Shown: positions 1 to 64,000 of the stretch, one piece after another
How positions within the stretch are numbered: position 1 is the stretch's first letter
Layout: each line of letters opens with the position of its first letter
Source of the DNA: Novosphingobium resinovorum
GTDB lineage: Bacteria > Pseudomonadota > Alphaproteobacteria > Sphingomonadales > Sphingomonadaceae
Assembly (NCBI RefSeq): GCF_001742225.1
Contig: NZ_CP017076.1
Span: forward strand, 1,596,501-1,660,500
Length of the DNA stretch: 64,000 nucleotides
Reading direction: 5' to 3'
Translations under genes and position numbers: made by a program
Notes under the pieces: generated by a model
What the model saw: the letters and a program-made list of their open reading frames with translations, nothing else
Databases searched by the model: none
What the model was told of the DNA's origin: nothing

Positions 1-857
1 TTCCAGGCCTTTGTCTGCCGCAGCAAGGGATTGTCGACACTGTCGGCATTGATTGCGGAGCGATGTTCCATCACCGCCGTCCTGTCGATGATATAAAGAA
101 TATCAGGGTCGGCGGCGCGGATGAACTCGCTCGAAACCGGCTGACCGTGCAGTCCCGCCTCGACCGCCGGGCTCGCGGATTTCACACCCAGCGCCTGGAA
201 TATGAAACCATAGCGGGAATTGACGCCCAGGGATGCGAAGGCGCCCTGATTATGCATCAGGATCAGGGCACGCTCCGGACGCTTTTCCGTGATCGCGCGT
301 AGTTTCGCGGCGGCTGCACCAAGTTCGGCGGACTTCTGCCGGGCGAGATCCTCCTTGCCGAAGATGCGGCCCAGCGTGGCGAGATGATCCTGCACGACAC
401 GAATATGGTCGGCCCCGCTATGCTTGAAATTGACATCGAACTGCACAGTCGGCGCGATCTGGGAAAGCTCCGGATAATGGTTGGCTTGCAGCGGGGTGAT
501 GAGGATCAGGTCGGGGCGCATGGCATGGACCCGTTCCAGATTGGGCTGCACGATGCTGCCGAGATCTTCGACCTTTGCATCATCGGCATGACCGGCCAGA
601 AAGGGCGGCACGAAATCCTTGGGCATGCCGCTTACCGGGATGCCCAACTGGTCGAGCATGTCGATCTCGTTCATGTCCAGCGCGGCGACCCGAGTCGGAC
701 GATGCGGGATAATGGTTGTTCCAAGGCCGTGCTTTACGGAAATCGGACCGGCGTCGGTCGCCGCTGCGTCCTGTCCTTTGCTGGCTGCCGTACCGTTGCA
801 TGACTGGATAAGCAGCGCCATGGCCGCGACCATGGCGTGGCGGTGAATGCGGATCAT
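1..857 (-). CDS. Siderophore ABC transporter substrate-binding protein, YclQ/FatB-like (3' end beyond window)
   Basis: Periplasmic binding protein that would capture a ferric siderophore and pass it to the FecCD-type permeases encoded just upstream. Translating the minus strand from ATG 857 gives an uninterrupted frame to the window edge (285 codons). The N-terminus is hydrophobic and ends in a possible but imperfect lipobox (I-Q-S-C), followed by a small linker. Typical cluster A-II features follow: RVAALDMNEIDMLDQLGIPV, an RPDLILI strand, and later NSRYGFIFQALGV, HGQPVSSEF and DPDILYIIDR, which match the YclQ/FatB/CeuE group. The start overlaps the ATPase stop by 4 bp (ATGA), so it belongs to the same operon. 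The C-terminus is missing only because of the window boundary. Confidence 0.9.
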   Translation of the reverse strand, partial: MIRIHRHAMVAAMALLIQSCNGTAASKGQDAAATDAGPISVKHGLGTTIIPHRPTRVAALDMNEIDMLDQLGIPVSGMPKDFVPPFLAGHADDAKVEDLGSIVQPNLERVHAMRPDLILITPLQANHYPELSQIAPTVQFDVNFKHSGADHIRVVQDHLATLGRIFGKEDLARQKSAELGAAAAKLRAITEKRPERALILMHNQGAFASLGVNSRYGFIFQALGVKSASPAVEAGLHGQPVSSEFIRAADPDILYIIDRTAVMEHRSAINADSVDNPLLRQTKAW

Positions 858-1612
858 GCCGTGTCTCCCGAGGGGTTGAAATAGTTGCAGAAAATACCGC
901 GAAGTGTGTGCACGACCTCGAAATCCAAGTCGTAGAGACTGCGTAGATTGGCTGGCGTCACCATGTCCGCGACGGCGCCGGAGGAATGCAGGTGTCCGTT
1001 CCTGATCGCGATCATGTGATCGGCATGGGCGGCGGCGAAGTTGATGTCGTGAATCACCAGCACGATGGTGCGGCCCTGTTCGTCGCAGAGCCGACGCAGG
1101 GCGCGCATGATCGCTACGCTATGTTTCATGTCGAGATTGTTGAGCGGTTCGTCGAGCAGCAGGCATTCGGTCTGCTGCGCGATCGTCATCGCCAGAAAGG
1201 CCATCTGGCGCTGGCCGCCGCTCAGTTCGTCAACATGGGACCCACGGAGGTGCTCAATCGAAAGGAAAGCCAGGGCGTCGCTTACCGCCGCTTGGTCGGT
1301 AGCCGTCATGGCGCCACGGCTGTGGGGGAAACGTCCAAAACCGACCAGTTCCTCGACCGTCAGGCGCAGATTGAAATCTGGCGACTGGCGTAGTGTAGCA
1401 ACGCGCCGGGCATAGTCGCGCACGGGAATGCCTGCGATCGGCCGGCCGTCGATCAGGATGCGTCCCTGCGTTGGGTCCAGCAGGCGTGCGATCAGCATCA
1501 GCAGGCTGGTCTTGCCCGCGCCATTAGGCCCGATCAGCGCCGTCAGTTTTCCGGTGGGGATCGCAATGTCTATGTCGCGCAGCAGGCTTGTCGCCATAGT
1601 CCTTGCGGACAT
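854..1612 (-). CDS. Siderophore ABC transporter ATPase (FecE/YclP-like), N-terminus apparently frameshifted
   Basis: ATPase that energises ferric-siderophore import through the two FecCD permeases upstream. The open frame (252 aa) carries Walker A (GPNGAGKT), the ABC signature (LSGGQRQ) and Walker B with catalytic glutamate (CLLLDEP). In this frame the start is ATG 1612, giving an odd N-terminus (MSARTMATSLLRD). The family N-terminus, MIRVENVRKDYGDK, is encoded in another frame from ATG 1628, which overlaps the permease stop as ATGA exactly as the next gene junction does. Joining it to SLLRDIDIAIPTG would restore the normal protein, so a 2-bp loss or 1-bp gain near 1590 is likely, either real or a sequence error. 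The ATPase core is intact. Confidence 0.88.
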   Translation of the reverse strand: MSARTMATSLLRDIDIAIPTGKLTALIGPNGAGKTSLLMLIARLLDPTQGRILIDGRPIAGIPVRDYARRVATLRQSPDFNLRLTVEELVGFGRFPHSRGAMTATDQAAVSDALAFLSIEHLRGSHVDELSGGQRQMAFLAMTIAQQTECLLLDEPLNNLDMKHSVAIMRALRRLCDEQGRTIVLVIHDINFAAAHADHMIAIRNGHLHSSGAVADMVTPANLRSLYDLDFEVVHTLRGIFCNYFNPSGDTA

Positions 1613-1624
1613 TCTCGACCCGGA

Positions 1625-2584
1625 TCATGCGAGCCTCCGGCGGTGCGCGACCAGGGCCAGAAAACAGCCACCGCACAGGAGGTTGGCGAGAATGCCGACC
1701 GTGGTGCGGTAGTTGAACAGATGTTCGACCGCCATCTGGGCCATCAGGAACAGGCTGATGGCGATGGCGCAGCCCAGCGGCAGGGTGACGCGATGCCGCG
1801 CGCTTCGGGCGATCGTGTAGCTCATGTTGGCGATGAAGATTCCCGTGAAGGCCGATGGTCCGATCAGGCTGGTGGAGACGGCGACCAGCAGTGCCACCAG
1901 TCCCAGGTGCAGCCGCAGATGGCGGCGATAGTCCACGCCGAGCGCGATGGCCTGATCGCGCCCCAACGCGATGACATCGAGAATGGGCGACAGTTTCAGC
2001 AGCAACAGGCCGGCCGGGACTACGGCCATGGCGGCCAGCGCGATCCGGTCAGGCCCTGCGCGGTTGAAGCTGGTGTAGCTAAGCCCCTGAAGCATGGAGA
2101 ACTCGCCGGGGCTGGCGGCATATTGCAGGAACTGGGTGAACGTGCCGATGACGATGCCCAGCACCAGCCCCAGAAGCAGAAGGAAATGCACATCTCCGCG
2201 CATCGCGCCCAGCAGGCGGCGATGCAGCATCCAGGAGTAGGCGAGCATCAGCAGTATGGAGAGGATGAAATTGCCGGTCGCGCCCAGCACGGCCAGGCCC
2301 TGCGTGCCAGCGACCAGCACCAGCAAAGACTGGAACAGCAGGTACACTGCCTCATAGCCCATGACGGCGGGCGTCAGGATACGGTTGCCGACGATGGTCT
2401 GGAACAGGATCGCGGAACAGGCGATCGCGCTACCCCCGATCGCGATGGCGGCAAGCCGGGTCAGGCGGCCCGGAATGATATAGTCGAGGTCGAGGCCGGA
2501 CCGGAACAACAGGAAGAACCCCGCCAGCCCGGCCAGGGCGATCCATGCCAGATGATAGCGCAAAAGGCGGTTCATCGCCGCCAC
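1625..2584 (-). CDS. FecCD-family siderophore ABC permease (second subunit)
   Basis: Inner-membrane permease of the BtuC/FecCD family, 319 aa, the usual length. It is predicted to have about nine or ten transmembrane helices. It carries the family segments RLTRLAAIAIGGSAIACSA near the start, LGRDQAIALGVDYRR (coupling-helix region that docks the ATPase) and a TSLIGPSAFTGIFIANMSY stretch. It overlaps the upstream permease by 13 bp and the downstream ATPase start (ATG 1628) by 4 bp, so translation is probably coupled. It would pair with the other permease as a heterodimer, as in YclNO or FatCD. The exact siderophore cannot be read from the sequence. Confidence 0.93.
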   Translation of the reverse strand: MAAMNRLLRYHLAWIALAGLAGFFLLFRSGLDLDYIIPGRLTRLAAIAIGGSAIACSAILFQTIVGNRILTPAVMGYEAVYLLFQSLLVLVAGTQGLAVLGATGNFILSILLMLAYSWMLHRRLLGAMRGDVHFLLLLGLVLGIVIGTFTQFLQYAASPGEFSMLQGLSYTSFNRAGPDRIALAAMAVVPAGLLLLKLSPILDVIALGRDQAIALGVDYRRHLRLHLGLVALLVAVSTSLIGPSAFTGIFIANMSYTIARSARHRVTLPLGCAIAISLFLMAQMAVEHLFNYRTTVGILANLLCGGCFLALVAHRRRLA

Positions 2585-3513
2585 CGCAGGATCAGCAGCA
2601 GGAACAGCACGCCGCCCACGGCCCCGGCCGTCAGGCCAATCGGCACTTCATACGGAAACAGGATCAGCCGCCCGACAATGTCGCATGCCAGCAGCATCGA
2701 CGCGCCTGAAAGGGCTACGATGGGAAGCGTGCGCGCCAGATTTTCGCCATGGCGCAACGCCACCAGATTGGGCACGACCAGCCCGACAAAAGGAATGGCG
2801 CCCACGGTAACGATCGTCGCGGAAATCGTCACCGCCACCAGCAGCAGGCCAATCGCCGCCGTGGCGCGATGGTTGAGGCCAAGGCTGGTCGCCATGTGCT
2901 CGCCCAGGCCCAGCATCGTGAAACGATGCGCATAGAAATAGGCGAGCGCGACGATCGGCAGGATGAGATAGACGATCTCGTACCGGCCCTGTACGATGCG
3001 GGAGAAATCTCCCAGCAGCCATCCCGCCATGCTTTGCAGCATATTGTGCCGATAGGCGTAGAATTCGGCCACCGCGCTCAGTACCGCGCCATAGATCAGG
3101 CCGATGACCGGCACCAGCACGGCGCCGTGCCGGGGCATGCGTCGCACAATCGCGACGAAGCCCAGATTGGCGACAAGGCTGAAGGCGAAGGCAAAGCCCA
3201 TCCGGCCCAGCGGGGGTGCCGCCGGCGCCATGGTCAGCGCGATCAGCAGCCCCAGCTTTGCGGCATCCATTCCGCCGGAGGTAGCCGGTTCAACGAAGCG
3301 GTTACGCACGATCTGTTGCAGGATCACCCCGCATACCGACAGGCCGATGCCGGTCAGCGCCACCGAGATCAGGCGGGGCAGACGGCTGGCGATGAATGTC
3401 AGCCAGTCGGGCGATGCCGTCCCGGTCAGAATCGACGCGCAGCACAGCCCGGCGAACAGGGCCATGGCGCTGCCGCGTGTAAGGAGCAGGCGATCAGCCA
3501 CTGTGCCGGGCAT
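2572..3513 (-). CDS. FecCD-family siderophore ABC permease (first subunit)
   Basis: Partner permease of the ferric-siderophore importer, 313 aa from ATG 3513. This start is preferred over the longer frame from 3561 because a GGGG-containing ribosome site lies about 8 nt upstream, and the longer version only adds residues overlapping the preceding ABC gene. Family marks include the RLPRLISVALTGIGLSVCG helix, the coupling segment around LGEHMATSLGLNHR, and VGAIPFVGLVVPNLVA. It overlaps the upstream half-transporter by 20 bp. Its position between exporter-fold ABC genes and the other permease places both import systems in one transcript. Confidence 0.92.
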   Translation of the reverse strand: MPGTVADRLLLTRGSAMALFAGLCCASILTGTASPDWLTFIASRLPRLISVALTGIGLSVCGVILQQIVRNRFVEPATSGGMDAAKLGLLIALTMAPAAPPLGRMGFAFAFSLVANLGFVAIVRRMPRHGAVLVPVIGLIYGAVLSAVAEFYAYRHNMLQSMAGWLLGDFSRIVQGRYEIVYLILPIVALAYFYAHRFTMLGLGEHMATSLGLNHRATAAIGLLLVAVTISATIVTVGAIPFVGLVVPNLVALRHGENLARTLPIVALSGASMLLACDIVGRLILFPYEVPIGLTAGAVGGVLFLLLILRWRR

Positions 3514-5251
3514 GGAATGTCCACCCCTTTGCGGCTTTTCGCCGGGCGAGGAAATCGGCATAGAGGCCGGGCTCGTTCACCAGTTCGGCATGTGTCCCGT
3601 GCTGTGCGATCCGGCCCTCGTCGAGCACGACGATGCGATCGGCCTGCGCGATGGTGGAGAGTTGGTGCGCAATCACGATCAGCGTTCGCCGTCCGCGCAG
3701 CCGAGTGAGCGTGGACGCGATGGCGGCCTGATTCTCCGCATCCAGCGCGGCGGTCGCCTCGTCGATCAACAGGATCGGTGCGTCCTTGATAAGGGCGCGG
3801 GCGATGGCAATGCGCTGACGCTCCCCGCCGGACAGGCGTACCCCGCCTTCGCCCACCGGCGTATCGAGCCCGTCGGGAAGGCGGGCGATCATCTCGGCTA
3901 TGCCCGCTTTGCCGGCGAAATCCCGCACCGCATCGTCCTGTGCCTTCGGGCAGCCGATGCGGATATTGTCCGCGATGCTGCCGCGAAACAGGTAGCTGTC
4001 CTGGAAGATCTGGCTGATCTGCCCCGCCAGCGCCTCGCTGCTCATGTTTCGGACATCGACACCGCCGATCCGCACGGAACCGTGCTCGACATCGAAGAAG
4101 CGGGATACCAGCTTCATGATCGTGGTCTTGCCCGAACCGGATGCACCGACCAGCGCCACCATCTGCCCGGGCTCGATCCGCAGGCTGACACCGTCGATCA
4201 CGGCCGGCTGGTCCGGTGCGTAGCGGAAGGCCACGTCGCACAACTCGACCGAGGCATCGACAGGCAGTTCAGGGCTTACAGGTTCCGGCAATGGCGTGAC
4301 CGCAAGGATTGCCTCGACCGCTTCGAGATGGCCGCGCGCGGCACGCAGCGCCTCGCCATAACCGGCGACGTCCAGCAGCGGCTCGATGAAGCGTGCCGCC
4401 ATCAGCAGTGACAGGATCACCGCTACGGTCGATCGGGCATCAACCCCGGCCATCAGGTCGTCATGCAGCCAGAACGCCGCCGCGACGAGCAAGGCAGCGA
4501 AGACCGCCTGCACCATCCAGCTGTTCAGCACGACCGACGCGACGGAGCGCAGGATGAGCCGGTAGGCGCTCCGTGCCTGCCGGTCGATCGCCTGTTCCAG
4601 AAAGCGGGTGGCATCGCCGTTGCCGTTGAAGGCGCGCAGAACCGACTGCGCCTGCGCGAACTCGACGGCGCGTTGTCCGGTCTCGGACGCCCGCGCGTGG
4701 AACGCCCGATCGGCATCGCGCCCAAGGCACCCGGCAAGCAGAAACATGACGGTCGCCAAAGGGAGCGCGACCAATGCGATCAGTCCCATCCGCCAGTCGA
4801 GCGCGGTGAGCGCCCCGACGACCACGACCGGCGTTACCGCTCCGCTGAGCACGGGGGTGAAGACGTGAGCGGGAAGCTGCGCCACCTCCGTCATGCCATG
4901 GGTGATGACATGGGACAGCCGTGCGGTGTTCTCGGGCGTGAACCAGCCGATCGGCAGGCGGGCGACATGGTCGCCGATCCGTTGCCGCGCCTCGCCCAGC
5001 ACAGCAAGGCCCACGCCGACGCCCGCCTTGTCCACCGCGCGCCGACAGGCCCAGCAGGCGATGCATCCCGCGATCATCGCGAGCAGCCATAGCGCAGCGC
5101 GCTGCATGTCGCCCAGGAACAGCCAGATGAAGATCGGCACCTGCGCGACGATGACGACGCCGCTGAGCAAGCCATATCCCGCAGCCATTGCCGCGTATCG
5201 CCAGAAGGCTGTCCGGTCCGGGCTGATCAGGTGGAGAAAGGGTTTCAGCAT
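3494..5251 (-). CDS. ABC half-transporter (TMD-NBD), siderophore-associated, IrtB/YbtQ-like
   Basis: Exporter-fold ABC half-transporter, 585 aa from ATG 5251 (the longer frame adds an improbable Arg-rich leader). About six transmembrane helices occupy residues 1-310. The nucleotide-binding domain has Walker A (GASGSGKT), Q-loop, signature (LSGGERQRI) and Walker B (ILLIDEA). Its start lies inside the end of the preceding half-transporter (7-bp overlap), so the two probably form a heterodimer. In mycobacterial IrtAB and Yersinia YbtPQ such pairs import ferric siderophores despite the exporter fold. The TonB receptor upstream, FecCD permeases downstream and nearby siderophore-interacting flavoprotein favour that role, but siderophore export cannot be excluded. 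Confidence 0.9.
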   Translation of the reverse strand: MLKPFLHLISPDRTAFWRYAAMAAGYGLLSGVVIVAQVPIFIWLFLGDMQRAALWLLAMIAGCIACWACRRAVDKAGVGVGLAVLGEARQRIGDHVARLPIGWFTPENTARLSHVITHGMTEVAQLPAHVFTPVLSGAVTPVVVVGALTALDWRMGLIALVALPLATVMFLLAGCLGRDADRAFHARASETGQRAVEFAQAQSVLRAFNGNGDATRFLEQAIDRQARSAYRLILRSVASVVLNSWMVQAVFAALLVAAAFWLHDDLMAGVDARSTVAVILSLLMAARFIEPLLDVAGYGEALRAARGHLEAVEAILAVTPLPEPVSPELPVDASVELCDVAFRYAPDQPAVIDGVSLRIEPGQMVALVGASGSGKTTIMKLVSRFFDVEHGSVRIGGVDVRNMSSEALAGQISQIFQDSYLFRGSIADNIRIGCPKAQDDAVRDFAGKAGIAEMIARLPDGLDTPVGEGGVRLSGGERQRIAIARALIKDAPILLIDEATAALDAENQAAIASTLTRLRGRRTLIVIAHQLSTIAQADRIVVLDEGRIAQHGTHAELVNEPGLYADFLARRKAAKGWTFHARHSG

Positions 5252-7047
5252 GTTTTGGTGTCCAGATCGGTAGCGCCTCTGGCGCCATCGCTGCCTGCCA
5301 TCGCCCATAGCCGAACATAGAGGCCGTCTTGCCGCAGGAGCGCGGCATGGGTTCCCCGTTCGGCAATGCGCCCACGGTCCAGCACGACGATGGCATCGGC
5401 CTCCCGGATCGTGTCGAGCCTGTGCGCGATCACAAGCAGGGTCCGCCCCTCGGCGGCGCGGGCCAGCGCCTCCTGAATGTCCGCTTCGTTGCGGGCGTCG
5501 GCGGCGGCCGTAGCTTCGTCGAGGACCAGCACTGGTGGATCGATCAGCATGGCCCGGGCAATGCTGATGCGCTGCTGCTCTCCGCCCGACAGGCGCGCAT
5601 CCTCTCCGACAACGGATTGGTAGCCACGGGGCAACGCCATTATGCGATCGTGAATATTGGCGATACGGGCGGCTGCTGCCACCTCTTCGGCGGTGGCTGA
5701 CGGGCGGCCCAGCGCGATATTGGCTGTGATGCTGGCATGGATCAGCCGAACGTCCTGGAGGACGAAGCCGACATGCCGGTAAAGCGTCTGGCTCTGCACG
5801 GCGCGAAGATCGACGCCGCCCAGCGTGATATGGCCCTGTGTCGGATCGAAGAAGCGCAGCAGCAGGCGCGCCAGCGTCGATTTGCCCGACCCCGAAGCGC
5901 CAACGATGGCGGTCACCGTGCCGGGGCGCAGCGTCAGGTCGATGCCGGACAGGACCGGTGTCACGCCGTCATAACTGTAGCTGACATCATGCAGCCGGAT
6001 TTCAATCCCATCGGGGCACGCACTTTTACCCACTGGTTGCGGCAGGACGGGCGTGTCGAGCAGCGCCTGCACGCGCTGCGCCGCGCCGGTGGCATTGGCG
6101 ACGGCGTGCATGATGAAGCCCAGCAGCATCATCGGCGCGGAGATGCCCGGCGCGACCAGGGCAAAGGGCAGTATGTCGATCGGCCTTATCCAACCCAGCG
6201 CGGTGAACGCCGTGCCAAAGCACAGGATCACCCCCAGCACCGCGACCGGCGCGATAAGCGCATTGGCGTTGGCCAGCGGCGCCACCAATGGACGGGTGAA
6301 GTCGAGAAAGACTGACAGAAAGGCGTCGACCGCCGAACGATAGCCCTGATGGGCCTTGCCGGTCGTGCCAAAGGCCTTGACCACCGGAATGCCGTTGACG
6401 AATTCCACCACCGCATTTTCGATCCGCGCCTGTCCAGCGACGAAGCGGTTCATATTTTCAGTTCCGATCGCCTTCTTGGCCGCACCGAAGACCATATGAA
6501 AGGCGGGAAACGGCAGCAGGGCGATGATCGCCATGCGCCAGTCAGTCGCGAACAGGTATGCCGCCGCCGCGATCATCGCTCCTATGGTCCGACCCGCCGT
6601 GGTAAAGAAATGCGCGGTCAGTTCATGCAGCGTGCCGATATCGTCCTGCATCGCCTGCTTCACATCGCCCGATGCCCGCGCGGTGAACCAACCGAGCGGA
6701 ACCTGCGACAGACGTTGCGCCGCCGCCATTCGCAGCCCGTGTGTCAGACGGTTGTCCGCCAGATGCGCGGCGAATTCCGCCGCCAGCACCAGCATCAGCC
6801 CCATGAACAGCGATGCCAGGCTGACGGCGACGATGTGCCACAGTCGAGCTTGAGCCGCCGCTGCGGCGCCTTGCTCCCCCAGCACCAGCCTGCCGATCTC
6901 GGCGATACCCGCTAATGGCACCAGGACGAGTGCGCCCCCGGCAGCGGCCAATATGGCGGCGAACAGGAGGCGCCAGCGGATCGGGCGCAGTATTCTGGCG
7001 ACGGCTCTTGTCGAGCCGGGCGCATCTGTCATGTCGATGGTGCTCAT
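5245..7047 (-). CDS. ABC half-transporter (TMD-NBD), siderophore-associated, IrtA/YbtP-like
   Basis: First of two adjacent exporter-fold half-transporters, 600 aa. The membrane domain spans roughly residues 20-320. The nucleotide-binding domain carries Walker A (GASGSGKST), signature (LSGGEQQRIS) and Walker B (VLVLDEA); the D-loop reads AAAD rather than the commoner SALD. It begins 59 bp after the TonB receptor gene and overlaps the next half-transporter by 7 bp. Unlike mycobacterial IrtA it has no fused siderophore-interacting domain; that activity is encoded separately at 11300-12154. The likely job is ferric-siderophore movement across the inner membrane as a heterodimer with its neighbour. 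Confidence 0.9.
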   Translation of the reverse strand: MSTIDMTDAPGSTRAVARILRPIRWRLLFAAILAAAGGALVLVPLAGIAEIGRLVLGEQGAAAAAQARLWHIVAVSLASLFMGLMLVLAAEFAAHLADNRLTHGLRMAAAQRLSQVPLGWFTARASGDVKQAMQDDIGTLHELTAHFFTTAGRTIGAMIAAAAYLFATDWRMAIIALLPFPAFHMVFGAAKKAIGTENMNRFVAGQARIENAVVEFVNGIPVVKAFGTTGKAHQGYRSAVDAFLSVFLDFTRPLVAPLANANALIAPVAVLGVILCFGTAFTALGWIRPIDILPFALVAPGISAPMMLLGFIMHAVANATGAAQRVQALLDTPVLPQPVGKSACPDGIEIRLHDVSYSYDGVTPVLSGIDLTLRPGTVTAIVGASGSGKSTLARLLLRFFDPTQGHITLGGVDLRAVQSQTLYRHVGFVLQDVRLIHASITANIALGRPSATAEEVAAAARIANIHDRIMALPRGYQSVVGEDARLSGGEQQRISIARAMLIDPPVLVLDEATAAADARNEADIQEALARAAEGRTLLVIAHRLDTIREADAIVVLDRGRIAERGTHAALLRQDGLYVRLWAMAGSDGARGATDLDTKTC

Positions 7048-7106
7048 GTAAGTTTCGTGAGGCGGGCGCAGGCAGGCAGATGTCGCAGCCCGCCTTCACC
7101 GTCGCG

Positions 7107-9518
7107 TCAGAAGTCAGTCGAGATGGAGAGCAGGAAGGTGCGCGGGGCACCCAGCCCCAAGGTCGAGAGAAGCGGCATGCCCCAATAGGCCTTGTTCGTG
7201 ACATTGGTGACGGTGCCGCGAACGGTTACCGGCTGGCTTGCAACCTTCGTCGCAAAACGGGCACCGAGGTCGAATATCGTATAGCCGTCGATTTTCAGGC
7301 TGTTGGCCGCGTTGATATATTGCTTTGATACGGAATTGGCATTGGCGGTCAGTGTCAACGCCTCCAATGCGGGCAGGTCCCATTCCACGCCGATCTTGCC
7401 GCGCCACGCCGGTACACCTGTCGGCTGTTTGCCCTGGTTGGTCGTGGCCTTTGTCACCTTCGCCTCGACATAGGTGACGCCGCCCATCAGGCGAAGGCTC
7501 CGCATGGGCGCGCCAAAGAAGCTCCATTCCACGCCGCGGTTGCGCTGTTCGCCGCCAAAGGAGAAGATGTTGGTGACGAGATCAGTATAGCTGTTCGGCC
7601 GCTCGATCTCATACAGGCTGAGCGTATTGGCAAAGCCGCCAAGGTCTAGCTTCGCGCCGATCTCCTTCTGTTTCGTCTTGTAGGGCGGGAACAGTTCGCC
7701 GGCATTCGCGGCTGTTGTCGGCGCGGTCTGTCCTTTGCTCAGGCCCTGAATGTAGTTGCCGTAAAAGGACAGGTTACCGGTGGCCCTGACCAGCAGCGCT
7801 ACGGCGGGCGACGTTGCGCCTGCATCATAGCGGGTCGGCAGGCCAGTGGTGAGGCTGAAATTATCGGTGCGCACTTCCTGACGGCGCAGGCCCAGCGTCA
7901 GCTGGACCCTATCATCGATCATGCTCAGCGTGTCGGCAACACCAAAGGTCAACAGCCGCGTTTCTGTATGAAGGGTCGCAGGCCAAACCAGTGGAACGGC
8001 CGATCCCCAGGCGGGGTTGTAGATATTGGTTGTCCAGTTTGCACCGGGCACCGACCTCCGGCCATGATCCAGCTCTTCATCCGAATAAAGCGTAGCATTT
8101 ACCACTAGCTTGTGGCCGATGCCGCCGGTTCTGAAGTCGCCCTTTACGCCCGCCTCACCGGATGTTTTCTTGATGTTGAACCGCAGCTGGCCCATGATCG
8201 TCTCGAAGTCGCCTGCCGCGTTTAGCACCTGTGCACTCATGGCGCCGCTATACATGTAGTCGGTTTCGCTCTTGCCGAATGCCGCATACGCCGTGACCCG
8301 ATCGGTGACGTCAACTTCGCCGCGGACGACCGCGCCCTTGTCCTTGTTGTGGACAAAAGACCAGTCGGGGTTCAGCAGCGTCTTGGGACTGGGCGGCGCT
8401 GGTACTGCCACGCCGGTCGCAAGGCCGATGCCTCGCGTCACGCCATCCACCCGGTCGTCACTGATGTAAAGGTCTGCCGAAAGACGGACGCGATCGCCGC
8501 GATAGTCCAGCGCCAGCGAGGCCAGCTCGCTTCTCTTGTCCTGATCTTTTACGGCACCGTTGCCATTCCGGTACACGCCGTTGAAGCGAATTCCGAATTG
8601 CTTGTCCTTGCCAAAGCGGCGCCCAAAATCGATATGCCCGCCGAACTGAGAATCCGACATGTAGGTGGTGGTCACCCGGTTCAGCGGGTCATCAGTCGCG
8701 CGTTTGGGCACCAGATTCACCGTTCCGCCGACGGAGCCGCCCGGCGGCATACCGTTCAACAGCGCCGACGGCCCCTTCAGCACCTCGATCCGCTCGAACA
8801 TTTCCGGCGTGGTACGGTAATAGGGCGCCATTCCGAACAGACCGCCAAAAGTCATGTCGCCGCTGCTGGTGCTGAAACCGCGAATTGAATAGTTTTCGCT
8901 ATAGGTTCCCGTGATGCCGTTGCTGAACACGGCCGGATCAGTCGCGGCAATGACTGCGGTGATATCCTGCGCTTGCCGGTCGCTGATATATTTCTCGGTA
9001 TAAGCCGCGACGCTGAACGGTGTTTCCATGAAATCCCGGTTGCCCAGAAACCCTGCACGCCCACCGGTCGCTACCTGCCCGCCCGCGTAGGGCTCGGAAG
9101 TGCTGCCTGGGGTGCCTGCACCATTACCCTCGACCCTGACCGGGCCGAGCTGGACCGCTCCGTCCGCTGCAACGGGCGCCCCTTCCAGGCGGACTGCGTC
9201 GCTGCCTTCGAAGCGGAAGGTCAAGCCAGATCCGGTGAGCAGGCGGCTGAGCGCTTCTGCCGGACTGTAGGAGCCGGACAGTGCAGAACTGTTTCGACCT
9301 TCGATCAACGGCCCCTGTCCGGTTACCTGAAGCCCGGATTGCTGACTGAAGATCGCCAGCGCCTCGCCCAGAGGCATTGACGGAACATCGAATGCTCGCT
9401 GCGCACTGGATTGGGCCATTGCCGGGGCCGACATCATCATTCCGGCAATCGCCGAGGTGCTCAAGAGCAACGCGCTGAAAAACGCCGGGCGTTGCCCGGT
9501 CCAATTTCCGCCGATCAT
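7107..9518 (-). CDS. TonB-dependent siderophore receptor with STN signalling domain (FecA/FpvA type)
   Basis: Outer-membrane ferric-siderophore transducer, 803 aa. A signal peptide ends near APAMAQ (about residue 35). It is followed by a secretin/TonB short N-terminal (STN) domain at about 42-105 (FDVPSMPLGEALAIFSQQSG), the part that contacts a FecR-type protein. The plug domain contains FERIEVLKGPSALLNGMPPG, and the barrel ends with the terminal-Phe signature (LLSISTDF). A GGTGGAG ribosome site sits 7 nt before ATG 9518. FecR and ECF sigma genes directly upstream give the standard surface-signalling trio, so transcription should depend on that sigma factor when the cognate siderophore binds. 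The ABC genes downstream would handle the cargo. Confidence 0.95.
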   Translation of the reverse strand: MIGGNWTGQRPAFFSALLLSTSAIAGMMMSAPAMAQSSAQRAFDVPSMPLGEALAIFSQQSGLQVTGQGPLIEGRNSSALSGSYSPAEALSRLLTGSGLTFRFEGSDAVRLEGAPVAADGAVQLGPVRVEGNGAGTPGSTSEPYAGGQVATGGRAGFLGNRDFMETPFSVAAYTEKYISDRQAQDITAVIAATDPAVFSNGITGTYSENYSIRGFSTSSGDMTFGGLFGMAPYYRTTPEMFERIEVLKGPSALLNGMPPGGSVGGTVNLVPKRATDDPLNRVTTTYMSDSQFGGHIDFGRRFGKDKQFGIRFNGVYRNGNGAVKDQDKRSELASLALDYRGDRVRLSADLYISDDRVDGVTRGIGLATGVAVPAPPSPKTLLNPDWSFVHNKDKGAVVRGEVDVTDRVTAYAAFGKSETDYMYSGAMSAQVLNAAGDFETIMGQLRFNIKKTSGEAGVKGDFRTGGIGHKLVVNATLYSDEELDHGRRSVPGANWTTNIYNPAWGSAVPLVWPATLHTETRLLTFGVADTLSMIDDRVQLTLGLRRQEVRTDNFSLTTGLPTRYDAGATSPAVALLVRATGNLSFYGNYIQGLSKGQTAPTTAANAGELFPPYKTKQKEIGAKLDLGGFANTLSLYEIERPNSYTDLVTNIFSFGGEQRNRGVEWSFFGAPMRSLRLMGGVTYVEAKVTKATTNQGKQPTGVPAWRGKIGVEWDLPALEALTLTANANSVSKQYINAANSLKIDGYTIFDLGARFATKVASQPVTVRGTVTNVTNKAYWGMPLLSTLGLGAPRTFLLSISTDF

Positions 9519-9543
9519 ATGAAATCTCCACCTGAGTTGACAT

Positions 9544-9562
9544 GCAATTGCGACGCAATTGC
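9544..9562. promoter_or_regulatory. Tandem GCAATTGC boxes upstream of the STN-type receptor
   Basis: Two copies of the palindrome GCAATTGC start at 9544 and 9555, 11 bp apart, that is about one helical turn. They lie within 45 bp upstream of the receptor start. The phasing suggests a protein binding site or part of the promoter region; no known operator is assigned. The remaining FecR-receptor gap (9519-9661) is AT-rich. Confidence 0.35.
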
Positions 9563-9661
9563 GTGTTCAGAAGGAGGATGACTCAGGAAGGCGATTTTCC
9601 TGTGTGCCAAACAAAATAATTCAGAAAATTCCTTATTGTATTGACAAATAATGATTTATTT

Positions 9662-10666
9662 TCACCATTGTCTGGTCACGATGAGCAGCCAGGGCGTAAT
9701 TTGCTGCACCGCCCCGCCATAAGGGGAAACCATGAGGCTGAGGCTGCGAGCGGGGCGACGGGCATCGTAGACGCCAGTTACAGTTCGCTGACGCAGATCG
9801 CGATCCGCTAAAATGATCCGTCCGTTGAACCAGGGACGCAGTTCATCAATGGCGTCTTCAATCGTACGATTCTGAAGAATGATGGATCGTCGGCTCCAGG
9901 AACCCGTCAACTGGGGTATCTGATGCCCATGGGTGATGCCCTCCGTGCCATCGACACTGACCCAATCACCTGCCTGCAATAAGGCATTGCCGGTCTGGCT
10001 ATCTACGGCCACGCGGCCATGCAGCACGGCCACCGTTGCCCCACGCTTAATTTTGCGCACTTCAAATCCTGTGCCGAGGACGCGGGTTGATACGTCTCCC
10101 GCTGCCACGCGAAACACTCTGTGTGGATCGTGACGAACCTCAAACATCGCTCGTCCGGCCAGCAGCCTGACAGTGCGCTGGCCCGCACGATAATCGATGG
10201 CAACCGCGCTATCAGGCCCCAGTTCAATGTTAGAGCCGTCAGACAGTTGCACGGATTTCACCTCACCCGAACCGGTGACATGATCGGCTTCCATCCGGGT
10301 GACCATGGCGGGGCCGGCAAGGATAAGGCCGGCAACAGAGGCTGCCATGGCCATGGCAGCCTTCCCGTAATGCCTGCCAACGAAGTGTGCCGCCGCCCGC
10401 CGTCTGCCGCCTTTGAGCGTAGGAAGGGGCAGGGTGGCTGCATGCTGCGACACCGCGCCAAGCAGTCGGGCTGTTTCGCCCATTTCCTTCCACGCAGCAG
10501 CATGTGCCGAACTGGCCATAAGCCAATGCTCGAAACGCGTGGCCAACGATACGTCATCAGGTTCTTCACGCAGCGCGATGAACCAGTCTGCCGCCTGTCG
10601 CTCAGGCGTCTTGTCGCTCTCCATCAGGTGCTGGCCGGCCGATGATGGCCATGAAGCGGTGTCCAT
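9662..10666 (-). CDS. FecR-family anti-sigma/transmembrane sensor
   Basis: Inner-membrane sensor that holds its ECF sigma factor until the STN-type receptor signals. 334 aa. The N-terminal cytoplasmic FecR_N region (PERQAADWFIALREEPDD) has the conserved tryptophans; a single transmembrane helix lies near residues 105-125 (AMAMAASVAGLILAG). The periplasmic FecR domain contains VQLSDGSNIELGPDSAVAI and VLGTGFEVRK. A C-terminal segment (RPWFNGRIILADRDL) resembles the DUF4974/STN-contact region. The start may instead be ATG 10624 (MESDKTPERQ), since neither start has a clear ribosome site. Gene order sigma, FecR, receptor is standard. Confidence 0.92.
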   Translation of the reverse strand: MDTASWPSSAGQHLMESDKTPERQAADWFIALREEPDDVSLATRFEHWLMASSAHAAAWKEMGETARLLGAVSQHAATLPLPTLKGGRRRAAAHFVGRHYGKAAMAMAASVAGLILAGPAMVTRMEADHVTGSGEVKSVQLSDGSNIELGPDSAVAIDYRAGQRTVRLLAGRAMFEVRHDPHRVFRVAAGDVSTRVLGTGFEVRKIKRGATVAVLHGRVAVDSQTGNALLQAGDWVSVDGTEGITHGHQIPQLTGSWSRRSIILQNRTIEDAIDELRPWFNGRIILADRDLRQRTVTGVYDARRPARSLSLMVSPYGGAVQQITPWLLIVTRQW

Positions 10667-10723
10667 GATGAATAGATGATTGTGAGCACGATTTTTCCTG
10701 AACTTTATTGAACGCGCTCGATG

Positions 10724-11221
10724 TTAGAGCCCTAAACGCCTTTGCCGGTCGCAGATTTCCATGCCCTGCGCGATCAGATTTTGGGTATAGGACAGAGAGA
10801 GGCCAAGCTGTGCCGCGACATCCTTGAGCCTGAGGCCTTCAAAATGATAGAGGCGGATCGCTATCTTCTGGCGATCCGGCATGGCCTCGATCGCATCGAG
10901 CACAAGCTGCATTGCTTCCCGGCCCATGATCTGGGCTTCGACGGAGGGGCGCTCGTCGACGATATCGGGCATGTCTTCAGGAGCTAACGATGTTTCGCGG
11001 CGACGCCGGTTCCGTTCGAAAATCAGGTTGCGGATGACGCGCCTGACATATCCCACAGGTTCATGAATAATGGCGTTCTCGGCCTTGCGCTCCATCAGCA
11101 GCCAGGCATCGTGAACGATATCCTCCGCGCCTCGAACTTCGCCCGACACCTGCCGGGCGTACAAGACCAGCTTACCGAGATGTTCTTCATACAAGGCAAA
11201 GGGAGAGTGGGTTGGTTTCAA
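10724..11221 (-). CDS. ECF RNA polymerase sigma factor, FecI-like
   Basis: Iron-starvation type ECF sigma factor, 165 aa. Region 2 is seen at SGEVRGAEDIVHDAWLLME and RRVIRNLIFERNRRRR; region 4 helix-turn-helix at ALEDA-like positions reads LPDRQ-equivalent MPDRQKIAIRLYHFEGL followed by LKDVAAQLGLSLSYTQNLI. The frame begins at TTG 11221 with no clear ribosome site, so the start is uncertain, but the family domains are complete. It lies 57 bp upstream of the FecR gene and should direct transcription of the STN-type TonB receptor. The sequence does not reveal an iron-repressor site I can assign. Confidence 0.9.
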   Translation of the reverse strand: MKPTHSPFALYEEHLGKLVLYARQVSGEVRGAEDIVHDAWLLMERKAENAIIHEPVGYVRRVIRNLIFERNRRRRETSLAPEDMPDIVDERPSVEAQIMGREAMQLVLDAIEAMPDRQKIAIRLYHFEGLRLKDVAAQLGLSLSYTQNLIAQGMEICDRQRRLGL

Positions 11222-11299
11222 GGCCGGAAGCTCGGGTCACGCCTTGTTGGCGAGGGCGCGCCATGATTGGAGGGCGTAAATTCTGATCGCGGCCGGGGC

Positions 11300-12154
11300 T
11301 CAGATCTCGACGGCGAGATCATCGAAATCGGCCAGTGTACCGCCTTGCGCGATCAGTCTTTCATAGCTTTCGCGTCGCCGCAGATCGATTTCGCTGTTGC
11401 TGACTCCGCGCTTCCAATAGCCAGAGACGGCGACATCCCGCTTTTCCAACCCGGCGGACAGGAAATACTGCCGGATGGCCCGCATCTCACTGCGCTCGCC
11501 GGCGCCCCATAGAATGTGCGCAGCGGGGTCGTGAAGCGCTTCGGCCCTCTCAAGCAAGGCTGTGCCAGAGCGTCCGGCGCGGTTGCCAATCCTGTGCAGA
11601 ACCAGGCCGGGAATGGCCGGCAGTTCGGCGAATGCGGCAGAATCGTCGGTCAAAATCCATCCTTCGCCCGCCAGACCTTCCGGCCATTGTTGCATCAGCG
11701 CAAACAATGCCGGTATTCCCGAAGCATCCAAAAACAGCGCCACGCGTCGCCCATTCGCCTGAGGAATAATCAGATGCTGGCGCGGACCGACGATCGTAAA
11801 ACTGTCGCCGATTTTCAGGCTCGCTCCCCATTCCATCATGGGGCTGTCATGCGGATGCTGAACGATATCGAAATCGAACAGGGCAGTCTCGGGATCGTAT
11901 CGGCGGACGGTATATATGCGCGATGCCTGATCAGAACCGAGCAGGATGCGAAACGCGACATTAGGCAGGGACCATTCCGCCGCCAGTTCATCAGTTTCCA
12001 ACCGGGCTTTGATCCGCAACAGGCTTAGGCTCGGCCGAACCGCCGACACCACGGTTGCCGACACCTGTTGCAAGCCGCGATCATGCTCTGCTTCCCGCAG
12101 TTTACGGTCGGCATTCTCCGTCTCTGCTCCAGCTTGAACTCCTGGGCGCATCAT
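11300..12154 (-). CDS. Siderophore-interacting protein (FAD-dependent ferric-siderophore reductase, ViuB/SIP family)
   Basis: Cytoplasmic flavoprotein that releases iron from imported ferric siderophores by reduction. 284 aa. The FAD-binding motif RIYTVRRY is near residue 80; the HPHDSPMMEWGASLKIGD segment and the C-terminal WGAGERSEMRAIR and GYWKRGVSN motifs are those of the SIP family (family consensus YWRRG). The first 30 residues are charged and atypical. A CGGAG site precedes ATG 12154 by 5 nt. It is divergent from a TetR gene and lies 78 bp from the sigma-factor gene, so it probably supplies the reductive step for the ABC systems. In mycobacterial IrtA the same domain is fused to the transporter. 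Confidence 0.93.
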   Translation of the reverse strand: MMRPGVQAGAETENADRKLREAEHDRGLQQVSATVVSAVRPSLSLLRIKARLETDELAAEWSLPNVAFRILLGSDQASRIYTVRRYDPETALFDFDIVQHPHDSPMMEWGASLKIGDSFTIVGPRQHLIIPQANGRRVALFLDASGIPALFALMQQWPEGLAGEGWILTDDSAAFAELPAIPGLVLHRIGNRAGRSGTALLERAEALHDPAAHILWGAGERSEMRAIRQYFLSAGLEKRDVAVSGYWKRGVSNSEIDLRRRESYERLIAQGGTLADFDDLAVEI

Positions 12155-12173
12155 GCAAACTCCGGTATCCGAA

Positions 12174-12202
12174 TAATTAGTACCATGGGTATTACCTAAT
12201 TA
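12174..12202. promoter_or_regulatory. Candidate TetR operator between the SIP and TetR genes
   Basis: An imperfect palindrome with perfect 7-bp arms TAATTAG (12174-12180) and CTAATTA (12196-12202) lies in the only AT-rich stretch of the 92-bp divergent gap. Inside it is a second small palindrome, GGTATTACC (12188-12196). Placement between a TetR gene and its divergent neighbour is typical of an autoregulatory operator; binding is inferred. Confidence 0.45.
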
Positions 12203-12246
12203 AATGCGCCAGATAGTCCAGCAATCTTTTGCGAGTCGGTCGCAAT

Positions 12247-12852
12247 ATGTCCGCAATGACGCCTGAACCCTTGCGTCCACGGCGCGGACGCCCGCCGAGC
12301 ATCACGCGCGAGCGTATCGCGGCCATCGGGATCGAGATGGGACTGTCTGACCTGACATTCGTCGGCGTCGCGTCGCGCCTGGGGATAAGCCACAAGGCCC
12401 TATACAAGCATGTCCCCAGCATCGAGGCGCTCAGGGTGCTGGTGGCCGAGGAGATGTTCGGGAGCTGGTCGCTGCCTCCGGCCGACGAGGAAACGCTTGA
12501 GGCATATCTGCTGCGATTCAGCCAGTCGCTGCGGGATCTGGTGAGGTCGCATCCCGGTCTTGCCTGGTTTCTGGTCCGGCAAAAGGCAACTACCCCTGCG
12601 ATGATGGCGAAAATATACGCTCACCACGAAGCAGTTTCCTCGAAATACGAGATTTCTCTCGATAATGCCCGTTGGCTGCTATCTACGATCGCGCTGCATT
12701 GCATCGCGCTTGCAGATACCGTTTTTGCCATTGTGCGAGAGGAAGGCGGCGTGCCGGATCAAAGTGAACCCAGCGCGCTGGAAATCGACTTCGAGCTGGG
12801 GATGCGCGCCCTTATCATCGGGGTCATGGTGATGCTGGAAGGGCGCAGGTAG
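12247..12852 (+). CDS. TetR-family transcriptional regulator
   Basis: Probable repressor of the divergent siderophore-interacting protein gene and of itself. 201 aa from ATG 12247; the open frame extends to a TTG at 12229 but this adds only six residues. The N-terminal helix-turn-helix reads ITRERIAAIGIEMGLSDLTF then VASRLGISHKALYKHVPSIE, with the Leu/Tyr-x-H-V signature of TetR proteins. The C-terminal ligand domain is helical and resembles the AcrR-type C-terminal families; the effector is unknown. It is preceded by a candidate palindromic operator at 12174-12202. Confidence 0.88.
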   Translation: MSAMTPEPLRPRRGRPPSITRERIAAIGIEMGLSDLTFVGVASRLGISHKALYKHVPSIEALRVLVAEEMFGSWSLPPADEETLEAYLLRFSQSLRDLVRSHPGLAWFLVRQKATTPAMMAKIYAHHEAVSSKYEISLDNARWLLSTIALHCIALADTVFAIVREEGGVPDQSEPSALEIDFELGMRALIIGVMVMLEGRR

Positions 12853-13152
12853 CGTTTCAGGCACTGCACTTACACTGACCTCCGGATATCCTCGCGCCCG
12901 GCGCTTTGGCAACTTGCCCGAATCGCTTTCCACGAAGCCGTCATTTCGGAATCGGCCAGTCCATGGCATTCAGAACGGGAACCTGCCGGTCTGCACTTGC
13001 GAGCGTAAAATTGGCTGCTGAACGACCGGGAAGGGGCGTCTGCCGCTGGACCGCTTTCCGAGCTAAATCTTTGTAAGGCGGTCATTCTGCTTCCGAGCAG
13101 CGGCTTGCCGTCGCCAAATGGCTTGGACGGGTGGGGAGCGGACGTTGCGCTG
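12853..13152. other. Non-coding stretch downstream of the TetR gene
   Basis: About 300 bp without a credible gene. Short minus-strand frames here are Ser/Arg-rich and match no family. The stretch leads directly into the palindromic repeats at 13153 and 13276, so it is probably degraded intergenic sequence. Confidence 0.5.
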
Positions 13153-13229
13153 GCCCACCCCGTCCGGCTAGTTCGCTTCGCTCTCAAGCCTCCCGGCCCT
13201 CCCGCTTGCGGGAGGGGGCAGGGGTGGGC
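13153..13229. repeat. Palindromic GC-rich intergenic element
   Basis: Outer arms GCCCACCCC (13153-13161) and GGGGTGGGC (13221-13229) enclose an inner hairpin CCCTCCCGC / GCGGGAGGG (13197-13205 and 13208-13216). It would fold into a branched structure in RNA or single-stranded DNA. No second copy was seen in this window. Confidence 0.6.
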
Positions 13230-13275
13230 AAAGCGCTACGTCAGCTTTGGGGCGTATCCTGCCTCTCATGAAATT

Positions 13276-13352
13276 CGTCATTGCGAGCGCAGCGAAGCAA
13301 TCCAGGGCAGAGTTACACCGCCCTGGATTGCTTCGCTGCGCTCGCAATGACG
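13276..13352. repeat. Dispersed long inverted repeat, family A, copy 1
   Basis: Perfect 33-bp arms (13276-13308 and 13320-13352) beginning CGTCATTGCGAGCGCAGCGA, separated by an 11-nt loop. A copy with identical arms but a different loop lies at 28253-28329. It sits 28 bp from the stop codon of the truncated LysR gene. Confidence 0.9.
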
Positions 13353-13379
13353 AGGTGGGGAGCGGGTTGAAGGCGGTCC

Positions 13380-13661
13380 TCAACCACCCCTTTCCAGATA
13401 CGTCACCGCCCTCGACAGGCTGGCGAACCCCTCCTGCAGATCCGGCAGCGCCCGCGCCGCGCGCGGGGTGAGCGACAGGTCGCCCGGCCCGCGTCGGGGC
13501 CGGGCGAACAGCTCTGTCCCCAAATCCCTCTCCAGCCGCGCGACCAGCTGGCCGACGGCGGAGGGTGTCACCTGCAGTTCCCGCGCGGCGAGCGCGAAGC
13601 TGCGGTTGCGCGCCACCGCCTCGAAGGCGCGCAAGGCGTTCAGGGGATAAGGCCCCGTCAC
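13380..13661 (-). pseudogene. LysR-family regulator remnant (HTH domain only)
   Basis: 93 codons that begin like a GcvA-type LysR regulator (PLNALRAFEAVARNRSFALA, then LQVTPSAVGQLVARLERDLG and LFARPRRG) and end at TGA 13380 just after the winged helix and the start of the linker helix. LysR proteins are normally about 300 aa, so the whole co-inducer domain is missing. The break is 28 bp from inverted repeat 13276-13352, which suggests deletion or insertion at this point. It lies 30 bp downstream of the LLM monooxygenase gene on the same strand and could be the relic of its regulator. A functional short DNA-binding protein is possible but less likely. Confidence 0.75.
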
Positions 13662-13691
13662 TTTCCGTGCGCTTTCGTCAGGCGCGCGGGG

Positions 13692-15029
13692 TCACTCTGC
13701 GGCGACTGCGAGCGAGGCGGCGGCGTGGCGGTGCTCCGGGACCGGCAGGCCGAGGTGGCCGCGTAGGGTGCCGTGCGCGTATTCGGTGCGGAACAGGCCG
13801 CGGCTCTGCAGGATCGGCACGACCCGTTCGCGGAAAAGCGCGAACTCGTCCGGTGCACCGACGACGATGTTGAAGCCGTCCGCCGCGCGGCCGGTGAACC
13901 AGCGCTCGATTTCGTTCGCGATCGTCTCGGGCGAACCGACAAAGCCCTTGCCGCCTGGGTTCTGGCCGCGCTGGGCCGCCTGCCGCAAGGTCAGCTTCTC
14001 CTCGCGCGCGGTGCGGATGATCCGCTCGGCCGCGCCCTTGTAGCTGTTGAGCGTGACGCCGGTGAGATCGGGGAACGGTGCGTCCAGATCGTACTGGCTG
14101 AAGTCGTGGTAGTTGAACGCGCGGCCGAGCTGGACGAGCAGCTTGTCGATATCGAGGTTCTCCGCGCGCTCGCGCTCGATGCGGTGGGCTTCCTCATCCG
14201 TCTCGGCGATCAGCGGGAACAGGCCGGGGAGCACCTTGATCGCGTCCGCATCGCGGCCGAGCGCGGCGGCGCGCGCCTTGAGGTCGGCGTAGTACTGCTG
14301 GCCCGACGCGAAATCAGGGGAGGCGGCGAACGTGGCTTCGGCGATGTGCGCGCCCAGGTTGCGGCCTTCGTCGCTGTCGCCCGCCTGGAAGATCACCGGC
14401 TGGCCCTGCCGTGAGCGGGTGAGGGCCAGCGGCCCGGCCACCGCGAAATGGCGGCCCTTGTGGTCGAGGCGGTGCTGCTTGTCCTTGTGCAGGAACAGGC
14501 CCGATTGCTTGTCGCGCGGGAAGGCGTCATCTTCGTAGCTGTCCCATAGGCCCTGCACGACCTCGACGAATTCCTGCGCGCGTTCGTAGCGCACGGCGTG
14601 GTCGAAGTGCTCCTCCCGGCCATAGTTGCGTGCGGCGCCTTCGAGTCCGGTGGTCACCACGTTCCAGCCCGCGCGGCCCCGGCTGATGTGGTCGAGCGAA
14701 CCGAACTGGCGCGCCACGTTATAGGGCTCCCAGTAGCTCGTCGTCAGCGTGCCGACGAGGCCGATGCGCGAGGTGTGCCCGGCGACGGCGGAAAGCAGCG
14801 TCAGCGGCTCCAGCCGGTTGAGGAAGTGCGGCGAGGTGTCAGGCGTGATGAACGGGGAATCGACGATGAACACCAGGTCGAACTTGGCGTCCTCGGCGAG
14901 TTTCGCGTTGGTGATGTACCAGTCGATGTCGACGCTGGCATCGCCCGGCACGTCGGGATGGCGCCAGTTGTACTGATCGTTGCCTACGCCGGTAAGTATC
15001 GCGCCAAGATGAAGCTGCCGTTCGCTCAT
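13692..15029 (-). CDS. LLM-class flavin-dependent monooxygenase (NtaA/SnaA/DszA/SfnG family)
   Basis: Two-component FMNH2-dependent monooxygenase of the bacterial luciferase superfamily, 445 aa from ATG 15029 (the longer frame adds 26 unlikely residues). Seen are the N-terminal strand LHLGAILTGVG, NDQYNWRHPD, KLAEDAKFDLVFIVDSPF, SRGRAGWNVVTTGLEGAARN and a long insertion typical of the NtaA/DszA branch, ending FVGSPETIANEIERWF. Relatives oxidise nitrilotriacetate, dibenzothiophene sulfone or alkylsulfonates; the substrate cannot be assigned. It needs a separate flavin reductase; the one at 24189-24824 is distant and belongs to another group of genes. The divergent neighbour is a TonB receptor, suggesting uptake and oxidation of an organic nutrient. 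Confidence 0.9.
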   Translation of the reverse strand: MSERQLHLGAILTGVGNDQYNWRHPDVPGDASVDIDWYITNAKLAEDAKFDLVFIVDSPFITPDTSPHFLNRLEPLTLLSAVAGHTSRIGLVGTLTTSYWEPYNVARQFGSLDHISRGRAGWNVVTTGLEGAARNYGREEHFDHAVRYERAQEFVEVVQGLWDSYEDDAFPRDKQSGLFLHKDKQHRLDHKGRHFAVAGPLALTRSRQGQPVIFQAGDSDEGRNLGAHIAEATFAASPDFASGQQYYADLKARAAALGRDADAIKVLPGLFPLIAETDEEAHRIERERAENLDIDKLLVQLGRAFNYHDFSQYDLDAPFPDLTGVTLNSYKGAAERIIRTAREEKLTLRQAAQRGQNPGGKGFVGSPETIANEIERWFTGRAADGFNIVVGAPDEFALFRERVVPILQSRGLFRTEYAHGTLRGHLGLPVPEHRHAAASLAVAAE

Positions 15030-15444
15030 GAGATTGTACCCGTTCGTCGATGATGATGGGCCGAGCGTAATCGACGTGGACACCCGCGAATAACGAGGGT
15101 TTCCCATAGCGATATTCGCGGCGCTAAACGGACGCGATCAGTATGACCAATTCTCAAGCGAGGGCTGCGACTTCCAATTTGTCTGATCGACAGGCCGCCC
15201 ATACCCATCGCTTACCAGGTCAGGCCTCGGCGGCTATTTGACATCAAAACGCCGATATGAATGCCATGCTGGTGAGACATGCTGAAAAGGCCCTGCACGC
15301 TGCGACAGCGTGCGCGCCGGATGCACCCTGACCTCGGGGATATCCTTTTTCGAAAAACGACAGGTCGGGCCGGATTTCGCCGCTCCCGCAGCTTCCGTTC
15401 CGGGGGCCGGAGCGGTGCGCCCGACGCATATACAGGGGTGAACA
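15030..15444. other. Divergent intergenic region with a possible structured leader
   Basis: About 415 bp between the LLM monooxygenase and the double-barrel receptor. On the plus strand AGGTCAGG (15217-15224) can pair with CCTGACCT (15327-15334), enclosing a strong hairpin GCACGCTG / CAGCGTGC (15295-15313). A 24-codon frame starts at 15257. No known riboswitch class is recognised. Confidence 0.35.
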
Positions 15445-18339
15445 ATGCGCAAATCGGCACGCCATAAGGGCCATGCCTTGGGATCGGGCAGCAGCAGGCA
15501 GGCTCTGGGCTGCATGCTCGCACTGGCGGTAGGGGGGACGGCGACGCCCGCCTTCGCGGCAGACGAAGCGGAAGGCGCGGACAGCAGCGATGCGGCGGCG
15601 GAAATCCTCGTCGAAGGGACGCGCTCGCGCGGCTCGGTGGTAGAGGCCGGGCCGCTCGGCACGCGCACCATTCTGGAGACGCCGTTCTCGGTTTCCGCCG
15701 CCGATACCGACCAGATCAACCGCATCGCCGCGACGACGATCGACGCCGCGTTCAATTACGATCCATCCGTACGCTCCAACAATTCGGGGCTGGCATCGGG
15801 CAATACCTTCAGCATTCGCGGGCAGGCGGTGGACCTCACCAACGGCTACAAGTATGACGGGCTGGCCTTCCCCTACTGGTTTCAGGACCACCCGATCGAG
15901 GCGGTCGAGCAGATCCAGGTGCTGAAAGGCGCGGGCGGCTTCGTCTACGGCTATGCCTCGCCTTCGGGCGTGGTGAACTTCATCTCGAAGAAGCCGACCG
16001 ACCAACTGGTCGCCACCGCCGGGTTCTCCTTGCGCAGTTCCAGCATCTGGCGCGCGCACGTCGATATCGGCGGGCCGCTGACCGAGACGGGTTCCACCGC
16101 ATTCCGCCTCAACGCGGTGGAAGAACAGGGCACGCTCTACAACGGCGCCTACAACAAGAATACTTTCGCGCAGTTGTGGCTGCAGGGCGAGATCACGCCC
16201 GACCTGACGTGGAGCGTCGACGGCTATTACCAGCGCACATGGCAGGCGGGGCAATCGAACACCGTCAGCTTCACCACCGGGGTCACGTCGCTGGCGACGA
16301 TGAGCGGGGCGGATTTCAACCTCGCCTCGAAATCCACGCACAAGTTCAACGACATCAATCAGGTGACCGGCCGCCTGAACTACCAGATCGCGCCTGACTG
16401 GAAGATTTCCGCCGCGCTGCGCTATTCGGCGCTGGACGAGCGGTTCACCGGCAATACCGCGCAGATCACCAACAATGCGGGCGATTATCGCGTCGGCGTG
16501 CTGGGGATGAACCGCAAGTTCACGTATCATGTCGGGCAGTTGTCGATCGACGGCACTTTCCATACCGGCGCGATCGAGCATGCCGTGGTCGCCGGGTTTG
16601 ATTACTTGGACGTCGATTACGACTACGACTACAATCCGTACACGGCCACGCGGGTGCCAACGGTGTCGTACGACTTCAACCTGACCGGCAACATCTACGC
16701 GAACAACGTGCCCGACTGGGCTTTCGCTTCCTACACCCGCGCCGACGGGCAGGTGGTGACGGGCCGCCAGTTCCAGCGCCCGCCCGACTGGTTCCGCTAT
16801 CAGGAAATCCGCCAGCGCGGCCTGTTCCTCAGCGATACGCTGAAGCTGGGTAATGCCGAACTGATGCTGGGCGGCCGCTACACCTTCTATACCGAGCGCA
16901 ATTACGAGCCGGTGCTGGCGGATACGAACTACCGCGAGAACAGCTTCACTCCCGTCGCCGCGCTCAGCTACGACGTAGCACATGGCGTCCGAGCTTATGT
17001 TTCCTACGTGCAGGCCCTGCAGCGCGGCACGCAGGCCCCCGCCAATGCGCTGAACTATGGCGAGAGCTTCGGCCCGATCAAGAGCACGCAGTACGAGGCG
17101 GGCATCAAGGTCGATCGCGGCACCTGGGGCGCGACGCTCGCGGCGTTCCGCACCAAGGTGCCGTCCGAGTTCCTCGACACGACAAGCTACTGGGTGCGCG
17201 ACGGCGAGCGGCGGTTCCAGGGTATCGAGTTCGACGCGCACTGGCAGGCGACGCCCGAAGTGCTGCTGAAGTTCGGCGCCGCCTATCTCGACGCGGTGCA
17301 GACCAAGGCATCGAGCGCGGCGCTGGTCGGCAAGAAGGTGCCGGGCGCTACCGCGTTCCAGACCTCGGGCTTCGTCGAATATTCGCCCGCGTTCCTGCCC
17401 GGCTTCTCGGCGTTCGGCGGCGTGCGCTATTCGGGCAAGGCTTACGGGCAGGTGACGAATACCTTCATCTACAAGCCGGTGACCGTCGGCGATGCGGGCA
17501 TCTCCTATGAACTGCCGATCGAGGGGCGCTCGGTCACGGTTTCGGGCAATGTCCAGAACATCACCAATGAGCAGTACTGGGTGCCGGGCTCGGGCGGCGT
17601 CTCCTTGTCGGCGGGTGCGCCACGCACGTTCAGCCTGAACCTGACGGCCTCCACCGGGCCGATCGAGCGGCGCGATTCCGAGTGGAGCGAAGGCTCCGGA
17701 ACCGGCGGCTTCTACATCGGCGCGGCGGCGGGCGGCACGAAGATCAACGACGGCAGCTTCGATATCCGCGCCCGCGTGAACCCCGCGCTGGGTGTGGATC
17801 GTAGTGGCCTGAAGACCTCGTACAAGACCGGATGGGAACTCGCCGGGAGGCTGGGCTATGACTTCGGCTTCCTGCGCACCGAACTCGAACTGGCGCGCCA
17901 GCAGTTCGATCTCGACCGGGTTGCGCTGAATTCGACGCGCATCGCGGTCGATCCGGTGGCCCGCTCCGCCGGGATCTACGACGATCCTTCCGGCACCACC
18001 CGCATCCAGTCGATCCTGCTCAACGGTCTGGCCGATATCGCCACCGGCTCGCGCTGGTCGCTGGAGGCGGGCGGCGGCATTGGCGTGGCGCGGATCAACC
18101 AGTACCGCTGGAAGCTGGAGGCGGACGAGAGCAGCACCTTCGCCTACGAGAACAAGGTGCGCTTCGCCTGGCAGGCCGTGGCCGGCGTGCGCTATGCCTT
18201 GTCGGACCGGCTCGATGCGACACTGCGCTATCGCTATCTCAATGTGTCCGACGCGTTCCTGCAGACGACCACCGCCAATGCCATCGAAGGCGCATTCCGC
18301 ACGCATAGCGTGGTGGTGGGCCTGAACTACGCTCTGTAA
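15445..18339 (+). CDS. TonB-dependent receptor fused to a C-terminal small outer-membrane beta-barrel
   Basis: 964 aa outer-membrane protein. A long signal region ends near PAFAAD. The plug reads LETPFSVSAADTDQINR and then AVEQIQVLKGAGGFVYGYASPSG, as in siderophore/substrate receptors. The TonB barrel closes near residue 735 with NVQNITNEQYW and APRTFSLNLTAS. Instead of stopping there, about 215 further residues follow after a short acidic linker: GGFYIGAAAGGTKIN, GWELAGRLGYDFGFLRTELE, LEAGGGIGVARIN, LDATLRYRYLNVSDAF and VVVGLNYAL. This is the pattern of an OmpA/OmpW-like eight-strand barrel. A GGGGTG site precedes ATG 15445. Both parts are in one frame with uniform composition, so a true fusion is likely. 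The ligand is unknown. Confidence 0.9.
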   Translation: MRKSARHKGHALGSGSSRQALGCMLALAVGGTATPAFAADEAEGADSSDAAAEILVEGTRSRGSVVEAGPLGTRTILETPFSVSAADTDQINRIAATTIDAAFNYDPSVRSNNSGLASGNTFSIRGQAVDLTNGYKYDGLAFPYWFQDHPIEAVEQIQVLKGAGGFVYGYASPSGVVNFISKKPTDQLVATAGFSLRSSSIWRAHVDIGGPLTETGSTAFRLNAVEEQGTLYNGAYNKNTFAQLWLQGEITPDLTWSVDGYYQRTWQAGQSNTVSFTTGVTSLATMSGADFNLASKSTHKFNDINQVTGRLNYQIAPDWKISAALRYSALDERFTGNTAQITNNAGDYRVGVLGMNRKFTYHVGQLSIDGTFHTGAIEHAVVAGFDYLDVDYDYDYNPYTATRVPTVSYDFNLTGNIYANNVPDWAFASYTRADGQVVTGRQFQRPPDWFRYQEIRQRGLFLSDTLKLGNAELMLGGRYTFYTERNYEPVLADTNYRENSFTPVAALSYDVAHGVRAYVSYVQALQRGTQAPANALNYGESFGPIKSTQYEAGIKVDRGTWGATLAAFRTKVPSEFLDTTSYWVRDGERRFQGIEFDAHWQATPEVLLKFGAAYLDAVQTKASSAALVGKKVPGATAFQTSGFVEYSPAFLPGFSAFGGVRYSGKAYGQVTNTFIYKPVTVGDAGISYELPIEGRSVTVSGNVQNITNEQYWVPGSGGVSLSAGAPRTFSLNLTASTGPIERRDSEWSEGSGTGGFYIGAAAGGTKINDGSFDIRARVNPALGVDRSGLKTSYKTGWELAGRLGYDFGFLRTELELARQQFDLDRVALNSTRIAVDPVARSAGIYDDPSGTTRIQSILLNGLADIATGSRWSLEAGGGIGVARINQYRWKLEADESSTFAYENKVRFAWQAVAGVRYALSDRLDATLRYRYLNVSDAFLQTTTANAIEGAFRTHSVVVGLNYAL

Positions 18340-18365
18340 CCTTTCCGGCGGTTATGGAGCCCGAT

Positions 18366-18400
18366 GACGAAGCCACCACGAGGGGGGTGGTGGCTTCGTC
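18366..18400. terminator. Bidirectional hairpin between convergent genes
   Basis: Perfect 14-bp stem, GACGAAGCCACCAC (18366-18379) with its complement at 18387-18400 and a 7-nt loop. It lies between the convergent ends of the double-barrel receptor and the PstS-like gene. It has no strong T-tract, so it may act as a transcript 3'-end structure rather than a classic terminator. Confidence 0.6.
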
Positions 18401-18404
18401 TCGG

Positions 18405-19850
18405 TCAGAAAGTCTCGACGAGATCGCGCATGGCTTTCAGGTCGGCGCCGTTCAGGGGGACGTAGCCGTCGTCCTCTTCGCCGTGGCGGGCGATGATCGC
18501 CTGCCCCTCGTTCGAGAGCAGGAAGCGCAGCAGGCCCTTGGCCGCCGGGTCGATCTGCCTGCCCGGCGCCTTGTCGACATAGATGTTGAGGAAGTACGAG
18601 ATCGGCCATGCGCCCCGGTCCTTGCCCGCTTGAGGCAGGACGTAAGGGCCGCCGTCGCGTGCGGACAGCGGCAGGACGCGCACGCCTTCCGGTGCTTCGC
18701 CCGCGTCGATCCATGTCGCATAGCCGATGCCGCGAGGGTCCGCCGCGACGGCGGCGAGGATCGCCTTGCCGCTCGGCATCGCTTGGTAGCGGGCGCTGAA
18801 GGGAAGTCCGTCCAGCTTCGAGGCGCGCATGGCCGAGCCGAACCCGCCATCGTCGCGCGCACCGTAGACGTGGATCGCGCCTGCCGCGGCGCCCAGATTC
18901 GACCAGTCGGCAATGTCGCCGCCCGGTGCTCCGGCCGCGAAGACGCGCTTCACTTGCGCCATCGATAGTCCGGCAAGCGGGTTGCGCGCGTTGACGTAGA
19001 TCGCCGGCGGCGTCTTGCCGTTCGCGCGGGGACCGTGGCCGGCATAGGCGATGCGGATGCGCACCGGATCGTAGCCCTTCACCTGCCGGAAGCCGTCGAG
19101 GTCGTTCTCCCACAGCTCACGGCCCATCGGCGCGAAGATCGTGGTTCCGGCCGTCAGCGCAGGCATCGCGGTGGAGGAGCCGCGCAAGTCGGCGGTGAAG
19201 CGCACCTTGGGCGCGTGACGCGCATAGGCGGCGAGCATGTCGGGCATGATCGTCGTCAGCGTATCGCTGCCGATGATCGACAGGCTGCCGTCCGGGGCGA
19301 CGTAGCCCGCCTCACGCCGCGGGATCGTGATCCCGTGCAGCCTTGCGATCCGTTCCCGCGCATCGGTCAGCGCGGCGGCATCGAGCGGCTTGTACATCGC
19401 CAGTACCGCCTTCAGCCGCGTCTGTCCGTGGTCCGAGAACAGCGCCTGCAGCACCGGCTTCACCCGCTCATCGATGGCGCCGTCCTTGTCGCAGCGCGCG
19501 TAAAGGTAGAGCCCCTGCATCACTGGCACCGCCAGCGGCAGGCCGCCGGAAAAGCGGCGCACGGCGGCGCGCTCGATCACGGTCATCTCGCGCGGGATCA
19601 CGGCGAGCGCGATGGTGCCTTGCGTCAGCAGCGGCATCGCTCCGGCAGGGCCGACGATGCGGGGGGACAGGCCGCTGGCTGCCGCTGCGACGGCATCCGT
19701 TTCCGGGCCACCGCCAATGGCAAGGCCACCGTCCGCCAGCACGTAGCGCGCCAGCAGCGGCTGCGCCTCGGGGATCGGCCCGCTGTCCTGCGCCGATGCG
19801 GAGCCCGCGAGCAGGGCGGCTGCCAGCGCGAAGCCAAGCGCGCGCCTCAC
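18405..19850 (-). CDS. PstS-like periplasmic substrate-binding protein with a duplicated domain
   Basis: 481 aa secreted protein, GTG start at 19850 overlapping the preceding stop (GTGA). A signal peptide ends GSASAQ. Residues about 28-165 look like a degenerate binding-protein half (DGGLAIGGGPETD, GTIALAVIPREM). Residues about 185-470 are a full PstS-like domain: SLSIIGSDTLTTIMPD, DLRGSSTAMPAL, a PMGRELWENDLDGF segment, AIYVNARNPLAGLSMAQVKR, GIGYATW and the terminal FLLSNEGQAII...GYVPLNG seen in phosphate-binding proteins. No permease or ATPase gene is nearby. It is the third gene of an operon with a TonB receptor, so it may receive that receptor's cargo. The ligand (phosphate or another oxyanion/metal complex) is not established. 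Confidence 0.88.
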   Translation of the reverse strand: MRRALGFALAAALLAGSASAQDSGPIPEAQPLLARYVLADGGLAIGGGPETDAVAAAASGLSPRIVGPAGAMPLLTQGTIALAVIPREMTVIERAAVRRFSGGLPLAVPVMQGLYLYARCDKDGAIDERVKPVLQALFSDHGQTRLKAVLAMYKPLDAAALTDARERIARLHGITIPRREAGYVAPDGSLSIIGSDTLTTIMPDMLAAYARHAPKVRFTADLRGSSTAMPALTAGTTIFAPMGRELWENDLDGFRQVKGYDPVRIRIAYAGHGPRANGKTPPAIYVNARNPLAGLSMAQVKRVFAAGAPGGDIADWSNLGAAAGAIHVYGARDDGGFGSAMRASKLDGLPFSARYQAMPSGKAILAAVAADPRGIGYATWIDAGEAPEGVRVLPLSARDGGPYVLPQAGKDRGAWPISYFLNIYVDKAPGRQIDPAAKGLLRFLLSNEGQAIIARHGEEDDGYVPLNGADLKAMRDLVETF

Positions 19851-20578
19851 TTCTTCACCTTGCACACTTTCGCGCCCGCGCGCGCCCATATGATCGCGGC
19901 GTCGAACAGCTTGCGGCCGGTATCGGTCATGCGGGTGAAGCTGTTGTTCTCCATGCCGATGAACACCCGGCGCGCGGGCGCGAGGTGGTCGTGGTCCATC
20001 GTCGCGCCCGCCTCGTAGCCGAACAGTGTCGCCTTGTCCGGTTCGCCCGGCCAGGTCATGATGACGTCGGCGCCGAGCCCGGGCTTGCCCCAGCCTGCGG
20101 GCGTGCGCGCCTCGGTCCAGGCGCCAAGGCCCGCCGGAATGCCCGCCGCCATCGGATGCGGCGCGCGCACCAGCCAGAAGTAGTGGCCGGTCTCCAGTTC
20201 GCCGAAGTCGGTGTCGCGGCGCAGCCCGGTCATCCACAAGTCGTCGAGAAGGTCGTTCTCCCAGGTCACCAGCGGCACGCCCATGTCGCGCCAGCGCGCG
20301 ATCATGGGGCGGTTGGCGGTGAACTGGTTGGAGCGCACCGTCGAGGACATGACGACAAGGTCGAACCCGCAAGGGTCCGGCGCGCCGTCCAGCCCTTCGC
20401 TGGTGGTGACGGCGTAGCCCATCGCCTCCAGCCGCGCCTTGACCGCCGGGTCGGCCGAACCGCCGGGGGGATCGGCGCGCATCAGGAACAGCACCTTGCC
20501 GGCATCCGCCGCCAACGCCGGGGCGGGAGCCGTGCCGATGGCCAGCGCCAGCAGCGCGGCGGCGAATGCCTTGGTCAT
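19847..20578 (-). CDS. Secreted protein of unknown function, class I amidotransferase-like fold
   Basis: 243 aa with a signal peptide (cleavage near APALAAD). The mature part begins with GKVLFLMRADPPGGSADP, then VKARLEAMGYAVTTSEG and FDLVVMSSTVRSNQF, VPLVTWENDLLDDLWMTG, a pattern found in secreted proteins with a ThuA/flavodoxin-like alpha-beta fold. Later it has HPMAAGIPAGLG and RRVFIGMENNSFTRMTD. No catalytic triad is evident. It starts 2 nt after the TonB receptor stop and overlaps the PstS-like gene by 4 bp, so all three are translationally linked. I do not assign an activity; handling or sensing of the receptor's ligand in the periplasm is a guess. Confidence 0.8.
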   Translation of the reverse strand: MTKAFAAALLALAIGTAPAPALAADAGKVLFLMRADPPGGSADPAVKARLEAMGYAVTTSEGLDGAPDPCGFDLVVMSSTVRSNQFTANRPMIARWRDMGVPLVTWENDLLDDLWMTGLRRDTDFGELETGHYFWLVRAPHPMAAGIPAGLGAWTEARTPAGWGKPGLGADVIMTWPGEPDKATLFGYEAGATMDHDHLAPARRVFIGMENNSFTRMTDTGRKLFDAAIIWARAGAKVCKVKK

Positions 20579-20580
20579 CG

Positions 20581-22713
20581 TCAGAACCCTCCGCTCAGGC
20601 CGACGAGGAAGCTGCGGCCCTCGCCCGGCGTGATCTGCGCGCGGGAGACGGTGCTGGCGATATAATACTGATTGGTGATGTTCTTGACGTTCACCGTCAG
20701 GCGCACCTTGTCGGCCAGCTTGTACCACAGGCTGCTGTCGAAGCGGGTGTAGCCGCCGACCGAGAAGGTGTTCTCCAGATTGCCCATGCGGTTGCTCGCC
20801 GCAACCACGCCGCCGCCGAGGCCGAAGCGGCTCAGCGGGCCGTCCACCGGCTCCAGCGTCACCCACAGGCTGCCGCTCCACTTGGGCACGCCGATCAGCT
20901 TGTTGCCCTTGGCGTAGTCGGTGGAGGAGCGCACGGTGGCGTCGGTATAGGCGCCGTTGGCGATGACCTTGACGCTCGGCGTGATCGCGCCGGACATGTC
21001 GAACTCGACACCCTGCGAACGCTGGACGCCCGCGTTGATGTTGTAGCCGACGTTGTTGGGGTCCTGCTGCGTCACGTTCTCACGCGTCAGCTGGTAGACC
21101 GACAGCGTGGAGGCAAGGCGGCCGCCGAACAGTTCGGCCTTGATGCCGGCCTCGTACTGCTTGCCCTTTTCCGGATCGATCGGCTTGCCGTCGATGGTCG
21201 GTTCGGGCTTGGACTGGAACGAGCGGGTGAAGTCGGCGAACAGCGAGACGTTCGGCACCGGCTTGAACACCACGCCCACGCGCGGCGACCATGCCTTGTC
21301 GTCCGAGGCATACTGGGTGGAGCCGTGGTCCGACTGCTGGGCATGGTCGTAGCGCACGCCGGCAAGCAGGTTGACATGCTCGCCGATGTCGATCTGGTCC
21401 TGCAGGTAGCCGGACAGCGACTTGGACTTCACCTCGCGGTCGGCGGCAAGGACGAACGTGCCCGGCTGCGCGCCGTATTCGGGGTTGTCGATGTCGATGC
21501 GGGCCAGCGTGGCCCGCGCGAAGGTACGGAAGCGGTAGGACTTCACATACTCGCCGCCGAACACGACCGTGTGCCCGATCCCTCCGGTGGAGAAGCGCGC
21601 GACCATGTCGGCCTGCGCATCGTAGTTGTGATTGTTCTCGTGCTGCTCGACGGCGGTGCGGGTGACGGTGCGCGCGCCGGTGATGGCATTGACGGCGACG
21701 GACGTGCCGTAATTGATGCCGAACAGGTCGAGCTTGCCCTCGTCGTAGTGGCCGATCTGGCGGACCGTCAGCCAGTCGGCCAGTTCATGCTCGATGCGGT
21801 AGTTGAACTCGTAGCGGCTGGATTCGGTGGTCGCCCAGGCTTCGCCCAGGAACCGCTCGCGCGGGAGGTTGACGACGAGATCGCCGTCGGCGTCGGTGGT
21901 GGCGACGATGCCGCGATCGGTCTGGTTCTTCTGGTGCGCATACGTCAGGCTGGCGATGACGCGGGTGCGGTCGGTCGGCTGCCACAGCACCGAGCCGGAC
22001 AGGAACTGGCGGCGATAGGGCTGGAACACGTCGCGGAAGGTGTCGCCGGTCTGCGCGGCGGCGATGAAGCGCACGGCCAGCGTCTTGGCGGCATCAACCG
22101 GACCGGTCACGTCCACCTGCCCGCGCATGAAGTCGTTGCTGCCGCCCTGCACGGAGAAGTTCATCCCCCGCTCGAAGCGCGGCTGCTTGGTGACGATGTT
22201 GATCAGGCCGCCCGGATCGCCGCGCCCGTAGAGCACAGAGGCCGGACCCTTGAGCACTTCGATGCGCTCCACGTTGGCAAGGTCGCGGTAGCTATCGTTG
22301 GTCTCGATCGCCGGGCTGAGCATGATCGAATCGATGGCGTAGTACGAAGAGCGGAAGCCGCGGATGGTGAAGCTCTCCGACCGGTTGCCCGCGTCGGTGC
22401 CCGCCTGGATGCCGCTGACGTTGCGCAGCGCGCTGGTGAGGTCGAGGATCTGCTGATCGTCGATGACGTCGCGCGGCACGAACTGGATCGACTGCGGCAC
22501 GTCCATGATGCTGGTGCCGGTGCGCGTGGCGGTGGTCAACTGGTCGACCTTGTAATCCTTGCTGCGCGCGCCGAGCACGGTGATTTCCGAGGAACTGACG
22601 TCCTGCGGCGCACCGTCGGCGGCCTCGTCGGCGAAAGCGGGCGCGGCGATGGTTGTCAGAACAAGGGCAAGCGTGCTCGTTCCTGCCCGCAGGCAAGAGG
22701 GATGAAGGTACAT
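20581..22713 (-). CDS. TonB-dependent siderophore-type receptor (FhuA/FoxA-like)
   Basis: Outer-membrane receptor, 710 aa from ATG 22713; a GGGGAG site lies 11 nt upstream, while the longer frame to 22758 adds no signal-peptide features. The signal peptide ends APAFAD. The TonB box region is near SEITVLGAR. The plug has MDVPQSIQFVPRDVIDDQQI and VERIEVLKGPASVLYGRGDP, diagnostic of siderophore receptors. The barrel finishes NITNQYYIAS and a terminal Phe (LVGLSGGF). It leads an operon with a secreted protein and a PstS-like binding protein, an unusual partner set for a siderophore receptor. There is no STN domain, so no FecR-type signalling is expected. Confidence 0.94.
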   Translation of the reverse strand: MYLHPSCLRAGTSTLALVLTTIAAPAFADEAADGAPQDVSSSEITVLGARSKDYKVDQLTTATRTGTSIMDVPQSIQFVPRDVIDDQQILDLTSALRNVSGIQAGTDAGNRSESFTIRGFRSSYYAIDSIMLSPAIETNDSYRDLANVERIEVLKGPASVLYGRGDPGGLINIVTKQPRFERGMNFSVQGGSNDFMRGQVDVTGPVDAAKTLAVRFIAAAQTGDTFRDVFQPYRRQFLSGSVLWQPTDRTRVIASLTYAHQKNQTDRGIVATTDADGDLVVNLPRERFLGEAWATTESSRYEFNYRIEHELADWLTVRQIGHYDEGKLDLFGINYGTSVAVNAITGARTVTRTAVEQHENNHNYDAQADMVARFSTGGIGHTVVFGGEYVKSYRFRTFARATLARIDIDNPEYGAQPGTFVLAADREVKSKSLSGYLQDQIDIGEHVNLLAGVRYDHAQQSDHGSTQYASDDKAWSPRVGVVFKPVPNVSLFADFTRSFQSKPEPTIDGKPIDPEKGKQYEAGIKAELFGGRLASTLSVYQLTRENVTQQDPNNVGYNINAGVQRSQGVEFDMSGAITPSVKVIANGAYTDATVRSSTDYAKGNKLIGVPKWSGSLWVTLEPVDGPLSRFGLGGGVVAASNRMGNLENTFSVGGYTRFDSSLWYKLADKVRLTVNVKNITNQYYIASTVSRAQITPGEGRSFLVGLSGGF

Positions 22714-23008
22714 TGGTATGGTGCTCCCCGAGGGTGATCTCGATTGTGCACCGCACATATTGCTACTGCGAATTCATTGCAATAGCTAAAAGCGACATTG
22801 TTCAGGTTGCCTTCAGGCCCGGAAATCCGCCGGTGCGGGCTGCAGGCGCAGCCTCGATGGTTCCGGGGGAGTCGGGTCCCGGCCCGAACTGTTGCGTGCC
22901 GAATCTATCTTGCGGGCAAGGCTGCAAACCGGTTTCCCGACAGCGCTGACAAGGCTAGAGGTGCGGCCCCGCATCCGGTGGGTGCACGACCGAGAACAGG
23001 AGAGTCCG
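22714..23008. other. Divergent intergenic region, nothing recognised
   Basis: 295 bp between the TonB receptor (minus) and the oxidoreductase (plus). It contains GC-rich self-complementary segments but no riboswitch, operator or small gene I can defend. An AGGAGAG ribosome site for the plus-strand gene lies at its right end. Confidence 0.5.
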
Positions 23009-24145
23009 TTGAACGTTTCCGTCCGCAAGCCCTTGCGTGTCGCGATCCTGGGTGCCGGAATGATCGGCGAGATTCACCGCCGCGCGGCGCTGCTGGCTGG
23101 TGTCGAACTGGTCGGCGTCATGGCGTCCTCTCGCGCACGGTCCGCGGAAGCGGCGGCGCAGTGGGGCACGCTGGCCATCGGCTCGCTGGAGGAACTGGCG
23201 GGGCTCGGCCTCGATATCGTCCACGTCTGCAGCCCCAACAGCCTGCACGCCACGCATGTCGAGGCGGCGCTGGCGGCCGGTGCCCACGTGATCTGCGAGA
23301 AGCCGCTCGCCGTCGACACCGAAGAGGCGCTGCATCTCCACACCCTCGCGGCCGAAGCGGGCAGGATCGCCACCGTGCCCTTCGTCTACCGTTTCCATCC
23401 GCTGGTGCGCGAAATTCGCGCGCGGCGCGAGGCGGGCGAGTTCGGCGCGTGGCAATTGCTGCACGGCAGCTATCTGCAGGACTGGCTGCTCTCGCCGAAC
23501 GCGACCAGCTGGCGTGTCGATGCATCGAAGGGCGGGCGCAGCCGGGCCTTCGCCGACATCGGCTCGCACTGGTGCGACCTCATGGAATTCGTGACCGGCG
23601 AGCGCATCGCCTCGGTCATGGCGGCGATGACGATCACCGTGCCGGAGCGTCCCGCAGTGTCGCAGGCCAGTTTCTCGGGCGGGGCGGCCACCGGGCCGCT
23701 GGTGAAGGTCGATACCGAGGACGCCGCGACCATCCTGTTCCGCACGGCGTCCGGCGTGCTGGGCAGCGCCGTGATCTCGCAGGTCTCGGCGGGGCGCAAG
23801 AACCGCCTGTGGTTCGAGTTCGACGGCGCGCACAAGTCCGCCGTCTTCGATCAGGAGAACCCCGAGACGGTCTGGCTCGGTACCGAGGATTCAGCCGAAA
23901 CACTGTTCCGTAGTCCGGGCGCGGGCGCGGCCGACGCGCGCCGTCTTTCCAGCCTGCCGCCGGGCCATGCGCAGGGTTATGCTCAGTGCTTCGAGAACTT
24001 CGTTGCGGACACGTACGCTGCCGTGCGCGGGGAGGCACCTGCCGGCCTGCCGACGTTCGCCGACGGTCTGCGCTCGGCCCGCATCATCGACGCAGTGATC
24101 CGGTCGGCGGACACCAATGCCTGGGTCGACGTGCCCGCCGCCTGA
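23009..24145 (+). CDS. Gfo/Idh/MocA-family NAD(P)-dependent oxidoreductase
   Basis: 378 aa from TTG 23009, chosen because AGGAGAG lies just upstream and the Rossmann motif follows at once (RVAILGAGMIGEIHRR). Further family motifs are VHVCSPNSLHATHVEAALAA, HVICEKPLAVD (catalytic Lys in EKP) and the mid-protein FADIGSHWCDLMEFVTG with the conserved Gly-x-His. Such enzymes oxidise sugars, inositols or related polyols using NAD(P). No sugar operon is adjacent: the left neighbour is a divergent TonB receptor and the right neighbour is convergent, so it is probably monocistronic and its substrate is open. A long upstream extension of the frame exists but lacks family similarity. Confidence 0.9.
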   Translation: MNVSVRKPLRVAILGAGMIGEIHRRAALLAGVELVGVMASSRARSAEAAAQWGTLAIGSLEELAGLGLDIVHVCSPNSLHATHVEAALAAGAHVICEKPLAVDTEEALHLHTLAAEAGRIATVPFVYRFHPLVREIRARREAGEFGAWQLLHGSYLQDWLLSPNATSWRVDASKGGRSRAFADIGSHWCDLMEFVTGERIASVMAAMTITVPERPAVSQASFSGGAATGPLVKVDTEDAATILFRTASGVLGSAVISQVSAGRKNRLWFEFDGAHKSAVFDQENPETVWLGTEDSAETLFRSPGAGAADARRLSSLPPGHAQGYAQCFENFVADTYAAVRGEAPAGLPTFADGLRSARIIDAVIRSADTNAWVDVPAA

Positions 24146-24151
24146 TGCGAG

Positions 24152-24177
24152 TGGCCTGCCGCGAAGGCGGCAGGCCA
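24152..24177. terminator. Bidirectional hairpin between convergent genes
   Basis: An 11-bp stem (TGGCCTGCCGC and its complement) with a 4-nt loop separates the convergent oxidoreductase and flavin reductase genes. There is no clear T-tract on either side. Confidence 0.55.
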
Positions 24178-24188
24178 TCCCCGTACCG

Positions 24189-24824
24189 TCAGGACTCGGC
24201 CTTCTCCGCGTTCCACTGCGCGAAGGTGGGGCGGGTCATCTGGAACAGGTCCGTGGTGCGCGCATACCAGCCCGCGCCGTGAACGCGCGCGACGAGGTTC
24301 ATCGCCAGCGTATCGACATGCAGCTTCTCGGCATCGATGAAGGCGTCGTCGATGTGGAAGCGCAGCACTTCGCCCAGCGCGATGGTGGTCTTCTCCGTTT
24401 CGACGGCCTCGTAGAGACGGCACTCCATCGCCACCGGCGCGGTCGCGATGCGCGGGGCGCCGATCACGCTGGAGGGCAGGGTCGGGATACCCGCTGCCGC
24501 CAGTTCGTCGAATTCGGGCGGGCCATCGATGCAAGTGAAGTTCATCGCCGCACTGTCGGCCTCGGAGACGAGGTTCACCACGAACTCCCCGGTTTCGAGG
24601 ATGTTGGCGGCGCTGTCCTTGTGCGTGCCGTCGGGGCGGCGCATCATGCCCAGCACGATCAGCGGCGGCTCGGCGCTCATCATGTTGAAGAAGCTGTAGG
24701 GCGCGGCATTACGCAGCCCCGCGCCCGACACCGTCGTCACCCACGCGATCGGGCGCGGGGTGATGCTGGAGCCCATCAGCTTGTAGCGATCGGGGCCGGA
24801 CACTTTGGAGAAATCGAATTCCAC
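24189..24824 (-). CDS. Flavin reductase family protein (FMN-binding split barrel)
   Basis: 211 aa of the flavin reductase-like, DIM6/NTAB type. Motifs include SSITPRPIAWVTTV, NAAPYSFFNMMSAEPP, and NILETGEFVVNLVSE, which form the FMN-binding barrel. It starts at GTG 24824 with GGGGGAA about 9 nt upstream, 5 nt after the nitrilase stop, so the two are co-transcribed. It could supply reduced flavin to a monooxygenase, or it may be one of the many family members that act directly on substrates. The nearby hydroxylase/OYE fusion (31536-33839) resembles single-component NAD(P)H-using enzymes, so a partnership is not certain. Confidence 0.88.
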   Translation of the reverse strand: MEFDFSKVSGPDRYKLMGSSITPRPIAWVTTVSGAGLRNAAPYSFFNMMSAEPPLIVLGMMRRPDGTHKDSAANILETGEFVVNLVSEADSAAMNFTCIDGPPEFDELAAAGIPTLPSSVIGAPRIATAPVAMECRLYEAVETEKTTIALGEVLRFHIDDAFIDAEKLHVDTLAMNLVARVHGAGWYARTTDLFQMTRPTFAQWNAEKAES

Positions 24825-24829
24825 TTGGC

Positions 24830-25780
24830 TTATTCCCCCGAACGGGTGACCGCGCGGCGCGGTGCGACGTTGACCTTCAGTTCGAACACGTCCGGGCGGG
24901 CGTAGTGGCCGACGACGTCGAAGTCGTACTTGCCGCGCACCACCTGCGCCGGTTCGATATCGGCATAGAGGATCGTTTCGGCCGAATAGTCCGGTCCCGC
25001 AAGCACCGTGCCCAGCGGATCCACGATCATCGAGCCGCCGCGCAGCAGCACCGTCTCGGGATCGTCGCCCAGCGCGCAGTCGTAATCGGCCGGATAGGCG
25101 CCGCGCGTCACATGCTGGCAGGCGGAAAGCACGAAGCAGCGGCCCTCCAGTGCGATGTGCTGCATGGTCGAGGGCCAGGCATCGCGGTCGTCGGCGGTGG
25201 GGGCGCAGTAGATGGAGATGCCCTGGTCGTACATCGCCATGCGCATCATCGGCATGTAGTTTTCCCAGCAGATCACCGCGCCGACCTTGCCGAAGGGCGT
25301 GTCGAAGACCGGCAGCGTTGAGCCGTCGCCGAAGCCCCAGATCAGGCGTTCCGCACCGGTCGGCATCAGCTTGCGGTGCTTGCCGACGAGGCCCTTGTCG
25401 CCGTCGAAGAACAGCGCGGTGCAGTAGACGGTGCCGCCGTCGCGCTCGATCACGCCGATGACGACGAAGGCGCCGGTCTCGGCGGTGGCTTCGGCGAGCA
25501 GGTCCACTTCAGGGCCGTCCAGGTCGATCGCGGCTTCGTGATAGGCGCGGAAGTCCTCGCGCCCCTGGGGCTTGCGCATGCCGACCGGCGTGCCGAACGA
25601 GGCGCCCTTGGGATAGCCGCCGAGGAACGCCTCGGGAAACACCATCAAGGCCGCGCCGCCTGCGGCTGCCTTGCGGATCAGACCAGCGGCCTTTTCGGCG
25701 GCGGCGAGAGAATCGGTCGGGATCGATGCGGCCTGGATGACGGCGGCCTTGAAGGGGGCTGCCTTAAACGATGCGGACAT
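24830..25780 (-). CDS. Nitrilase (carbon-nitrogen hydrolase family)
   Basis: 316 aa cytoplasmic enzyme expected to hydrolyse a nitrile to the carboxylic acid and ammonia. The catalytic triad is visible: Glu in FPEAFLGGYPKG, Lys in GKHRKLMPTGAER, and Cys in GAVICWENYMPMMRM. These three contexts are those of true aliphatic/aromatic nitrilases rather than amidases, and the length fits. It is divergent from the gentisate dioxygenase gene across a 117-bp AT-rich gap and co-directional with the flavin reductase. The context suggests an aromatic nitrile whose acid product feeds the gentisate route; this is inference. Cyanide-type substrates are an alternative. Confidence 0.92.
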   Translation of the reverse strand: MSASFKAAPFKAAVIQAASIPTDSLAAAEKAAGLIRKAAAGGAALMVFPEAFLGGYPKGASFGTPVGMRKPQGREDFRAYHEAAIDLDGPEVDLLAEATAETGAFVVIGVIERDGGTVYCTALFFDGDKGLVGKHRKLMPTGAERLIWGFGDGSTLPVFDTPFGKVGAVICWENYMPMMRMAMYDQGISIYCAPTADDRDAWPSTMQHIALEGRCFVLSACQHVTRGAYPADYDCALGDDPETVLLRGGSMIVDPLGTVLAGPDYSAETILYADIEPAQVVRGKYDFDVVGHYARPDVFELKVNVAPRRAVTRSGE

Positions 25781-25835
25781 GCGGCGCTCCTTTGGAAAAG
25801 CACAGGGAATCTGCGGTTCACATAAGCGACAATAG

Positions 25836-25858
25836 TTGCATTTGACACTTTATTCAAA
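25836..25858. promoter_or_regulatory. Candidate operator in the nitrilase / gentisate dioxygenase divergent promoter
   Basis: TTGCA at 25836-25840 is followed by TTTGA (25841-25845) and its complement TCAAA (25854-25858). The TTGCA half-site also occurs in the perfect palindrome at 33881-33892 upstream of the hydroxylase/OYE gene, so a common MarR-type regulator is possible. Weak evidence. Confidence 0.3.
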
Positions 25859-25897
25859 TTATTTTAGGTCTGTAATATCTCGCAGATGGAGGCACCC

Positions 25898-27025
25898 ATG
25901 GCCGATCAGAGCTACGACCAGTACCGTGAGGAAATGATCGGCCGCGCGAACGTGGCGGATACCCCCGAACTGGTGGCCTATTATGAGCGCCTGAAGCAGC
26001 TGGGCACCGGCGCGCTGTGGACCGTGGCGAACAAGATCGAACCGTGGGAACCGATCTCCACCTCGGTGCCGTATCTGTGGCGCTACAAGGACCTGCGCGA
26101 CGACGTGATGAAGGCGCTCGACCTCGTCACACCGGAGCAGGCGGGGCGCCGCGTCGTCTATCTGGAGAACCCGGGCCGCGCCGACGTGGTCGCCGCCGTG
26201 GGCTGGCTCTACTCGGGCCTGCAGGTGATGGGGCCGGGCGAACTCGCCTCCAGCCACCGCCATTCCGCCTCCGCGCTGCGCTTCATCATGGAGGGCGAAG
26301 GGGCCTTCACCAATGTCGACGGGCACAAGATGACGCTGGGCGCGAACGACTTCGTGCTCACCCCCAACGGCACCTGGCACGAACATGGCGTCGCCGAGGG
26401 CGGCACCCCCTGTATCTGGCAGGACGGTCTCGACATTCCGCTGATGAACGCGCTGGAAGCCAACTTCTACGAGGTTCACCCCGATCTGCAGCAGGCGGTC
26501 TCCTACCCGGTCGACGATTCCACCGCGACCTGGGCGGGCACCGGCCTGCGCCCGGCAGGCATGGCCTGGTCCAAGCCCTATTCGCCGCTGTTCAAATACG
26601 AATGGGCGCCCACCTACGAGGCGCTGACGAAATACGCACGAGTCACCGACGGGTCGCCCTTCGACGGTGTGATGATGGAATACGTCAATCCGCATACCGG
26701 CGGTCCGGTGATGCAGACGATCGGCGCCTCCATGCAGCTGCTGCGCCCCGGCGAGCGGACGAAAGCCCACCGCCAGACCGGCAGCTTCGTCTACCAGTGC
26801 GCCAAGGGGAAGGGCTGGTCGATTATCAACGGCCAGCGCTTCGACTGGCAGGAACGCGACATCTTCGTGGTTCCCGCCTGGATGTACCACGAGCACGCGA
26901 ACGCCTCGGACAGCGAGGATGCGTGCCTGTTCACCTTCAACGACCTGCCCGTGATGCGCGCGCTTGGCCTCTACCGTGAGGAAGCGCTGGCGGAAAACGG
27001 CGGCCACCAGCCGATCCTGACCTGA
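25898..27025 (+). CDS. Gentisate 1,2-dioxygenase
   Basis: Ring-cleaving Fe(II) enzyme that converts gentisate (2,5-dihydroxybenzoate) to maleylpyruvate. 375 aa from ATG 25898, which has GGAGG 5 nt upstream; the ATG at 25886 is part of that ribosome-site region. Two cupin domains are present. The first, about residues 95-180, has the metal ligands in ASSHRHSASALRF and GTWHEHG; the second, about 260-350, has TKAHRQTGSF and PAWMYHEHAN. The family also includes salicylate and 1-hydroxy-2-naphthoate dioxygenases, which I cannot exclude. It is followed 39 bp downstream by an FAH-family hydrolase, the expected pathway partner. Confidence 0.92.
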   Translation: MADQSYDQYREEMIGRANVADTPELVAYYERLKQLGTGALWTVANKIEPWEPISTSVPYLWRYKDLRDDVMKALDLVTPEQAGRRVVYLENPGRADVVAAVGWLYSGLQVMGPGELASSHRHSASALRFIMEGEGAFTNVDGHKMTLGANDFVLTPNGTWHEHGVAEGGTPCIWQDGLDIPLMNALEANFYEVHPDLQQAVSYPVDDSTATWAGTGLRPAGMAWSKPYSPLFKYEWAPTYEALTKYARVTDGSPFDGVMMEYVNPHTGGPVMQTIGASMQLLRPGERTKAHRQTGSFVYQCAKGKGWSIINGQRFDWQERDIFVVPAWMYHEHANASDSEDACLFTFNDLPVMRALGLYREEALAENGGHQPILT

Positions 27026-27064
27026 TTTTCAACTCAACACGATAACCTTCGGGGGAATAGCCCA

Positions 27065-27988
27065 ATGCGTCTCGTTACTTACCGTGCCAATGTCGAAGCC
27101 GAAGCCCGGCTCGGCGCTCTCGTCTCCGGCTTCGGCGGCGATCTCGTGCTCGACCTCGAACTGTTCGGCGAGGAAATGGGCGTTCCCTTCCCCGCGACGA
27201 TGCTGGAGTTCATCGACCTCGGCCCGCAGGCCGTGGCGATCGCCTCCAAGCTGATCGAGCAGGCCGAGGGCCTGTTCCCGCTCGGCACCGCGATACCCTT
27301 CGCCAACGTCATCCTGCTCGCGCCGATCCCGCGTCCGCGCAAGAACATCTTCGGTATCGGCCTCAACTACACCGAGCACGTCTCCGAGAGCGCCAAGTCG
27401 CTCGACACCTCGCCCGAACTGCCGCGCCAGCCGGTGATCTTCTCCAAGCCGCCGACCTCGGTGATCGCTCCGGGCGAGCCGATCCGCCACAACGGCGAGA
27501 TCACCCAGCAGCTCGACTGGGAAGTCGAACTCGCCGCCATCATCGGCACCCGCGCCAAGGGCGTCGCCCGTGAGGACGCGCTGAACTACGTGTTCGGCTA
27601 TACCGTCTGCATCGACATGAGCGCGCGCGACTGCCGCCGTGCCGGCCAGTGGATCTACTCCAAGGGCCAAGACACTTTCGCACCGATGGGCCCGGTCGTG
27701 GTCACCGCCGACGAGCTGGGCGATCCGCAGACCCTCGACCTCTCGCTCACCGTCAACGGCGTGACCAAGCAGTCGAGCAACACCGCCTTCATGCTGTTCA
27801 AGGTCGACGAACTGGTCGCCGACATCTCGAAGGGCATCACCCTTGAGCCGGGCGACATCATCGCCACCGGCACCCCGGCGGGCGTCGGCGCGGGCATGGA
27901 CCCGCAGGAGTGGGTCTGGCCGGGCGACGTGATCACAGCGACCGTCGAGAAGATCGGCTCGCTGACCCACTCGGTCATCAAGGCCTGA
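27065..27988 (+). CDS. Fumarylacetoacetate hydrolase family protein (probable maleyl-/fumarylpyruvate hydrolase)
   Basis: 307 aa. The FAH-fold core starts at IFGIGLNYTEH; metal ligands lie in the D-x-E-x-E motif of LDWEVELAAII and the later GYTVCIDMSARDCRR; the C-terminal GDIIATGTPAGVGAGMDP is diagnostic. A GGGGGAA site precedes ATG 27065. Directly behind gentisate dioxygenase, it would cleave maleylpyruvate or fumarylpyruvate to pyruvate plus maleate or fumarate. No maleylpyruvate isomerase gene is seen in the window, which favours either direct maleylpyruvate hydrolysis or an isomerase encoded elsewhere. Transcription ends at the strong terminator at 28036. Confidence 0.9.
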   Translation: MRLVTYRANVEAEARLGALVSGFGGDLVLDLELFGEEMGVPFPATMLEFIDLGPQAVAIASKLIEQAEGLFPLGTAIPFANVILLAPIPRPRKNIFGIGLNYTEHVSESAKSLDTSPELPRQPVIFSKPPTSVIAPGEPIRHNGEITQQLDWEVELAAIIGTRAKGVAREDALNYVFGYTVCIDMSARDCRRAGQWIYSKGQDTFAPMGPVVVTADELGDPQTLDLSLTVNGVTKQSSNTAFMLFKVDELVADISKGITLEPGDIIATGTPAGVGAGMDPQEWVWPGDVITATVEKIGSLTHSVIKA

Positions 27989-28035
27989 TTTCAAGAACTT
28001 CCCGAAAGGGGAGAACATCCTCCCTGACTTTCAAG

Positions 28036-28065
28036 CGGGGGCCTTTTCGAAGGCCCCCGTTTTTT
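28036..28065 (+). terminator. Rho-independent terminator of the gentisate operon
   Basis: Perfect 10-bp stem CGGGGGCCTT / AAGGCCCCCG with a TTCG tetraloop, followed by six Ts. It is the clearest intrinsic terminator in the window and closes the dioxygenase-hydrolase operon. Confidence 0.95.
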
Positions 28066-28124
28066 CATGGTCGGTCGCCGTTGCGAGCGGTGATCCGGAG
28101 CATAAGCGCCCTTAGCTATATCCT

Positions 28125-28211
28125 CGTCATCCCCGCGAAAGCGGGGACCCAGCTGATGTCGGTGCAACAGGAACCGTCAGGAGATGGGTTCCCGCCTTCG
28201 CGGGAATGACG
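28125..28211. repeat. Dispersed palindromic repeat, family B, copy 1
   Basis: 87 bp with inverted ends (CGTCATCCCCGCGAAAGCGG and, at the right, GCCTTCGCGGGAATGACG). A related 86-bp copy lies at 40305-40390 and shares the central GTGCAACAGG and CCGTCAGGAGATGGGTTCCC segments. It stands 41 bp from family A copy 2. Confidence 0.9.
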
Positions 28212-28252
28212 ATAAGGGTGGGTTGCGGCCATCTACCGCAATTCACCAAATT

Positions 28253-28329
28253 CGTCATTGCGAGCGCAGCGAAGCAATCCAGGGCGGCTCAAGACTGCCC
28301 TGGATTGCTTCGCTGCGCTCGCAATGACG
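28253..28329. repeat. Dispersed long inverted repeat, family A, copy 2
   Basis: Perfect 33-bp arms (28253-28285 and 28297-28329), identical to those at 13276-13352, with a different 11-nt loop. Conserved arms with a variable loop suggest a structure-selected or mobilised element. Confidence 0.9.
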
Positions 28330-28391
28330 AACCGGGGGGATAGCCGCTAAGGGTGGTAAGCTGTCTGTCTGCTCACAATCAAAGGCAAGCC

Positions 28392-28619
28392 TTAAGCGGA
28401 ACGCATAATCCAAAAACCGACCGCCACCGCTGCCGTAAGGATGCCGACAATTACAGCCACCGTTCGGGCTGTGAGATACATATTCGACACCATGGTCCAC
28501 AATGTCGGCGCCGGTTGAGGATCAGCAGGATCGTACAAAACCGCGTGAGTGCGAACGGGAATCACAGAGAAGATCAGCCCTGCGGTCAACACTACAAGGA
28601 TGCCGAGTTTCCACCACAT
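28392..28619 (-). CDS. Small predicted membrane protein
   Basis: 75 aa from ATG 28619, with a GGAACG site about 8 nt upstream. One hydrophobic helix at residues 3-20 (LGILVVLTAGLIFSVIP) and another at about 50-72 (TVAVIVGILTAAVAVGFWIM) flank a short polar loop containing DPADPQPAP. I do not recognise the family. The frame continues to 28808 but the added Arg-rich part is unlike protein. It lies alone between repeat elements and a divergent hypothetical gene. Confidence 0.5.
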   Translation of the reverse strand: MWWKLGILVVLTAGLIFSVIPVRTHAVLYDPADPQPAPTLWTMVSNMYLTARTVAVIVGILTAAVAVGFWIMRSA

Positions 28620-28848
28620 ATCATCGTTCCATATCGTCTGCTGATCGGCATGCTGCTGTAGAAGTTGAAAGGCTGCAATGGGGCGTGTCCGGTCAGGCTG
28701 CATTTCTTCCCGAGCGGCGAGCACCGGACGGACGGCTATAGAGCGCAGCGCTCGCCGCCCGGAATGGCGAAAAAGGGTGGTTTCTTGTCGGTCCGCTTTG
28801 ATACGCAACCATGTGGTAAGCGGACAGTAAACCTGACACTATCTTGGC

Positions 28849-29325
28849 ATGAAACATGATCGCCTCTGTGCAATTGGGCATAACCTCGCTGATTCAATGG
28901 CCAGTGGCTTAGGCTTGGTGATCGGCTATCACCCGATGGACGTTTTCAGTGAAGCCGCATCGTCATCCAACGGCGTGATCGAGGTGGATTTCCTTCGCGG
29001 CTGTATCGTCCGAGGCGAGGCTTCGGACAATCTGAAAGCGGCGGCTGCTCGATTTGCGGAAGTGTTGCCAAAATTCTGCCAGCAGAATGGGGCGCAAGTC
29101 GCAGACTTTGAAAGCCTGTCAGCGGTGTTTGATGCAAATGCTCTTGAACCTCGGGTATTCCTCACTGTCTCAGACCAGAACGGCCATCGTTCCACCACCG
29201 ACTATATGGGGCTCCCCTTGAAGAGGGTGAGAGTATTGGATGAACTCGGCCGCATTCGGCGCAAACCAAGGCGCGAAGCCGCCGCCACGACTGCTTTCGG
29301 AGCGGACTCATCTGATACTGAGTGA
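28849..29325 (+). CDS. Hypothetical protein, 158 aa
   Basis: Soluble protein of unknown function. The N-terminal MKHDRLCAIGHNLADSMASG and GYHPMDVFSEA lead into a likely alpha-beta domain (GVIEVDFLRGCIVRG, AAAARFAEVLPKFCQQNG), and the tail is basic and then acidic (RIRRKPRREA, GADSSDTE). No catalytic motif stands out. The composition is less GC-biased than its neighbours. The frame ends 45 bp before the convergent PAP2 gene. I find no context that suggests a role. Confidence 0.65.
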   Translation: MKHDRLCAIGHNLADSMASGLGLVIGYHPMDVFSEAASSSNGVIEVDFLRGCIVRGEASDNLKAAAARFAEVLPKFCQQNGAQVADFESLSAVFDANALEPRVFLTVSDQNGHRSTTDYMGLPLKRVRVLDELGRIRRKPRREAAATTAFGADSSDTE

Positions 29326-29369
29326 CCTACAAGGGGCGCTTGCTCACTGTCCGAATTTGTCCACGCAGC

Positions 29370-30359
29370 CTAGGCTGTCAGCCGCGGGTGGCAGGCCATC
29401 AGCGACAGGGCGATCCCTGCAACACCCGCGCCGAACACCATGTCCACAAGGTAATGCGTACCCTCGACCGGCGTGGACAGCAGCATCCCGGCGTTGAGCC
29501 CGACGATCCACCAGCGCAGCGCTGGAATGCGCCAGCCCGCCGCGATGTAGAGCACCGCCGCCGCCGTGTGGAAGCTCGGCGCCGAGACGATGCCGCGCAA
29601 ATGGCCAAGGTCGACAATATGGACCTGATAGGCCCGCAGCGCCGGGATCAGGCCCTCCTGCCACTGCTCGCTTTCGGGCATGTAGGGGATCGCAGCATGC
29701 CACAGGTAGGAAAACGGGCCGATGGCGGGCATCAGGCTGAACAGCAGCAGGGTGATGATGGTGGCCAGCCAGAACCCGGCGATGAAGCGATAGGCCTCGT
29801 CATGCCGCTCGCCCCGCGCCGCGCACCACAGCAGCACTACGGGGGTGACGTAAATGCTGCGATAGACCACCGTGCCCACCGCCTGCAGCACCGGATGCGC
29901 GGCGACGAGGCGGTAGAGGCTCACCCAGTCGAACCCCATGGCCACGTCGATCGCCTGCAACCGCGAGTCGGCATAGCCGCTGGTCAGGGCCGCCACCGGG
30001 TAGCTGGCGGTCGCGCCCATCAGCGAGATCATCGTGAAGATCGCGGCGTACTCGCTGAAATGCGCGAGCGGCAGCGCATGGCGCCAACTGGTTCGGGGCA
30101 GGACGAAGCGCGCGAGCAGGGCGAGCAGCCCGGCGGCGTAGAATGGCCGATTGCCCGCCTGCCACGGATCGATGACGAGTTGCGCCCGGTGCATCAGCAC
30201 GGTCAGGACGGCAAGGCTCAGCAGCATCGCGCCCCAGACCTGCGGCCGGATCGCCGGGCCGGAGCGGCGCAGTTCCACGAGCGCCGGAGTGATCGCGGCA
30301 ACAGGCGTCGCGGTGCCAGTGGGAACGGTCGTGGCCCACTGGGGCGGCGTCGATTGCAT
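29370..30359 (-). CDS. PAP2-family membrane phosphatase / inositolphosphotransferase-like (Aur1 type)
   Basis: 329 aa integral membrane protein with about six helices. The lipid-phosphatase signature motifs appear late: SAPSFHTAAAV (motif 2 with the catalytic His) and STPVEGTHYLVDMVFG (motif 3, His and Asp). This is the PAP2_3 arrangement seen in Aur1/Ipt1-type phosphotransferases that transfer head groups to (sphingo)lipids. A role in sphingolipid or phospholipid head-group modification would fit a sphingolipid-making bacterium but is inference. It is followed on the same strand by no close gene and preceded at 84 bp by the thioesterase gene. Confidence 0.85.
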   Translation of the reverse strand: MQSTPPQWATTVPTGTATPVAAITPALVELRRSGPAIRPQVWGAMLLSLAVLTVLMHRAQLVIDPWQAGNRPFYAAGLLALLARFVLPRTSWRHALPLAHFSEYAAIFTMISLMGATASYPVAALTSGYADSRLQAIDVAMGFDWVSLYRLVAAHPVLQAVGTVVYRSIYVTPVVLLWCAARGERHDEAYRFIAGFWLATIITLLLFSLMPAIGPFSYLWHAAIPYMPESEQWQEGLIPALRAYQVHIVDLGHLRGIVSAPSFHTAAAVLYIAAGWRIPALRWWIVGLNAGMLLSTPVEGTHYLVDMVFGAGVAGIALSLMACHPRLTA

Positions 30360-30442
30360 TGGTCGTGGATCCTGGGCGATAAGTGCGAACGAGAAGCCTA
30401 TCGCCGCTTAAGCCTCCATGAACCAGTGGAATTGTGCGTGGG

Positions 30443-30856
30443 TCAGGCCGGAACCAGCCCCGCCTCGATCCTTTCGCGCACGTGGGCGGGCCATTCGACC
30501 GGGCGGTGGTCGTTCAGGTCCATGCATACCAGCACCACTTGCGCGCGCAGGCGGTCGCGGCCTTCACCGGCGAACACGACTTCGATCCCGCAGCTGGTAC
30601 GACCAAGCCGCTTGGCGGTGATGGTCATGTCCAGCCGGTCGCCGAGGCGGCTGGGCGAGACGAATTCGACGTCCAGCTTCACCGTCGGCACGCCGATGTG
30701 GTGTTCCAGATGCATGGATGCGAAGTCCATGCCGAGGTCCTGCGCGAACCAGTCTTCCACCGCGCCGTTCAGCATCTCGAAGTAGCGGGGGTAGAAGACG
30801 ATCCCCGCTGGGTCGACATGCGCGAAGCGCACTTGCGTGGAGGTGGTGAAAGGCAT
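30443..30856 (-). CDS. Hotdog-fold acyl-CoA thioesterase (4-hydroxybenzoyl-CoA thioesterase-like)
   Basis: 137 aa single hotdog domain. VRFAHVDPAGIVFYPRYFEMLN contains the active-site Asp motif (VDPAGIVFYPRY) of 4-hydroxybenzoyl-CoA thioesterases and YbgC relatives, and the rest of the fold follows (VKLDVEFVSPSRLGDRL, TSCGIEVVFAGEGRD). It starts 12 bp after the MarR gene in the operon headed by the aryl-CoA hydroxylase/OYE gene. The obvious role is to release gentisate from gentisyl-CoA after hydroxylation, providing the substrate of the dioxygenase at 25898-27025. Confidence 0.9.
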   Translation of the reverse strand: MPFTTSTQVRFAHVDPAGIVFYPRYFEMLNGAVEDWFAQDLGMDFASMHLEHHIGVPTVKLDVEFVSPSRLGDRLDMTITAKRLGRTSCGIEVVFAGEGRDRLRAQVVLVCMDLNDHRPVEWPAHVRERIEAGLVPA

Positions 30857-30868
30857 CGGCGAGAGGTC

Positions 30869-31330
30869 CTAGAGAATGGAAGTCTTGAGCTGGGTCAGCA
30901 GGGTCAGAAGCTGGCGCTGGCTGTCCTCGGGAAAGTCGGCGAGGGCTTCGCGCACCCAGCCGTGGTGGGCCTCTGCCAGTACGGCGAACTGGACGCGGCC
31001 GTTCGGCGTGAGCGAGACGATGGCGGAGCGGGCGTCTTCCGGGTCGGTGTACGAAGAGACGAGGCCCTGTTCCTGTAACTGGCGCACGATCGCGGTGACG
31101 TTGCCGTTCGACACCAGCAGCGCGCGCGACAGTTCGCCCATGCGCAGGCCGTCCGGCGCGCGGTCGAGCGTCGCGAGGATGTCGAAACGGGGCAGGGTGG
31201 TGGAGAACTGGTCCTCGAAATTGCGGCGCAGGCGCTTCTCGATGATCTTCGCGCAGTCGAGCAGGCGCACCCAGACGCGCAAGTCGAGCGTGCCGGACGG
31301 CGCGATGCTGCCGGGAATCGTCTTTTCCAT
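30869..31330 (-). CDS. MarR-family transcriptional regulator
   Basis: 153 aa from ATG 31330 with GAGGAG about 11 nt upstream; the open frame extends to 31624 only because it reads through the palindromic repeat at 31444-31513. The winged-helix core reads RFDILATLDRAPDGLRMGEL, LLVSNGNVTAIVRQLQEQGL and TDPEDARSAIVSLTPNG, the last being the MarR wing with DxRxxxxxLT. It lies between the hydroxylase/OYE gene and the thioesterase gene, so it probably controls this aromatic pathway with an aromatic acid or its CoA ester as ligand. A perfect palindrome at 33881-33892 is a candidate binding site. Confidence 0.9.
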   Translation of the reverse strand: MEKTIPGSIAPSGTLDLRVWVRLLDCAKIIEKRLRRNFEDQFSTTLPRFDILATLDRAPDGLRMGELSRALLVSNGNVTAIVRQLQEQGLVSSYTDPEDARSAIVSLTPNGRVQFAVLAEAHHGWVREALADFPEDSQRQLLTLLTQLKTSIL

Positions 31331-31443
31331 CGTCGCCAAGGCTCCTCGTTCTCCAGGAGGTTCCATAGCGGGGGATGCGATTATGTCGATTCCTGCAGGC
31401 ATAAAGTTTCTTTCGGGCAAGCAACCCTGCGTTGAAGCAGACC

Positions 31444-31513
31444 CTTCGACAGGCTCAGGGTGAGCGGGGTTGGAATGAACCTCCCAATTCCGCTCAGGCT
31501 GAGCTTGTCGAAG
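31444..31513. repeat. Imperfect palindromic repeat, family C
   Basis: Arms of 24 bp (31444-31467, starting CTTCGACAGGCTCAGGG, and 31490-31513) match at 21 positions and are separated by 22 nt. Read as protein it gives the HPEPVEGS-type string often mis-called in gene ends. It separates the hydroxylase/OYE gene from the MarR gene. Confidence 0.85.
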
Positions 31514-31535
31514 CCCCGGCCGCGGGGCGCGAGGG

Positions 31536-33839
31536 TCAGGCTCGTGCGCCCTCCGCCTGTTTCGCGGCGCGCATCGCCATCTGCTGGCCCAGTTTGTAGG
31601 GCGCGGGGATCGGCTGTTCCTCATACCCGGCCGAGGCCGCCGCGCGCAGCGTCCACACCGGGTCGAACAGGTGCGTGCGGCCCAGCGCGACGAGATCGGC
31701 GCGGCCCGCCGTCAGGATCGAGTTGACCTGATCGGCATCGGCGATGTTGCCCACCGCGATCGTCGGCACACCTGCCTCGTTGCGGATCTGATCGGCGAAC
31801 GGGGTCTGGAACATGCGGCCATAGACCGGGCGGCCTTCGGGCGCGGTCTCACCGGCGGAAACGTCGACGATGTCCACGCCCGCCGCGCGCAGCAGCTTCG
31901 CGATCTCGACCGCCTCGGCAGGGGTCACGCCCGCTTCGCCGACCCAGTCGTTGGCCGAGATGCGTACCGCCAGCGGCTTGTCCTGCGGCCATGCGGCGCG
32001 CACGGCCTCGATCACGCGCAGCGGGAAACGCATGCGGTTTTCAAGGGAGCCGCCGAAGACGTCGTCACGTGCGTTCATTACCGGGGTGATGAAGGCCGAG
32101 AGCAGGTTGCCGTGGCCCGCCTGCACTTCGAGCATGTCGAAGCCGGCCTTGTCGGCCAGCATGGCGGTCGCGACGAATTGCTGGACGATCCGGTCCATGC
32201 CCTTCGCGTCCAATGCCTGCGGGACCGTGCCGCCCTTGCGCCACGCCTGCGCGCTGGCGGAGACGATCGGCCACGGCGCGTCCATCGGCACGTCGTAGCC
32301 CACACCTTCACCGGGCACCTGACACGCGGCTCGGGCACCGGCATGGCCGATCTGCGCGCAGGTCTTCGCCGCCGAGTGCTGGTGCGCGAACTGGTTGAAG
32401 GCGGTCCAGCGCTCGGCCTGACCGTCATGCCACAGGCCGGGGCAGGCGGGGGTGGTGCGGCCCTCGGGCGCCACGGCCAGCATTTCCGTGACCACCAGAC
32501 CGGCACCGCCCAGCGCGCGCGAACCGTAGTGGACCGAGTGGAAGTCGTTGGCGTAGCCGTCCGCATCGGCGGAATAAGTCAACATCGCCGGGATCACCAC
32601 CCGGTTGGGCACCGTCATCCCGCGCAGGGTATAAGGCGTGAACATCGGCTGCACCGGCACGTTGCGCCCTTCGTTGCCCGCCCAGAACCAGCGTTCCAGC
32701 CCTTCGAGCCAGGCGGCGTCGCGCAGGCGCAGGTTCTCGTGGCTGACGCGCTGCGAGCGGGTCATCAGCGAATAGGCGAACTGCGGCAGGTCGAAGCCGA
32801 GGTAGCGGTCCAGCGTCTCGAACCACTCGGTCGAATTGCGCGCCGAGTTCTGGATCTTGAGCACCTCGACATGGCGCTCCTCCTGATATTCGGCGAGTGC
32901 GGCGGCCAGTTCCTCGCGCCCCGTGATGCCGGGGCGGTCCAGCACTTGCGCCAACTTGATCGCGTCTTCCAGCGCCAGCTTGGTGCCCGAACCGATCGAG
33001 AAGTGCGCGGTGTGCGCGGCATCCCCAAGCAGCACGACGTTGTCGAACGACCACTGCTTGCAGATCACGCGGCGGAAGTTGATCCATGCTGCCGAACCGC
33101 GCAAGTGCGTGGCGTTGGAGATCAGCGGGTGGCCGTCCAGATGGCGCGCGAAGATTGTCTCGCAGAGCGCGATCGAATCGGCCTGCTCCATGGCGTCGAG
33201 GCCAAGGCCGGTCCACGTTTCGGGCGAGCATTCGACGATGAAGGTCGAATGCGTCTCGTCGAAGCGGTAGGCGTGCGCCCAGATCCAGCCTGCGTGAGTC
33301 TTCTCGAAGATGAAGGCGAAGGCATCGAACAGCTTGGTGGTGCCCAGCCAGGAGAACTTGTTGGTCTTTGTCTGGATATCGACGCCGAACTTCTCTTCGT
33401 TGGCGGTGCGCACCATCGAATTGATGCCGTCCGCCGCCACGATCAGGTCGAAGTCCGCGAACTGCGACAGGTCCGCGTCGAACTGCGTCTCGAAGTGCAT
33501 CACGACGCCCAGCTCGCCCGCGCGGGCCTGCAGTATCTGCAGCAGGTGCTTGCGGCCGATGCCGATGAAGCCGTGGCCGGAGGAACTGACGGTGTTCTCG
33601 CCCACGGTGACGTCCACGTCGTCCCAGTGCGCGAAGCTGTCGACGATGGTGGCGGCGCTGACCGGGTCGTTCGCCTGCAGGTTCACCAATGTCTGGTCGG
33701 AGAACACCACGCCCCAGCCGAAGGTGTCGCCCTCGCGGTTGCGTTCGAAGACGTGGACCTCATGCGCAGGGTCGCGCAGCTTCATCGAGATCGCGAAGTA
33801 GATACCGGCAGGTCCGCCGCCGAGGCACGCAATACGCAT
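31536..33839 (-). CDS. Bifunctional aryl-CoA hydroxylase / OYE-like oxidoreductase (salicylyl-CoA 5-hydroxylase type)
   Basis: 767 aa fusion. Residues 1-385 are a flavoprotein hydroxylase with the FAD motif GGGPAGIYFA at 7-16 and the second FAD motif GDAAHTAHFSIGSG near 275. Residues about 400-767 are an old-yellow-enzyme barrel (PMFTPYTLRGMTVPNRVV, GSLENRMRFPLRVI, ALGRTHLFDP). The same architecture occurs in 2-aminobenzoyl-CoA monooxygenase/reductase and in proteins annotated as salicylyl-CoA 5-hydroxylase/oxidoreductase. With a downstream thioesterase and a gentisate dioxygenase in the region, 5-hydroxylation of salicylyl-CoA is the best guess. The OYE substrate motif reads Q-A-G-H-G-N (573-578), lacking the usual first His and the proton-donor Tyr. 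No CoA ligase is encoded in the window. AGGAGAG precedes ATG 33839. Confidence 0.9.
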   Translation of the reverse strand: MRIACLGGGPAGIYFAISMKLRDPAHEVHVFERNREGDTFGWGVVFSDQTLVNLQANDPVSAATIVDSFAHWDDVDVTVGENTVSSSGHGFIGIGRKHLLQILQARAGELGVVMHFETQFDADLSQFADFDLIVAADGINSMVRTANEEKFGVDIQTKTNKFSWLGTTKLFDAFAFIFEKTHAGWIWAHAYRFDETHSTFIVECSPETWTGLGLDAMEQADSIALCETIFARHLDGHPLISNATHLRGSAAWINFRRVICKQWSFDNVVLLGDAAHTAHFSIGSGTKLALEDAIKLAQVLDRPGITGREELAAALAEYQEERHVEVLKIQNSARNSTEWFETLDRYLGFDLPQFAYSLMTRSQRVSHENLRLRDAAWLEGLERWFWAGNEGRNVPVQPMFTPYTLRGMTVPNRVVIPAMLTYSADADGYANDFHSVHYGSRALGGAGLVVTEMLAVAPEGRTTPACPGLWHDGQAERWTAFNQFAHQHSAAKTCAQIGHAGARAACQVPGEGVGYDVPMDAPWPIVSASAQAWRKGGTVPQALDAKGMDRIVQQFVATAMLADKAGFDMLEVQAGHGNLLSAFITPVMNARDDVFGGSLENRMRFPLRVIEAVRAAWPQDKPLAVRISANDWVGEAGVTPAEAVEIAKLLRAAGVDIVDVSAGETAPEGRPVYGRMFQTPFADQIRNEAGVPTIAVGNIADADQVNSILTAGRADLVALGRTHLFDPVWTLRAAASAGYEEQPIPAPYKLGQQMAMRAAKQAEGARA

Positions 33840-33880
33840 GGATGTCTCTCCTGAATTGCTTCATGCCTAAACTAATATGG

Positions 33881-33892
33881 TTGCACGTGCAA
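33881..33892. promoter_or_regulatory. Candidate MarR operator upstream of the hydroxylase/OYE operon
   Basis: Perfect 12-bp palindrome TTGCACGTGCAA, 41 bp upstream of ATG 33839 in an AT-rich stretch. Size, symmetry and position suit a MarR-family dimer; the regulator at 30869-31330 is in the same operon. Binding is inferred. Confidence 0.5.
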
Positions 33893-33922
33893 GTTGTTTG
33901 AGCAGGGGGGATCCGGCGAGCG

Positions 33923-34165
33923 CTACCTGCCGTTTCGCCTGCCGAATATCTCGGGCAGCGCGGCCAGCGGCAGCACGCAGAACAGCCATAGCATCGCGCC
34001 GATGAGGGCGGTCTCGGCGCCCGCCATCGATGCGGCGCAAGCCAGCGCGAGCAATATGGCGCCGCCTGTCCGCCATGCGTGGGCGCGGTCCTGCGACTTC
34101 GCCCGCCGGATCGCGTGAAATCCCGCCGCAACCAGCAGCAGCGAAAGGAACGTTGCCGCGATCAT
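33923..34165 (-). CDS. DUF3325-type small membrane protein of an iron-uptake operon
   Basis: 80 aa with three predicted helices: IAATFLSLLLVAAGFHAI, ILLALACAASMAGAE and ALIGAMLWLFCVLPLAALPE. ATG 34165 overlaps the PepSY gene stop by 4 bp. Proteins of this size and pattern follow PepSY proteins in siderophore operons (DUF3325). The function is unknown, presumably accessory to the PepSY reductase. The longer frame to 34369 is a shadow of the PepSY gene. Confidence 0.8.
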   Translation of the reverse strand: MIAATFLSLLLVAAGFHAIRRAKSQDRAHAWRTGGAILLALACAASMAGAETALIGAMLWLFCVLPLAALPEIFGRRNGR

Positions 34166-35691
34166 GGGTTCACCTGCGCGTTCATACGGCGCGTCACCCT
34201 CGCGGCCGCGATCCACAGGACGATGCCGATTGCGGTAGCGGTGAGGTCCGCTCCGGCCCGTATCCAGTCGCCCCTCGGCAGCGTCGTCGTGAGCGGGAGG
34301 TTCGCCAGCGCGCTCGTTACCGGGAGCGACAGGCACAGCAGGGCGGCGAGCTGCAGTTGTTCGCCCCATGCCCGGCCCCAGGGGCGTAGACCGGCATGGA
34401 TCAGGGATGCCAGCCAGGCCAGGAAGTAGACCGAGGCCGCCATGGCGCGCCTGTCATCCATGCCCGGGGCCAGCAGCCGTTCGCCGTGGAGATAGGCCGC
34501 GCAGGCGATCACGTTACCGGCTACGGCGGCGACGGTGATCCGGCTCGCCATGGCCTGAAACGGCGACATCGTCTTGCGGGCGCGCTTTTCGGTGAACAGG
34601 ATCAGTCCTGCCGCGACCATCGCGGCGCTGGCAAGGCCGGTGAGGAAATAGAGCCACCGCGCGGCCGCGCCGCCCCACTCGATGAAGTGCAGCCCGGCAA
34701 GGAACGCCTGCGTCTCCCTTGCGGGTGAGCGCTTCACCAGCACGCGCAGCAGCTTGCCGTCGGAGCCTGCGAAGTCCACGCGGTCGGGGAAGTTGGCGAT
34801 GCGGTCGTCGCGCTGGCGCCAGATCTCGACCACGGCATCGGCGCGGTCGGGCTGGCTGACATAGATGTTCACGGCAGGTCCGCCGCCCCATGCCCGTTCG
34901 GCGCGGGGCAACAGCGCGGCCAGATCGACGGTGCGGCGGGGCGCGCCCGGCGGCCGGTCGCCGTCGATGCCGCGGTCGATGTAGAGCGATTGCGCGGCGG
35001 CGGTCTGGTAGGCTTTCACATCGCCGCCGTTCAGCATGGCGACCCCGGCGGGAATGTAGGCGTAATAGATCAGGACGAGGCCGGTATAGGCCATCATGAC
35101 GTGGAACGGCAGCGGCAGCACGGAGAGCACGTTGTGCGCGTCCATCCACGCCCGCTGGCGCGAGGCCCCGGCGCGGAAGGTAAAGAAATCCCGGAATATC
35201 CGCTTGTGGATGATCACGCCGCTGATCGAGGCGGCGAGCATGGCGAGGCCCGCCGCACCGACGATCAGGAAGCCCAGCTGGCTGGACTTGCGATCGATCC
35301 CCAGCGTGTAGTGATAGCGCATGAAGAAGAACCCCGCGTCCATGTCGCGCGGGATGCGGGCGCCGGTCTGCGGGTCGAGCCGGTGCGTGGTGGCCTTGCC
35401 CGCGCGGTCGGTCCAGACGAGGCGGAGCACCGGCTCGCGCGGGGTGGGGATGACGATGCGCCACTGCCGTGCATCGGGCGCGACGCGGGTGAGGTACGCG
35501 CGGCCCATTCGCACCGCATGGGTGCGGTCGATGGTGACGGGAGAGCGCAGTTCGGGCGTCGTCCAGAGATTGATCTCGGTGTAGAACACCGCCAGCGATC
35601 CCGTCAGCAGGACGCCGAACAGCACCCAGCCCAGCAGCAGCCCGCACCAGGTATGAAGCCAGCCCATCGACTGGCGCAGGGTGTCCTTCAC
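34162..35691 (-). CDS. PepSY-associated transmembrane protein (putative inner-membrane reductase)
   Basis: 509 aa, GTG start at 35691 overlapping the upstream stop (GTGA). It has the PepSY_TM layout: first helix at SMGWLHTWCGLLLGWVLFG, an external PepSY segment (SPVTIDRTHAVRMGRAYL, RLVWTDRAGKATTHRLDPQTG), helices around residues 180-200, VLSVLPLPFHVMMAYTGLVL, a second PepSY region (GGPAVNIYVSQPDRADAVVE), HFIEWGGAAARWLYFLTGLA, and further C-terminal helices. Conserved His residues in the helices could bind haem. Relatives such as FoxB and FpvG reduce or process ferric siderophores. Here the operon starts with a receptor under a cobalamin riboswitch, so the cargo may be a corrinoid rather than iron. 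Confidence 0.9.
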   Translation of the reverse strand: MKDTLRQSMGWLHTWCGLLLGWVLFGVLLTGSLAVFYTEINLWTTPELRSPVTIDRTHAVRMGRAYLTRVAPDARQWRIVIPTPREPVLRLVWTDRAGKATTHRLDPQTGARIPRDMDAGFFFMRYHYTLGIDRKSSQLGFLIVGAAGLAMLAASISGVIIHKRIFRDFFTFRAGASRQRAWMDAHNVLSVLPLPFHVMMAYTGLVLIYYAYIPAGVAMLNGGDVKAYQTAAAQSLYIDRGIDGDRPPGAPRRTVDLAALLPRAERAWGGGPAVNIYVSQPDRADAVVEIWRQRDDRIANFPDRVDFAGSDGKLLRVLVKRSPARETQAFLAGLHFIEWGGAAARWLYFLTGLASAAMVAAGLILFTEKRARKTMSPFQAMASRITVAAVAGNVIACAAYLHGERLLAPGMDDRRAMAASVYFLAWLASLIHAGLRPWGRAWGEQLQLAALLCLSLPVTSALANLPLTTTLPRGDWIRAGADLTATAIGIVLWIAAARVTRRMNAQVNP

Positions 35692-35981
35692 CGCCCCAGC
35701 CCCAGCAGCAGGCCCATGGGCAGCGCCGTGCCCAGGAGCAGTTCGCACCAGATGCGCGTGACGCTGCGGACCGCGAAGGCCCGCAGGATCACCGCGACGA
35801 ACACCATGAAGGCAAGGCAGGTGGCGAGGATGTTGGCGTCAACGCCGTCCATCGGCAGCACGCGTACGGCTGCGCCGATCCACGCGTAGCACAGCGCGTA
35901 GGCGCCGACGGTGGCCGCCAACACGCGCGCGGCGATGGCGCGCCAGTTCGGCTCTCGCCCTGGTTTCGGCCTCCCCGCCAC
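35688..35981 (-). CDS. DUF3649-type small membrane protein
   Basis: 97 aa with three predicted helices: AARVLAATVGAYALCYAWIG, LATCLAFMVFVAVILRAF and LLLGTALPMGLLLGLGR. It lies between a TonB receptor (2 bp away) and a PepSY protein (GTGA overlap), the usual place for DUF3649 proteins in receptor, DUF3649, PepSY, DUF3325 operons. No enzymatic motif is visible; it is probably a partner of the PepSY protein. Confidence 0.85.
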   Translation of the reverse strand: MAGRPKPGREPNWRAIAARVLAATVGAYALCYAWIGAAVRVLPMDGVDANILATCLAFMVFVAVILRAFAVRSVTRIWCELLLGTALPMGLLLGLGR

Positions 35982-35983
35982 GG

Positions 35984-38134
35984 TCAGAACCGCTGCTCGA
36001 AGGTGACCGCGACGCTGCGCGGCTCACCCAGGACCCACTGCGAGGTGGAGTAGCTGTTCTGGACGTAGATCCTGTCGAAGACGTTGCGCAAGTTGAGCGT
36101 CACGCTCGTCTTCTCGGCAAGGTCGTAGCGGGCCGAAGCATCGACCAGCGTATAGGCCGGGATGCGCCGGGTATTGGCGGCGTCGGAGTATCGCTTGCCG
36201 ACATACCGCAGGCCCGCGTCCAGATGCAGCGGCTGCACCGGCCGCCATGACAGCCACAGGTTGGCCGCCTTTTCCGCGACGCCGATGGGCATGTTGCCGT
36301 CCCGGCTGACCAGCGCGGTGCCGACCAGTTCGTCGAAGTCGTCGTACCGCGCGTTCAGGATCGTGCCGTTGGCGAGCACGCTGAAGTCCTTCGTCACCGC
36401 CAGTCCGAACGAGGCCTCGACGCCGTAGGAAGATTGCTGTCCGACCTGCACCGACACGGTGGGATCGTTGGCGGATCGGGTCAGGATCTTCTTCTTGACG
36501 ATGCGATAGCCTGACAGCGTGAACTCGCCGCGTCCGTCCAGGAAGGTCGCCTTGACCCCGGCCTCCCACTGGCGCCCGGTGGAAACGTCGAAGGTGGTCT
36601 GCGCCAGCGTCGCCGTGAGGAACGCCGTCACCGGGTCCGCCGCCGCCGAATACTGCGCATAGAGCGAGATCGTGTCGCTGGGGTTGTAGACCAGCCCCGT
36701 GCGCCAGCTGGTGCTCGGATAGCGGGCGGTGTAGTCCGCCGCCGGATCGAGGGCATCGTGCCGCTCGGTCTTCGGGCGATCGTAGCGCAGCCCCGTCACC
36801 AGCGAGAGCCGGTCGGACAGCGAGAGCCGGCTTTCGCCGAACAGCGCCCATTGCTGCACATCGGTCTTGTACTTGTAGCGGGTGCCGAATGTGCCGTCGA
36901 GGAACGTGCCCGGCGTATAGTCGTAAGGATCGACGAGGTCGAAGCGGCTGTTGGGCGAACTGTCGGTGCGCAGCAGCGAGCCGGTGTTGTACTCGCCGCC
37001 CAGGCTCAGGCGGTGGTCCATGCCAAGCAGCGTATGATCGAACACCGCGTTGAAGCGGTCGCCCCACTGTTTCGTCTTGTAGACAATCTCCAGATAGCTC
37101 GAGCGGCGGATCTGGTCGCCGGACCAGGCATAGCCCTCGGCATTGCGCCAGTGCTTGAAGCCGGTGAGGTAGTAGGCGACGTTGGTGATCGTCACCCCCT
37201 CGGCCGGTGTCCATTCGGCCTTGGCCTGGGTCCAGGCATCGTCGAAACGCAGCGAGCGGTCGGCGATGTTGTAGTTCTTCTTGCGGATTTCGCGCACCAG
37301 TTTGCCGTCTCGCAGCGGAGTGCCGTACCAGATCGTCGGGTCGAGGTCGGCGCGGTCGTGCGTCAGCGTCAGCACGAGGTCGTCGCGCGCCTGCCAGCGC
37401 AGCGCCGCCGAAAGCGCAAGACTGCGCGATTGCCCGCGCTCCATCCACCCGTCCGAACGGTTGTAGCTGAGATCGACGCGGTACGAGAGCCTGTCTCCGA
37501 TCGGCCCGCCGATCCCGCCCGCCGCCGCATAAGTATCGAATGAACCGCCGCTGAGACGGACCTCGCCTTCGAACTGCTCGGTATTGGGCTTCTTGCGCAC
37601 GACGTTGATCGCGCCGCCGATGCCGCCCTCTCCATAGAGGACCGAGGCCGCACCGCGCAGGACCTCGATCCGCTCGGCCATCCACGGGTCGGCGGGGAAG
37701 GTCTGCGTGGTCGTCGTGTAGACGCGCATCCCGTCGTAGAGCTGCATCACCGAGGTGTAGCCGGTGAACCCGCGCGAACTCAGCGAGTAACCGAAGGCCG
37801 AGCTGTTGTTGATGAGCCCCGGCGCGCGCGCGGCTGCGGCAACCACGGTGCGGTCGCCCAGGCTGCGGATCATCTCCCTGGTGATGACGTCGACGCTGGC
37901 CGGCGTCTGCATCGGCGTGAGGCCGAGGCGGCTGGAGGCGTCGGCCTGCTGGCCGAGTTGCAGGACACCCGCCTTGCGCGCGGTGACGACGATATTGCCC
38001 GCATCCGTGTTATTGGCATTCTCCGGCGCCGTCTCGGCGGCTTCCTGCGCCTGCGCCGAAGTCGCGGACATGCCAAGCATGCAGAATGACGCGCCCGAAG
38101 CGATCAGGCCGGAAAGAAGCGATCTCGTATTCAT
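35984..38134 (-). CDS. TonB-dependent receptor under a cobalamin riboswitch
   Basis: 716 aa from ATG 38134, with GGGGG 7 nt upstream; the frame to 38269 reads through the leader. The signal peptide ends TSAQAQ. The plug contains MQTPASVDVITREMIRSLGD and MAERIEVLRGAASVLYGEGG, the barrel ends NVFDRIYVQNSY and a terminal Phe (AVTFEQRF). Sequence style is that of siderophore receptors, and the downstream DUF3649-PepSY-DUF3325 genes are normally iron-linked. Yet an AdoCbl-type riboswitch lies about 200 nt upstream on the same strand, so expression should fall when cobalamin is plentiful. It may take up a corrinoid, a cobalt complex, or a siderophore regulated in an unusual way. Confidence 0.93.
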   Translation of the reverse strand: MNTRSLLSGLIASGASFCMLGMSATSAQAQEAAETAPENANNTDAGNIVVTARKAGVLQLGQQADASSRLGLTPMQTPASVDVITREMIRSLGDRTVVAAAARAPGLINNSSAFGYSLSSRGFTGYTSVMQLYDGMRVYTTTTQTFPADPWMAERIEVLRGAASVLYGEGGIGGAINVVRKKPNTEQFEGEVRLSGGSFDTYAAAGGIGGPIGDRLSYRVDLSYNRSDGWMERGQSRSLALSAALRWQARDDLVLTLTHDRADLDPTIWYGTPLRDGKLVREIRKKNYNIADRSLRFDDAWTQAKAEWTPAEGVTITNVAYYLTGFKHWRNAEGYAWSGDQIRRSSYLEIVYKTKQWGDRFNAVFDHTLLGMDHRLSLGGEYNTGSLLRTDSSPNSRFDLVDPYDYTPGTFLDGTFGTRYKYKTDVQQWALFGESRLSLSDRLSLVTGLRYDRPKTERHDALDPAADYTARYPSTSWRTGLVYNPSDTISLYAQYSAAADPVTAFLTATLAQTTFDVSTGRQWEAGVKATFLDGRGEFTLSGYRIVKKKILTRSANDPTVSVQVGQQSSYGVEASFGLAVTKDFSVLANGTILNARYDDFDELVGTALVSRDGNMPIGVAEKAANLWLSWRPVQPLHLDAGLRYVGKRYSDAANTRRIPAYTLVDASARYDLAEKTSVTLNLRNVFDRIYVQNSYSTSQWVLGEPRSVAVTFEQRF

Positions 38135-38230
38135 GTTGTAACCCCCGTTGCGTTTCCCAGTCGAACGGACAGGTTCCCGCGAGAGGGGTGTCCCCCCGCA
38201 CGGGTGCAGCGGCGGAATCCGGGCGCGAAC

Positions 38231-38334
38231 GAGCGACCGGCGAAACCCACCGTTGCGGCCTGGCCGCAAGTTCGTCGCTCAGACGGAGTACACCGTGCCG
38301 CGGCCATCCCCTGGACCAAGGCAAGAGCGACCGG
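38231..38334 (-). promoter_or_regulatory. Possible expression platform of the cobalamin riboswitch
   Basis: On the transcript, CCGGTCGCTC occurs twice (38334-38325 and 38240-38231), and between them lies GAGCGAC (38280-38274), which can pair with either copy but not both. The first copy abuts the aptamer P1 stem. A further hairpin, GCGGCC-A-GGCCGC, lies between. The arrangement suits a ligand-dependent switch; no T-tract is present, so control at translation or Rho is more likely. Confidence 0.4.
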
Positions 38335-38553
38335 ACGCTGGCAGGTCTCCTGGCTTACGGGTCGTCACGCGATGCACGGCCTTCCCAGGCCTCGCAGGAG
38401 TTAGCGTCCGGCCCAGTGGCTGCGGCAGGGCACATTGGCCTGCCGCGATATGCATCGCGCTCACCGCTTACAGTTGCAGGGACAGCCTCGGCTTCGAGGG
38501 GTAGCCCCTCTCACCGCGTTCCCTTTTAAGCCCCTTTCGGAAGGCACCAACGC
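38335..38553 (-). ncRNA. Cobalamin (AdoCbl) riboswitch
   Basis: Reading the minus strand: P1 5' side GCGTTGG, then GGTGCC, AAAAGGGAACGCGGTGAGAG, the B12-box core CTGTCCCTGCAACTGTAAGCGG, GCCACTGG, CTGGGAAGGC and the 3' part GACCCGTAAGCCAGGAGACC followed by P1 3' side CCAGCGT. These are the conserved blocks of the cobalamin riboswitch in the right order and spacing; only the B12 core departs slightly. It precedes the TonB receptor at 35984-38134. The 200-nt leader behind it contains competing complementary segments that could form the switch. Confidence 0.95.
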
Positions 38554-38710
38554 GATCGTGTCCCCCTTTTCGGAGGGACGGGCGGGGGATTATTCGCTGC
38601 GCGCACGATTTGCAAGCCGTTCGCGTGGGGCCTTCCGAAAGCCCGTCCTGCGAGTTTTCGGTTGCAACCTTGCTTTTCATTTTGGGCAACCCGTGCAATT
38701 TGCGGTGCCG

Positions 38711-39010
38711 ATGACTGATCCACGACTCACCCTGATGGAAGCCATAGCCACGCGAAAGTTCGTGACGGCGCGTTACAACGGCAACACGATCACGCTTGCC
38801 CCGCACATGCTGTTCGAAAGGCACGGCGATCTTGTCGTCAGTGCCATGAACCCCGCGAAGGCACGCCGCAGCGACGAGGAGCCGGGTCTCGGCCAGTTCA
38901 AGCTGGCGGGCCTCTCGTCGATGGAACTGCTGAACGAGCACTTCGAGCCTCTGCCCTCCTACGACGGTACGCCCCCGCGCAGCGACGATTCCCTGATCCT
39001 TTCGGTCTGA
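38711..39010 (+). CDS. Small WYL-domain-like protein
   Basis: 99 aa from ATG 38711; the frame further upstream crosses the antisense of the riboswitch and is not coding. The body reads LMEAIATRKFVTARYNGNTI, LAPHMLFERHGDLVVSAMNP and FKLAGLSSMELLNEHFEPLP, which has the beta-strand pattern of a WYL domain, the ligand-binding part of some transcription regulators, but without a DNA-binding domain. It is divergent from the riboswitch-controlled operon. Role unknown. Confidence 0.7.
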   Translation: MTDPRLTLMEAIATRKFVTARYNGNTITLAPHMLFERHGDLVVSAMNPAKARRSDEEPGLGQFKLAGLSSMELLNEHFEPLPSYDGTPPRSDDSLILSV

Positions 39011-39121
39011 TCGCCCGATATCGCCAAGGTGATCGGCGGGTAGCTTCTAAAGTGTGCCCCATGTCTTCATGATCCCCTCCGAACGCCGCGCGATGACGCG
39101 GCACGGGATGAGGGAGAAGAC

Positions 39122-40267
39122 ATGCAGGCGCAGGACATCGTCGCAGCGGCAAGCGAACGGACCGGATTGAGCGACTTCGGCGATCCCGCGATCCTCGAAG
39201 GGCTTGGCGTGTTGCTGAAGTCCTACGAGGACGAAGCCAGATTCACCGAAGCGGGCATGGCGCGATCGGTCGATGCACTGGTGGCCGCGATGGCGAACCG
39301 GATGCGCGTGGAGGACTGGCTGGCGCGCCACCCCGAACTTCTGGAGCGCCCGGTCGAGAAGCCGCTGTTTGTCTTCGGCCTTCCGCGTACCGGCACCACG
39401 CTGGCGATCAACCTGCTGGAAGCCGACCCGGCGCGCCGCGCGTTCCTGCGCTGGGAAGCGTTCGATTCGGTGCCGCCGCCGCTGGTGCAGGAACTTCACG
39501 CCGGTCCCCGTCACGATGCCTGCCAGACGCGAACGCTGCAGGGGCTGAAGTACGCGCCGCAGATCGCCGCGATCCATTACGAGGAGGCCGACAGCCCGAC
39601 CGAGTGCCAGTTCGCCATGGCGCCGTCGTTCTGCGCGCAGCTCTACGATTCCCAGGCGGACATTCCGGGCTACCACCGCTGGTTCCTGGACGAGGCCGAC
39701 TACGCGCCCGCCTTCCGCTACGAAAAGCGGCTGCTGCAGCTGCTTCAGGCCAATGCCCCGGGGCGCTGGACGCTCAAGAACCCCTGGCACCCGTTGTTCC
39801 TCGATGCCCTGACGGCCGAGTTTCCTGACGCGCAACTGGTCATGACGCACCGCGATCCGGTCGAAGTGCTGGGCTCGGCCTGCAGCCTCGTCAAGGAAGT
39901 GCGGCGGATGTACAGCGATCAGGTCGATCTTCGGGCCATCGGAGAGAATCTGTTGGAGACGTTCGACCTGATGATCGCGCGGTCGAACGCCTTTCGTGCG
40001 AAGCACGGGCACGATGCGATCTTCGACGTGCAGTATCGCGATCTGGTGCGCGACCCGCTCGCCACGGCGCAGGGCATCTACGAAAGGTTCGACGAGCCTT
40101 TCACGCCGCAAGCCCGCGCAGCCATGGAAGCCTACCTGGCTGCAAACCCCAAGGGCAAGCACGGCAAGCACGAATATGACCTGGCCGAATTCGGCCTCAG
40201 CCGCGAAGGCGTCCGCGAGCACTTTCGCGACTATATCGAGCAGTACGAGATCGCGGTGCGGGCGTGA
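39122..40267 (+). CDS. Sulfotransferase family protein (PAPS-dependent)
   Basis: 381 aa with the Sulfotransferase_3 layout. The 5'-phosphosulfate loop reads PLFVFGLPRTGTTLAINLL (about residues 80-98) and the 3'-phosphate motif THRDPVEVLGSACSL is near 240. GRWTLKNPWHPLFLDAL carries a conserved Lys/His region. It would transfer sulfate from PAPS to an unknown acceptor, perhaps a lipid, polysaccharide or small molecule. GAGGGAG precedes ATG 39122. It is a single gene, convergent with the AraC regulator, with a family B repeat between their ends. Confidence 0.88.
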   Translation: MQAQDIVAAASERTGLSDFGDPAILEGLGVLLKSYEDEARFTEAGMARSVDALVAAMANRMRVEDWLARHPELLERPVEKPLFVFGLPRTGTTLAINLLEADPARRAFLRWEAFDSVPPPLVQELHAGPRHDACQTRTLQGLKYAPQIAAIHYEEADSPTECQFAMAPSFCAQLYDSQADIPGYHRWFLDEADYAPAFRYEKRLLQLLQANAPGRWTLKNPWHPLFLDALTAEFPDAQLVMTHRDPVEVLGSACSLVKEVRRMYSDQVDLRAIGENLLETFDLMIARSNAFRAKHGHDAIFDVQYRDLVRDPLATAQGIYERFDEPFTPQARAAMEAYLAANPKGKHGKHEYDLAEFGLSREGVREHFRDYIEQYEIAVRA

Positions 40268-40304
40268 TCGATACGGGTGAAGGCATCGTCACCTGACCCT
40301 GCTT

Positions 40305-40390
40305 CGTCATCCCCGCGAAGGCGGGGACCCATCTGACGATCGTGCAACAGGCGCCGTCAGGAGATGGGTTCCCACTTCACGGTAATGACG
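40305..40390. repeat. Dispersed palindromic repeat, family B, copy 2
   Basis: 86 bp related to 28125-28211, starting CGTCATCCCCGCGAAGGCGG and ending in a decayed right arm (CTTCACGGTAATGACG instead of CTTCGCGGGAATGACG). Its right 14 bp overlap the end of the AraC gene; the decayed bases create that gene's TGA stop at 40377-40379. Confidence 0.88.
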
Positions 40391-41435
40391 GTGATATGTT
40401 GGAGACGGATGCGCGTAGGCTGCGCAACTGCGTGGGCGACTGGCCGAACCAGCGCCTGCAGCTGCGGGAGAATACTGCCTGTTCCGCGAACCCCAGCTTC
40501 TCGGAAATGCCGCGGAAATCGATACCGGTCTGCTGCAGGTAGTACAGCGCCAGATCGCGGCGGACATCGTCCTTGACCGCCTGGAAGCTGGTGCCCTCCT
40601 GCTTCAGTCGCCGACGCAGGGTCCGGTGATGAATGGCGAGGGTGCGGGCGATTTCGGCACTGCCGCAGTCGTCCCGGGTCAGCTTGCGCAGGATCAGCCC
40701 GCGCACTTCGGCGTCCACGGGTGGACGCTGCTTCGGGAAAGTCCTCTCGATGTAGGCGACCAGATCGCTGCGGACCTGCGCGTTCTGGGTGAGCACCGGG
40801 GTGGCAAGGTCCCGGTCGGAGAACGTGATCCCGTCTGCGGGCTCGCCGAAGTGCACGTCGCAGCCGAAGTAGCGGCGATATTCGGCCGGTCGCGACACGG
40901 GTTCATGCCGAAAATGGATACTGCGCGCGCGGGCATAGTCGCCGGTCATCTCCATCGCCTCGAGATGGCCGACCAGCAGAATCTGTTCGATGGCCTGAAT
41001 ACGGTCGCGGCTGGTTTCGAGAAGCAGTTCGTGCCCGGCAAAGATGGTGCCCTCTTCAGGCTCGGGTCGCAGCCACACACGCGCGGCGCGGCTGTGAGCG
41101 TTCGTATGGGCACTGGCGAAGCGCAGGGCGTCTCCGAATGTCTTCGAATTGCGCATGGTATTGCCCAGCGGCCCGAAAATCGCGCCGCCGCGTTGCCGCA
41201 ACGCCAGCCGCATTCCGAAATCGGGACAGTTCAGGCGATCTGCGGCAAGCGCCAGTAACCGGATCGCCTGCGGATAAGTCAGCTCCGCAGCGTCGTCGCG
41301 AAAGTCCTTTGCTGCCATTCCGACCAGTGGCAGCAGTTCGCCGACATCGCCGCCGAGGGATTGCACCAGTTCCGGGAAATGGCGCAGCAGCGGAATGTTG
41401 AGCTTCGAAAACTCGGCATCGGCGATCAGCGGCAT
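40377..41435 (-). CDS. AraC-family transcriptional regulator with arabinose-binding-like N-terminal domain
   Basis: 352 aa. The N-terminal region (LNIPLLRHFPELVQSLGGD, YPQAIRLLALAADRLNCPDF, RQRGGAIFGPLGNTMRNSKT) matches the ligand-binding half of OruR/ArgR-like AraC regulators. The C-terminal double helix-turn-helix is complete: CGSAEIARTLAIHHRTLRRR and FRGISEKLGFAEQAVFSRSC then WFGQSPTQLR. AAGGACC lies 8 nt before ATG 41435. The last residues and the stop codon come from repeat 40305-40390, so the native C-terminus was replaced by a few repeat-encoded amino acids without damage to the DNA-binding domain. The target is unknown; the neighbouring pca genes are on the same strand, 164 bp upstream. 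Confidence 0.9.
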   Translation of the reverse strand: MPLIADAEFSKLNIPLLRHFPELVQSLGGDVGELLPLVGMAAKDFRDDAAELTYPQAIRLLALAADRLNCPDFGMRLALRQRGGAIFGPLGNTMRNSKTFGDALRFASAHTNAHSRAARVWLRPEPEEGTIFAGHELLLETSRDRIQAIEQILLVGHLEAMEMTGDYARARSIHFRHEPVSRPAEYRRYFGCDVHFGEPADGITFSDRDLATPVLTQNAQVRSDLVAYIERTFPKQRPPVDAEVRGLILRKLTRDDCGSAEIARTLAIHHRTLRRRLKQEGTSFQAVKDDVRRDLALYYLQQTGIDFRGISEKLGFAEQAVFSRSCRRWFGQSPTQLRSLRASVSNISPSLP

Positions 41436-41599
41436 CGGCAGGTCCTTCGCACCGCCGGCAGCGTGCGGTGATCGGAGGCGTCCGGCGTAAGCGATCCGCC
41501 TCTGCGGCTATGGCTGCATCGCCTGTCCACATCGGTCAAGGGACAGGCAGGCCGCCCGGGCGATCATCGAGGATACGCGGGCGGGCCGGCCGAGCGGCG

Positions 41600-42808
41600 T
41601 CAGACCCTCTCGACCGCCAGCGCCAGTCCCATGCCGACACCGATGCACAGCGTTGCGAGGCCGCGCCTGCCGCCGGTCTTCTCCAGCTGGTGCACGAGGC
41701 TCATGGCGATGCGCGCGCCCGACATGCCCAGCGGATGACCCAGTGCGATGGCGCCGCCGTTGGGGTTCACGTGCGGCGCATCGTCGGGCAGGCCAAGCCC
41801 GCGCATGACTGCAAGGCCCTGGCTGGCGAAGGCCTCGTTCAACTCGATCGCGTCGAAGTCGCCGATGGTCAGGCCAAGCCGCTCCATCAGCTTAAGCGTC
41901 GCGGGCAGGGGGCCGATCCCCATGACGCGCGGCTCGACGCCGACGGACGCCATGCCGAGGATACGCGCGCGCGGCGTCAGCCCATGTGCCCTGGCCGCCG
42001 CCTCGCTGGCGACGAACATCGCCGCCGCGCCGTCGTTGATGCCGGACGCATTGCCTGCCGTGACGGTGCCTTCGGGACCAAACAAGGGCTTCAGCTTGGC
42101 CAGCGTCTCGATCGTGGTGTCGGCGCGGGGATGTTCGTCGATCGACACCTCCAGCGTCTCGCCGCGCTTCTTCCCCGGCACGGTGACGGGGACGATTTCC
42201 TCCGCGAAGAAGCCGCTCGCCTGCGCCGCGGCGGCGCGCTGCTGGCTGCGCAGGGCGAAGGCGTCCTGGTCGGCGCGGCTGATGCCGAAGTCCTCGGCAA
42301 CGTTTTCGCCGGTGCGCGGCATCGTCTCGGTGCCGTAGAGCGCATCGAGCGCCGGGTTGACGAAGCGCCAGCCCATCGTCGTGTCTTCCAGCTTCTGCGC
42401 GCGGCCGAAGGCACCGTCGGACTTGCCCATGACGAAGGGCGCGCGCGTCATGTTCTCGACGCCGCCCGCGATGGCGAGCGCCATCTCGTCGTTACGGATC
42501 GCCCGCGCCGCAGTGCCGACCGCTTCGAGGCCCGAAGCGCACAGGCGGTTGAGGGTGACGCCGGGGACGGTGTGCGGCAGGCCCGCCAGCAGCAGGCTCA
42601 TGCGCGCGACGTTGCGGTTGTCTTCGCCCGACTGGTTGGCGCAGCCGTAGAAGACCTCTTCGATCGCGGCCGGGTCGAGCGAGGGATTGCGCGCGATCAG
42701 CGCGCGCATCGGCACGGCGCCGAGGTCGTCGGCGCGCACTTTCGAGAGGCCGCCGCCGTAGCGACCGATGGGCGTGCGTACGGCGTCGCAGATGAAGGCT
42801 TCGGTCAT
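41600..42808 (-). CDS. pcaF: 3-oxoadipyl-CoA thiolase
   Basis: Last enzyme of the beta-ketoadipate pathway, cleaving 3-oxoadipyl-CoA to succinyl-CoA and acetyl-CoA. 402 aa from ATG 42808 (the longer frame adds an unlike-protein leader). Starts [19 protein letters not shown], then the nucleophile Cys in [42 protein letters not shown] with the catalytic His, and [13 protein letters not shown] with the second Cys. The N-terminal RTPIGRYGG form is typical of PcaF. It lies 70 bp behind pcaJ in a pcaI-pcaJ-pcaF operon. Upstream pathway genes (pcaGHBCD) are not in the window. Confidence 0.95.
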
Positions 42809-42878
42809 GTCGGGATAGTCCTTTGCCCCCCTTGGGGGTATGTTAGGTGCCGTTATGGTATCGTTGGGTGCCGCCTGC

Positions 42879-43535
42879 TCAGACGGGCTCGGCATCTTTG
42901 GCGAAGGCCAGATCGAGGCCGGTGATCCGGCGCAGTTCCTCGATTTCGAGGCCCTCGACCATCTCCACCACGCTCGCGCCGGAAGGGCCGAGGTCGAACA
43001 CCGCAAGGTCGGTGTAGACCCGCGACACGCAGCCGAGTCCGGTCAGGGGGTAGGTGCAGTTCTCGACCAGCTTGCTCTCGCCCTGCTTGGTCAGAAGTTC
43101 CATCATCACAAAGGTTTGCTTGGCGCCGATGGCAAGGTCCATCGCCCCGCCGACCGCCGGGATCGCATCGGGCTCGCCGGTGTGCCAGTTGGCGAGGTCG
43201 CCGTGCACGGAAACCTGGAAAGCGCCGAGCACGCAGATGTCCAGATGCCCGCCGCGCATCATCGCGAAGCTGTCCGCATGGTGGAAGTAGCAGCCGCCGG
43301 TAAGCAGAGTAACTGCCTGTTTTCCGGCATTAATCAGCTCCCAGTCTTCCTCTCCCGGAGCGGGCGCAGGCCCCATTCCGAGCAGGCCGTTCTCGCTCTG
43401 CAGGAAGATTTCGCGCTCCGCAGGGAGGTAGTTGGCGACCTTGGTGGGCAGGCCGATGCCGAGGTTGACGTAGGCACCTTCGGGAATGTCGCGGGCGACG
43501 CGGGCGGCCATCTGGTCGCGGTTAAGGCGGTTCAT
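42879..43535 (-). CDS. pcaJ: 3-oxoadipate CoA-transferase subunit B
   Basis: Beta subunit that with PcaI activates 3-oxoadipate using succinyl-CoA. 218 aa from ATG 43535, which has AAGGAGAGG just upstream. Family motifs are [19 protein letters not shown] near the start, the catalytic Glu in [10 protein letters not shown], and the C-terminal [11 protein letters not shown]. It begins 14 bp after pcaI. The same fold serves acetoacetate or other 3-oxoacid transferases, but the adjoining pcaF and IclR regulator favour 3-oxoadipate. Confidence 0.94.
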
Positions 43536-43549
43536 ATTATCCTCTCCTT

Positions 43550-44236
43550 TCAAGCCGCTACGGCGATTGCGGCGGGCGCGATGGCGACGACGCGCTGCAC
43601 GAAGATGCCCGGCGTCACCACCACTTCGGGGTCGATGTCACCCAGCGGCACGATCTGCGAAACCTGCGCGATGGTGGTCTTCGCCGCCATCGCCATGATC
43701 GGCCCGAAATTGCGCGCGGTCTTGCGGAACACGAGGTTGCCCCAGCGGTCGCCCTTGTGCGCCTTGATCAGCGCGAAGTCGGCCTGGATCGGGTATTCGA
43801 GCACGTAGTGCCTGCCGTCGATCTCGCGCACTTCCTTGCCTTCGGCCAGCAGCGTGCCGTAGCCGGTCGGCGTGAAGATCGCGCCGAGGCCGGAGCCCGC
43901 AGCCTGGATGCGCGCCGCCAGATTGCCTTGCGGAACCAGTTCCAGTTCGATCTTTCCGGCGCGGTAGGCGGCGTCGAAATGGTGCGAATCCGACTGGCGC
44001 GGGAACGAGCAGACGATCTTGCGCACCCGCCCTTCGCGGATCAGCGCGGCGACGCCGTGCTCGCCGTTGCCCGCGTTGTTGTTGATGATGGTGAGGTCGC
44101 CCACCCCGCGCGCGATCAGCGCGTCGATCAGTTCGTCGGGCATGCCGGCGGTGCCGAAACCGCCGATCATCACCGATGCGCCGTCATGAATATCCGCGAC
44201 GGCCGCAGCGGCGCCGTCGATGGCCTTGTCGATCAT
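43550..44236 (-). CDS. pcaI: 3-oxoadipate CoA-transferase subunit A
   Basis: Alpha subunit, 228 aa from ATG 44236; TTGGAGAG upstream is the ribosome site and also an in-frame TTG. The CoA-transferase I signature is GASVMIGGFGTAGMPDELI, followed by LTIINNNAGNGEHGVAAL and GYGTLLAEGKEVREIDGRHY. It is the first gene of pcaI-pcaJ-pcaF and is divergent from an IclR-family gene, the standard arrangement for inducer-controlled pca clusters. Confidence 0.94.
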   Translation of the reverse strand: MIDKAIDGAAAAVADIHDGASVMIGGFGTAGMPDELIDALIARGVGDLTIINNNAGNGEHGVAALIREGRVRKIVCSFPRQSDSHHFDAAYRAGKIELELVPQGNLAARIQAAGSGLGAIFTPTGYGTLLAEGKEVREIDGRHYVLEYPIQADFALIKAHKGDRWGNLVFRKTARNFGPIMAMAAKTTIAQVSQIVPLGDIDPEVVVTPGIFVQRVVAIAPAAIAVAA

Positions 44237-44303
44237 CCGACTCTCCAAAGGCTTTATGTTGAACGTTGATCCTGCGTGTCTGCCTGCGGGCGGATTGCGT
44301 CAA

Positions 44304-44329
44304 CCGGTAAACGTGATATTGTCCGGTAA
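44304..44329. promoter_or_regulatory. Candidate IclR operator (direct repeat)
   Basis: CCGGTAA occurs at 44304-44310 and again at 44323-44329, 19 bp apart, in the 113-bp gap between pcaI and the divergent IclR gene. PcaR/PobR-type regulators are known to use repeated elements in such gaps. Assignment is tentative. Confidence 0.35.
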
Positions 44330-44349
44330 TCGGTCATTCAGGTGGACAC

Positions 44350-45129
44350 ATGCAGGATTTCGGGCAGTTGGACGCGAAAGGCGATCCCGAGTTCATGACC
44401 TCGCTGGCGCGGGGATTGGCGGTGCTGCGGTGTTTTGCGGACAGCGAACGGCCGATGACGATCGCACAGGCGGCGCGCTTGACGGGGCTGAGTCGCCCGG
44501 CGGTGAAGCGCTGCCTGCATACGCTCGTCAGGCTCGGCTACGCGGTGCAGGACGGGACGCTCTACGCGCTGCGGCCCAAGGTGCTGGCGCTGGGCTTCGC
44601 GTACCTTTCGTCAAGCAGCCTGGCGATGCGGGCGCAGCCGCTGCTCGACCAGTTGCGCGACGATCTGCACGAATCCTGCTCGCTCGGTGTGATCGAGGAG
44701 GACGAGGTCTACTATGTAGCGCGCGCCGAAGTGTCGCGGATCATGTCGATCGCGCTGCGGGTGGGCAGCCGCCTGCCGCTTTACTGCACCTCGATGGGGC
44801 GGGTGATGCTGGCAGGCCTCGATAGGCCCACGCAGCAGGCATACCTGCGGCGGACGGACTTGACCGCGCGCACCGACCGGACGGTGACGGAACCCTCGGC
44901 CTTGCTGGAGATACTCGATCACGTCGCGCAGGAGGGCTACGCGATCATGGATCAGGAACTGGAGCGCGGGCTGCGATCGGTGGCGGTGCCGGTGATCGTC
45001 GACGGCCGCGTGATCGCCGCCGTCAACATCGGCACGCAGGCGGACCGGGTGTCGATGGCGGACCTGCACTCCCGCTACCTGCCCGCGCTCAGGCGGGTAG
45101 CGCGCGATCTGGCGGCGCTCAGGCCCTGA
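44350..45129 (+). CDS. IclR-family regulator, PcaR/PobR type
   Basis: 259 aa. N-terminal helix-turn-helix: FMTSLARGLAVLRCFADSER and IAQAARLTGLSRPAVKRCLHTL, followed by RLGYAVQDGTLYALRPKVLALGF-type sequence that places it in the PcaR/PcaU/PobR subgroup. The ligand domain includes SCSLGVIEEDEVYYVAR and LYCTSMGRVMLAGL. AGGTGG precedes ATG 44350. Divergent from pcaI, it should regulate pcaIJF with beta-ketoadipate or protocatechuate as inducer. Its last 11 bp overlap the convergent NagX gene. Confidence 0.93.
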   Translation: MQDFGQLDAKGDPEFMTSLARGLAVLRCFADSERPMTIAQAARLTGLSRPAVKRCLHTLVRLGYAVQDGTLYALRPKVLALGFAYLSSSSLAMRAQPLLDQLRDDLHESCSLGVIEEDEVYYVARAEVSRIMSIALRVGSRLPLYCTSMGRVMLAGLDRPTQQAYLRRTDLTARTDRTVTEPSALLEILDHVAQEGYAIMDQELERGLRSVAVPVIVDGRVIAAVNIGTQADRVSMADLHSRYLPALRRVARDLAALRP

Positions 45130-46240
45130 GGATCAGCCCCTTGCGGTCGAGCGCCCAGCCAACGGCCCAGCAGACCATGGTGTAGGCCAGAGCGCATAGC
45201 AGCGAACCGATTGCTCCGGGGACGATGGACTGGAAGAGGGCAATGCCGATCCAGTCGTAGAGCCCGCCGTAGCCGGGAATTCGCACGAGGTTCAGGGTGA
45301 TCACGAAGAGTTCGGAAAACAGGTAGATCGCCAGCGGATTGCGGCCGAGGATCGTGAAGAAGCGCCTGCCGCGCTGTACGCCCCTGACCTCGAACAGCCA
45401 GCTTGCGAGCGCCAGCAGGATCAGCGCCAGCCCCACGGTCAGCAGCACGAACGGGCCGGTCCACAGCTTCTTCGCGATCGGGAACCACGGGCTCCAGGCG
45501 AGAGCAGCCACGATGAGCGCCAGTCCGGCTACCGAGAGTGCCCGCAACGTCCTTTCGAGCGAACCGGCGCGCAGGATGGCGAGACCGGCGAGGTAACCGG
45601 CGATCACGTTGACGGTCGCGGGCAGGGTGCCCAGGAAGCCCTCCGGGTCGAAGCCGCCATCCTTCTTGTAGAGATGCTCCTTGGGCAGAAGGTACAGGTC
45701 CAGCAGGGTCCCGGCATTGCCGGTCTTGGAATAGGCCTCGCCGGGCAGGCTGAATGCCAGCAGGATCGCCCAGTAGCCCAGCAACAGGGCGACGCAGGCG
45801 AGCACCAGCTTTTTCCAGTCCAGCCAGCGGACCAGAAGTCCGGCGAGAACGTAGCACAGAGCCAGACGCTGCAGCACGCCGGGGACCCGGGTAAGCGCGA
45901 AGGGCGCTAGGCTCCAGCCGTCCGCGTCATGCTGGACGAAGGGATACCAGTACATCAGGAAGCCGAGCGCAAAGATGATCATCCCGCGCCTTGCGAGGTT
46001 CGCGAGGTACGGTCCGGTGGCGATCGGCTTGCGCATGGCGAAGCTCATCGCGTTGCCCATCGCGAAGAGGAAACTCGGGAACACGAGATCGGCTAGCGTG
46101 AAGCCGATCCACTTGGCGTGGACCAGCTGGGTGAACGCGGGGGCGCCCGGACCCGCCGTGTTGACGAGGATCATCAGGAAGATTGTGACGCCCCGGAATA
46201 CGTCGAGCGAGGCGAAGCGCTGCGGCTTGGCGGCGGTCAC
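45119..46240 (-). CDS. nagX: NagX-like membrane protein (heparan-alpha-glucosaminide N-acetyltransferase family, DUF5009)
   Basis: 373 aa with about ten predicted helices. The N-terminal RFASLDVFRGVTIFLMILVN and LADLVFPSFLFAMGNAMSF are the hallmark of bacterial relatives of human HGSNAT, and the C-terminal IPGYGGLYDWIGIALFQSIV also fits. In proteobacterial GlcNAc regulons NagX is found with NAG-related genes and has been proposed to act as a transporter or acetyltransferase for glucosamine-containing sugars. Its start overlaps the GH89 stop by 4 bp, so the two are co-translated. In humans the equivalent enzyme acts immediately before alpha-N-acetylglucosaminidase in heparan degradation; the same pair here is notable. 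Confidence 0.9.
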   Translation of the reverse strand: MTAAKPQRFASLDVFRGVTIFLMILVNTAGPGAPAFTQLVHAKWIGFTLADLVFPSFLFAMGNAMSFAMRKPIATGPYLANLARRGMIIFALGFLMYWYPFVQHDADGWSLAPFALTRVPGVLQRLALCYVLAGLLVRWLDWKKLVLACVALLLGYWAILLAFSLPGEAYSKTGNAGTLLDLYLLPKEHLYKKDGGFDPEGFLGTLPATVNVIAGYLAGLAILRAGSLERTLRALSVAGLALIVAALAWSPWFPIAKKLWTGPFVLLTVGLALILLALASWLFEVRGVQRGRRFFTILGRNPLAIYLFSELFVITLNLVRIPGYGGLYDWIGIALFQSIVPGAIGSLLCALAYTMVCWAVGWALDRKGLILRA

Positions 46241-48594
46241 GGCTGGGTCTCGTTCAGGATGTCACGGACAAGCCTGATCGGGTCCTTCGGGCTTTTGCGC
46301 TTCCACAGGCGTCCGTCTGCGATCCACTGCTGTTCCCATGCGCGAATCGCGCCGAGGGTGGCGGGCTCGTCGAGTGGTTTGCCGCCGGCGGCCGCAGCGC
46401 GCTGGGCGGTGAGGAAGCTCTCCCAGCGCGGCAGGTAGTAGCCGGAATAGAGGCCCTGCCATGCACGCGAGGCGTAGTCGGACAAGTGGCCTTCGCCGCC
46501 CCAGACGGTGACGATGGCCTTGGCCTCCTCCTCGAAGCGGGCCTTCTCGGCGGGGGTGTCGCCATAAGTGCGTGCATCGGCGATCCACGAGCCGAGCGTT
46601 TCCTGCTGGTTGCCCGCGAGGAGGTCGATCCGCCGTGCCAGCGTGCCCATTCGGACGCGTGTCCGGTCGCCTTCGGCCAGCTTGCCGTCCCGGTACGCCG
46701 CTAGCGTCGCCTTGAGCAGATGGTCGAGTTCGCGGCTGGCGTAATGCCGGGTCAGATCGACGATGTCGTATGTGAGCAGCTTTGACGGCTTGCCGGGCGC
46801 GGCGGCCAGCAGTGCGGTGATCCCCTCGCGCAGCTTGGCGGGGTCGCCGGGCGCTTCGGGATAGTCCGCGCCTTCCGCCATGGGGCGCTTGAAGAACAGG
46901 TAGGCGCCCGCGTGCTGCTGCCACCAGCGGGGCTCCCAGTACCGGGTGCGATAGGCGCCCGCAGCCGCCTGTTCCCACGCCTTCACCAGCGCCGGGGATG
47001 CTTCGCCATAGCGGGCCTTGAGGTGCTCGCCCAGCCAGTCGGCAAGCGGACGGTCGGGCTCGCCCCATGCGAGGTCGTAGGCGTAGTCGTAGACTACCGA
47101 GTTGCTGTGCAGGCCTTCGGGGAACAGGCCGAAGCCGGTCAGGCGGCCCTTGCGCGGATCGGCGTGAAGCGCGGCCATGTCGCGGCGGTAGAACTCGAGG
47201 TCGCCGTAGACGGGGTTGCTGCCGCCGTAATTGTGGACGTAGCCATAAGTCCACGCCTTGCCGTCGAAGGCGTCGGTCTTCTGCCAGATGCCGGGGTAGC
47301 GGTCGTTGCCGATGTCGAGGATCAGCATGCGGTCGTCGGGTACGCGGCTGAGGAAGGCGGCGATCGCCTCGGGCGTCCAGAACGCCTTGTCGGCGCCGAA
47401 CAGCCAGCCCTGCATCACCCATGTGGCCTTGGGCGCGGCGGCGGTGATCGAGCCGTAAAGCCGCTCGCCATACGCAGCAAGGCGCGCATCGCGCACTGCG
47501 GGCGGCAATGCCGCCGCGCGGGTGGCGGCGGTGTTGGCGATGGAGTCCCCGTACTCGGCGGCAGCGGCGTCGCTGCCGTCCTCGGCGATCGGGGGGATCA
47601 TCTCGTTGAAGGCATCGGCAAGGTAGTATTCACCCTCGCCATACGTGCGGTTGTAAAGCGTCACGAACCGCGCGGCCAACTGCGTGAACAGCGGGTCCGA
47701 CGGGTCGAGCCAATAGGTCGGCGGGAAGCCCTCCCACGCGCGCATCTTGTAGATGCGGGCCTTGGGATGCGCCTTGGCGAATGCCTCGGGCACGTATCCG
47801 GCGAAAGCGGGCAGCACCGGCTTCATGCCCAGCGCACGCATGCGCGCGAGGATGCGCAGCTGGAGCTGGTGCTTCTTCTCGATCCAGCCCGACGACAGCG
47901 GCGCGCGGTAGCCTGCAAGGTTGCCCATGCGCTGCCACGGCAGGAACGGCGCGGCGGAGAGGCCCTCGGCGATCGCGGTCTCGCTCAGGCCGCTTTCGCG
48001 CCAGAGTTCGCGCCAGACGTATTCCTGGCCTTCCATCGCCAGCGGCGTATCGACGCCGTGCGCGGCCATCCAGTCGATCTCCTGCTCCCAGCGATCCCAG
48101 CCCCACCAGGGGGTGGTGTAGCCGTACGTGCAGGTGTTCAGGTAGGCGCGCAGCGCGAAGGGTGAGGCGACTTCGCCGGTGTCCATGTCCGGCAGGGCGT
48201 CCAGCGCGCCCAGGCGGCGGCCTTCCCAGCTGACGTGCAAGCGTCCCAGCTTTTCCAGCGTGGTGGCGACACCGCGCACCAGCGCGACGGGGGAGGTGCC
48301 TTCGGCCTCGATATGTCCGCCGCGGATGCGCACGCGGTAGTGCGCCGCCCCGGCATCCGGCTTCAGACTGAGGGAGAGCCTGTCGGCCGGAATGCCGAAG
48401 CGGGCCAGCGCGGCGGCGGCGGAATCGACGCCGGGCTGTTCACCGGCCGGAGGAGAGGGGGCCGGGGAAACGGTGAAAGCATTGTCTTTCGCAGCGACCG
48501 CGAAAGGCTGCGCGGCGGTGGCCAGCAGCAGGGCGGTGCCCGCCCATCGCAGGCTCCCCTTCTTGAACGGACGCGGGATGCGGATCGCGGTCAT
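46237..48594 (-). CDS. Alpha-N-acetylglucosaminidase (GH89, NAGLU family)
   Basis: 785 aa secreted glycosidase that removes terminal alpha-linked GlcNAc. ATG 48594 gives a signal peptide (SLRWAGTALLLATAAQPFAV). After an N-terminal domain, the (beta/alpha)8 core starts at YTTPWWGWDRWEQEIDWMAA; catalytic Glu residues lie in YYLADAFNEMIPP and in GLFPEGLHSNSVVYDY, as in NAGLU and CpGH89. A helical C-terminal domain follows. Known GH89 substrates are heparan-type and mucin-type glycans. It belongs to the nag locus: released GlcNAc would enter through the PTS. A strong hairpin lies between it and the upstream TonB receptor gene. Confidence 0.94.
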   Translation of the reverse strand: MTAIRIPRPFKKGSLRWAGTALLLATAAQPFAVAAKDNAFTVSPAPSPPAGEQPGVDSAAAALARFGIPADRLSLSLKPDAGAAHYRVRIRGGHIEAEGTSPVALVRGVATTLEKLGRLHVSWEGRRLGALDALPDMDTGEVASPFALRAYLNTCTYGYTTPWWGWDRWEQEIDWMAAHGVDTPLAMEGQEYVWRELWRESGLSETAIAEGLSAAPFLPWQRMGNLAGYRAPLSSGWIEKKHQLQLRILARMRALGMKPVLPAFAGYVPEAFAKAHPKARIYKMRAWEGFPPTYWLDPSDPLFTQLAARFVTLYNRTYGEGEYYLADAFNEMIPPIAEDGSDAAAAEYGDSIANTAATRAAALPPAVRDARLAAYGERLYGSITAAAPKATWVMQGWLFGADKAFWTPEAIAAFLSRVPDDRMLILDIGNDRYPGIWQKTDAFDGKAWTYGYVHNYGGSNPVYGDLEFYRRDMAALHADPRKGRLTGFGLFPEGLHSNSVVYDYAYDLAWGEPDRPLADWLGEHLKARYGEASPALVKAWEQAAAGAYRTRYWEPRWWQQHAGAYLFFKRPMAEGADYPEAPGDPAKLREGITALLAAAPGKPSKLLTYDIVDLTRHYASRELDHLLKATLAAYRDGKLAEGDRTRVRMGTLARRIDLLAGNQQETLGSWIADARTYGDTPAEKARFEEEAKAIVTVWGGEGHLSDYASRAWQGLYSGYYLPRWESFLTAQRAAAAGGKPLDEPATLGAIRAWEQQWIADGRLWKRKSPKDPIRLVRDILNETQP

Positions 48595-48628
48595 CGGGGG
48601 TAGTCCTTGCAACAGTCTTGAACAGGTT

Positions 48629-48661
48629 GGTGCGTGCCCGGCACAGACCCGGGCACGCACC
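48629..48661 (-). terminator. Intercistronic hairpin between TonB receptor and GH89 genes
   Basis: Perfect 13-bp stem (GGTGCGTGCCCGG at 48629-48641 with 48649-48661) and 7-nt loop, without a T-tract. It probably attenuates transcription or stabilises the 3' end of the receptor message, lowering expression of the GH89-NagX genes relative to the receptor. Confidence 0.55.
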
Positions 48662-48678
48662 TTGTCGTCATGGCGATG

Positions 48679-51396
48679 TCAGAGTTTCAGCGTCGCCGAA
48701 AGGTAGAAGCTGCGGCCGTAGAAGCTGCTCTCCTGCCAGATCGAGGAGTCGGTGTAGTACGCTTCCTCGCGGCTGTTGTTGAGGTTGATGACACCGGCCG
48801 AGAAGCTCAGCCATTCGTTGGGCGAATAGCCGCCGCTGATGTCGACCTGCGTGCGCGCCTTCACGACGTGGCCGGCATAGGCGAAGAAGCTGTCAGCGCT
48901 GTTTTGCTCGTAGCCGCTGCGGTGGTTGATCGCCGCGCGGATGTTGAAGTGCTCGTTCTCCCAGTAGGGCACGAGGTTCCAGGTCACCTTCGACAGGTTG
49001 CGGATGGTGTAGCCGGTGCCGATCGCGACCTTTTGCGGGTAGACGCGCGTGAAGTTCGCCATGATGCCGAAGCCGTCCACCGGCAGGAACCGGTCAAACG
49101 ACTGCGTCCAGCTGACCTCGAAGCCCTTCACGCGGATCGTGCTGGGGTCGTTGAGCGTCTGGGTGATGTCGTAGATGTTGCCCGAGGTATCGACGCACTC
49201 ACCGCCCGCGTTGCTCGACAGCGCCGTGCCGTCGAACGAGGTCGGGCAGACCAGCGACGAATACGTACCGTTCTTGATCCACTTGTAGAAGCCGTTGATC
49301 GAGAGCGCGTTGCCGTGGTCGTAGTACCACTCGACGCCCAGATCGAGCTGCTTGGCGGTCAGCGGCTTGAGGCCGGCCTGGCCGAGATCGACGGTGACCG
49401 TATTGGTGCCGACCGGATCGGTGTTCGCCGAAGTCGAGGTCGTCTGCGCCATCGAGGTGCGCGAGTCCATGAACGGACGCACCAGGACCTTGGCGGCGGC
49501 GAAGCGGACCTGCAGGTCGTTGGCCGGCTCGGCCACAAGGCTCAGGCTGGGCAGGAAGTTGCCGTACTTCTGGGTGAGCGTGTACTCGCCGATCTTCTGC
49601 TGCACTTCCTCGTAGCCGTCGGTGCGTGGCTCGGTGACGTTGCCGAGCACCTTCTGCTTGGTGTGCTCGTAACGCAGGCCGACGTTGCCGCGCAGCGGCA
49701 TGCCCGCGATGGTCGTGTCGATGTCCGCCATCGCGTAGACCGAGGGCATGTAGCGATCGACGTTGTAGCTCGCTTCCGGCGCGAAGATGTCGGGGACGAC
49801 GATCCCGGCGGCGGCGAGCGCCTTTTCGTAGGCGTTGAGGTCCGGGCCGATCCACGAGGTCGGAATGCCCGAGGCGCCGTTGAGGAAGCCGGAGACCGGG
49901 TAGTAGGTCGTCGTCATGTCCGGGAAGACGCTGCTGGTCGCGCTCGGCGCATTGGCGAGCGCCACCATGTCGTGGCGCGAGACGTAGCGGCTGAAGGTTT
50001 CGTGGCGATACTTCACGCCCGCGCTCAGCTTCGAGATCGGCCCGAAGGTGACCTCGCGGCTGAGGTCGAACTGCGCCGACTTCTCCGACGAGTTCATGCG
50101 GCGGGTAGCACCGTTGGGGTACTCGTTACGCAGCAGCGAACTGCGCTGGTACAGGCCCGGATCGGTAAGGTCCGTGCCGACGGTGAAGTTGACGTTGCTC
50201 GGATCGGTGAAATCGATCGATGCGCTCGGGATGTTGATGCCGACGATCGCCGCGCGCTCGTCCTGATAGGTCGTGCCCTTGGTGTAGTTCAGCGTGGTGC
50301 TGGCGACCCAGCCGGTGCCGTCGTTCCACTTGGCGCCAAGGGTGTAGCCCTGGCTGGTGAGGTCGCGGTCCTCGTGCTGGCGGTTGTTCTCCATGGTGAA
50401 GTTCGTGGCGGTCACGTTGGTGGCGACGCCGTTGTTCACTTCGTTCACGGTGATGCGCGAGGTGTCGAACAGGAAGACCTGCTGGTTGAGGTCGTAGTCG
50501 GTCTTGTCACGCGCGTAGATCGCCGTCGCGTTCATCTCGAAGCGGTCGGACGGCTTCCACTGCAGGCCGCCGCTGGCCATCAGCCGCTCGGTGTCGCGGT
50601 CGATGCGGCGGTAGCGCGGACGGCGCGGGAGCTGCACGGTCGCGCCATCGACGGTGGTGGTGGCCCAGCGGTCCATCCACATGTAGTCGGCGCGGTCGCG
50701 CAGCTTCTGGTAGCCCAGGTTGGCGTAGACGCCGATGGTGCCGTCGGCGAACTGGTCGACGTAGCTGCCGCTGATCTTGGGCGTGATCTTGCCGCCCGCA
50801 TATTCGGAGTTCTGGCCCTTCACCGACAGGATGATCTGGCGGTCCTTGTAGTCCAGCGGCTTGGGCGTGGAGATGTTGACCGTGCCCGAAAGACCACCGG
50901 TGTCCATCGCCGCCGTAGGCGACTTGATGACCTCGATCGCATTGGCGAGTTCGGTCTGGATGATATCGTAGCGGAAACCGTCGGTGAAGTCGGCGCTCTT
51001 GAAGGTCTGGCCGTTGATCGTGGTCATCGCATACTGCGGGCCAAGGCCGCGGATGCTGATCGTCGCGCCGCGACCGTTGATGTTGGACATCTGGACGCCG
51101 GAGATGCGCTGAATTGCCTCGGTGATGTTTTCGGCGGGGAACTTGCCGATGTCCTCGGCGGAGATGCCATCGGTCACGCGCACATCGTTGCGCTTGGCGT
51201 CGAGGGCGTTGGCAAGGCTGCTGCGGAAGCCGGTGACGACGATGTCGGCGGCATCGCCCTCTGCGGGCGCGGCGGCTTCCTGGGCCATGGCCGGGCCGGT
51301 CGGCACCAGCAGTGCCGGTGCGCAGCTGGAAAGGAGCAGGGCGGCCTTGGCGAGGCGCCGTGCAATCGGATCGATAACGCGTTCTGAACTTGTCAT
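48679..51396 (-). CDS. TonB-dependent receptor of the GlcNAc/amino-sugar locus
   Basis: 905 aa from ATG 51396 with GGGGG 7 nt upstream; upstream in-frame codons are leader. The signal peptide ends PAMAQE. The TonB box and plug read ADIVVTGFRSSLANALDAK, VTDGISAEDIGKFPAENITE, RISGVQMSNINGRG and ANAIEVIKSPTAAMDTGGLS, the pattern of large carbohydrate-uptake receptors in Sphingomonads, Caulobacter and Xanthomonas. The barrel ends SFYGRSFYLSATLKL. Co-direction with GH89 and NagX and a TTGGTATTG box at 51542 tie it to the nag regulon. It is likely to import GlcNAc-containing oligosaccharides across the outer membrane. Confidence 0.94.
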   Translation of the reverse strand: MTSSERVIDPIARRLAKAALLLSSCAPALLVPTGPAMAQEAAAPAEGDAADIVVTGFRSSLANALDAKRNDVRVTDGISAEDIGKFPAENITEAIQRISGVQMSNINGRGATISIRGLGPQYAMTTINGQTFKSADFTDGFRYDIIQTELANAIEVIKSPTAAMDTGGLSGTVNISTPKPLDYKDRQIILSVKGQNSEYAGGKITPKISGSYVDQFADGTIGVYANLGYQKLRDRADYMWMDRWATTTVDGATVQLPRRPRYRRIDRDTERLMASGGLQWKPSDRFEMNATAIYARDKTDYDLNQQVFLFDTSRITVNEVNNGVATNVTATNFTMENNRQHEDRDLTSQGYTLGAKWNDGTGWVASTTLNYTKGTTYQDERAAIVGINIPSASIDFTDPSNVNFTVGTDLTDPGLYQRSSLLRNEYPNGATRRMNSSEKSAQFDLSREVTFGPISKLSAGVKYRHETFSRYVSRHDMVALANAPSATSSVFPDMTTTYYPVSGFLNGASGIPTSWIGPDLNAYEKALAAAGIVVPDIFAPEASYNVDRYMPSVYAMADIDTTIAGMPLRGNVGLRYEHTKQKVLGNVTEPRTDGYEEVQQKIGEYTLTQKYGNFLPSLSLVAEPANDLQVRFAAAKVLVRPFMDSRTSMAQTTSTSANTDPVGTNTVTVDLGQAGLKPLTAKQLDLGVEWYYDHGNALSINGFYKWIKNGTYSSLVCPTSFDGTALSSNAGGECVDTSGNIYDITQTLNDPSTIRVKGFEVSWTQSFDRFLPVDGFGIMANFTRVYPQKVAIGTGYTIRNLSKVTWNLVPYWENEHFNIRAAINHRSGYEQNSADSFFAYAGHVVKARTQVDISGGYSPNEWLSFSAGVINLNNSREEAYYTDSSIWQESSFYGRSFYLSATLKL

Positions 51397-51541
51397 GACT
51401 ACCCCCTGAGACGTGTTTCTGGGAACGGAAAAGCCCGGTGGACCCTCCGCACCTCCTGCGAACATTTTTTGATTTGTTACCCAATGATGTCACAAAGACG
51501 TTGAAGCAAGTCAAGTCCATTTGAAGACGAAAGTGAATATT

Positions 51542-51550
51542 TTGGTATTG
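51542..51550. promoter_or_regulatory. Candidate NagQ box upstream of the nag TonB receptor
   Basis: TTGGTATTG, the same nonamer found (as its complement) at 58427-58435 before the GntR gene and nearly the same as the box at 51726. It lies 146 bp before the receptor start. No clear second half-site is seen here. Confidence 0.4.
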
Positions 51551-51725
51551 CTTCCGTTTGCAATCATTGGCAGCCTCGGAATCGATCGCTCAGTTCGGCG
51601 ATGTTCTCGCAATCCGTCTCTGCAAGTCACCGAAGTGGTGGAAATTCTGCTGTTTTCATGAAGCTTGAGGCAGGATGAAGCCGCCCGCCGCCCTGGATGT
51701 CGCCCATCGCAGGTCATACGATTCG

Positions 51726-51755
51726 TTGGTATTTAAATACCTTTAAAATACCATT
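51726..51755. promoter_or_regulatory. Candidate NagQ operator upstream of NagB-II
   Basis: Contains a perfect 14-bp palindrome GGTATTTAAATACC (51728-51741), followed by another AATACC half-site (51747-51752). GGTATT/AATACC half-sites resemble the operators of GntR/HutC-type amino-sugar regulators (NagQ, DasR, YvoA). It precedes the nagB-nagA-nagF-nagE operon. Confidence 0.55.
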
Positions 51756-51856
51756 GTGTTATGAATTTTGCGCCATATGATGCCAATGTCGTTGCGGCAT
51801 TCGTTCGCGACATTTCCCGATTCGCATCGGCGCGCGCCAACTAGGAAACATCGAAC

Positions 51857-52954
51857 GTGACAGCATACGCCAGCCCTGGTTCCGAAATGGAATCGCCCGA
51901 AAGCCAGGGCGGCGAGCCCCGCGTCACGCTCATGCATGCCGAAGCTGCCGAGGCAGCGGCTGCGGTATCGCGCTTTTTGTCGCGCAATCGCGCGGCGCTC
52001 GCGCTGCTGGGCGAGAGGCTGCGTGCCGATCCGCCCGCGCTGCTGGTGACCTGCGCACGCGGTTCCTCCGACCATGCCGCGACTTACGCCAAGTATCTTG
52101 TGGAGACGCTGCTCGGCGTGCCCACCACATCTGCGGCGTTTTCCACGGTATCGCTTTACGACGCGCAGGTCGCCTCTTCGGCGGGGCGGGCGCTCTGCCT
52201 TGCGATCTCGCAGTCGGGCCGCAGCCCCGACATGCTGGCGACCGTCGAGCGTCAGCAGGCGGCAGGCGCGCTCGTGGTGGCGCTGGTCAACGACGAGGAG
52301 TCGCCGCTGGCGGCGATGGCGGACGTCGTCCTGCCGCTTTGCGCCGGACCCGAGCGTTCGGTCGCGGCGACCAAGTCCTACATCACTTCCCTTGCGGGTA
52401 TCGCCGCGATCGTGGCGGCCTGGAGCGGCGACGCGGGATTCGAGGCGGATCTTGCCGCACTTCCCGCCGCACTGGACGACGCTTTCGCACTGGACTGGTC
52501 CGCTTTGGGCGAAGGCCTGCGCGATGCCGCGAATCTCTTCGTGATCGGGCGCGGCTATGGCCTTGCCGTCGCGCAGGAGGCGGCGCTCAAGTTCAAGGAA
52601 ACGTCCGGCCTCCACGCCGAGGCGTTCAGCTCGGCCGAAGTGCGGCACGGGCCTATGGCGGTTGTGCGCGAGGGTTTCCCGGTGATCGCCTTCGCCGGTC
52701 CCGACAGCGCCGGAGACGACGTTCGCACGCTCTGCGGTGAATTCGCGGCGCGCGGTGCCCGCGTCTGGCTGGCCTCCGAACGGGATGAGGGGCAGGAAGG
52801 CGTTCATCACCTCCCGGCCCTGCCGCTACGCGCGGAGCTTGCGCCGCTCGCGACGATCGCGTCTTTCTATCGCATGGCCAATGCCTTGTCCCTCGCGCGC
52901 GGGAACGATCCCGACCGCCCGCCCTATCTCGCCAAGGTGACGCGCACGCGATGA
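51857..52954 (+). CDS. nagB-II: Glucosamine-6-phosphate deaminase, SIS-domain type (NagB-II)
   Basis: 365 aa, GTG start with AGGAAA upstream. It corresponds to the isomerase half of GlmS without the glutaminase domain: two SIS domains, the first with LLVTCARGSSDHAATYAKYL and LAISQSGRSPDMLATVE, the second with NLFVIGRGYGLAVAQEAALK and FKETSGLHAEAFSSAEVRHG. This is the NagB-II/AgaS-like deaminase that replaces classical NagB in many alphaproteobacteria, converting glucosamine-6-phosphate to fructose-6-phosphate and ammonia. It heads the operon and overlaps nagA by 4 bp (ATGA). Confidence 0.93.
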   Translation: MTAYASPGSEMESPESQGGEPRVTLMHAEAAEAAAAVSRFLSRNRAALALLGERLRADPPALLVTCARGSSDHAATYAKYLVETLLGVPTTSAAFSTVSLYDAQVASSAGRALCLAISQSGRSPDMLATVERQQAAGALVVALVNDEESPLAAMADVVLPLCAGPERSVAATKSYITSLAGIAAIVAAWSGDAGFEADLAALPAALDDAFALDWSALGEGLRDAANLFVIGRGYGLAVAQEAALKFKETSGLHAEAFSSAEVRHGPMAVVREGFPVIAFAGPDSAGDDVRTLCGEFAARGARVWLASERDEGQEGVHHLPALPLRAELAPLATIASFYRMANALSLARGNDPDRPPYLAKVTRTR

Positions 52955-54090
52955 TGATTCTCCATGTCTTCAATGGTCACATTCCGGTGCCCGACGCGGT
53001 ACTTTCCGAAGCGCGCATCACTATCGAAGGCGATCGCATCGTCGCGATCGACGCCTTCGGTCAGGGGCAGGCCGACGAGAGCATCGATCTCGAACAGGGC
53101 TGGCTGCTGCCCGGCTTCATCGACGCCCAGGTCAACGGCGGCGGCGGGGTACTCTTCAACGACACGCCTACGCCCGAGGGCATCGCCGCGATCGGCGCGG
53201 CCCATGTGCGCTACGGCACGACCGCTTTCCTGCCCACGCTGATCAGCGCGGAGCCCTCCGTCATCGCGCGCGGCCTTGACGCAGTGGACGAGGCGATCGT
53301 GGCTGGCGTCCCCGGTGTCGTGGGCATTCACGTCGAAGGCCCGTTCATCAATCCGCGCCGCAAGGGCATCCATGCCGAAGAGCGACTGATCCCGCTGGGC
53401 GAGGAGACGATGGCATTGCTCACGGCCCCCCGCAAAGGCCGGGTGATGGTCACGCTCGCGCCAGAACTGGCCGATCCCACCGATCTGGCGAAGCTGGCGG
53501 CGGCGGGGGTTATCCTCAGCGCCGGGCATTCGGACGCGACCGCCGAACAGGCCGCGAGCGGCTTCGCGCACGGTATCACCGGCGTCACCCACCTGTTCAA
53601 CGCGATGGCGCCGCTGCACCACCGCGCGCCGGGCCTGATCGGCGCGGCGTTCGATGACGATGCGGTCTGGTGCGGGGTGATCGCCGATGGCGTGCATGTC
53701 CTGCCTTCGGTCCTGCGCCTCACGCTCAAGGCGAAGTCGCCGGAACGCGTCATGCTGGTCACCGACGCCATGCCCGGTGTCGGCAACGAAGGCGCGCCGT
53801 TCCACCTCGATGGGCACGAGATTTTCGTGCGCGACGGCATCTGCACCGATGCGGCCGGGACGCTCGCCGGGTCGGGTCTCGACATGGCGGGCGCCGTCCG
53901 CAACATCGTCGCGATGACCGGAATCGCCGTGCCGGTCGCGGCGCGTATGGCTGCTGCCACGCCTGCCGCATTTCTTGGGCTAGGCGGTGACTACGGCTCG
54001 CTGGAGCCGGGCTACCGTGCCGACTTCGCGCTGCTCGACAGTGCACTCAGGCCGACGCAGACCTGGATCGGCGGCCGCCGCTTCGCCTGA
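52951..54090 (+). CDS. nagA: N-acetylglucosamine-6-phosphate deacetylase
   Basis: 379 aa amidohydrolase that removes acetate from GlcNAc-6-P delivered by the PTS. Motifs: LLPGFIDAQVNGGGGVLFND at the start of the barrel, VGIHVEGPFINPRRKGIH with the catalytic-site Glu metal ligand, SAGHSDATAEQ and THLFNAMAPLHHR with metal-binding His residues, and LVTDAMPGVG with the catalytic Asp. It overlaps the NagB-II stop and is followed 36 bp later by the EIIA-HPr-EI gene. Confidence 0.96.
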   Translation: MMILHVFNGHIPVPDAVLSEARITIEGDRIVAIDAFGQGQADESIDLEQGWLLPGFIDAQVNGGGGVLFNDTPTPEGIAAIGAAHVRYGTTAFLPTLISAEPSVIARGLDAVDEAIVAGVPGVVGIHVEGPFINPRRKGIHAEERLIPLGEETMALLTAPRKGRVMVTLAPELADPTDLAKLAAAGVILSAGHSDATAEQAASGFAHGITGVTHLFNAMAPLHHRAPGLIGAAFDDDAVWCGVIADGVHVLPSVLRLTLKAKSPERVMLVTDAMPGVGNEGAPFHLDGHEIFVRDGICTDAAGTLAGSGLDMAGAVRNIVAMTGIAVPVAARMAAATPAAFLGLGGDYGSLEPGYRADFALLDSALRPTQTWIGGRRFA

Positions 54091-54126
54091 TTTCCTTTTC
54101 GATCGTCTAATTTCCCGGGAACCGAG

Positions 54127-56673
54127 ATGCCGTCCATTTCCCTCAGTGCACCGCTTTCCGGTTGGCTCTGCCCGCTGGAAGAGGTTCCCGACCCGGTCTT
54201 CGCAGGAGGCATGCTGGGAGAGGGCGTGGCGATCGACCCGCTGGGCGAAGTGCTCCACGCACCGGCCGCCGGGGAAGTGATCGGCTTCCATGAGGCGGGA
54301 CACGCTGTCACGCTACGCCTGCCCGAAGGCGTGGAACTGCTTCTGCATTTCGGGCTCGATACCGTGCGCCTCGGCGGTGCCGGTTTTACGCCGCTGGTCC
54401 GGATCGGCGAGCATGTCGGCCAGGGACAGCCGCTATTGCGCGTGGCGCTCGACGAGGTCGTCGGCAAGGCGCGCAGTCTTGTCACCCCGCTGCTGGTCAC
54501 CGAACCGGCCGGGTATGTGATCGAGTGGATTGCGCCGTTCGGTACGGTCGAGGCAGGCGATCCGATGGCCCTGCTCGTTCGTGACGGGGCGGTGACCGCG
54601 GATCGGTCCATCGGACCCGCCGCGGCCCTGGAAGAACAGCTTTGCCGCGAAGTGCGGGTGCCGCTCGCGCATGGCCTCCATGCGCGCCCTTGCGCGAGGT
54701 TGGCAGAGGTCGTGCGCGGATACGGCGCCGAGGTTCGCGTTGCTGCCGGAGGGCGCGAGGCCTCCCTCGCCAGCCCGACGGCGATGCTGCGCCTGGCAGT
54801 GCGCCATGGGGACACGGTGACCTTGCTGGCGACCGGCGAGGATGCGGCGGTTGTGCTCGGCGAACTTGCGCGGATGATCGAGAGCGGCATGGGCGAGGGC
54901 GCGCCGTTTCCCGTCGAAGGGCCGGTCAAAGCATCCGTCGGAGAACCGGTCGCGCCGGTTTCCGTCGCCGATATTCCTGTGCCCTTGCCGGGAGCGGCCC
55001 TGCGCGGCGTCGCGGCATCGCCGGGCATCGCGGTCGGCCCGGTCTGGCGGCCGGTCCAGGCCGAGCCGGCGATCGACGAAATCGGCGGCGGTCCCGAAAT
55101 GGAGACCGCGCGGCTGCGCAATGCCCTTGTCGCGGTCCGGATCGCGCTTGGAAGGCCGGGCGCCGCGCAGGGCGAGGAAGAAGCGATACTCGGTGCCCAT
55201 CTGGCGCTGCTCGACGATCCGGAACTGACCGGAGCGGCACAGGCGTTGATCGCAGGCGGCGTGAGCGCGGGCATGGCCTGGCGGCGCGTGCTCCATGCCG
55301 AAGCGGGGGCACTGCGCGCCACCGGGGATACCCGTTTCGCCGAACGCGCGGCGGATTTCATCGACCTCGACTTGCGGGTGCAGTGGCAACTCCTGGGCAC
55401 CGAGCCTCCTGCGATGGTGGCACCTGCCGGTGCCATTCTGGTCGCGGACGATCTGTTGCCCTCGCAAGTGGCGGCGCTTGAGCCCGGCGGTGTCGTGGGG
55501 CTCGCGACCGCGCGCGGGGGACCGACTTCGCACGTCGCGATCATCGCCGCGAGCCGGGGGCTGCCCGCACTGGTGGCGCTCGGCGGCGGGGTGCTGGGCA
55601 TTGCGGACGGAACCACCGTCGTGCTCGATGTGGAGGCCGGCACGCTCGAGATCGACCCTGTCGCAGAGCGGGTGACCGAGGCCCGCGCGGCGGCGGCCTC
55701 GCGCGAGGCTCGCCGGGCCGCGGCATTGGCTGCGGCCGGGCGTCAGGGCGCCACGGCCGACGGCACCCGGATCGAGGTCTTCGCGAACCTTGGCAGCCTG
55801 GGCGACGTCGCGCCCGCGCTGGCGCAGGGGGCGGAGGGCTGCGGGCTGCTGAGGACGGAGTTCCTGTTCCTCGACCGCGCGGATGCGCCTGACGAGGATG
55901 AGCAGGCGGCGTGCTACGGCGGGATCGCGAGGGCGCTGGAAGGGCGGCCGCTGATCGTGCGCTTGCTCGACATCGGCGGCGACAAGCCTGCGCCGTACCT
56001 GCCCATCGCTGCGGAGGAAAATCCGGCGCTGGGGCTGCGCGGCATCCGTATCGGGCTGGCGCGGCCGGAAGTGCTTTCGACGCAGTTGCGGGCCATCCTG
56101 CGCGCGGCCTCATCGGGCGATATCCGCATCATGGTGCCGATGATCGCCCGCGTGGAGGAATTGCGCGCGGTCCGCCAGGTCCTGATCGCGGAGGCCGAGA
56201 GGCTCGGCGTCGCTGTCCCGCAACTGGGTGTGATGGTGGAGACACCCGCCGCCGCAGTCATGGCCGATCTGCTCGCAGCGGAGTGTGATTTCCTGTCGAT
56301 CGGAACGAACGACCTTACGCAATATACGCTAGCCATGGATCGCGGAAACCCGGCGGTTGCGGATGGGCTCGACGGGCTGGACCCGGCGGTGCTGCGCCTT
56401 GTCGCTCAGACTTGCGCCGGCGGGAGCCGCGTCGGCAAGTGGGTCGGGGTGTGCGGCGGCCTGGCCTCCGACCCGCTGGCGGTGCCGCTGCTGGTCGGCC
56501 TCGGCGTCGGGGAACTGTCCGCCGCGCCGGGGCAGGTGGCCGAAATCAAGGCAACGCTGGCTGCAGTGACGGATGCGGGATGCGCAGCGCTGGCACGCGC
56601 GGCTCTGGAGGCGGCGAGCGCGGCCGAGGTTCGCGCGCTGGCGCTTGAAATGCTCAGGGAGGTGGGACTGTGA
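54127..56673 (+). CDS. nagF: Multiphosphoryl transfer protein EIIA(Glc type)-HPr-EI
   Basis: 848 aa fusion carrying the soluble PTS chain. EIIA, residues 1-150: AGHAVTLRLPEGVELLLHFG contains both active-site His residues. HPr, about 170-255: VPLAHGLHARPCARLAEVV with phosphorylated His. EI, about 285-848: LRGVAASPGIAVGPVW, phosphorylated His in RGGPTSHVAIIAASRGLPAL, GLLRTEFLFLDR, and the PEP-site SIGTNDLTQYTLAMDRGN and GVCGGLASDP. It passes phosphate from PEP to the EIICB protein encoded next (GTGA overlap), so this locus has its own complete PTS. Confidence 0.95.
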   Translation: MPSISLSAPLSGWLCPLEEVPDPVFAGGMLGEGVAIDPLGEVLHAPAAGEVIGFHEAGHAVTLRLPEGVELLLHFGLDTVRLGGAGFTPLVRIGEHVGQGQPLLRVALDEVVGKARSLVTPLLVTEPAGYVIEWIAPFGTVEAGDPMALLVRDGAVTADRSIGPAAALEEQLCREVRVPLAHGLHARPCARLAEVVRGYGAEVRVAAGGREASLASPTAMLRLAVRHGDTVTLLATGEDAAVVLGELARMIESGMGEGAPFPVEGPVKASVGEPVAPVSVADIPVPLPGAALRGVAASPGIAVGPVWRPVQAEPAIDEIGGGPEMETARLRNALVAVRIALGRPGAAQGEEEAILGAHLALLDDPELTGAAQALIAGGVSAGMAWRRVLHAEAGALRATGDTRFAERAADFIDLDLRVQWQLLGTEPPAMVAPAGAILVADDLLPSQVAALEPGGVVGLATARGGPTSHVAIIAASRGLPALVALGGGVLGIADGTTVVLDVEAGTLEIDPVAERVTEARAAAASREARRAAALAAAGRQGATADGTRIEVFANLGSLGDVAPALAQGAEGCGLLRTEFLFLDRADAPDEDEQAACYGGIARALEGRPLIVRLLDIGGDKPAPYLPIAAEENPALGLRGIRIGLARPEVLSTQLRAILRAASSGDIRIMVPMIARVEELRAVRQVLIAEAERLGVAVPQLGVMVETPAAAVMADLLAAECDFLSIGTNDLTQYTLAMDRGNPAVADGLDGLDPAVLRLVAQTCAGGSRVGKWVGVCGGLASDPLAVPLLVGLGVGELSAAPGQVAEIKATLAAVTDAGCAALARAALEAASAAEVRALALEMLREVGL

Positions 56674-58400
56674 GGGGCTGGACGAGATCGCTGGGCCAGA
56701 GGCTGCAGGGCCTCGGCCGCGCACTGATGCTGCCGATCGCGGTGCTGCCGGTAGCGGCGCTGCTGCTGCGCCTGGGCCAGCCGGACCTGCTGGGGCTGGA
56801 GTTCGTGAGCGCGGCGGGCAATGCCATGTTCGCCAACCTTGGCCTGCTGTTCGCGATCGGCGTCGCGACCGGCTTCGCGCGGGACGGCAATGGCGCCGCG
56901 CCGCTGGCGGGAGCCGTGTGCTTCCTTGTCGCCAGCGAGGGTGCGCGGGCGCTGCTGGCGATCCCGCCGGAGGTTACCGCCGGCGTGGCTGCGAACCTGC
57001 AGGCGGCCGTCACGGCGGCCTGGAGCCAGTCGCAGATCGCGCGCCTCTCGGTGCCGATCGGGATCGTCTCGGGCATCGTCGGGGGGAGCGCGTACAACCG
57101 GTTCCATAATTTCCGCGCGCCTGAATATCTGGCGTTCTTCGGCGGGCGGCGCTTCGTGCCGATCGTCAGCGGGACCGTGGGTGTCGTCATCGCCGGGATC
57201 GTAGGCGCGGCGTTCCCCACCGTGAACAGCGGCATCGACGGGATAAGCCGTCTTGCGCTGGCCAGCGGCGAGTGGGGCCTCTTCGTTTACGGCCTGCTCA
57301 ACCGCCTGCTGCTGGTCACGGGCCTGCACCACATCATCAACAATGTCGCGTGGTTCGTGCTGGGCGATTATCACGGCACGACCGGCGACCTGCGGCGCTT
57401 CTTCGCGGGCGACCCGGACGCGGGCGCATTCATGACGGGCTTCTTCCCGGTCATGATGTTCGGCCTGCCCGCGGCCTGCCTCGCGATGTACCGCTCGGCC
57501 CTGCCGGAGCGGCGCAAGGCGACCGGAGGCATGCTGCTGAGCCTGGCTGCGACCTCGTTCCTGACCGGGGTGACCGAGCCGATCGAGTTCAGCTTCATGT
57601 TCCTCGCGCCCGTGCTCTTCGTGGTCCATGCGGTGCTGACGGGCGTGTCGATGGCGTTGATGTCGGCGCTGGACGTCCATCTCGGCTTCGGGTTTTCCGC
57701 CGGGCTGTTCGATTACGTGCTCAACTTCGGCAAGGCGCAGAAGCCTCTGCTGCTGTTGCCGGTCGGCCTGGCTTACTTCGCGGTCTATTACGGAGTGTTT
57801 CGCTGGGTAATCCTGCGTTTCGACCTCAAGACCCCGGGCCGAGAAGCAGTCGCAGGCATGGCCGAGCGGCGCGAGCGTCCCGCCGGGGAGCGGGGGCTGG
57901 CTTTCCTCGACGCGCTTGGCGGCATGGAAAACCTGCGCGAGATCGGCGCATGCACCACGCGCCTGCGCCTTGTCGTCGCGGAGCAGGGCTTGATCGATGA
58001 GGCGGAACTGCGGGCGCTGGGCGCCAAGGGCATCATCCGGCCTTCGGCGCATGGCCTGCAGGTTGTGCTCGGCCCGATCGCGGACGCGGTGGCGGACGAG
58101 ATCCGCGCTGCGGCGCACGGCGGGGCAAGGGCTCCTGCCGCCGCCGCGCCTTCGCCGAAAGTCGAGGCGGATGGGACCGAGGCGTTCGATCCTGCCCGAC
58201 TGCCTGCGGATGTGCGCAAGGCAATCGGCCCCGACGCGGCGATATGGGCCACGCACGGGCGTCTTCTCGTAGATGCCTCCGCGAAACCGGACCTTGAAGC
58301 GCTGGCAGGCCATGGGCTGCGGTGCGGCGCGTTGGTGGGCACGCGCTGGCATCTCCTGTTCGAGCCCGCCGCAGTGGAGCGCTGGCGCTCGCCGAGCTGA
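56670..58400 (+). CDS. nagE: N-acetylglucosamine-specific PTS EIICB component
   Basis: 576 aa. EIIC of the glucose/GlcNAc family covers about residues 1-385 with LQGLGRALMLPIAVLPVAAL, HHIINNVAWF-type substrate region and LTGVTEPIEFSFMFLAPVLF. EIIB follows at about 405-485, with the phosphorylated Cys in REIGACTTRLRLVV. A further 90 residues (LPADVRKAIGPDAAIWATHG, LEALAGHGLRCGALVGTRWH) look like a second, degenerate EIIB lacking the Cys-Thr-x-Arg site. EIIA is supplied by the upstream fusion. It imports GlcNAc as GlcNAc-6-P. GTG 56670 overlaps the nagF stop. Confidence 0.94.
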   Translation: MRGWTRSLGQRLQGLGRALMLPIAVLPVAALLLRLGQPDLLGLEFVSAAGNAMFANLGLLFAIGVATGFARDGNGAAPLAGAVCFLVASEGARALLAIPPEVTAGVAANLQAAVTAAWSQSQIARLSVPIGIVSGIVGGSAYNRFHNFRAPEYLAFFGGRRFVPIVSGTVGVVIAGIVGAAFPTVNSGIDGISRLALASGEWGLFVYGLLNRLLLVTGLHHIINNVAWFVLGDYHGTTGDLRRFFAGDPDAGAFMTGFFPVMMFGLPAACLAMYRSALPERRKATGGMLLSLAATSFLTGVTEPIEFSFMFLAPVLFVVHAVLTGVSMALMSALDVHLGFGFSAGLFDYVLNFGKAQKPLLLLPVGLAYFAVYYGVFRWVILRFDLKTPGREAVAGMAERRERPAGERGLAFLDALGGMENLREIGACTTRLRLVVAEQGLIDEAELRALGAKGIIRPSAHGLQVVLGPIADAVADEIRAAAHGGARAPAAAAPSPKVEADGTEAFDPARLPADVRKAIGPDAAIWATHGRLLVDASAKPDLEALAGHGLRCGALVGTRWHLLFEPAAVERWRSPS

Positions 58401-58426
58401 GGCGAGGACGGCAGGGCAAGTATTTT

Positions 58427-58460
58427 CAATACCAATGCGATACTAATGATATTGGTGTTG
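58427..58460. promoter_or_regulatory. Candidate NagQ autoregulatory operator
   Basis: Inverted repeat with arms CAATACCAAT (58427-58436) and ATTGGTGTTG (58451-58460), nine of ten positions complementary, 14 nt apart, located 45 bp before the GntR gene. The arms match the TTGGTATT boxes at 51542 and 51726. Confidence 0.55.
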
Positions 58461-58505
58461 TCCCGATCCCTTTCCCGGCGTATCGCCGGGACATAGAGGA
58501 GAACT

Positions 58506-59267
58506 ATGGCAGCCGTGGACAAGATCGGCCCGCTTCGCGACAGCGAGACCGGCCCCCGCTACATGCGTCTCCAGCGGCTGATCCGTGACGCTATCGAAAA
58601 GCACCGGATCGCGGTGGGGGCGGCCCTGCCGACCGAGCGCGAACTGGTGGAGGAATACGGCGTCTCGCGCGTCACCGTCCGCAAGGCGGTCGATGGCCTG
58701 GTCGACGAAGGCATGCTCGAGCGGCGGCAGGGTGCGGGCACCTTCGTCGCCGCGCCGCGCGCATCCGATCAGGGCCAGCGCGTGGAAAAGAGCTTCTCGA
58801 TCATGACCTCCTTCTCCGAGGACATGGCCGCGCGCGGACGCAAGCCGACCAACGTGTGGATCGACCGCTCCGAAGGCGTGGTGACGCCGGACGAGGCGAT
58901 GCTGCTCGGCCTCTCGCCGGGCTCGCGAATCCTGCGCTTCAACCGCATCCGCTGCGCCGACGGCGAGACGATGGCGATCGAACATGCCGTCGTCCCGGGC
59001 TGGGCGCTGCCCTCGCCCGAGGTGGTCGGGGATTCGCTCTATGCCGCCCTCGATGCGGAGGGTCACCGGCCGGTGCGCGCGCTGCAGCGGCTGCGCTCGG
59101 TGGGATTCAGCCCGGAACATGCCGCAATGCTCGGTATCTCGGCCGGCGATCCGTGCCTTGCCATCGAGCGCCGCGCGTTCCTGCCCGATGGCCGTCTGGT
59201 CGAGGCGACCAACTGTTACTACCGGGGCGATGCTTATGACCTCGTCGTCGAACAGGGCGATTACTGA
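58506..59267 (+). CDS. nagQ: GntR/HutC-family regulator of amino-sugar use
   Basis: 253 aa with a GAGGAG site before ATG 58506. The N-terminal winged helix reads YMRLQRLIRDAIEKHRIAVG, LPTERELVEEYGVSRVTVRK and LVDEGMLERRQGAGTFV, a textbook GntR domain. The C-terminal UTRA ligand domain (SRILRFNRIRCADGETMAIE, LQRLRSVGFSPEHAAMLGI) is that of HutC-type regulators such as NagQ, DasR and YvoA, which sense phosphorylated amino sugars. It follows the PTS genes by about 105 bp with its own candidate operator. Confidence 0.92.
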   Translation: MAAVDKIGPLRDSETGPRYMRLQRLIRDAIEKHRIAVGAALPTERELVEEYGVSRVTVRKAVDGLVDEGMLERRQGAGTFVAAPRASDQGQRVEKSFSIMTSFSEDMAARGRKPTNVWIDRSEGVVTPDEAMLLGLSPGSRILRFNRIRCADGETMAIEHAVVPGWALPSPEVVGDSLYAALDAEGHRPVRALQRLRSVGFSPEHAAMLGISAGDPCLAIERRAFLPDGRLVEATNCYYRGDAYDLVVEQGDY

Positions 59268-59319
59268 CCCGAACCTGTAATAATATCGCTTCCCACTTCG
59301 CATCGAAGCGCCTAAGGCG

Positions 59320-59420
59320 CGCTCCATCCCCGGGGGGCCGCTCATGCGCGGCTGAGAGGTGGTCAGCAGACCACGACCCGCTGAACCTGATCCGGTTGAC
59401 ACCGGCGTAGGGAGGGCTGG
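59320..59420 (+). ncRNA. TPP riboswitch (THI element)
   Basis: Conserved blocks in order: GGGGGGCC (from 59332), GCGGCTGAGAGG (59348-59359), GACCCGCTGAACCTGATCCG (59375-59394) and the closing ACACCGGCGTAGGGAGGG (59399-59416). These match the thi-box consensus closely, with a 16-nt variable P3 stem GGTGGTC/GACCAC. It precedes the TonB receptor, kinase and PnuT genes. Downstream CTCC (59438-59441) can pair with GGAG (59446-59449) near the start codon, a likely translational switch. Confidence 0.96.
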
Positions 59421-59462
59421 CGGCAGGTCCGTTATCCCTCCGAGTGGAGTGGACGCGAGACT

Positions 59463-61760
59463 ATGACGGGCAATTTTTCGTATCTTTGTGGCGCGGCGCT
59501 GGCATTCCCGGCCCTATTTACGGCGGCGTTCGCGGCGGCTCCGGCGCTGGCTGACGAGGCCGATGCCTCGCCGATCCAGGTCATCGGTCATGCCGACCCC
59601 GAGGGCCTGCTGCCCGACCAGACCGAACCCAAGGCGGTCAGCGCGATCTCGTCCGAGTTCATCGTCAAGCAGGCACCGACGTTCAACGCCTTCCAGCTGG
59701 TGAACCTGCTGCCCGGCGCCAATGTATCGATGAGCGACCCTTACGGGCTCTCGGCCAGTTCCAGCCTGACACTGCGCGGGCTGGGGCAGGACCAGATCGG
59801 CGTGCTGATGGAAGGGGCGCCGCAGAACGACATCGGCTATTACAACGCCTATCCCTCGCAGTTCGCCGATGCCGAGAACGTGCGTCAGGTCAGGCTCGTG
59901 CAGGGCGGAGCGGACATCGACGCGCCGGTCGTCGCGGCGGCGGGAGGTCTGCTGTCGCTGACGCTGGACGATCCCAAGGAGCGGATGGGCGGACTGGTCA
60001 ACCTGTCGGTCGGTTCGTTCGACGAACGGCGCGTTTTCGCGCGCTTCGATACTGGCGAGATCGGCAATACCGGGCTCAAGGCCTTCGTGTCGTACTCCAA
60101 CAACCGCGCCGACAACTGGCGGGGGCCGGGCTTCGACAAGCGCCAGCATATCGACGCCAAGTTGCTCGCTGAATGGGGCGAGGGCAACCGGGCCAGTCTG
60201 GCCCTGTCGTTCAACGAGGCCGAGACTTCGGGCTATCCGGCGCCGTCGCTGGCCGACTGGCGCGCTTACGGTCGCGGTTTCAATTACAGCGCGAAGTATA
60301 CCGAGGGCGATACCGGGTACTGGCGCCTCTACCGCGCGCCGTTCCGTAACCTCTACACCTCCGCGCCGGTGCATCTGAACTTCGGCAGCGGCCTGACGCT
60401 CGACAGCACCACGTATCTCCAGTTCGGCTACGGCAATGCGCCTTACGGGACGCAGTTGACCACGACCGGCAATTACCTCGGCACCGAGGAACTGACGCAG
60501 CCGGTGGAACTGCCGGGGGCGGTGGACGGCCTCGCCACGGTGATGGGGAACTGGACCGGCAAGCAGATGCGGACCGGCAACGTCAGCAAGCTGACGCTGG
60601 AGGCCGGCGCGCACACGATCACGGCGGGGCTCTGGTTCGACTACGGCACGGACCGCGTGCAGCAGACCTACACCTCGATCGGTGCGGACGGGCAACCCTT
60701 CGACAAGTGGGGCTATCCGAGCAAGGCGATCCGCACTGCGGACGGCCGCCTGCTCGCTTACGAGAACGCGCGTACGGTCACGGTGACCAAGGGCTTCTTC
60801 GTCGCCGACAGCGTGACCGTCACGCCGCGCCTGACCGTCGATGTGGGCTTCAAGGGCGTGGATTTGCTGCGCAATGGCCGCAACCATCTGCCGGGGCCGC
60901 AGGACAAGGTGCATACCGACAGCTTCGCGGCGCTTCCGCGCGCGTCGGTGCACTACAAGCTGGACGAGCGGCAGCAGCTGTTCGCCAACGTGACCACGAA
61001 CTTCCGCACGCCTAACGAGTTCGCGCTCTACAACAGCTACTATGGCGGCGAGGTGGTGCAGCAGGGGACTTCGAACCTCAAGAACGAGTACTCGGTCTCC
61101 GAGGAACTGGGTTATCGCTATATCGGGCCGAGCCTGTCATTTTCGCTGACCGCGTTCCATTACCACTTCCGCAACCGGCAGGTGGCGACGGTGATCAATA
61201 GCGGCGGGGCGCTGGTCAATTCTACGGTCAATGGCGGCAGTCAGACCAGCTACGGCCTCGACGCCGAGATCGACTATCGCCCGGCCAAGGGCGTGAGCAT
61301 CTACGCCTCGGGCGAATATCTGCACACGCGGCAGGACGACGATCTGGCCATCGGTGGCGACTATCTGCCGACGAAGGGCAAGCGCGCGGTGTCGAGCCCC
61401 GAATTCCAGTTCGCCGTGGGCAGCACCTATGACGACGGGCGCCTGTTCGGCAGCACCGCGCTCAAGTACGTCGGGCGGCAATATTCGTCGTTCATGAACG
61501 ACGAGAGCATCAAGGGCTATGCGACGCTCGACCTGGCGATCGGTGTGCATCTGGCCGGGCTGATCGATGCGCAGCGCATGGACTTGCGGGTCAACGCGAT
61601 CAACGTGACCAATCCGCGCGTGCTTTCGGGCGTGTACTCGGTCAGCAGCAACGCGCAGGACACCGTTGGGCGTAACGGGACGGTGATCTCCGGTTCTGCG
61701 CCCGCTTATTACATCGGCGGCGGCCGGGCGGTGGTGGCGACGCTGTCGCGCGCGTTCTGA
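59463..61760 (+). CDS. TonB-dependent receptor for thiamine or its precursors (TPP-riboswitch controlled)
   Basis: 765 aa outer-membrane receptor. The signal peptide ends PALADE, followed by a TonB-box region (PIQVIGHADPEG). The plug has AFQLVNLLPGANVSMSDPYG, LTLRGLGQDQIGVLMEGAPQ and NVRQVRLVQGGADIDAP; the barrel ends VVATLSRAF with terminal Phe. The preceding TPP riboswitch and the following kinase and PnuT genes assign it to thiamine salvage, as predicted for Omr1-type receptors by regulon studies. Start ATG 59463 is the first Met after the riboswitch; the GGAG upstream is 13 nt away, a longish spacing. Confidence 0.95.
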   Translation: MTGNFSYLCGAALAFPALFTAAFAAAPALADEADASPIQVIGHADPEGLLPDQTEPKAVSAISSEFIVKQAPTFNAFQLVNLLPGANVSMSDPYGLSASSSLTLRGLGQDQIGVLMEGAPQNDIGYYNAYPSQFADAENVRQVRLVQGGADIDAPVVAAAGGLLSLTLDDPKERMGGLVNLSVGSFDERRVFARFDTGEIGNTGLKAFVSYSNNRADNWRGPGFDKRQHIDAKLLAEWGEGNRASLALSFNEAETSGYPAPSLADWRAYGRGFNYSAKYTEGDTGYWRLYRAPFRNLYTSAPVHLNFGSGLTLDSTTYLQFGYGNAPYGTQLTTTGNYLGTEELTQPVELPGAVDGLATVMGNWTGKQMRTGNVSKLTLEAGAHTITAGLWFDYGTDRVQQTYTSIGADGQPFDKWGYPSKAIRTADGRLLAYENARTVTVTKGFFVADSVTVTPRLTVDVGFKGVDLLRNGRNHLPGPQDKVHTDSFAALPRASVHYKLDERQQLFANVTTNFRTPNEFALYNSYYGGEVVQQGTSNLKNEYSVSEELGYRYIGPSLSFSLTAFHYHFRNRQVATVINSGGALVNSTVNGGSQTSYGLDAEIDYRPAKGVSIYASGEYLHTRQDDDLAIGGDYLPTKGKRAVSSPEFQFAVGSTYDDGRLFGSTALKYVGRQYSSFMNDESIKGYATLDLAIGVHLAGLIDAQRMDLRVNAINVTNPRVLSGVYSVSSNAQDTVGRNGTVISGSAPAYYIGGGRAVVATLSRAF

Positions 61761-61761
61761 C

Positions 61762-62895
61762 ATGAGCGGCGCGGTGTCTCGGGCGAACCATCTCGTGCAC
61801 GGGATGGGCACGGAGCTTGAGGCGCCCGTCTGGCCCGCGATAACGGAGGCCGAGGCGGAAGGCGTTCTCGCACACTTCCCGCAAGTCGGGCGAGTGGAAG
61901 CGCTGCGCTGGCATTCCCCTCGTCCGTTCTCGGCCGCGACGCTGGTGGAAGCGGGCGGGGAAACGCTGTTCCTCAAGCGCCACCACCGCGCGGTGCGCTC
62001 CCCCGCCGCGCTGGGCGAGGAGCACGCCTTCATGGCACATCTGCGGGCGAAAGGGCTGAGCGTGCCCGATGTCATGGTGACGTCGGACGGCGGCGGAGCG
62101 GTGGCGCAGGGGGAATGGACATACGAACTCCATCGCCGGGCGCCGGGCATCGATCTCTACCGCGAGCGGCAGTCGTGGACGCCCTTCCTCTCGCATGATC
62201 ATGCTTTCGAGGCTGGCGTCGCGCTGGCCCGGCTGCATGCGGCTTCGCGGGATTTCGCAGCCGAGGCGCGAGATGATCGTCCGCTGGTCGCCAGCTTCAC
62301 CATCGTGCCTTCGTCCGACCCGCTCGCGTCGGCCGAGGCTTATTTGGCAGCACGGCCGGCTCTCGACGCCTACCTCGATGGCAAGTCATGGCGCCGTGAA
62401 CTGGCTCGACTGTTCGATGCGCTGGGCGAGGGAATTGTGGACCGGATCAAGGGTCGGCCTACCCTATGGACGCACAACGACTGGCACCCTTCCAACCTCT
62501 TATGGTCCGTTAGGGGCACTGTGAGTGCCGTTATAGATTTCGGTCTGGCGACCCGTACTTGCGCTATCCACGACCTCGCCACGGCGATCGAGCGAACGGC
62601 CATTCCCTGGCTGGAAATCGGCGGAAATGCGGGCGATCCGCAGGCGGCTCGGGCATTGATCGCGGGCTACCGGACGGTCCTCCCGCTGACCGGTGCGGAT
62701 GTTCATACGATCGCCCGCCTGTTGCCGCTGGTGCATGTCGAATTCGCCCTGTCGGAAGTCGATTATTTCGCAGGAATCCTCGCCGATCGCGGTCAGGCCG
62801 ATCTTGCGTGGCAGGACTATCTCATCGGCCACGCCGAGTGGTTCCTGTCCCCCCCGGGACGCGATTTCCTGAGCCGGTTGGAGGACGCAGCCTGA
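61762..62895 (+). CDS. Aminoglycoside/choline phosphotransferase-fold kinase, probable thiamine kinase
   Basis: 377 aa of the APH/choline kinase fold. ALRWHSPRPFSAATLVEAGG and FLKRHHRAV form the nucleotide-binding lobe; the catalytic loop is TLWTHNDWHPSNLLW (His-x-Asp-x-x-x-x-Asn equivalent) and the metal-binding motif SAVIDFGLATRTCAIHDLA (Asp-Phe-Gly). It starts 1 nt after the receptor stop and overlaps pnuT by 1 bp, all under the TPP riboswitch. Phosphorylation would trap thiamine after uptake, as the PnuT family works by facilitated diffusion plus kinase trapping. The substrate is inferred from context. Confidence 0.9.
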   Translation: MSGAVSRANHLVHGMGTELEAPVWPAITEAEAEGVLAHFPQVGRVEALRWHSPRPFSAATLVEAGGETLFLKRHHRAVRSPAALGEEHAFMAHLRAKGLSVPDVMVTSDGGGAVAQGEWTYELHRRAPGIDLYRERQSWTPFLSHDHAFEAGVALARLHAASRDFAAEARDDRPLVASFTIVPSSDPLASAEAYLAARPALDAYLDGKSWRRELARLFDALGEGIVDRIKGRPTLWTHNDWHPSNLLWSVRGTVSAVIDFGLATRTCAIHDLATAIERTAIPWLEIGGNAGDPQAARALIAGYRTVLPLTGADVHTIARLLPLVHVEFALSEVDYFAGILADRGQADLAWQDYLIGHAEWFLSPPGRDFLSRLEDAA

Positions 62896-63470
62896 TGTCG
62901 ATACTGGAGATTGTCGCCGTCGTCGTCAGCTTCCTCGGCATCTGGTTCACCGCCCGCCGCTGGATGCTGTGCTGGCCGGTCAACCTGCTGGCCTGCGCCT
63001 TGTATTTCAAGGTTTTCCTCGACGTGCGCCTCTATTCCGACATGGTGCTGCAAGCGTTGTTCGGCGCCGCTATCCTCTATGGCTGGGCCGCATGGACACG
63101 GGGCAAGGCGGATAGCGGAGACATCGTCGTCAAGCCGCTGTCACCCTTGGGCGCTGCGGCGGGTCTCGGCGCCGGGGCGGTCGGTGCCGCTGCCATAGGC
63201 TGGCTCGCCAGTCGCTACACGGACGCCGCCTTGCCGTGGATGGACGCGGGGCTGAGCAGCTTCAGCCTCGTCGCCCAGTACTGGACGGCGCGGCGGCAGT
63301 CGGCCAGCTGGCTGCTGTGGATCGCGGTGGACGTGCTCTACGTCGGCATGTTCGCGTTCAAGGACTTGTGGCTGACGGCGGGGCTCTACGCCGCGATGGT
63401 CGCTCTTGCCGTGCTCGGCTACCGGCGCTGGCGGGCAGCGGCGGCACGGCAAGGGCGAGCCGCAGCCTGA
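62895..63470 (+). CDS. pnuT: PnuT thiamine transporter (PnuC family)
   Basis: 191 aa inner-membrane protein with about seven helices, the usual PnuC size. ATG 62895 overlaps the kinase stop (TGATG). It shows the PnuC pattern: ILEIVAVVVSFLGIWFTARR and WPVNLLACALYFKVFLDVRLYSD, ALFGAAILYGWAAW and QSASWLLWIAVDVLYVGMFAFKDLW. TPP control and coupling to a kinase identify it as PnuT rather than nicotinamide riboside-type PnuC. It would bring thiamine from periplasm to cytoplasm after the TonB receptor. Confidence 0.94.
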   Translation: MSILEIVAVVVSFLGIWFTARRWMLCWPVNLLACALYFKVFLDVRLYSDMVLQALFGAAILYGWAAWTRGKADSGDIVVKPLSPLGAAAGLGAGAVGAAAIGWLASRYTDAALPWMDAGLSSFSLVAQYWTARRQSASWLLWIAVDVLYVGMFAFKDLWLTAGLYAAMVALAVLGYRRWRAAAARQGRAAA

Positions 63471-63538
63471 TAGGCACGCCGTCACCGCCTTGGGCTCGAG
63501 ATAGGTGCGAAACCTTCTAGCCTAACTTGCGGCCCCAG

Positions 63539-64000
63539 CTAGGTCGTCCGCGTTCGAACAGGCGCCGCTCTGTCGGGAGCGCTCACGGCCGAAATCACGG
63601 TGGCGCATACGAGGTCACCGATGACGTTGAGGGTCGTGCGGCACATATCGAGGAAGCGATCGACGCCGATGATGAGGCCGATGCCTTCGGGCGGCACCCC
63701 GACGCTGCCCAGGATCAGGGCGACCACGGGAAGCGATCCTGCAGGAACGCCCGCAGTTCCGATCCCGGCCAGGATGCAGATGACCATCACGTAAAGCTGC
63801 TGCCCCAGGCTCAGGTCCACGCCAAAGAACTGTGCGAGGAACAGCACGGTCACGCCCTCGAACATGGCGGTGCCGTTCTGGTTGGCGGTAGCCCCGATCG
63901 TCAGCACGAAGCGCGCCACCTTGTTGGGAAGGCGGAGTTCCTCGTCTGCGACGCGCAGCGAGGTGGGCAGAGTGGCGTTGGAACTCGCGGTCGAGAACGC
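63539..64000 (-). CDS. Dicarboxylate/amino acid:cation symporter, DAACS family (5' part beyond window)
   Basis: C-terminal 153 residues of a Na+/H+-coupled DctA/GltP-type carrier; the N-terminus lies to the right of the window. The first visible residues, AFSTASSNATLPTSLR, are the serine-rich re-entrant loop HP1 of the family; then KVARFVLTIGATANQNGTAM (substrate-binding helix 7 NMDG-like region), AGVPAGSLPVVALIL (HP2) and GVDRFLDMCRTTLNVIGD (helix 8 with the carboxylate-binding Asp and Arg). Typical substrates are C4-dicarboxylates, glutamate or aspartate. The strand is convergent with pnuT, 68 bp away. Confidence 0.93.
   Translation of the reverse strand, partial: AFSTASSNATLPTSLRVADEELRLPNKVARFVLTIGATANQNGTAMFEGVTVLFLAQFFGVDLSLGQQLYVMVICILAGIGTAGVPAGSLPVVALILGSVGVPPEGIGLIIGVDRFLDMCRTTLNVIGDLVCATVISAVSAPDRAAPVRTRTT

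Follow-up and report, generated by a model that had tools for sequence, protein, structure and literature searches.

TonB-dependent receptors for cobalt have been predicted behind AdoCbl riboswitches in Novosphingobium aromaticivorans (PMC7689651) and in Dechloromonas, in the form of Daro_1684 (PMC2773004), and the sections of both papers that deal with them credit Rodionov et al. 2006 for the predictions. According to the corresponding section of the first, a 2021 review, no cobalt-specific outer-membrane receptor had been confirmed, some having been predicted from B12 riboswitches (PMC7689651). For IcuAB of Methylobacterium extorquens it was shown genetically that a TonB receptor improves cobalt uptake; its partner is a small COG5266 protein and not a PepSY protein, and neither report uses the word riboswitch (PMC2732905, PMC2773004). 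CrtA/CrpH of Bordetella pertussis is a copper system in which the receptor gene is followed by that of a PepSY_TM protein whose histidines bind haem (PMC12914433, PMC13038864), and copper control by CruR (DUF2946) has been published for >40% of operons. In FoxB of Pseudomonas aeruginosa, which acts on an iron siderophore and differs from the system described below in operon and regulation, two haems are bound by PepSY histidines (PMC13038864).

The locus described here lies on the minus strand of a 64-kb stretch of Novosphingobium resinovorum DNA (64,000 nucleotides, hereafter the window). It has in common with BtuB under a cobalamin riboswitch the riboswitch and the TonB receptor, and with the predicted cobalt receptors the TonB receptor, a NiCoT permease and CobW context in relatives and, for the Novosphingobium case, the riboswitch. 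Unlike the latter, for which the sections describing them mention no PepSY, DUF3649 or DUF3325 partner, it encodes a PepSY_TM protein and two small membrane proteins; this likeness is one of description, as is that to IcuAB, with which it shares the TonB receptor. Its features are the following:

38323..38564, minus strand: cobalamin riboswitch aptamer (RF00174), full length, from the covariance model (94.4 bits, E 3.2e-22)
38340..38355, minus strand: exact B12 box, AGCCAGGAGACCTGCC, from the sequence and a motif scan
38235..38339, minus strand: conserved downstream leader of ~105 nt, probable expression platform, lower edge approximate, from the leader alignment
35984..38134, minus strand: TonB-dependent receptor of siderophore-receptor type, CrtA-like, 716 aa, from Pfam Plug and TonB barrel, TIGR01783 and PDB 9rvq
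35688..35981, minus strand: DUF3649-like small membrane protein, 97 aa, GTG start, with PF12365 below cut-off and homologues at loci L014 and L160
34162..35691, minus strand: PepSY_TM protein of the FoxB-type superfamily, PF03929 192 bits, with a GTG start at 35691 that fits the start of its homologues
33923..34165, minus strand: DUF3325-like small membrane protein, 80 aa, from its position and homologues, with PF11804 below cut-off

A riboswitch at the head of the operon had been proposed by a sequence-only reading, and it is borne out by the covariance model, whose match covers model positions 1–189 at 94.4 bits against a gathering threshold of 31.5 (the E value holds for the 64 kb) and includes the exact B12 box; its upstream end runs 11 bases past 38553, where that reading had placed it. 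The leader of about 105 nt downstream of the aptamer is common to other sphingomonad B12 riboswitches in an alignment of 16 chosen leaders. It holds a helix of seven pairs, GTCGCTC/GAGCGAC, in which standard pairing is kept in 16/16 of them, with a small covariation term (−1.33 kcal/mol, RNAalifold), largely because the leader hardly varies. A scan of 38100–38800 for terminator-like or sigma-70-like sites found none. The riboswitch is probably of the AdoCbl type and would repress the operon when B12 is plentiful.

Downstream, the genes for the TonB receptor, the DUF3649-like protein, the PepSY_TM protein and the DUF3325-like protein follow one another tightly packed. As read from the sequence, two nucleotides separate the receptor stop from the next GTG, and the two later junctions are 4-nt overlaps, GTGA and ATGA. 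A PepSY_TM gene near the receptor is also the arrangement of the CrtA family; here one small gene lies between. The gene places, the receptor and the PepSY protein of the initial annotation stand, but its names for the small proteins lie under the Pfam cut-offs (17.1 bits against 21.2 for DUF3649, PF12365; 14.6 against 26.8 for DUF3325, PF11804) and are used here provisionally, on the strength of position and weak similarity. None of six DUF3325-like homologues carries a Pfam label, and the DUF3649-like homologue at L160 matched no Pfam family at E 0.01. The B12 box and the gene order recur in 3/3 of the genomes found to encode a receptor with 60% identity or more: the host itself, a second genome (G493, receptor 93%, riboswitch by B12 box only) and Croceibacterium xixiisoli (receptor 63%, riboswitch also by RF00174), in which the DUF3325-like match is short (40% over 57 aa). 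A protein search returned eight proteins 63–92% identical to the receptor, some possibly from the same three genomes.

The receptor passes the siderophore-receptor model TIGR01783 with 286 bits (cut-off 223.5) and reaches only 82 bits with the B12-receptor model TIGR01779 (cut-off 599.7), so that on these scores it is not BtuB-like. The host genome has two BtuB-like receptors under riboswitches of their own, which reach 350 and 262 bits with TIGR01779, both also under 599.7; one locus (L010) combines, under another riboswitch than that of the operon, a BtuB-like receptor with BtuF/C/D-type genes. BtuCDF genes are indeed missing beside the operon, as had been noted, those at L010 lying elsewhere in the genome. 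These comparisons bear on the proposal that the operon serves corrinoid import (of cobinamide, a cobamide or a corrin without metal), with the PepSY protein reducing Co(III) or stripping the upper ligand. Riboswitch control as for BtuB speaks for it, and in Azospirillum-type relatives the receptor clusters with BtuF/C/D-like ABC genes; the siderophore type of the receptor, which is distant from the BtuB models, and the BtuB-like receptors already present in the host speak against it, as do the metal-ion permeases and CobW/CobN that adjoin relatives of the operon. We think that this explanation, for which the sequence-only reading had envisaged a dedicated reductase, is unlikely and less supported than uptake of a cobalt chelate; what keeps it alive is Croceibacterium xixiisoli. 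That genome has the same riboswitch and operon but is without CbiC and CobN, and no CobJ in it scores over the cut-off; a 752-aa frame, which probably encodes a mutase, contains a B12-binding domain. A BtuB-like receptor is present there as well (234 bits, under the model cut-off).

The nearest solved relative of the receptor is CrtA of Bordetella pertussis (PDB 9rvq; 320 bits, the next best 139), with 33% identity over 659 columns. The premise that such a layout normally belongs to an iron module therefore leaves something out: among characterised receptors with a PepSY partner, the nearest is a copper importer (PMC12914433). Copper uptake as in CrtA/CrpH, with a B12 control that is accidental or serves a B12-linked copper need, would agree with this structural match and with the PepSY neighbour in both systems. 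Only E337 and R395 of the six CrtA ligand-site residues are matched in the receptor, however, and H358, which is essential in CrtA since its Ser mutant is without function (PMC12914433), is replaced by Tyr (receptor residue 352) in 3/3 of the receptor's clade. Moreover, control here is by a B12 riboswitch, two extra small proteins are present, and one CruR-like and one PCuAC protein found no match in the 64-kb window at E 1e-3; no PCuAC/CruR match was found near any of 57 related riboswitch loci either. We therefore regard copper as a highly improbable substrate. As a simple copper/cobalt switch, H358 is ruled out, His being kept in most riboswitch forms; Tyr stands at this position in two distinct clades, always with a riboswitch.

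The PepSY_TM protein matches PF03929 with 192 bits (cut-off 28.8). His 32, 146, 205 and 354 (numbered from the 35748 start) are invariant in 42/42 aligned PepSY proteins, and would form two pairs of haem ligands. Among solved structures, the only PepSY relative found is 7abw, which we take to be FoxB; the PepSY_TM architecture is shared, with a profile match of 57 bits, but the alignment is partial and includes part of the histidines, the region of His 205 lying outside it. This relative, together with a receptor that passes the siderophore-receptor model, could be read in favour of uptake of a ferric xenosiderophore under B12 control, in which the PepSY protein would be a ferric reductase as in FoxB. 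Such a B12 link would have no purpose, and the genes that adjoin the riboswitch forms, in a neighbour search that covered cobalt/corrin and copper genes, are those of cobalt and corrin; in our opinion, iron is a very unlikely substrate.

Eighty related receptor loci were compared. A riboswitch lies upstream of 57 of them (54 confirmed by RF00174; L043, L066 and L082 by B12 box) and is absent from 22, the remaining one (L068), cut off by a contig end, being excluded from the comparisons. Cobalt or corrin genes were found within up to 8 kb at 19/57 loci with a riboswitch and 0/22 without (Fisher p 0.0009), a p value that ignores shared ancestry, 12 of the 19 loci being from Variovorax. The copper genes PCuAC/CruR show the reverse distribution (0/57 versus 3/22), although the contrast may be favoured by the cobalt references, taken from riboswitch loci, and the copper references, taken from a locus without one. 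Neighbours were called from tblastn matches to a fixed set of reference proteins, with thresholds in bits, some loci stopping early at contig ends; CobW was counted only above 300 bits, which excludes weaker CobW-like matches in L066, L069, L070 and L084. The 12 Variovorax loci share the order riboswitch, receptor, PepSY, CbiM, CobW, CobN. The others hold NicO and CobN (L047), CobW (L051, L052), CbtAB (L022), CobN (L038) or CobQ- or BluB-like genes (L032, L073), and in two further genomes receptor and PepSY stand beside CobW-CobN-CobO, with CbiM at L125 and CbtAB at L126. Pfam confirms CbtA/CbtB, CobO, the CbiM of L125 and the thioesterase of L121; to the BluB-like protein of L012 it gives Nitroreductase only, the BluB name being our own. 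Within the window, no cobalt gene stands beside the operon, for the proteins searched.

The pairing of riboswitch and PepSY thus recurs in relatives, besides being conserved in the closest genomes. Either a PepSY gene or a FecCD-type ABC set, never both, accompanies 48/57 riboswitch loci, which suggests two routes onward. PepSY is also found near 15/22 receptors without a riboswitch, so the receptor-PepSY pairing itself is not cobalt-specific, and the PepSY protein of the operon belongs to another subfamily than six relatives compared (17–21% identity). The riboswitch state changes at least seven times on the receptor tree, which was built without the family loci L105, L113, L116 and L119 (their ORFs were missed), although the riboswitch counts include these.

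Across 397 Sphingomonadaceae genomes, CbiC is present in 9/15 with a riboswitch-form receptor, 0/11 with the receptor and no riboswitch and 10/371 others (riboswitch forms versus all others, p 6.5e-10, shared ancestry ignored). In these family and genus samples the riboswitch means a B12 box within 1.5 kb, by which farther ones, as in the ABC type, are missed. CobN follows the same line, with 14/15 versus 0/11, the sole exception belonging to the receptor's own clade; four of the 14 were checked with a curated model (G000, G364, G110, G319) and the others by type of PF02514 score. Since PF02514 also covers BchH, and the L133 and L134 proteins reach neither curated cut-off, the comparison was repeated conservatively, giving p 0.0008 with 3/11 taken as CobN and p 0.003 with every PF02514 match included (4/11). 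In the wider set behind the 80 loci, PF02514 is present in 52/54 riboswitch-form genomes versus 10/20 others, and CbiC in 28/54 versus 3/20; here G017 and G018, each with one receptor of either kind, are counted as riboswitch-form. The second receptor of G083, L120, has no box and did not enter the counts as a genome. CbiC is absent from 26 of the 54, a point in favour of corrinoid uptake, and 25 of these 26 carry PF02514. Cobalt for de novo corrin synthesis only is thereby rejected as a full account. Variovorax ginsengisoli (G039) presents the opposite case, with CbiC and no PF02514. These exceptions, like the PF02514 and CbiC genes in genomes whose receptor is without a riboswitch, count against the cobalt reading.

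Of the alternatives offered by the sequence-only reading, the best fit is cobalt-chelate uptake, given the cobalt and corrin neighbours and the CobN distribution. We think it somewhat probable that the operon serves the uptake of chelated cobalt for B12 synthesis, with the PepSY protein freeing the metal by reduction. With B12 plentiful, the riboswitch would repress the metal-chelate uptake operon; with B12 short, the TonB receptor would bring cobalt, as a small chelate, into the periplasm. There, the PepSY_TM protein, accompanied by the two small membrane proteins, would reduce the chelate with electrons carried over two haems, and the change from Co(III) to Co(II) would free the metal. Co(II) would then cross the inner membrane through a permease whose gene lies elsewhere, and proceed through CobW to CobN and corrin synthesis. 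The host genome carries CbiC, CobN, CobW and a NicO gene behind a B12 riboswitch, and this NicO/HoxN protein would probably be the permease. A broader proposal can be made more tentatively: the CrtA-like branch with B12 riboswitches may import chelated Co(III), from which a haem-bearing PepSY protein would free cobalt in the periplasm; onward transport could run interchangeably by PepSY together with a metal permease or by an ABC importer, and the clade of this operon may have recruited a second PepSY subfamily and two small membrane proteins.

Cobalt receptors behind B12 riboswitches were predicted earlier; the PepSY pairing is the addition, and our literature searches found no paper describing PepSY paired with a B12-riboswitch receptor. 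The likely added step, reductive release by a PepSY protein, was not found in the literature searched either. The comparison provides a receptor family that is widespread and in which cobalt uptake can be put to a clear genetic test. It also links the new copper system CrtA/CrpH to a sister branch that is probably for cobalt, and residues can be named at which to compare the choice of metal within a single receptor fold.

The riboswitch-receptor-PepSY module is real and conserved. The sequence-only reading placed a cobalamin riboswitch at the head of a four-gene receptor/PepSY operon (33923–38553), and this is borne out by the RF00174 match and by the gene reading: in the sequence, the first two genes lie 2 nt apart and each of the next two junctions overlaps by 4 nt (GTGA, ATGA).

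38323–38564, reverse strand: cobalamin riboswitch, RF00174 94.4 bits, full model covered
Downstream of the riboswitch, reverse strand: TonB receptor, 716 residues
Same operon: DUF3649-like protein, 97 residues, below the Pfam cut-off
Same operon: PepSY_TM protein, clear at 192 bits
Same operon: DUF3325-like protein, 80 residues, below the Pfam cut-off

Receptor and PepSY protein stand as first named; the DUF3649 and DUF3325 labels denote position and weak similarity only, because both proteins score under the cut-offs. The three genomes in which a receptor of 60% identity or more was found, namely the host itself, G493 (93%) and Croceibacterium xixiisoli (63%), all keep the riboswitch and the four genes, and a protein search gave eight more proteins of 63–92% identity, seen outside their gene context. 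In a search of 195 genomes of the genus, the receptor was found in 21 at E <= 1e-120, with a B12 box upstream in 18. Following the B12 box, roughly 105 nt (38235–38339) are strongly conserved among sphingomonad B12 riboswitches (matching stretches in loci L002, L004, L005, L007, L015–L018, L021–L026 and L093), and all 16 leaders chosen for comparison retain a 7-pair helix; this is probably a shared expression platform, and it is absent from Croceibacterium (L014) and two other own-genome riboswitches (L001, L003). The window also holds a TPP riboswitch (59321–59430, forward strand, 69.6 bits).

Among relatives, scanned with one genome per species, the best 80 loci of 366 receptor relatives were used: 57 have a riboswitch by B12 box, 22 have none and one is truncated where its contig stops. 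Searches with RF00174 in two sets of 43 and 32 genomes confirmed 54 of the 57; L043, L066 and L082 lay outside these sets and are called by the B12 box. In four (L037–L039, L045) the riboswitch lies about 4 kb upstream, heading an ABC-receptor cluster. A receptor tree (FastTree, 103 rows) implies at least seven changes in riboswitch state and joins the window and Croceibacterium receptors in one clade, beside the remaining close sphingomonad receptors. The riboswitch-PepSY pairing, for which a search of other genomes had been proposed, does recur, with PepSY after the receptor in 43/57 riboswitch loci; a FecCD-type ABC set is found in 5, both in none and neither in 9. Without a riboswitch, PepSY is near in 15/22 and FecCD in 4/22, with both in two. 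Since PepSY and FecCD sets alternate among riboswitch forms, the pattern suggests that PepSY stands in for inner-membrane chelate import, the metal being freed in the periplasm instead.

The neighbouring genes point to cobalt. In flanks of up to 8 kb, 19/57 riboswitch loci have cobalt or corrin genes versus 0/22 others; for copper genes the counts are 0/57 versus 3/22. Twelve Variovorax loci have the order riboswitch, receptor, PepSY, CbiM, CobW, CobN; Cupriavidus basilensis has PepSY then NicO, with CobN on the opposite strand; two further Cupriavidus loci have receptor then CobW; and Sphingomonas montanisoli has CbtAB. The last three show CobN (L038), CobQ-like (L032) and BluB/CobQ-like matches (L073, whose CobQ match reaches 61 bits only). 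Two Pseudomonas loci without riboswitch (L089, L091) combine a receptor relative with genes for PCuAC, DUF2946 (CruR-like) and PepSY plus an ABC set, and are a copper-context version of the receptor locus.

The receptor itself scores 286 bits on the siderophore-receptor model TIGR01783 (cut-off 223.5) and 82 bits on the B12-receptor model, versus 350 and 262 for the BtuB-like receptors of its own genome. The top match among solved structures is 9rvq (320 bits; the runner-up scores 139), which is CrtA, the copper receptor of Bordetella pertussis, according to PMC12914433, where a Ser mutant of H358 is also given as nonfunctional. Among the six ligand-site residues of CrtA, E337 and R395 are kept in the window receptor, whereas H358 is replaced by Tyr and Q356 by Ile. 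Two distinct clades have Tyr together with Arg (Lys in L085), and both carry riboswitches; most riboswitch forms keep His, so that the H358 position is a lead for metal choice, not proof.

The PepSY protein is of a different subfamily from that of most relatives, being only 17–21% identical to those of six of them. Four histidines are invariant across 42 aligned PepSY proteins of both subfamilies, and a profile search matched PDB 7abw. According to PMC13038864, FoxB binds two haems through such histidines, and CrpH of a copper system requires its haem motifs; from this correspondence, a redox role seems likely for the window's protein.

Seven B12 riboswitches, the window's included, are present in the host assembly; the other six head the following loci.

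L008: BtuB-like receptor, with cobT and a cobQ-like gene farther along
L009: cluster with CbiC, CobJ and a probable CobG (nitrite/sulphite-reductase-like)
L010: BtuB-like receptor with BtuF-, BtuC- and BtuD-type genes
L011: lone receptor
L012: CobW-CobN-CobO, a nitroreductase-family protein (interpreted here as BluB) and a protein of FecCD type
L013: NicO/HoxN-type transporter

Judging by these gene sets, the host is probably capable of B12 synthesis, and it already possesses two BtuB-like receptors that are controlled by B12. The lone TonB receptor of L011 (7587–9836, reverse strand) resembles no solved receptor closely (best 28 bits, BtuB).

Corrin genes also follow the riboswitch form, in counts that take no account of relatedness. 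In 397 Sphingomonadaceae genomes, the receptor (E <= 1e-120) is found in 26, 15 with and 11 without a B12 box; the corrin-synthesis marker CbiC occurs in 9/15, 0/11 and 10/371 remaining genomes, and CobN, for cobalt insertion, in 14/15 versus 0/11. Four of the 11 carry other PF02514 proteins (the family covers both CobN and BchH): of the three scanned against models, one passes those for BchH and two fall under every cut-off. CobN/BchH-like proteins of about 1340 aa in L133 and L134, below both cut-offs, may represent a third kind of chelatase. Of the genomes that supplied the 80 loci, 74 have a clear riboswitch state (54 riboswitch-form, 20 others): CbiC is present in 28/54 versus 3/20 (p 0.007, kinship ignored) and PF02514 in 52/54 versus 10/20 (p 1.2e-5; BchH not separated, kinship ignored).

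Croceibacterium xixiisoli fits another reading, in which the receptor would take up corrinoids. It has the operon but neither CbiC nor CobN, and no CobJ above cut-off; imported cobalt would serve no corrin synthesis of its own, and corrinoid uptake is therefore possible in the window's clade. It encodes a B12-binding domain in a mutase-size frame and a BtuB-like receptor scoring under the model's cut-off. In L121 (7269–8195), its second B12 riboswitch precedes a thioesterase-family gene (4HBT, 115 bits), a non-B12 gene. More widely, 26/54 riboswitch-form genomes lack CbiC, and 25 of these 26 have a PF02514 protein; among the genomes searched, every Cupriavidus and almost every Variovorax is without CbiC; in the riboswitch-form Variovorax ginsengisoli, CbiC is present and PF02514 absent. 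Cobalt insertion without corrin-ring synthesis might, for example, serve to salvage metal-free corrins. CobN-family proteins without CbiC are also kept in Sphingomonadaceae genomes G136, G364, G395, G409 and G437 and in loci L122, L125 and L126; in such genomes they often stand together with CobW behind B12 riboswitches, and no CobJ passes its cut-off where tested.

Riboswitch-controlled cobalt receptors were predicted earlier, Novosphingobium aromaticivorans included, and none is confirmed according to a 2021 review (PMC7689651). For IcuAB of Methylobacterium, genetic work supports cobalt uptake through a TonB receptor (PMC2732905, PMC2773004), and a B12-auxotrophic Sphingomonas has the order riboswitch-BtuB-HoxN-CobW-CobN-CobO-BtuF (PMC6970198). 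Within the open-licence literature, we found no paper that mentions both a cobalamin riboswitch and PepSY, and, among the matches listed for PepSY with cobalt, B12 and TonB, none that deals with this pairing, judging by titles and the openings of abstracts. On balance, we lean slightly towards the operon serving uptake of a cobalt chelate. A cobalt receptor under a B12 riboswitch belongs to an already predicted class; what would be new is its PepSY-paired, CrtA-like makeup.
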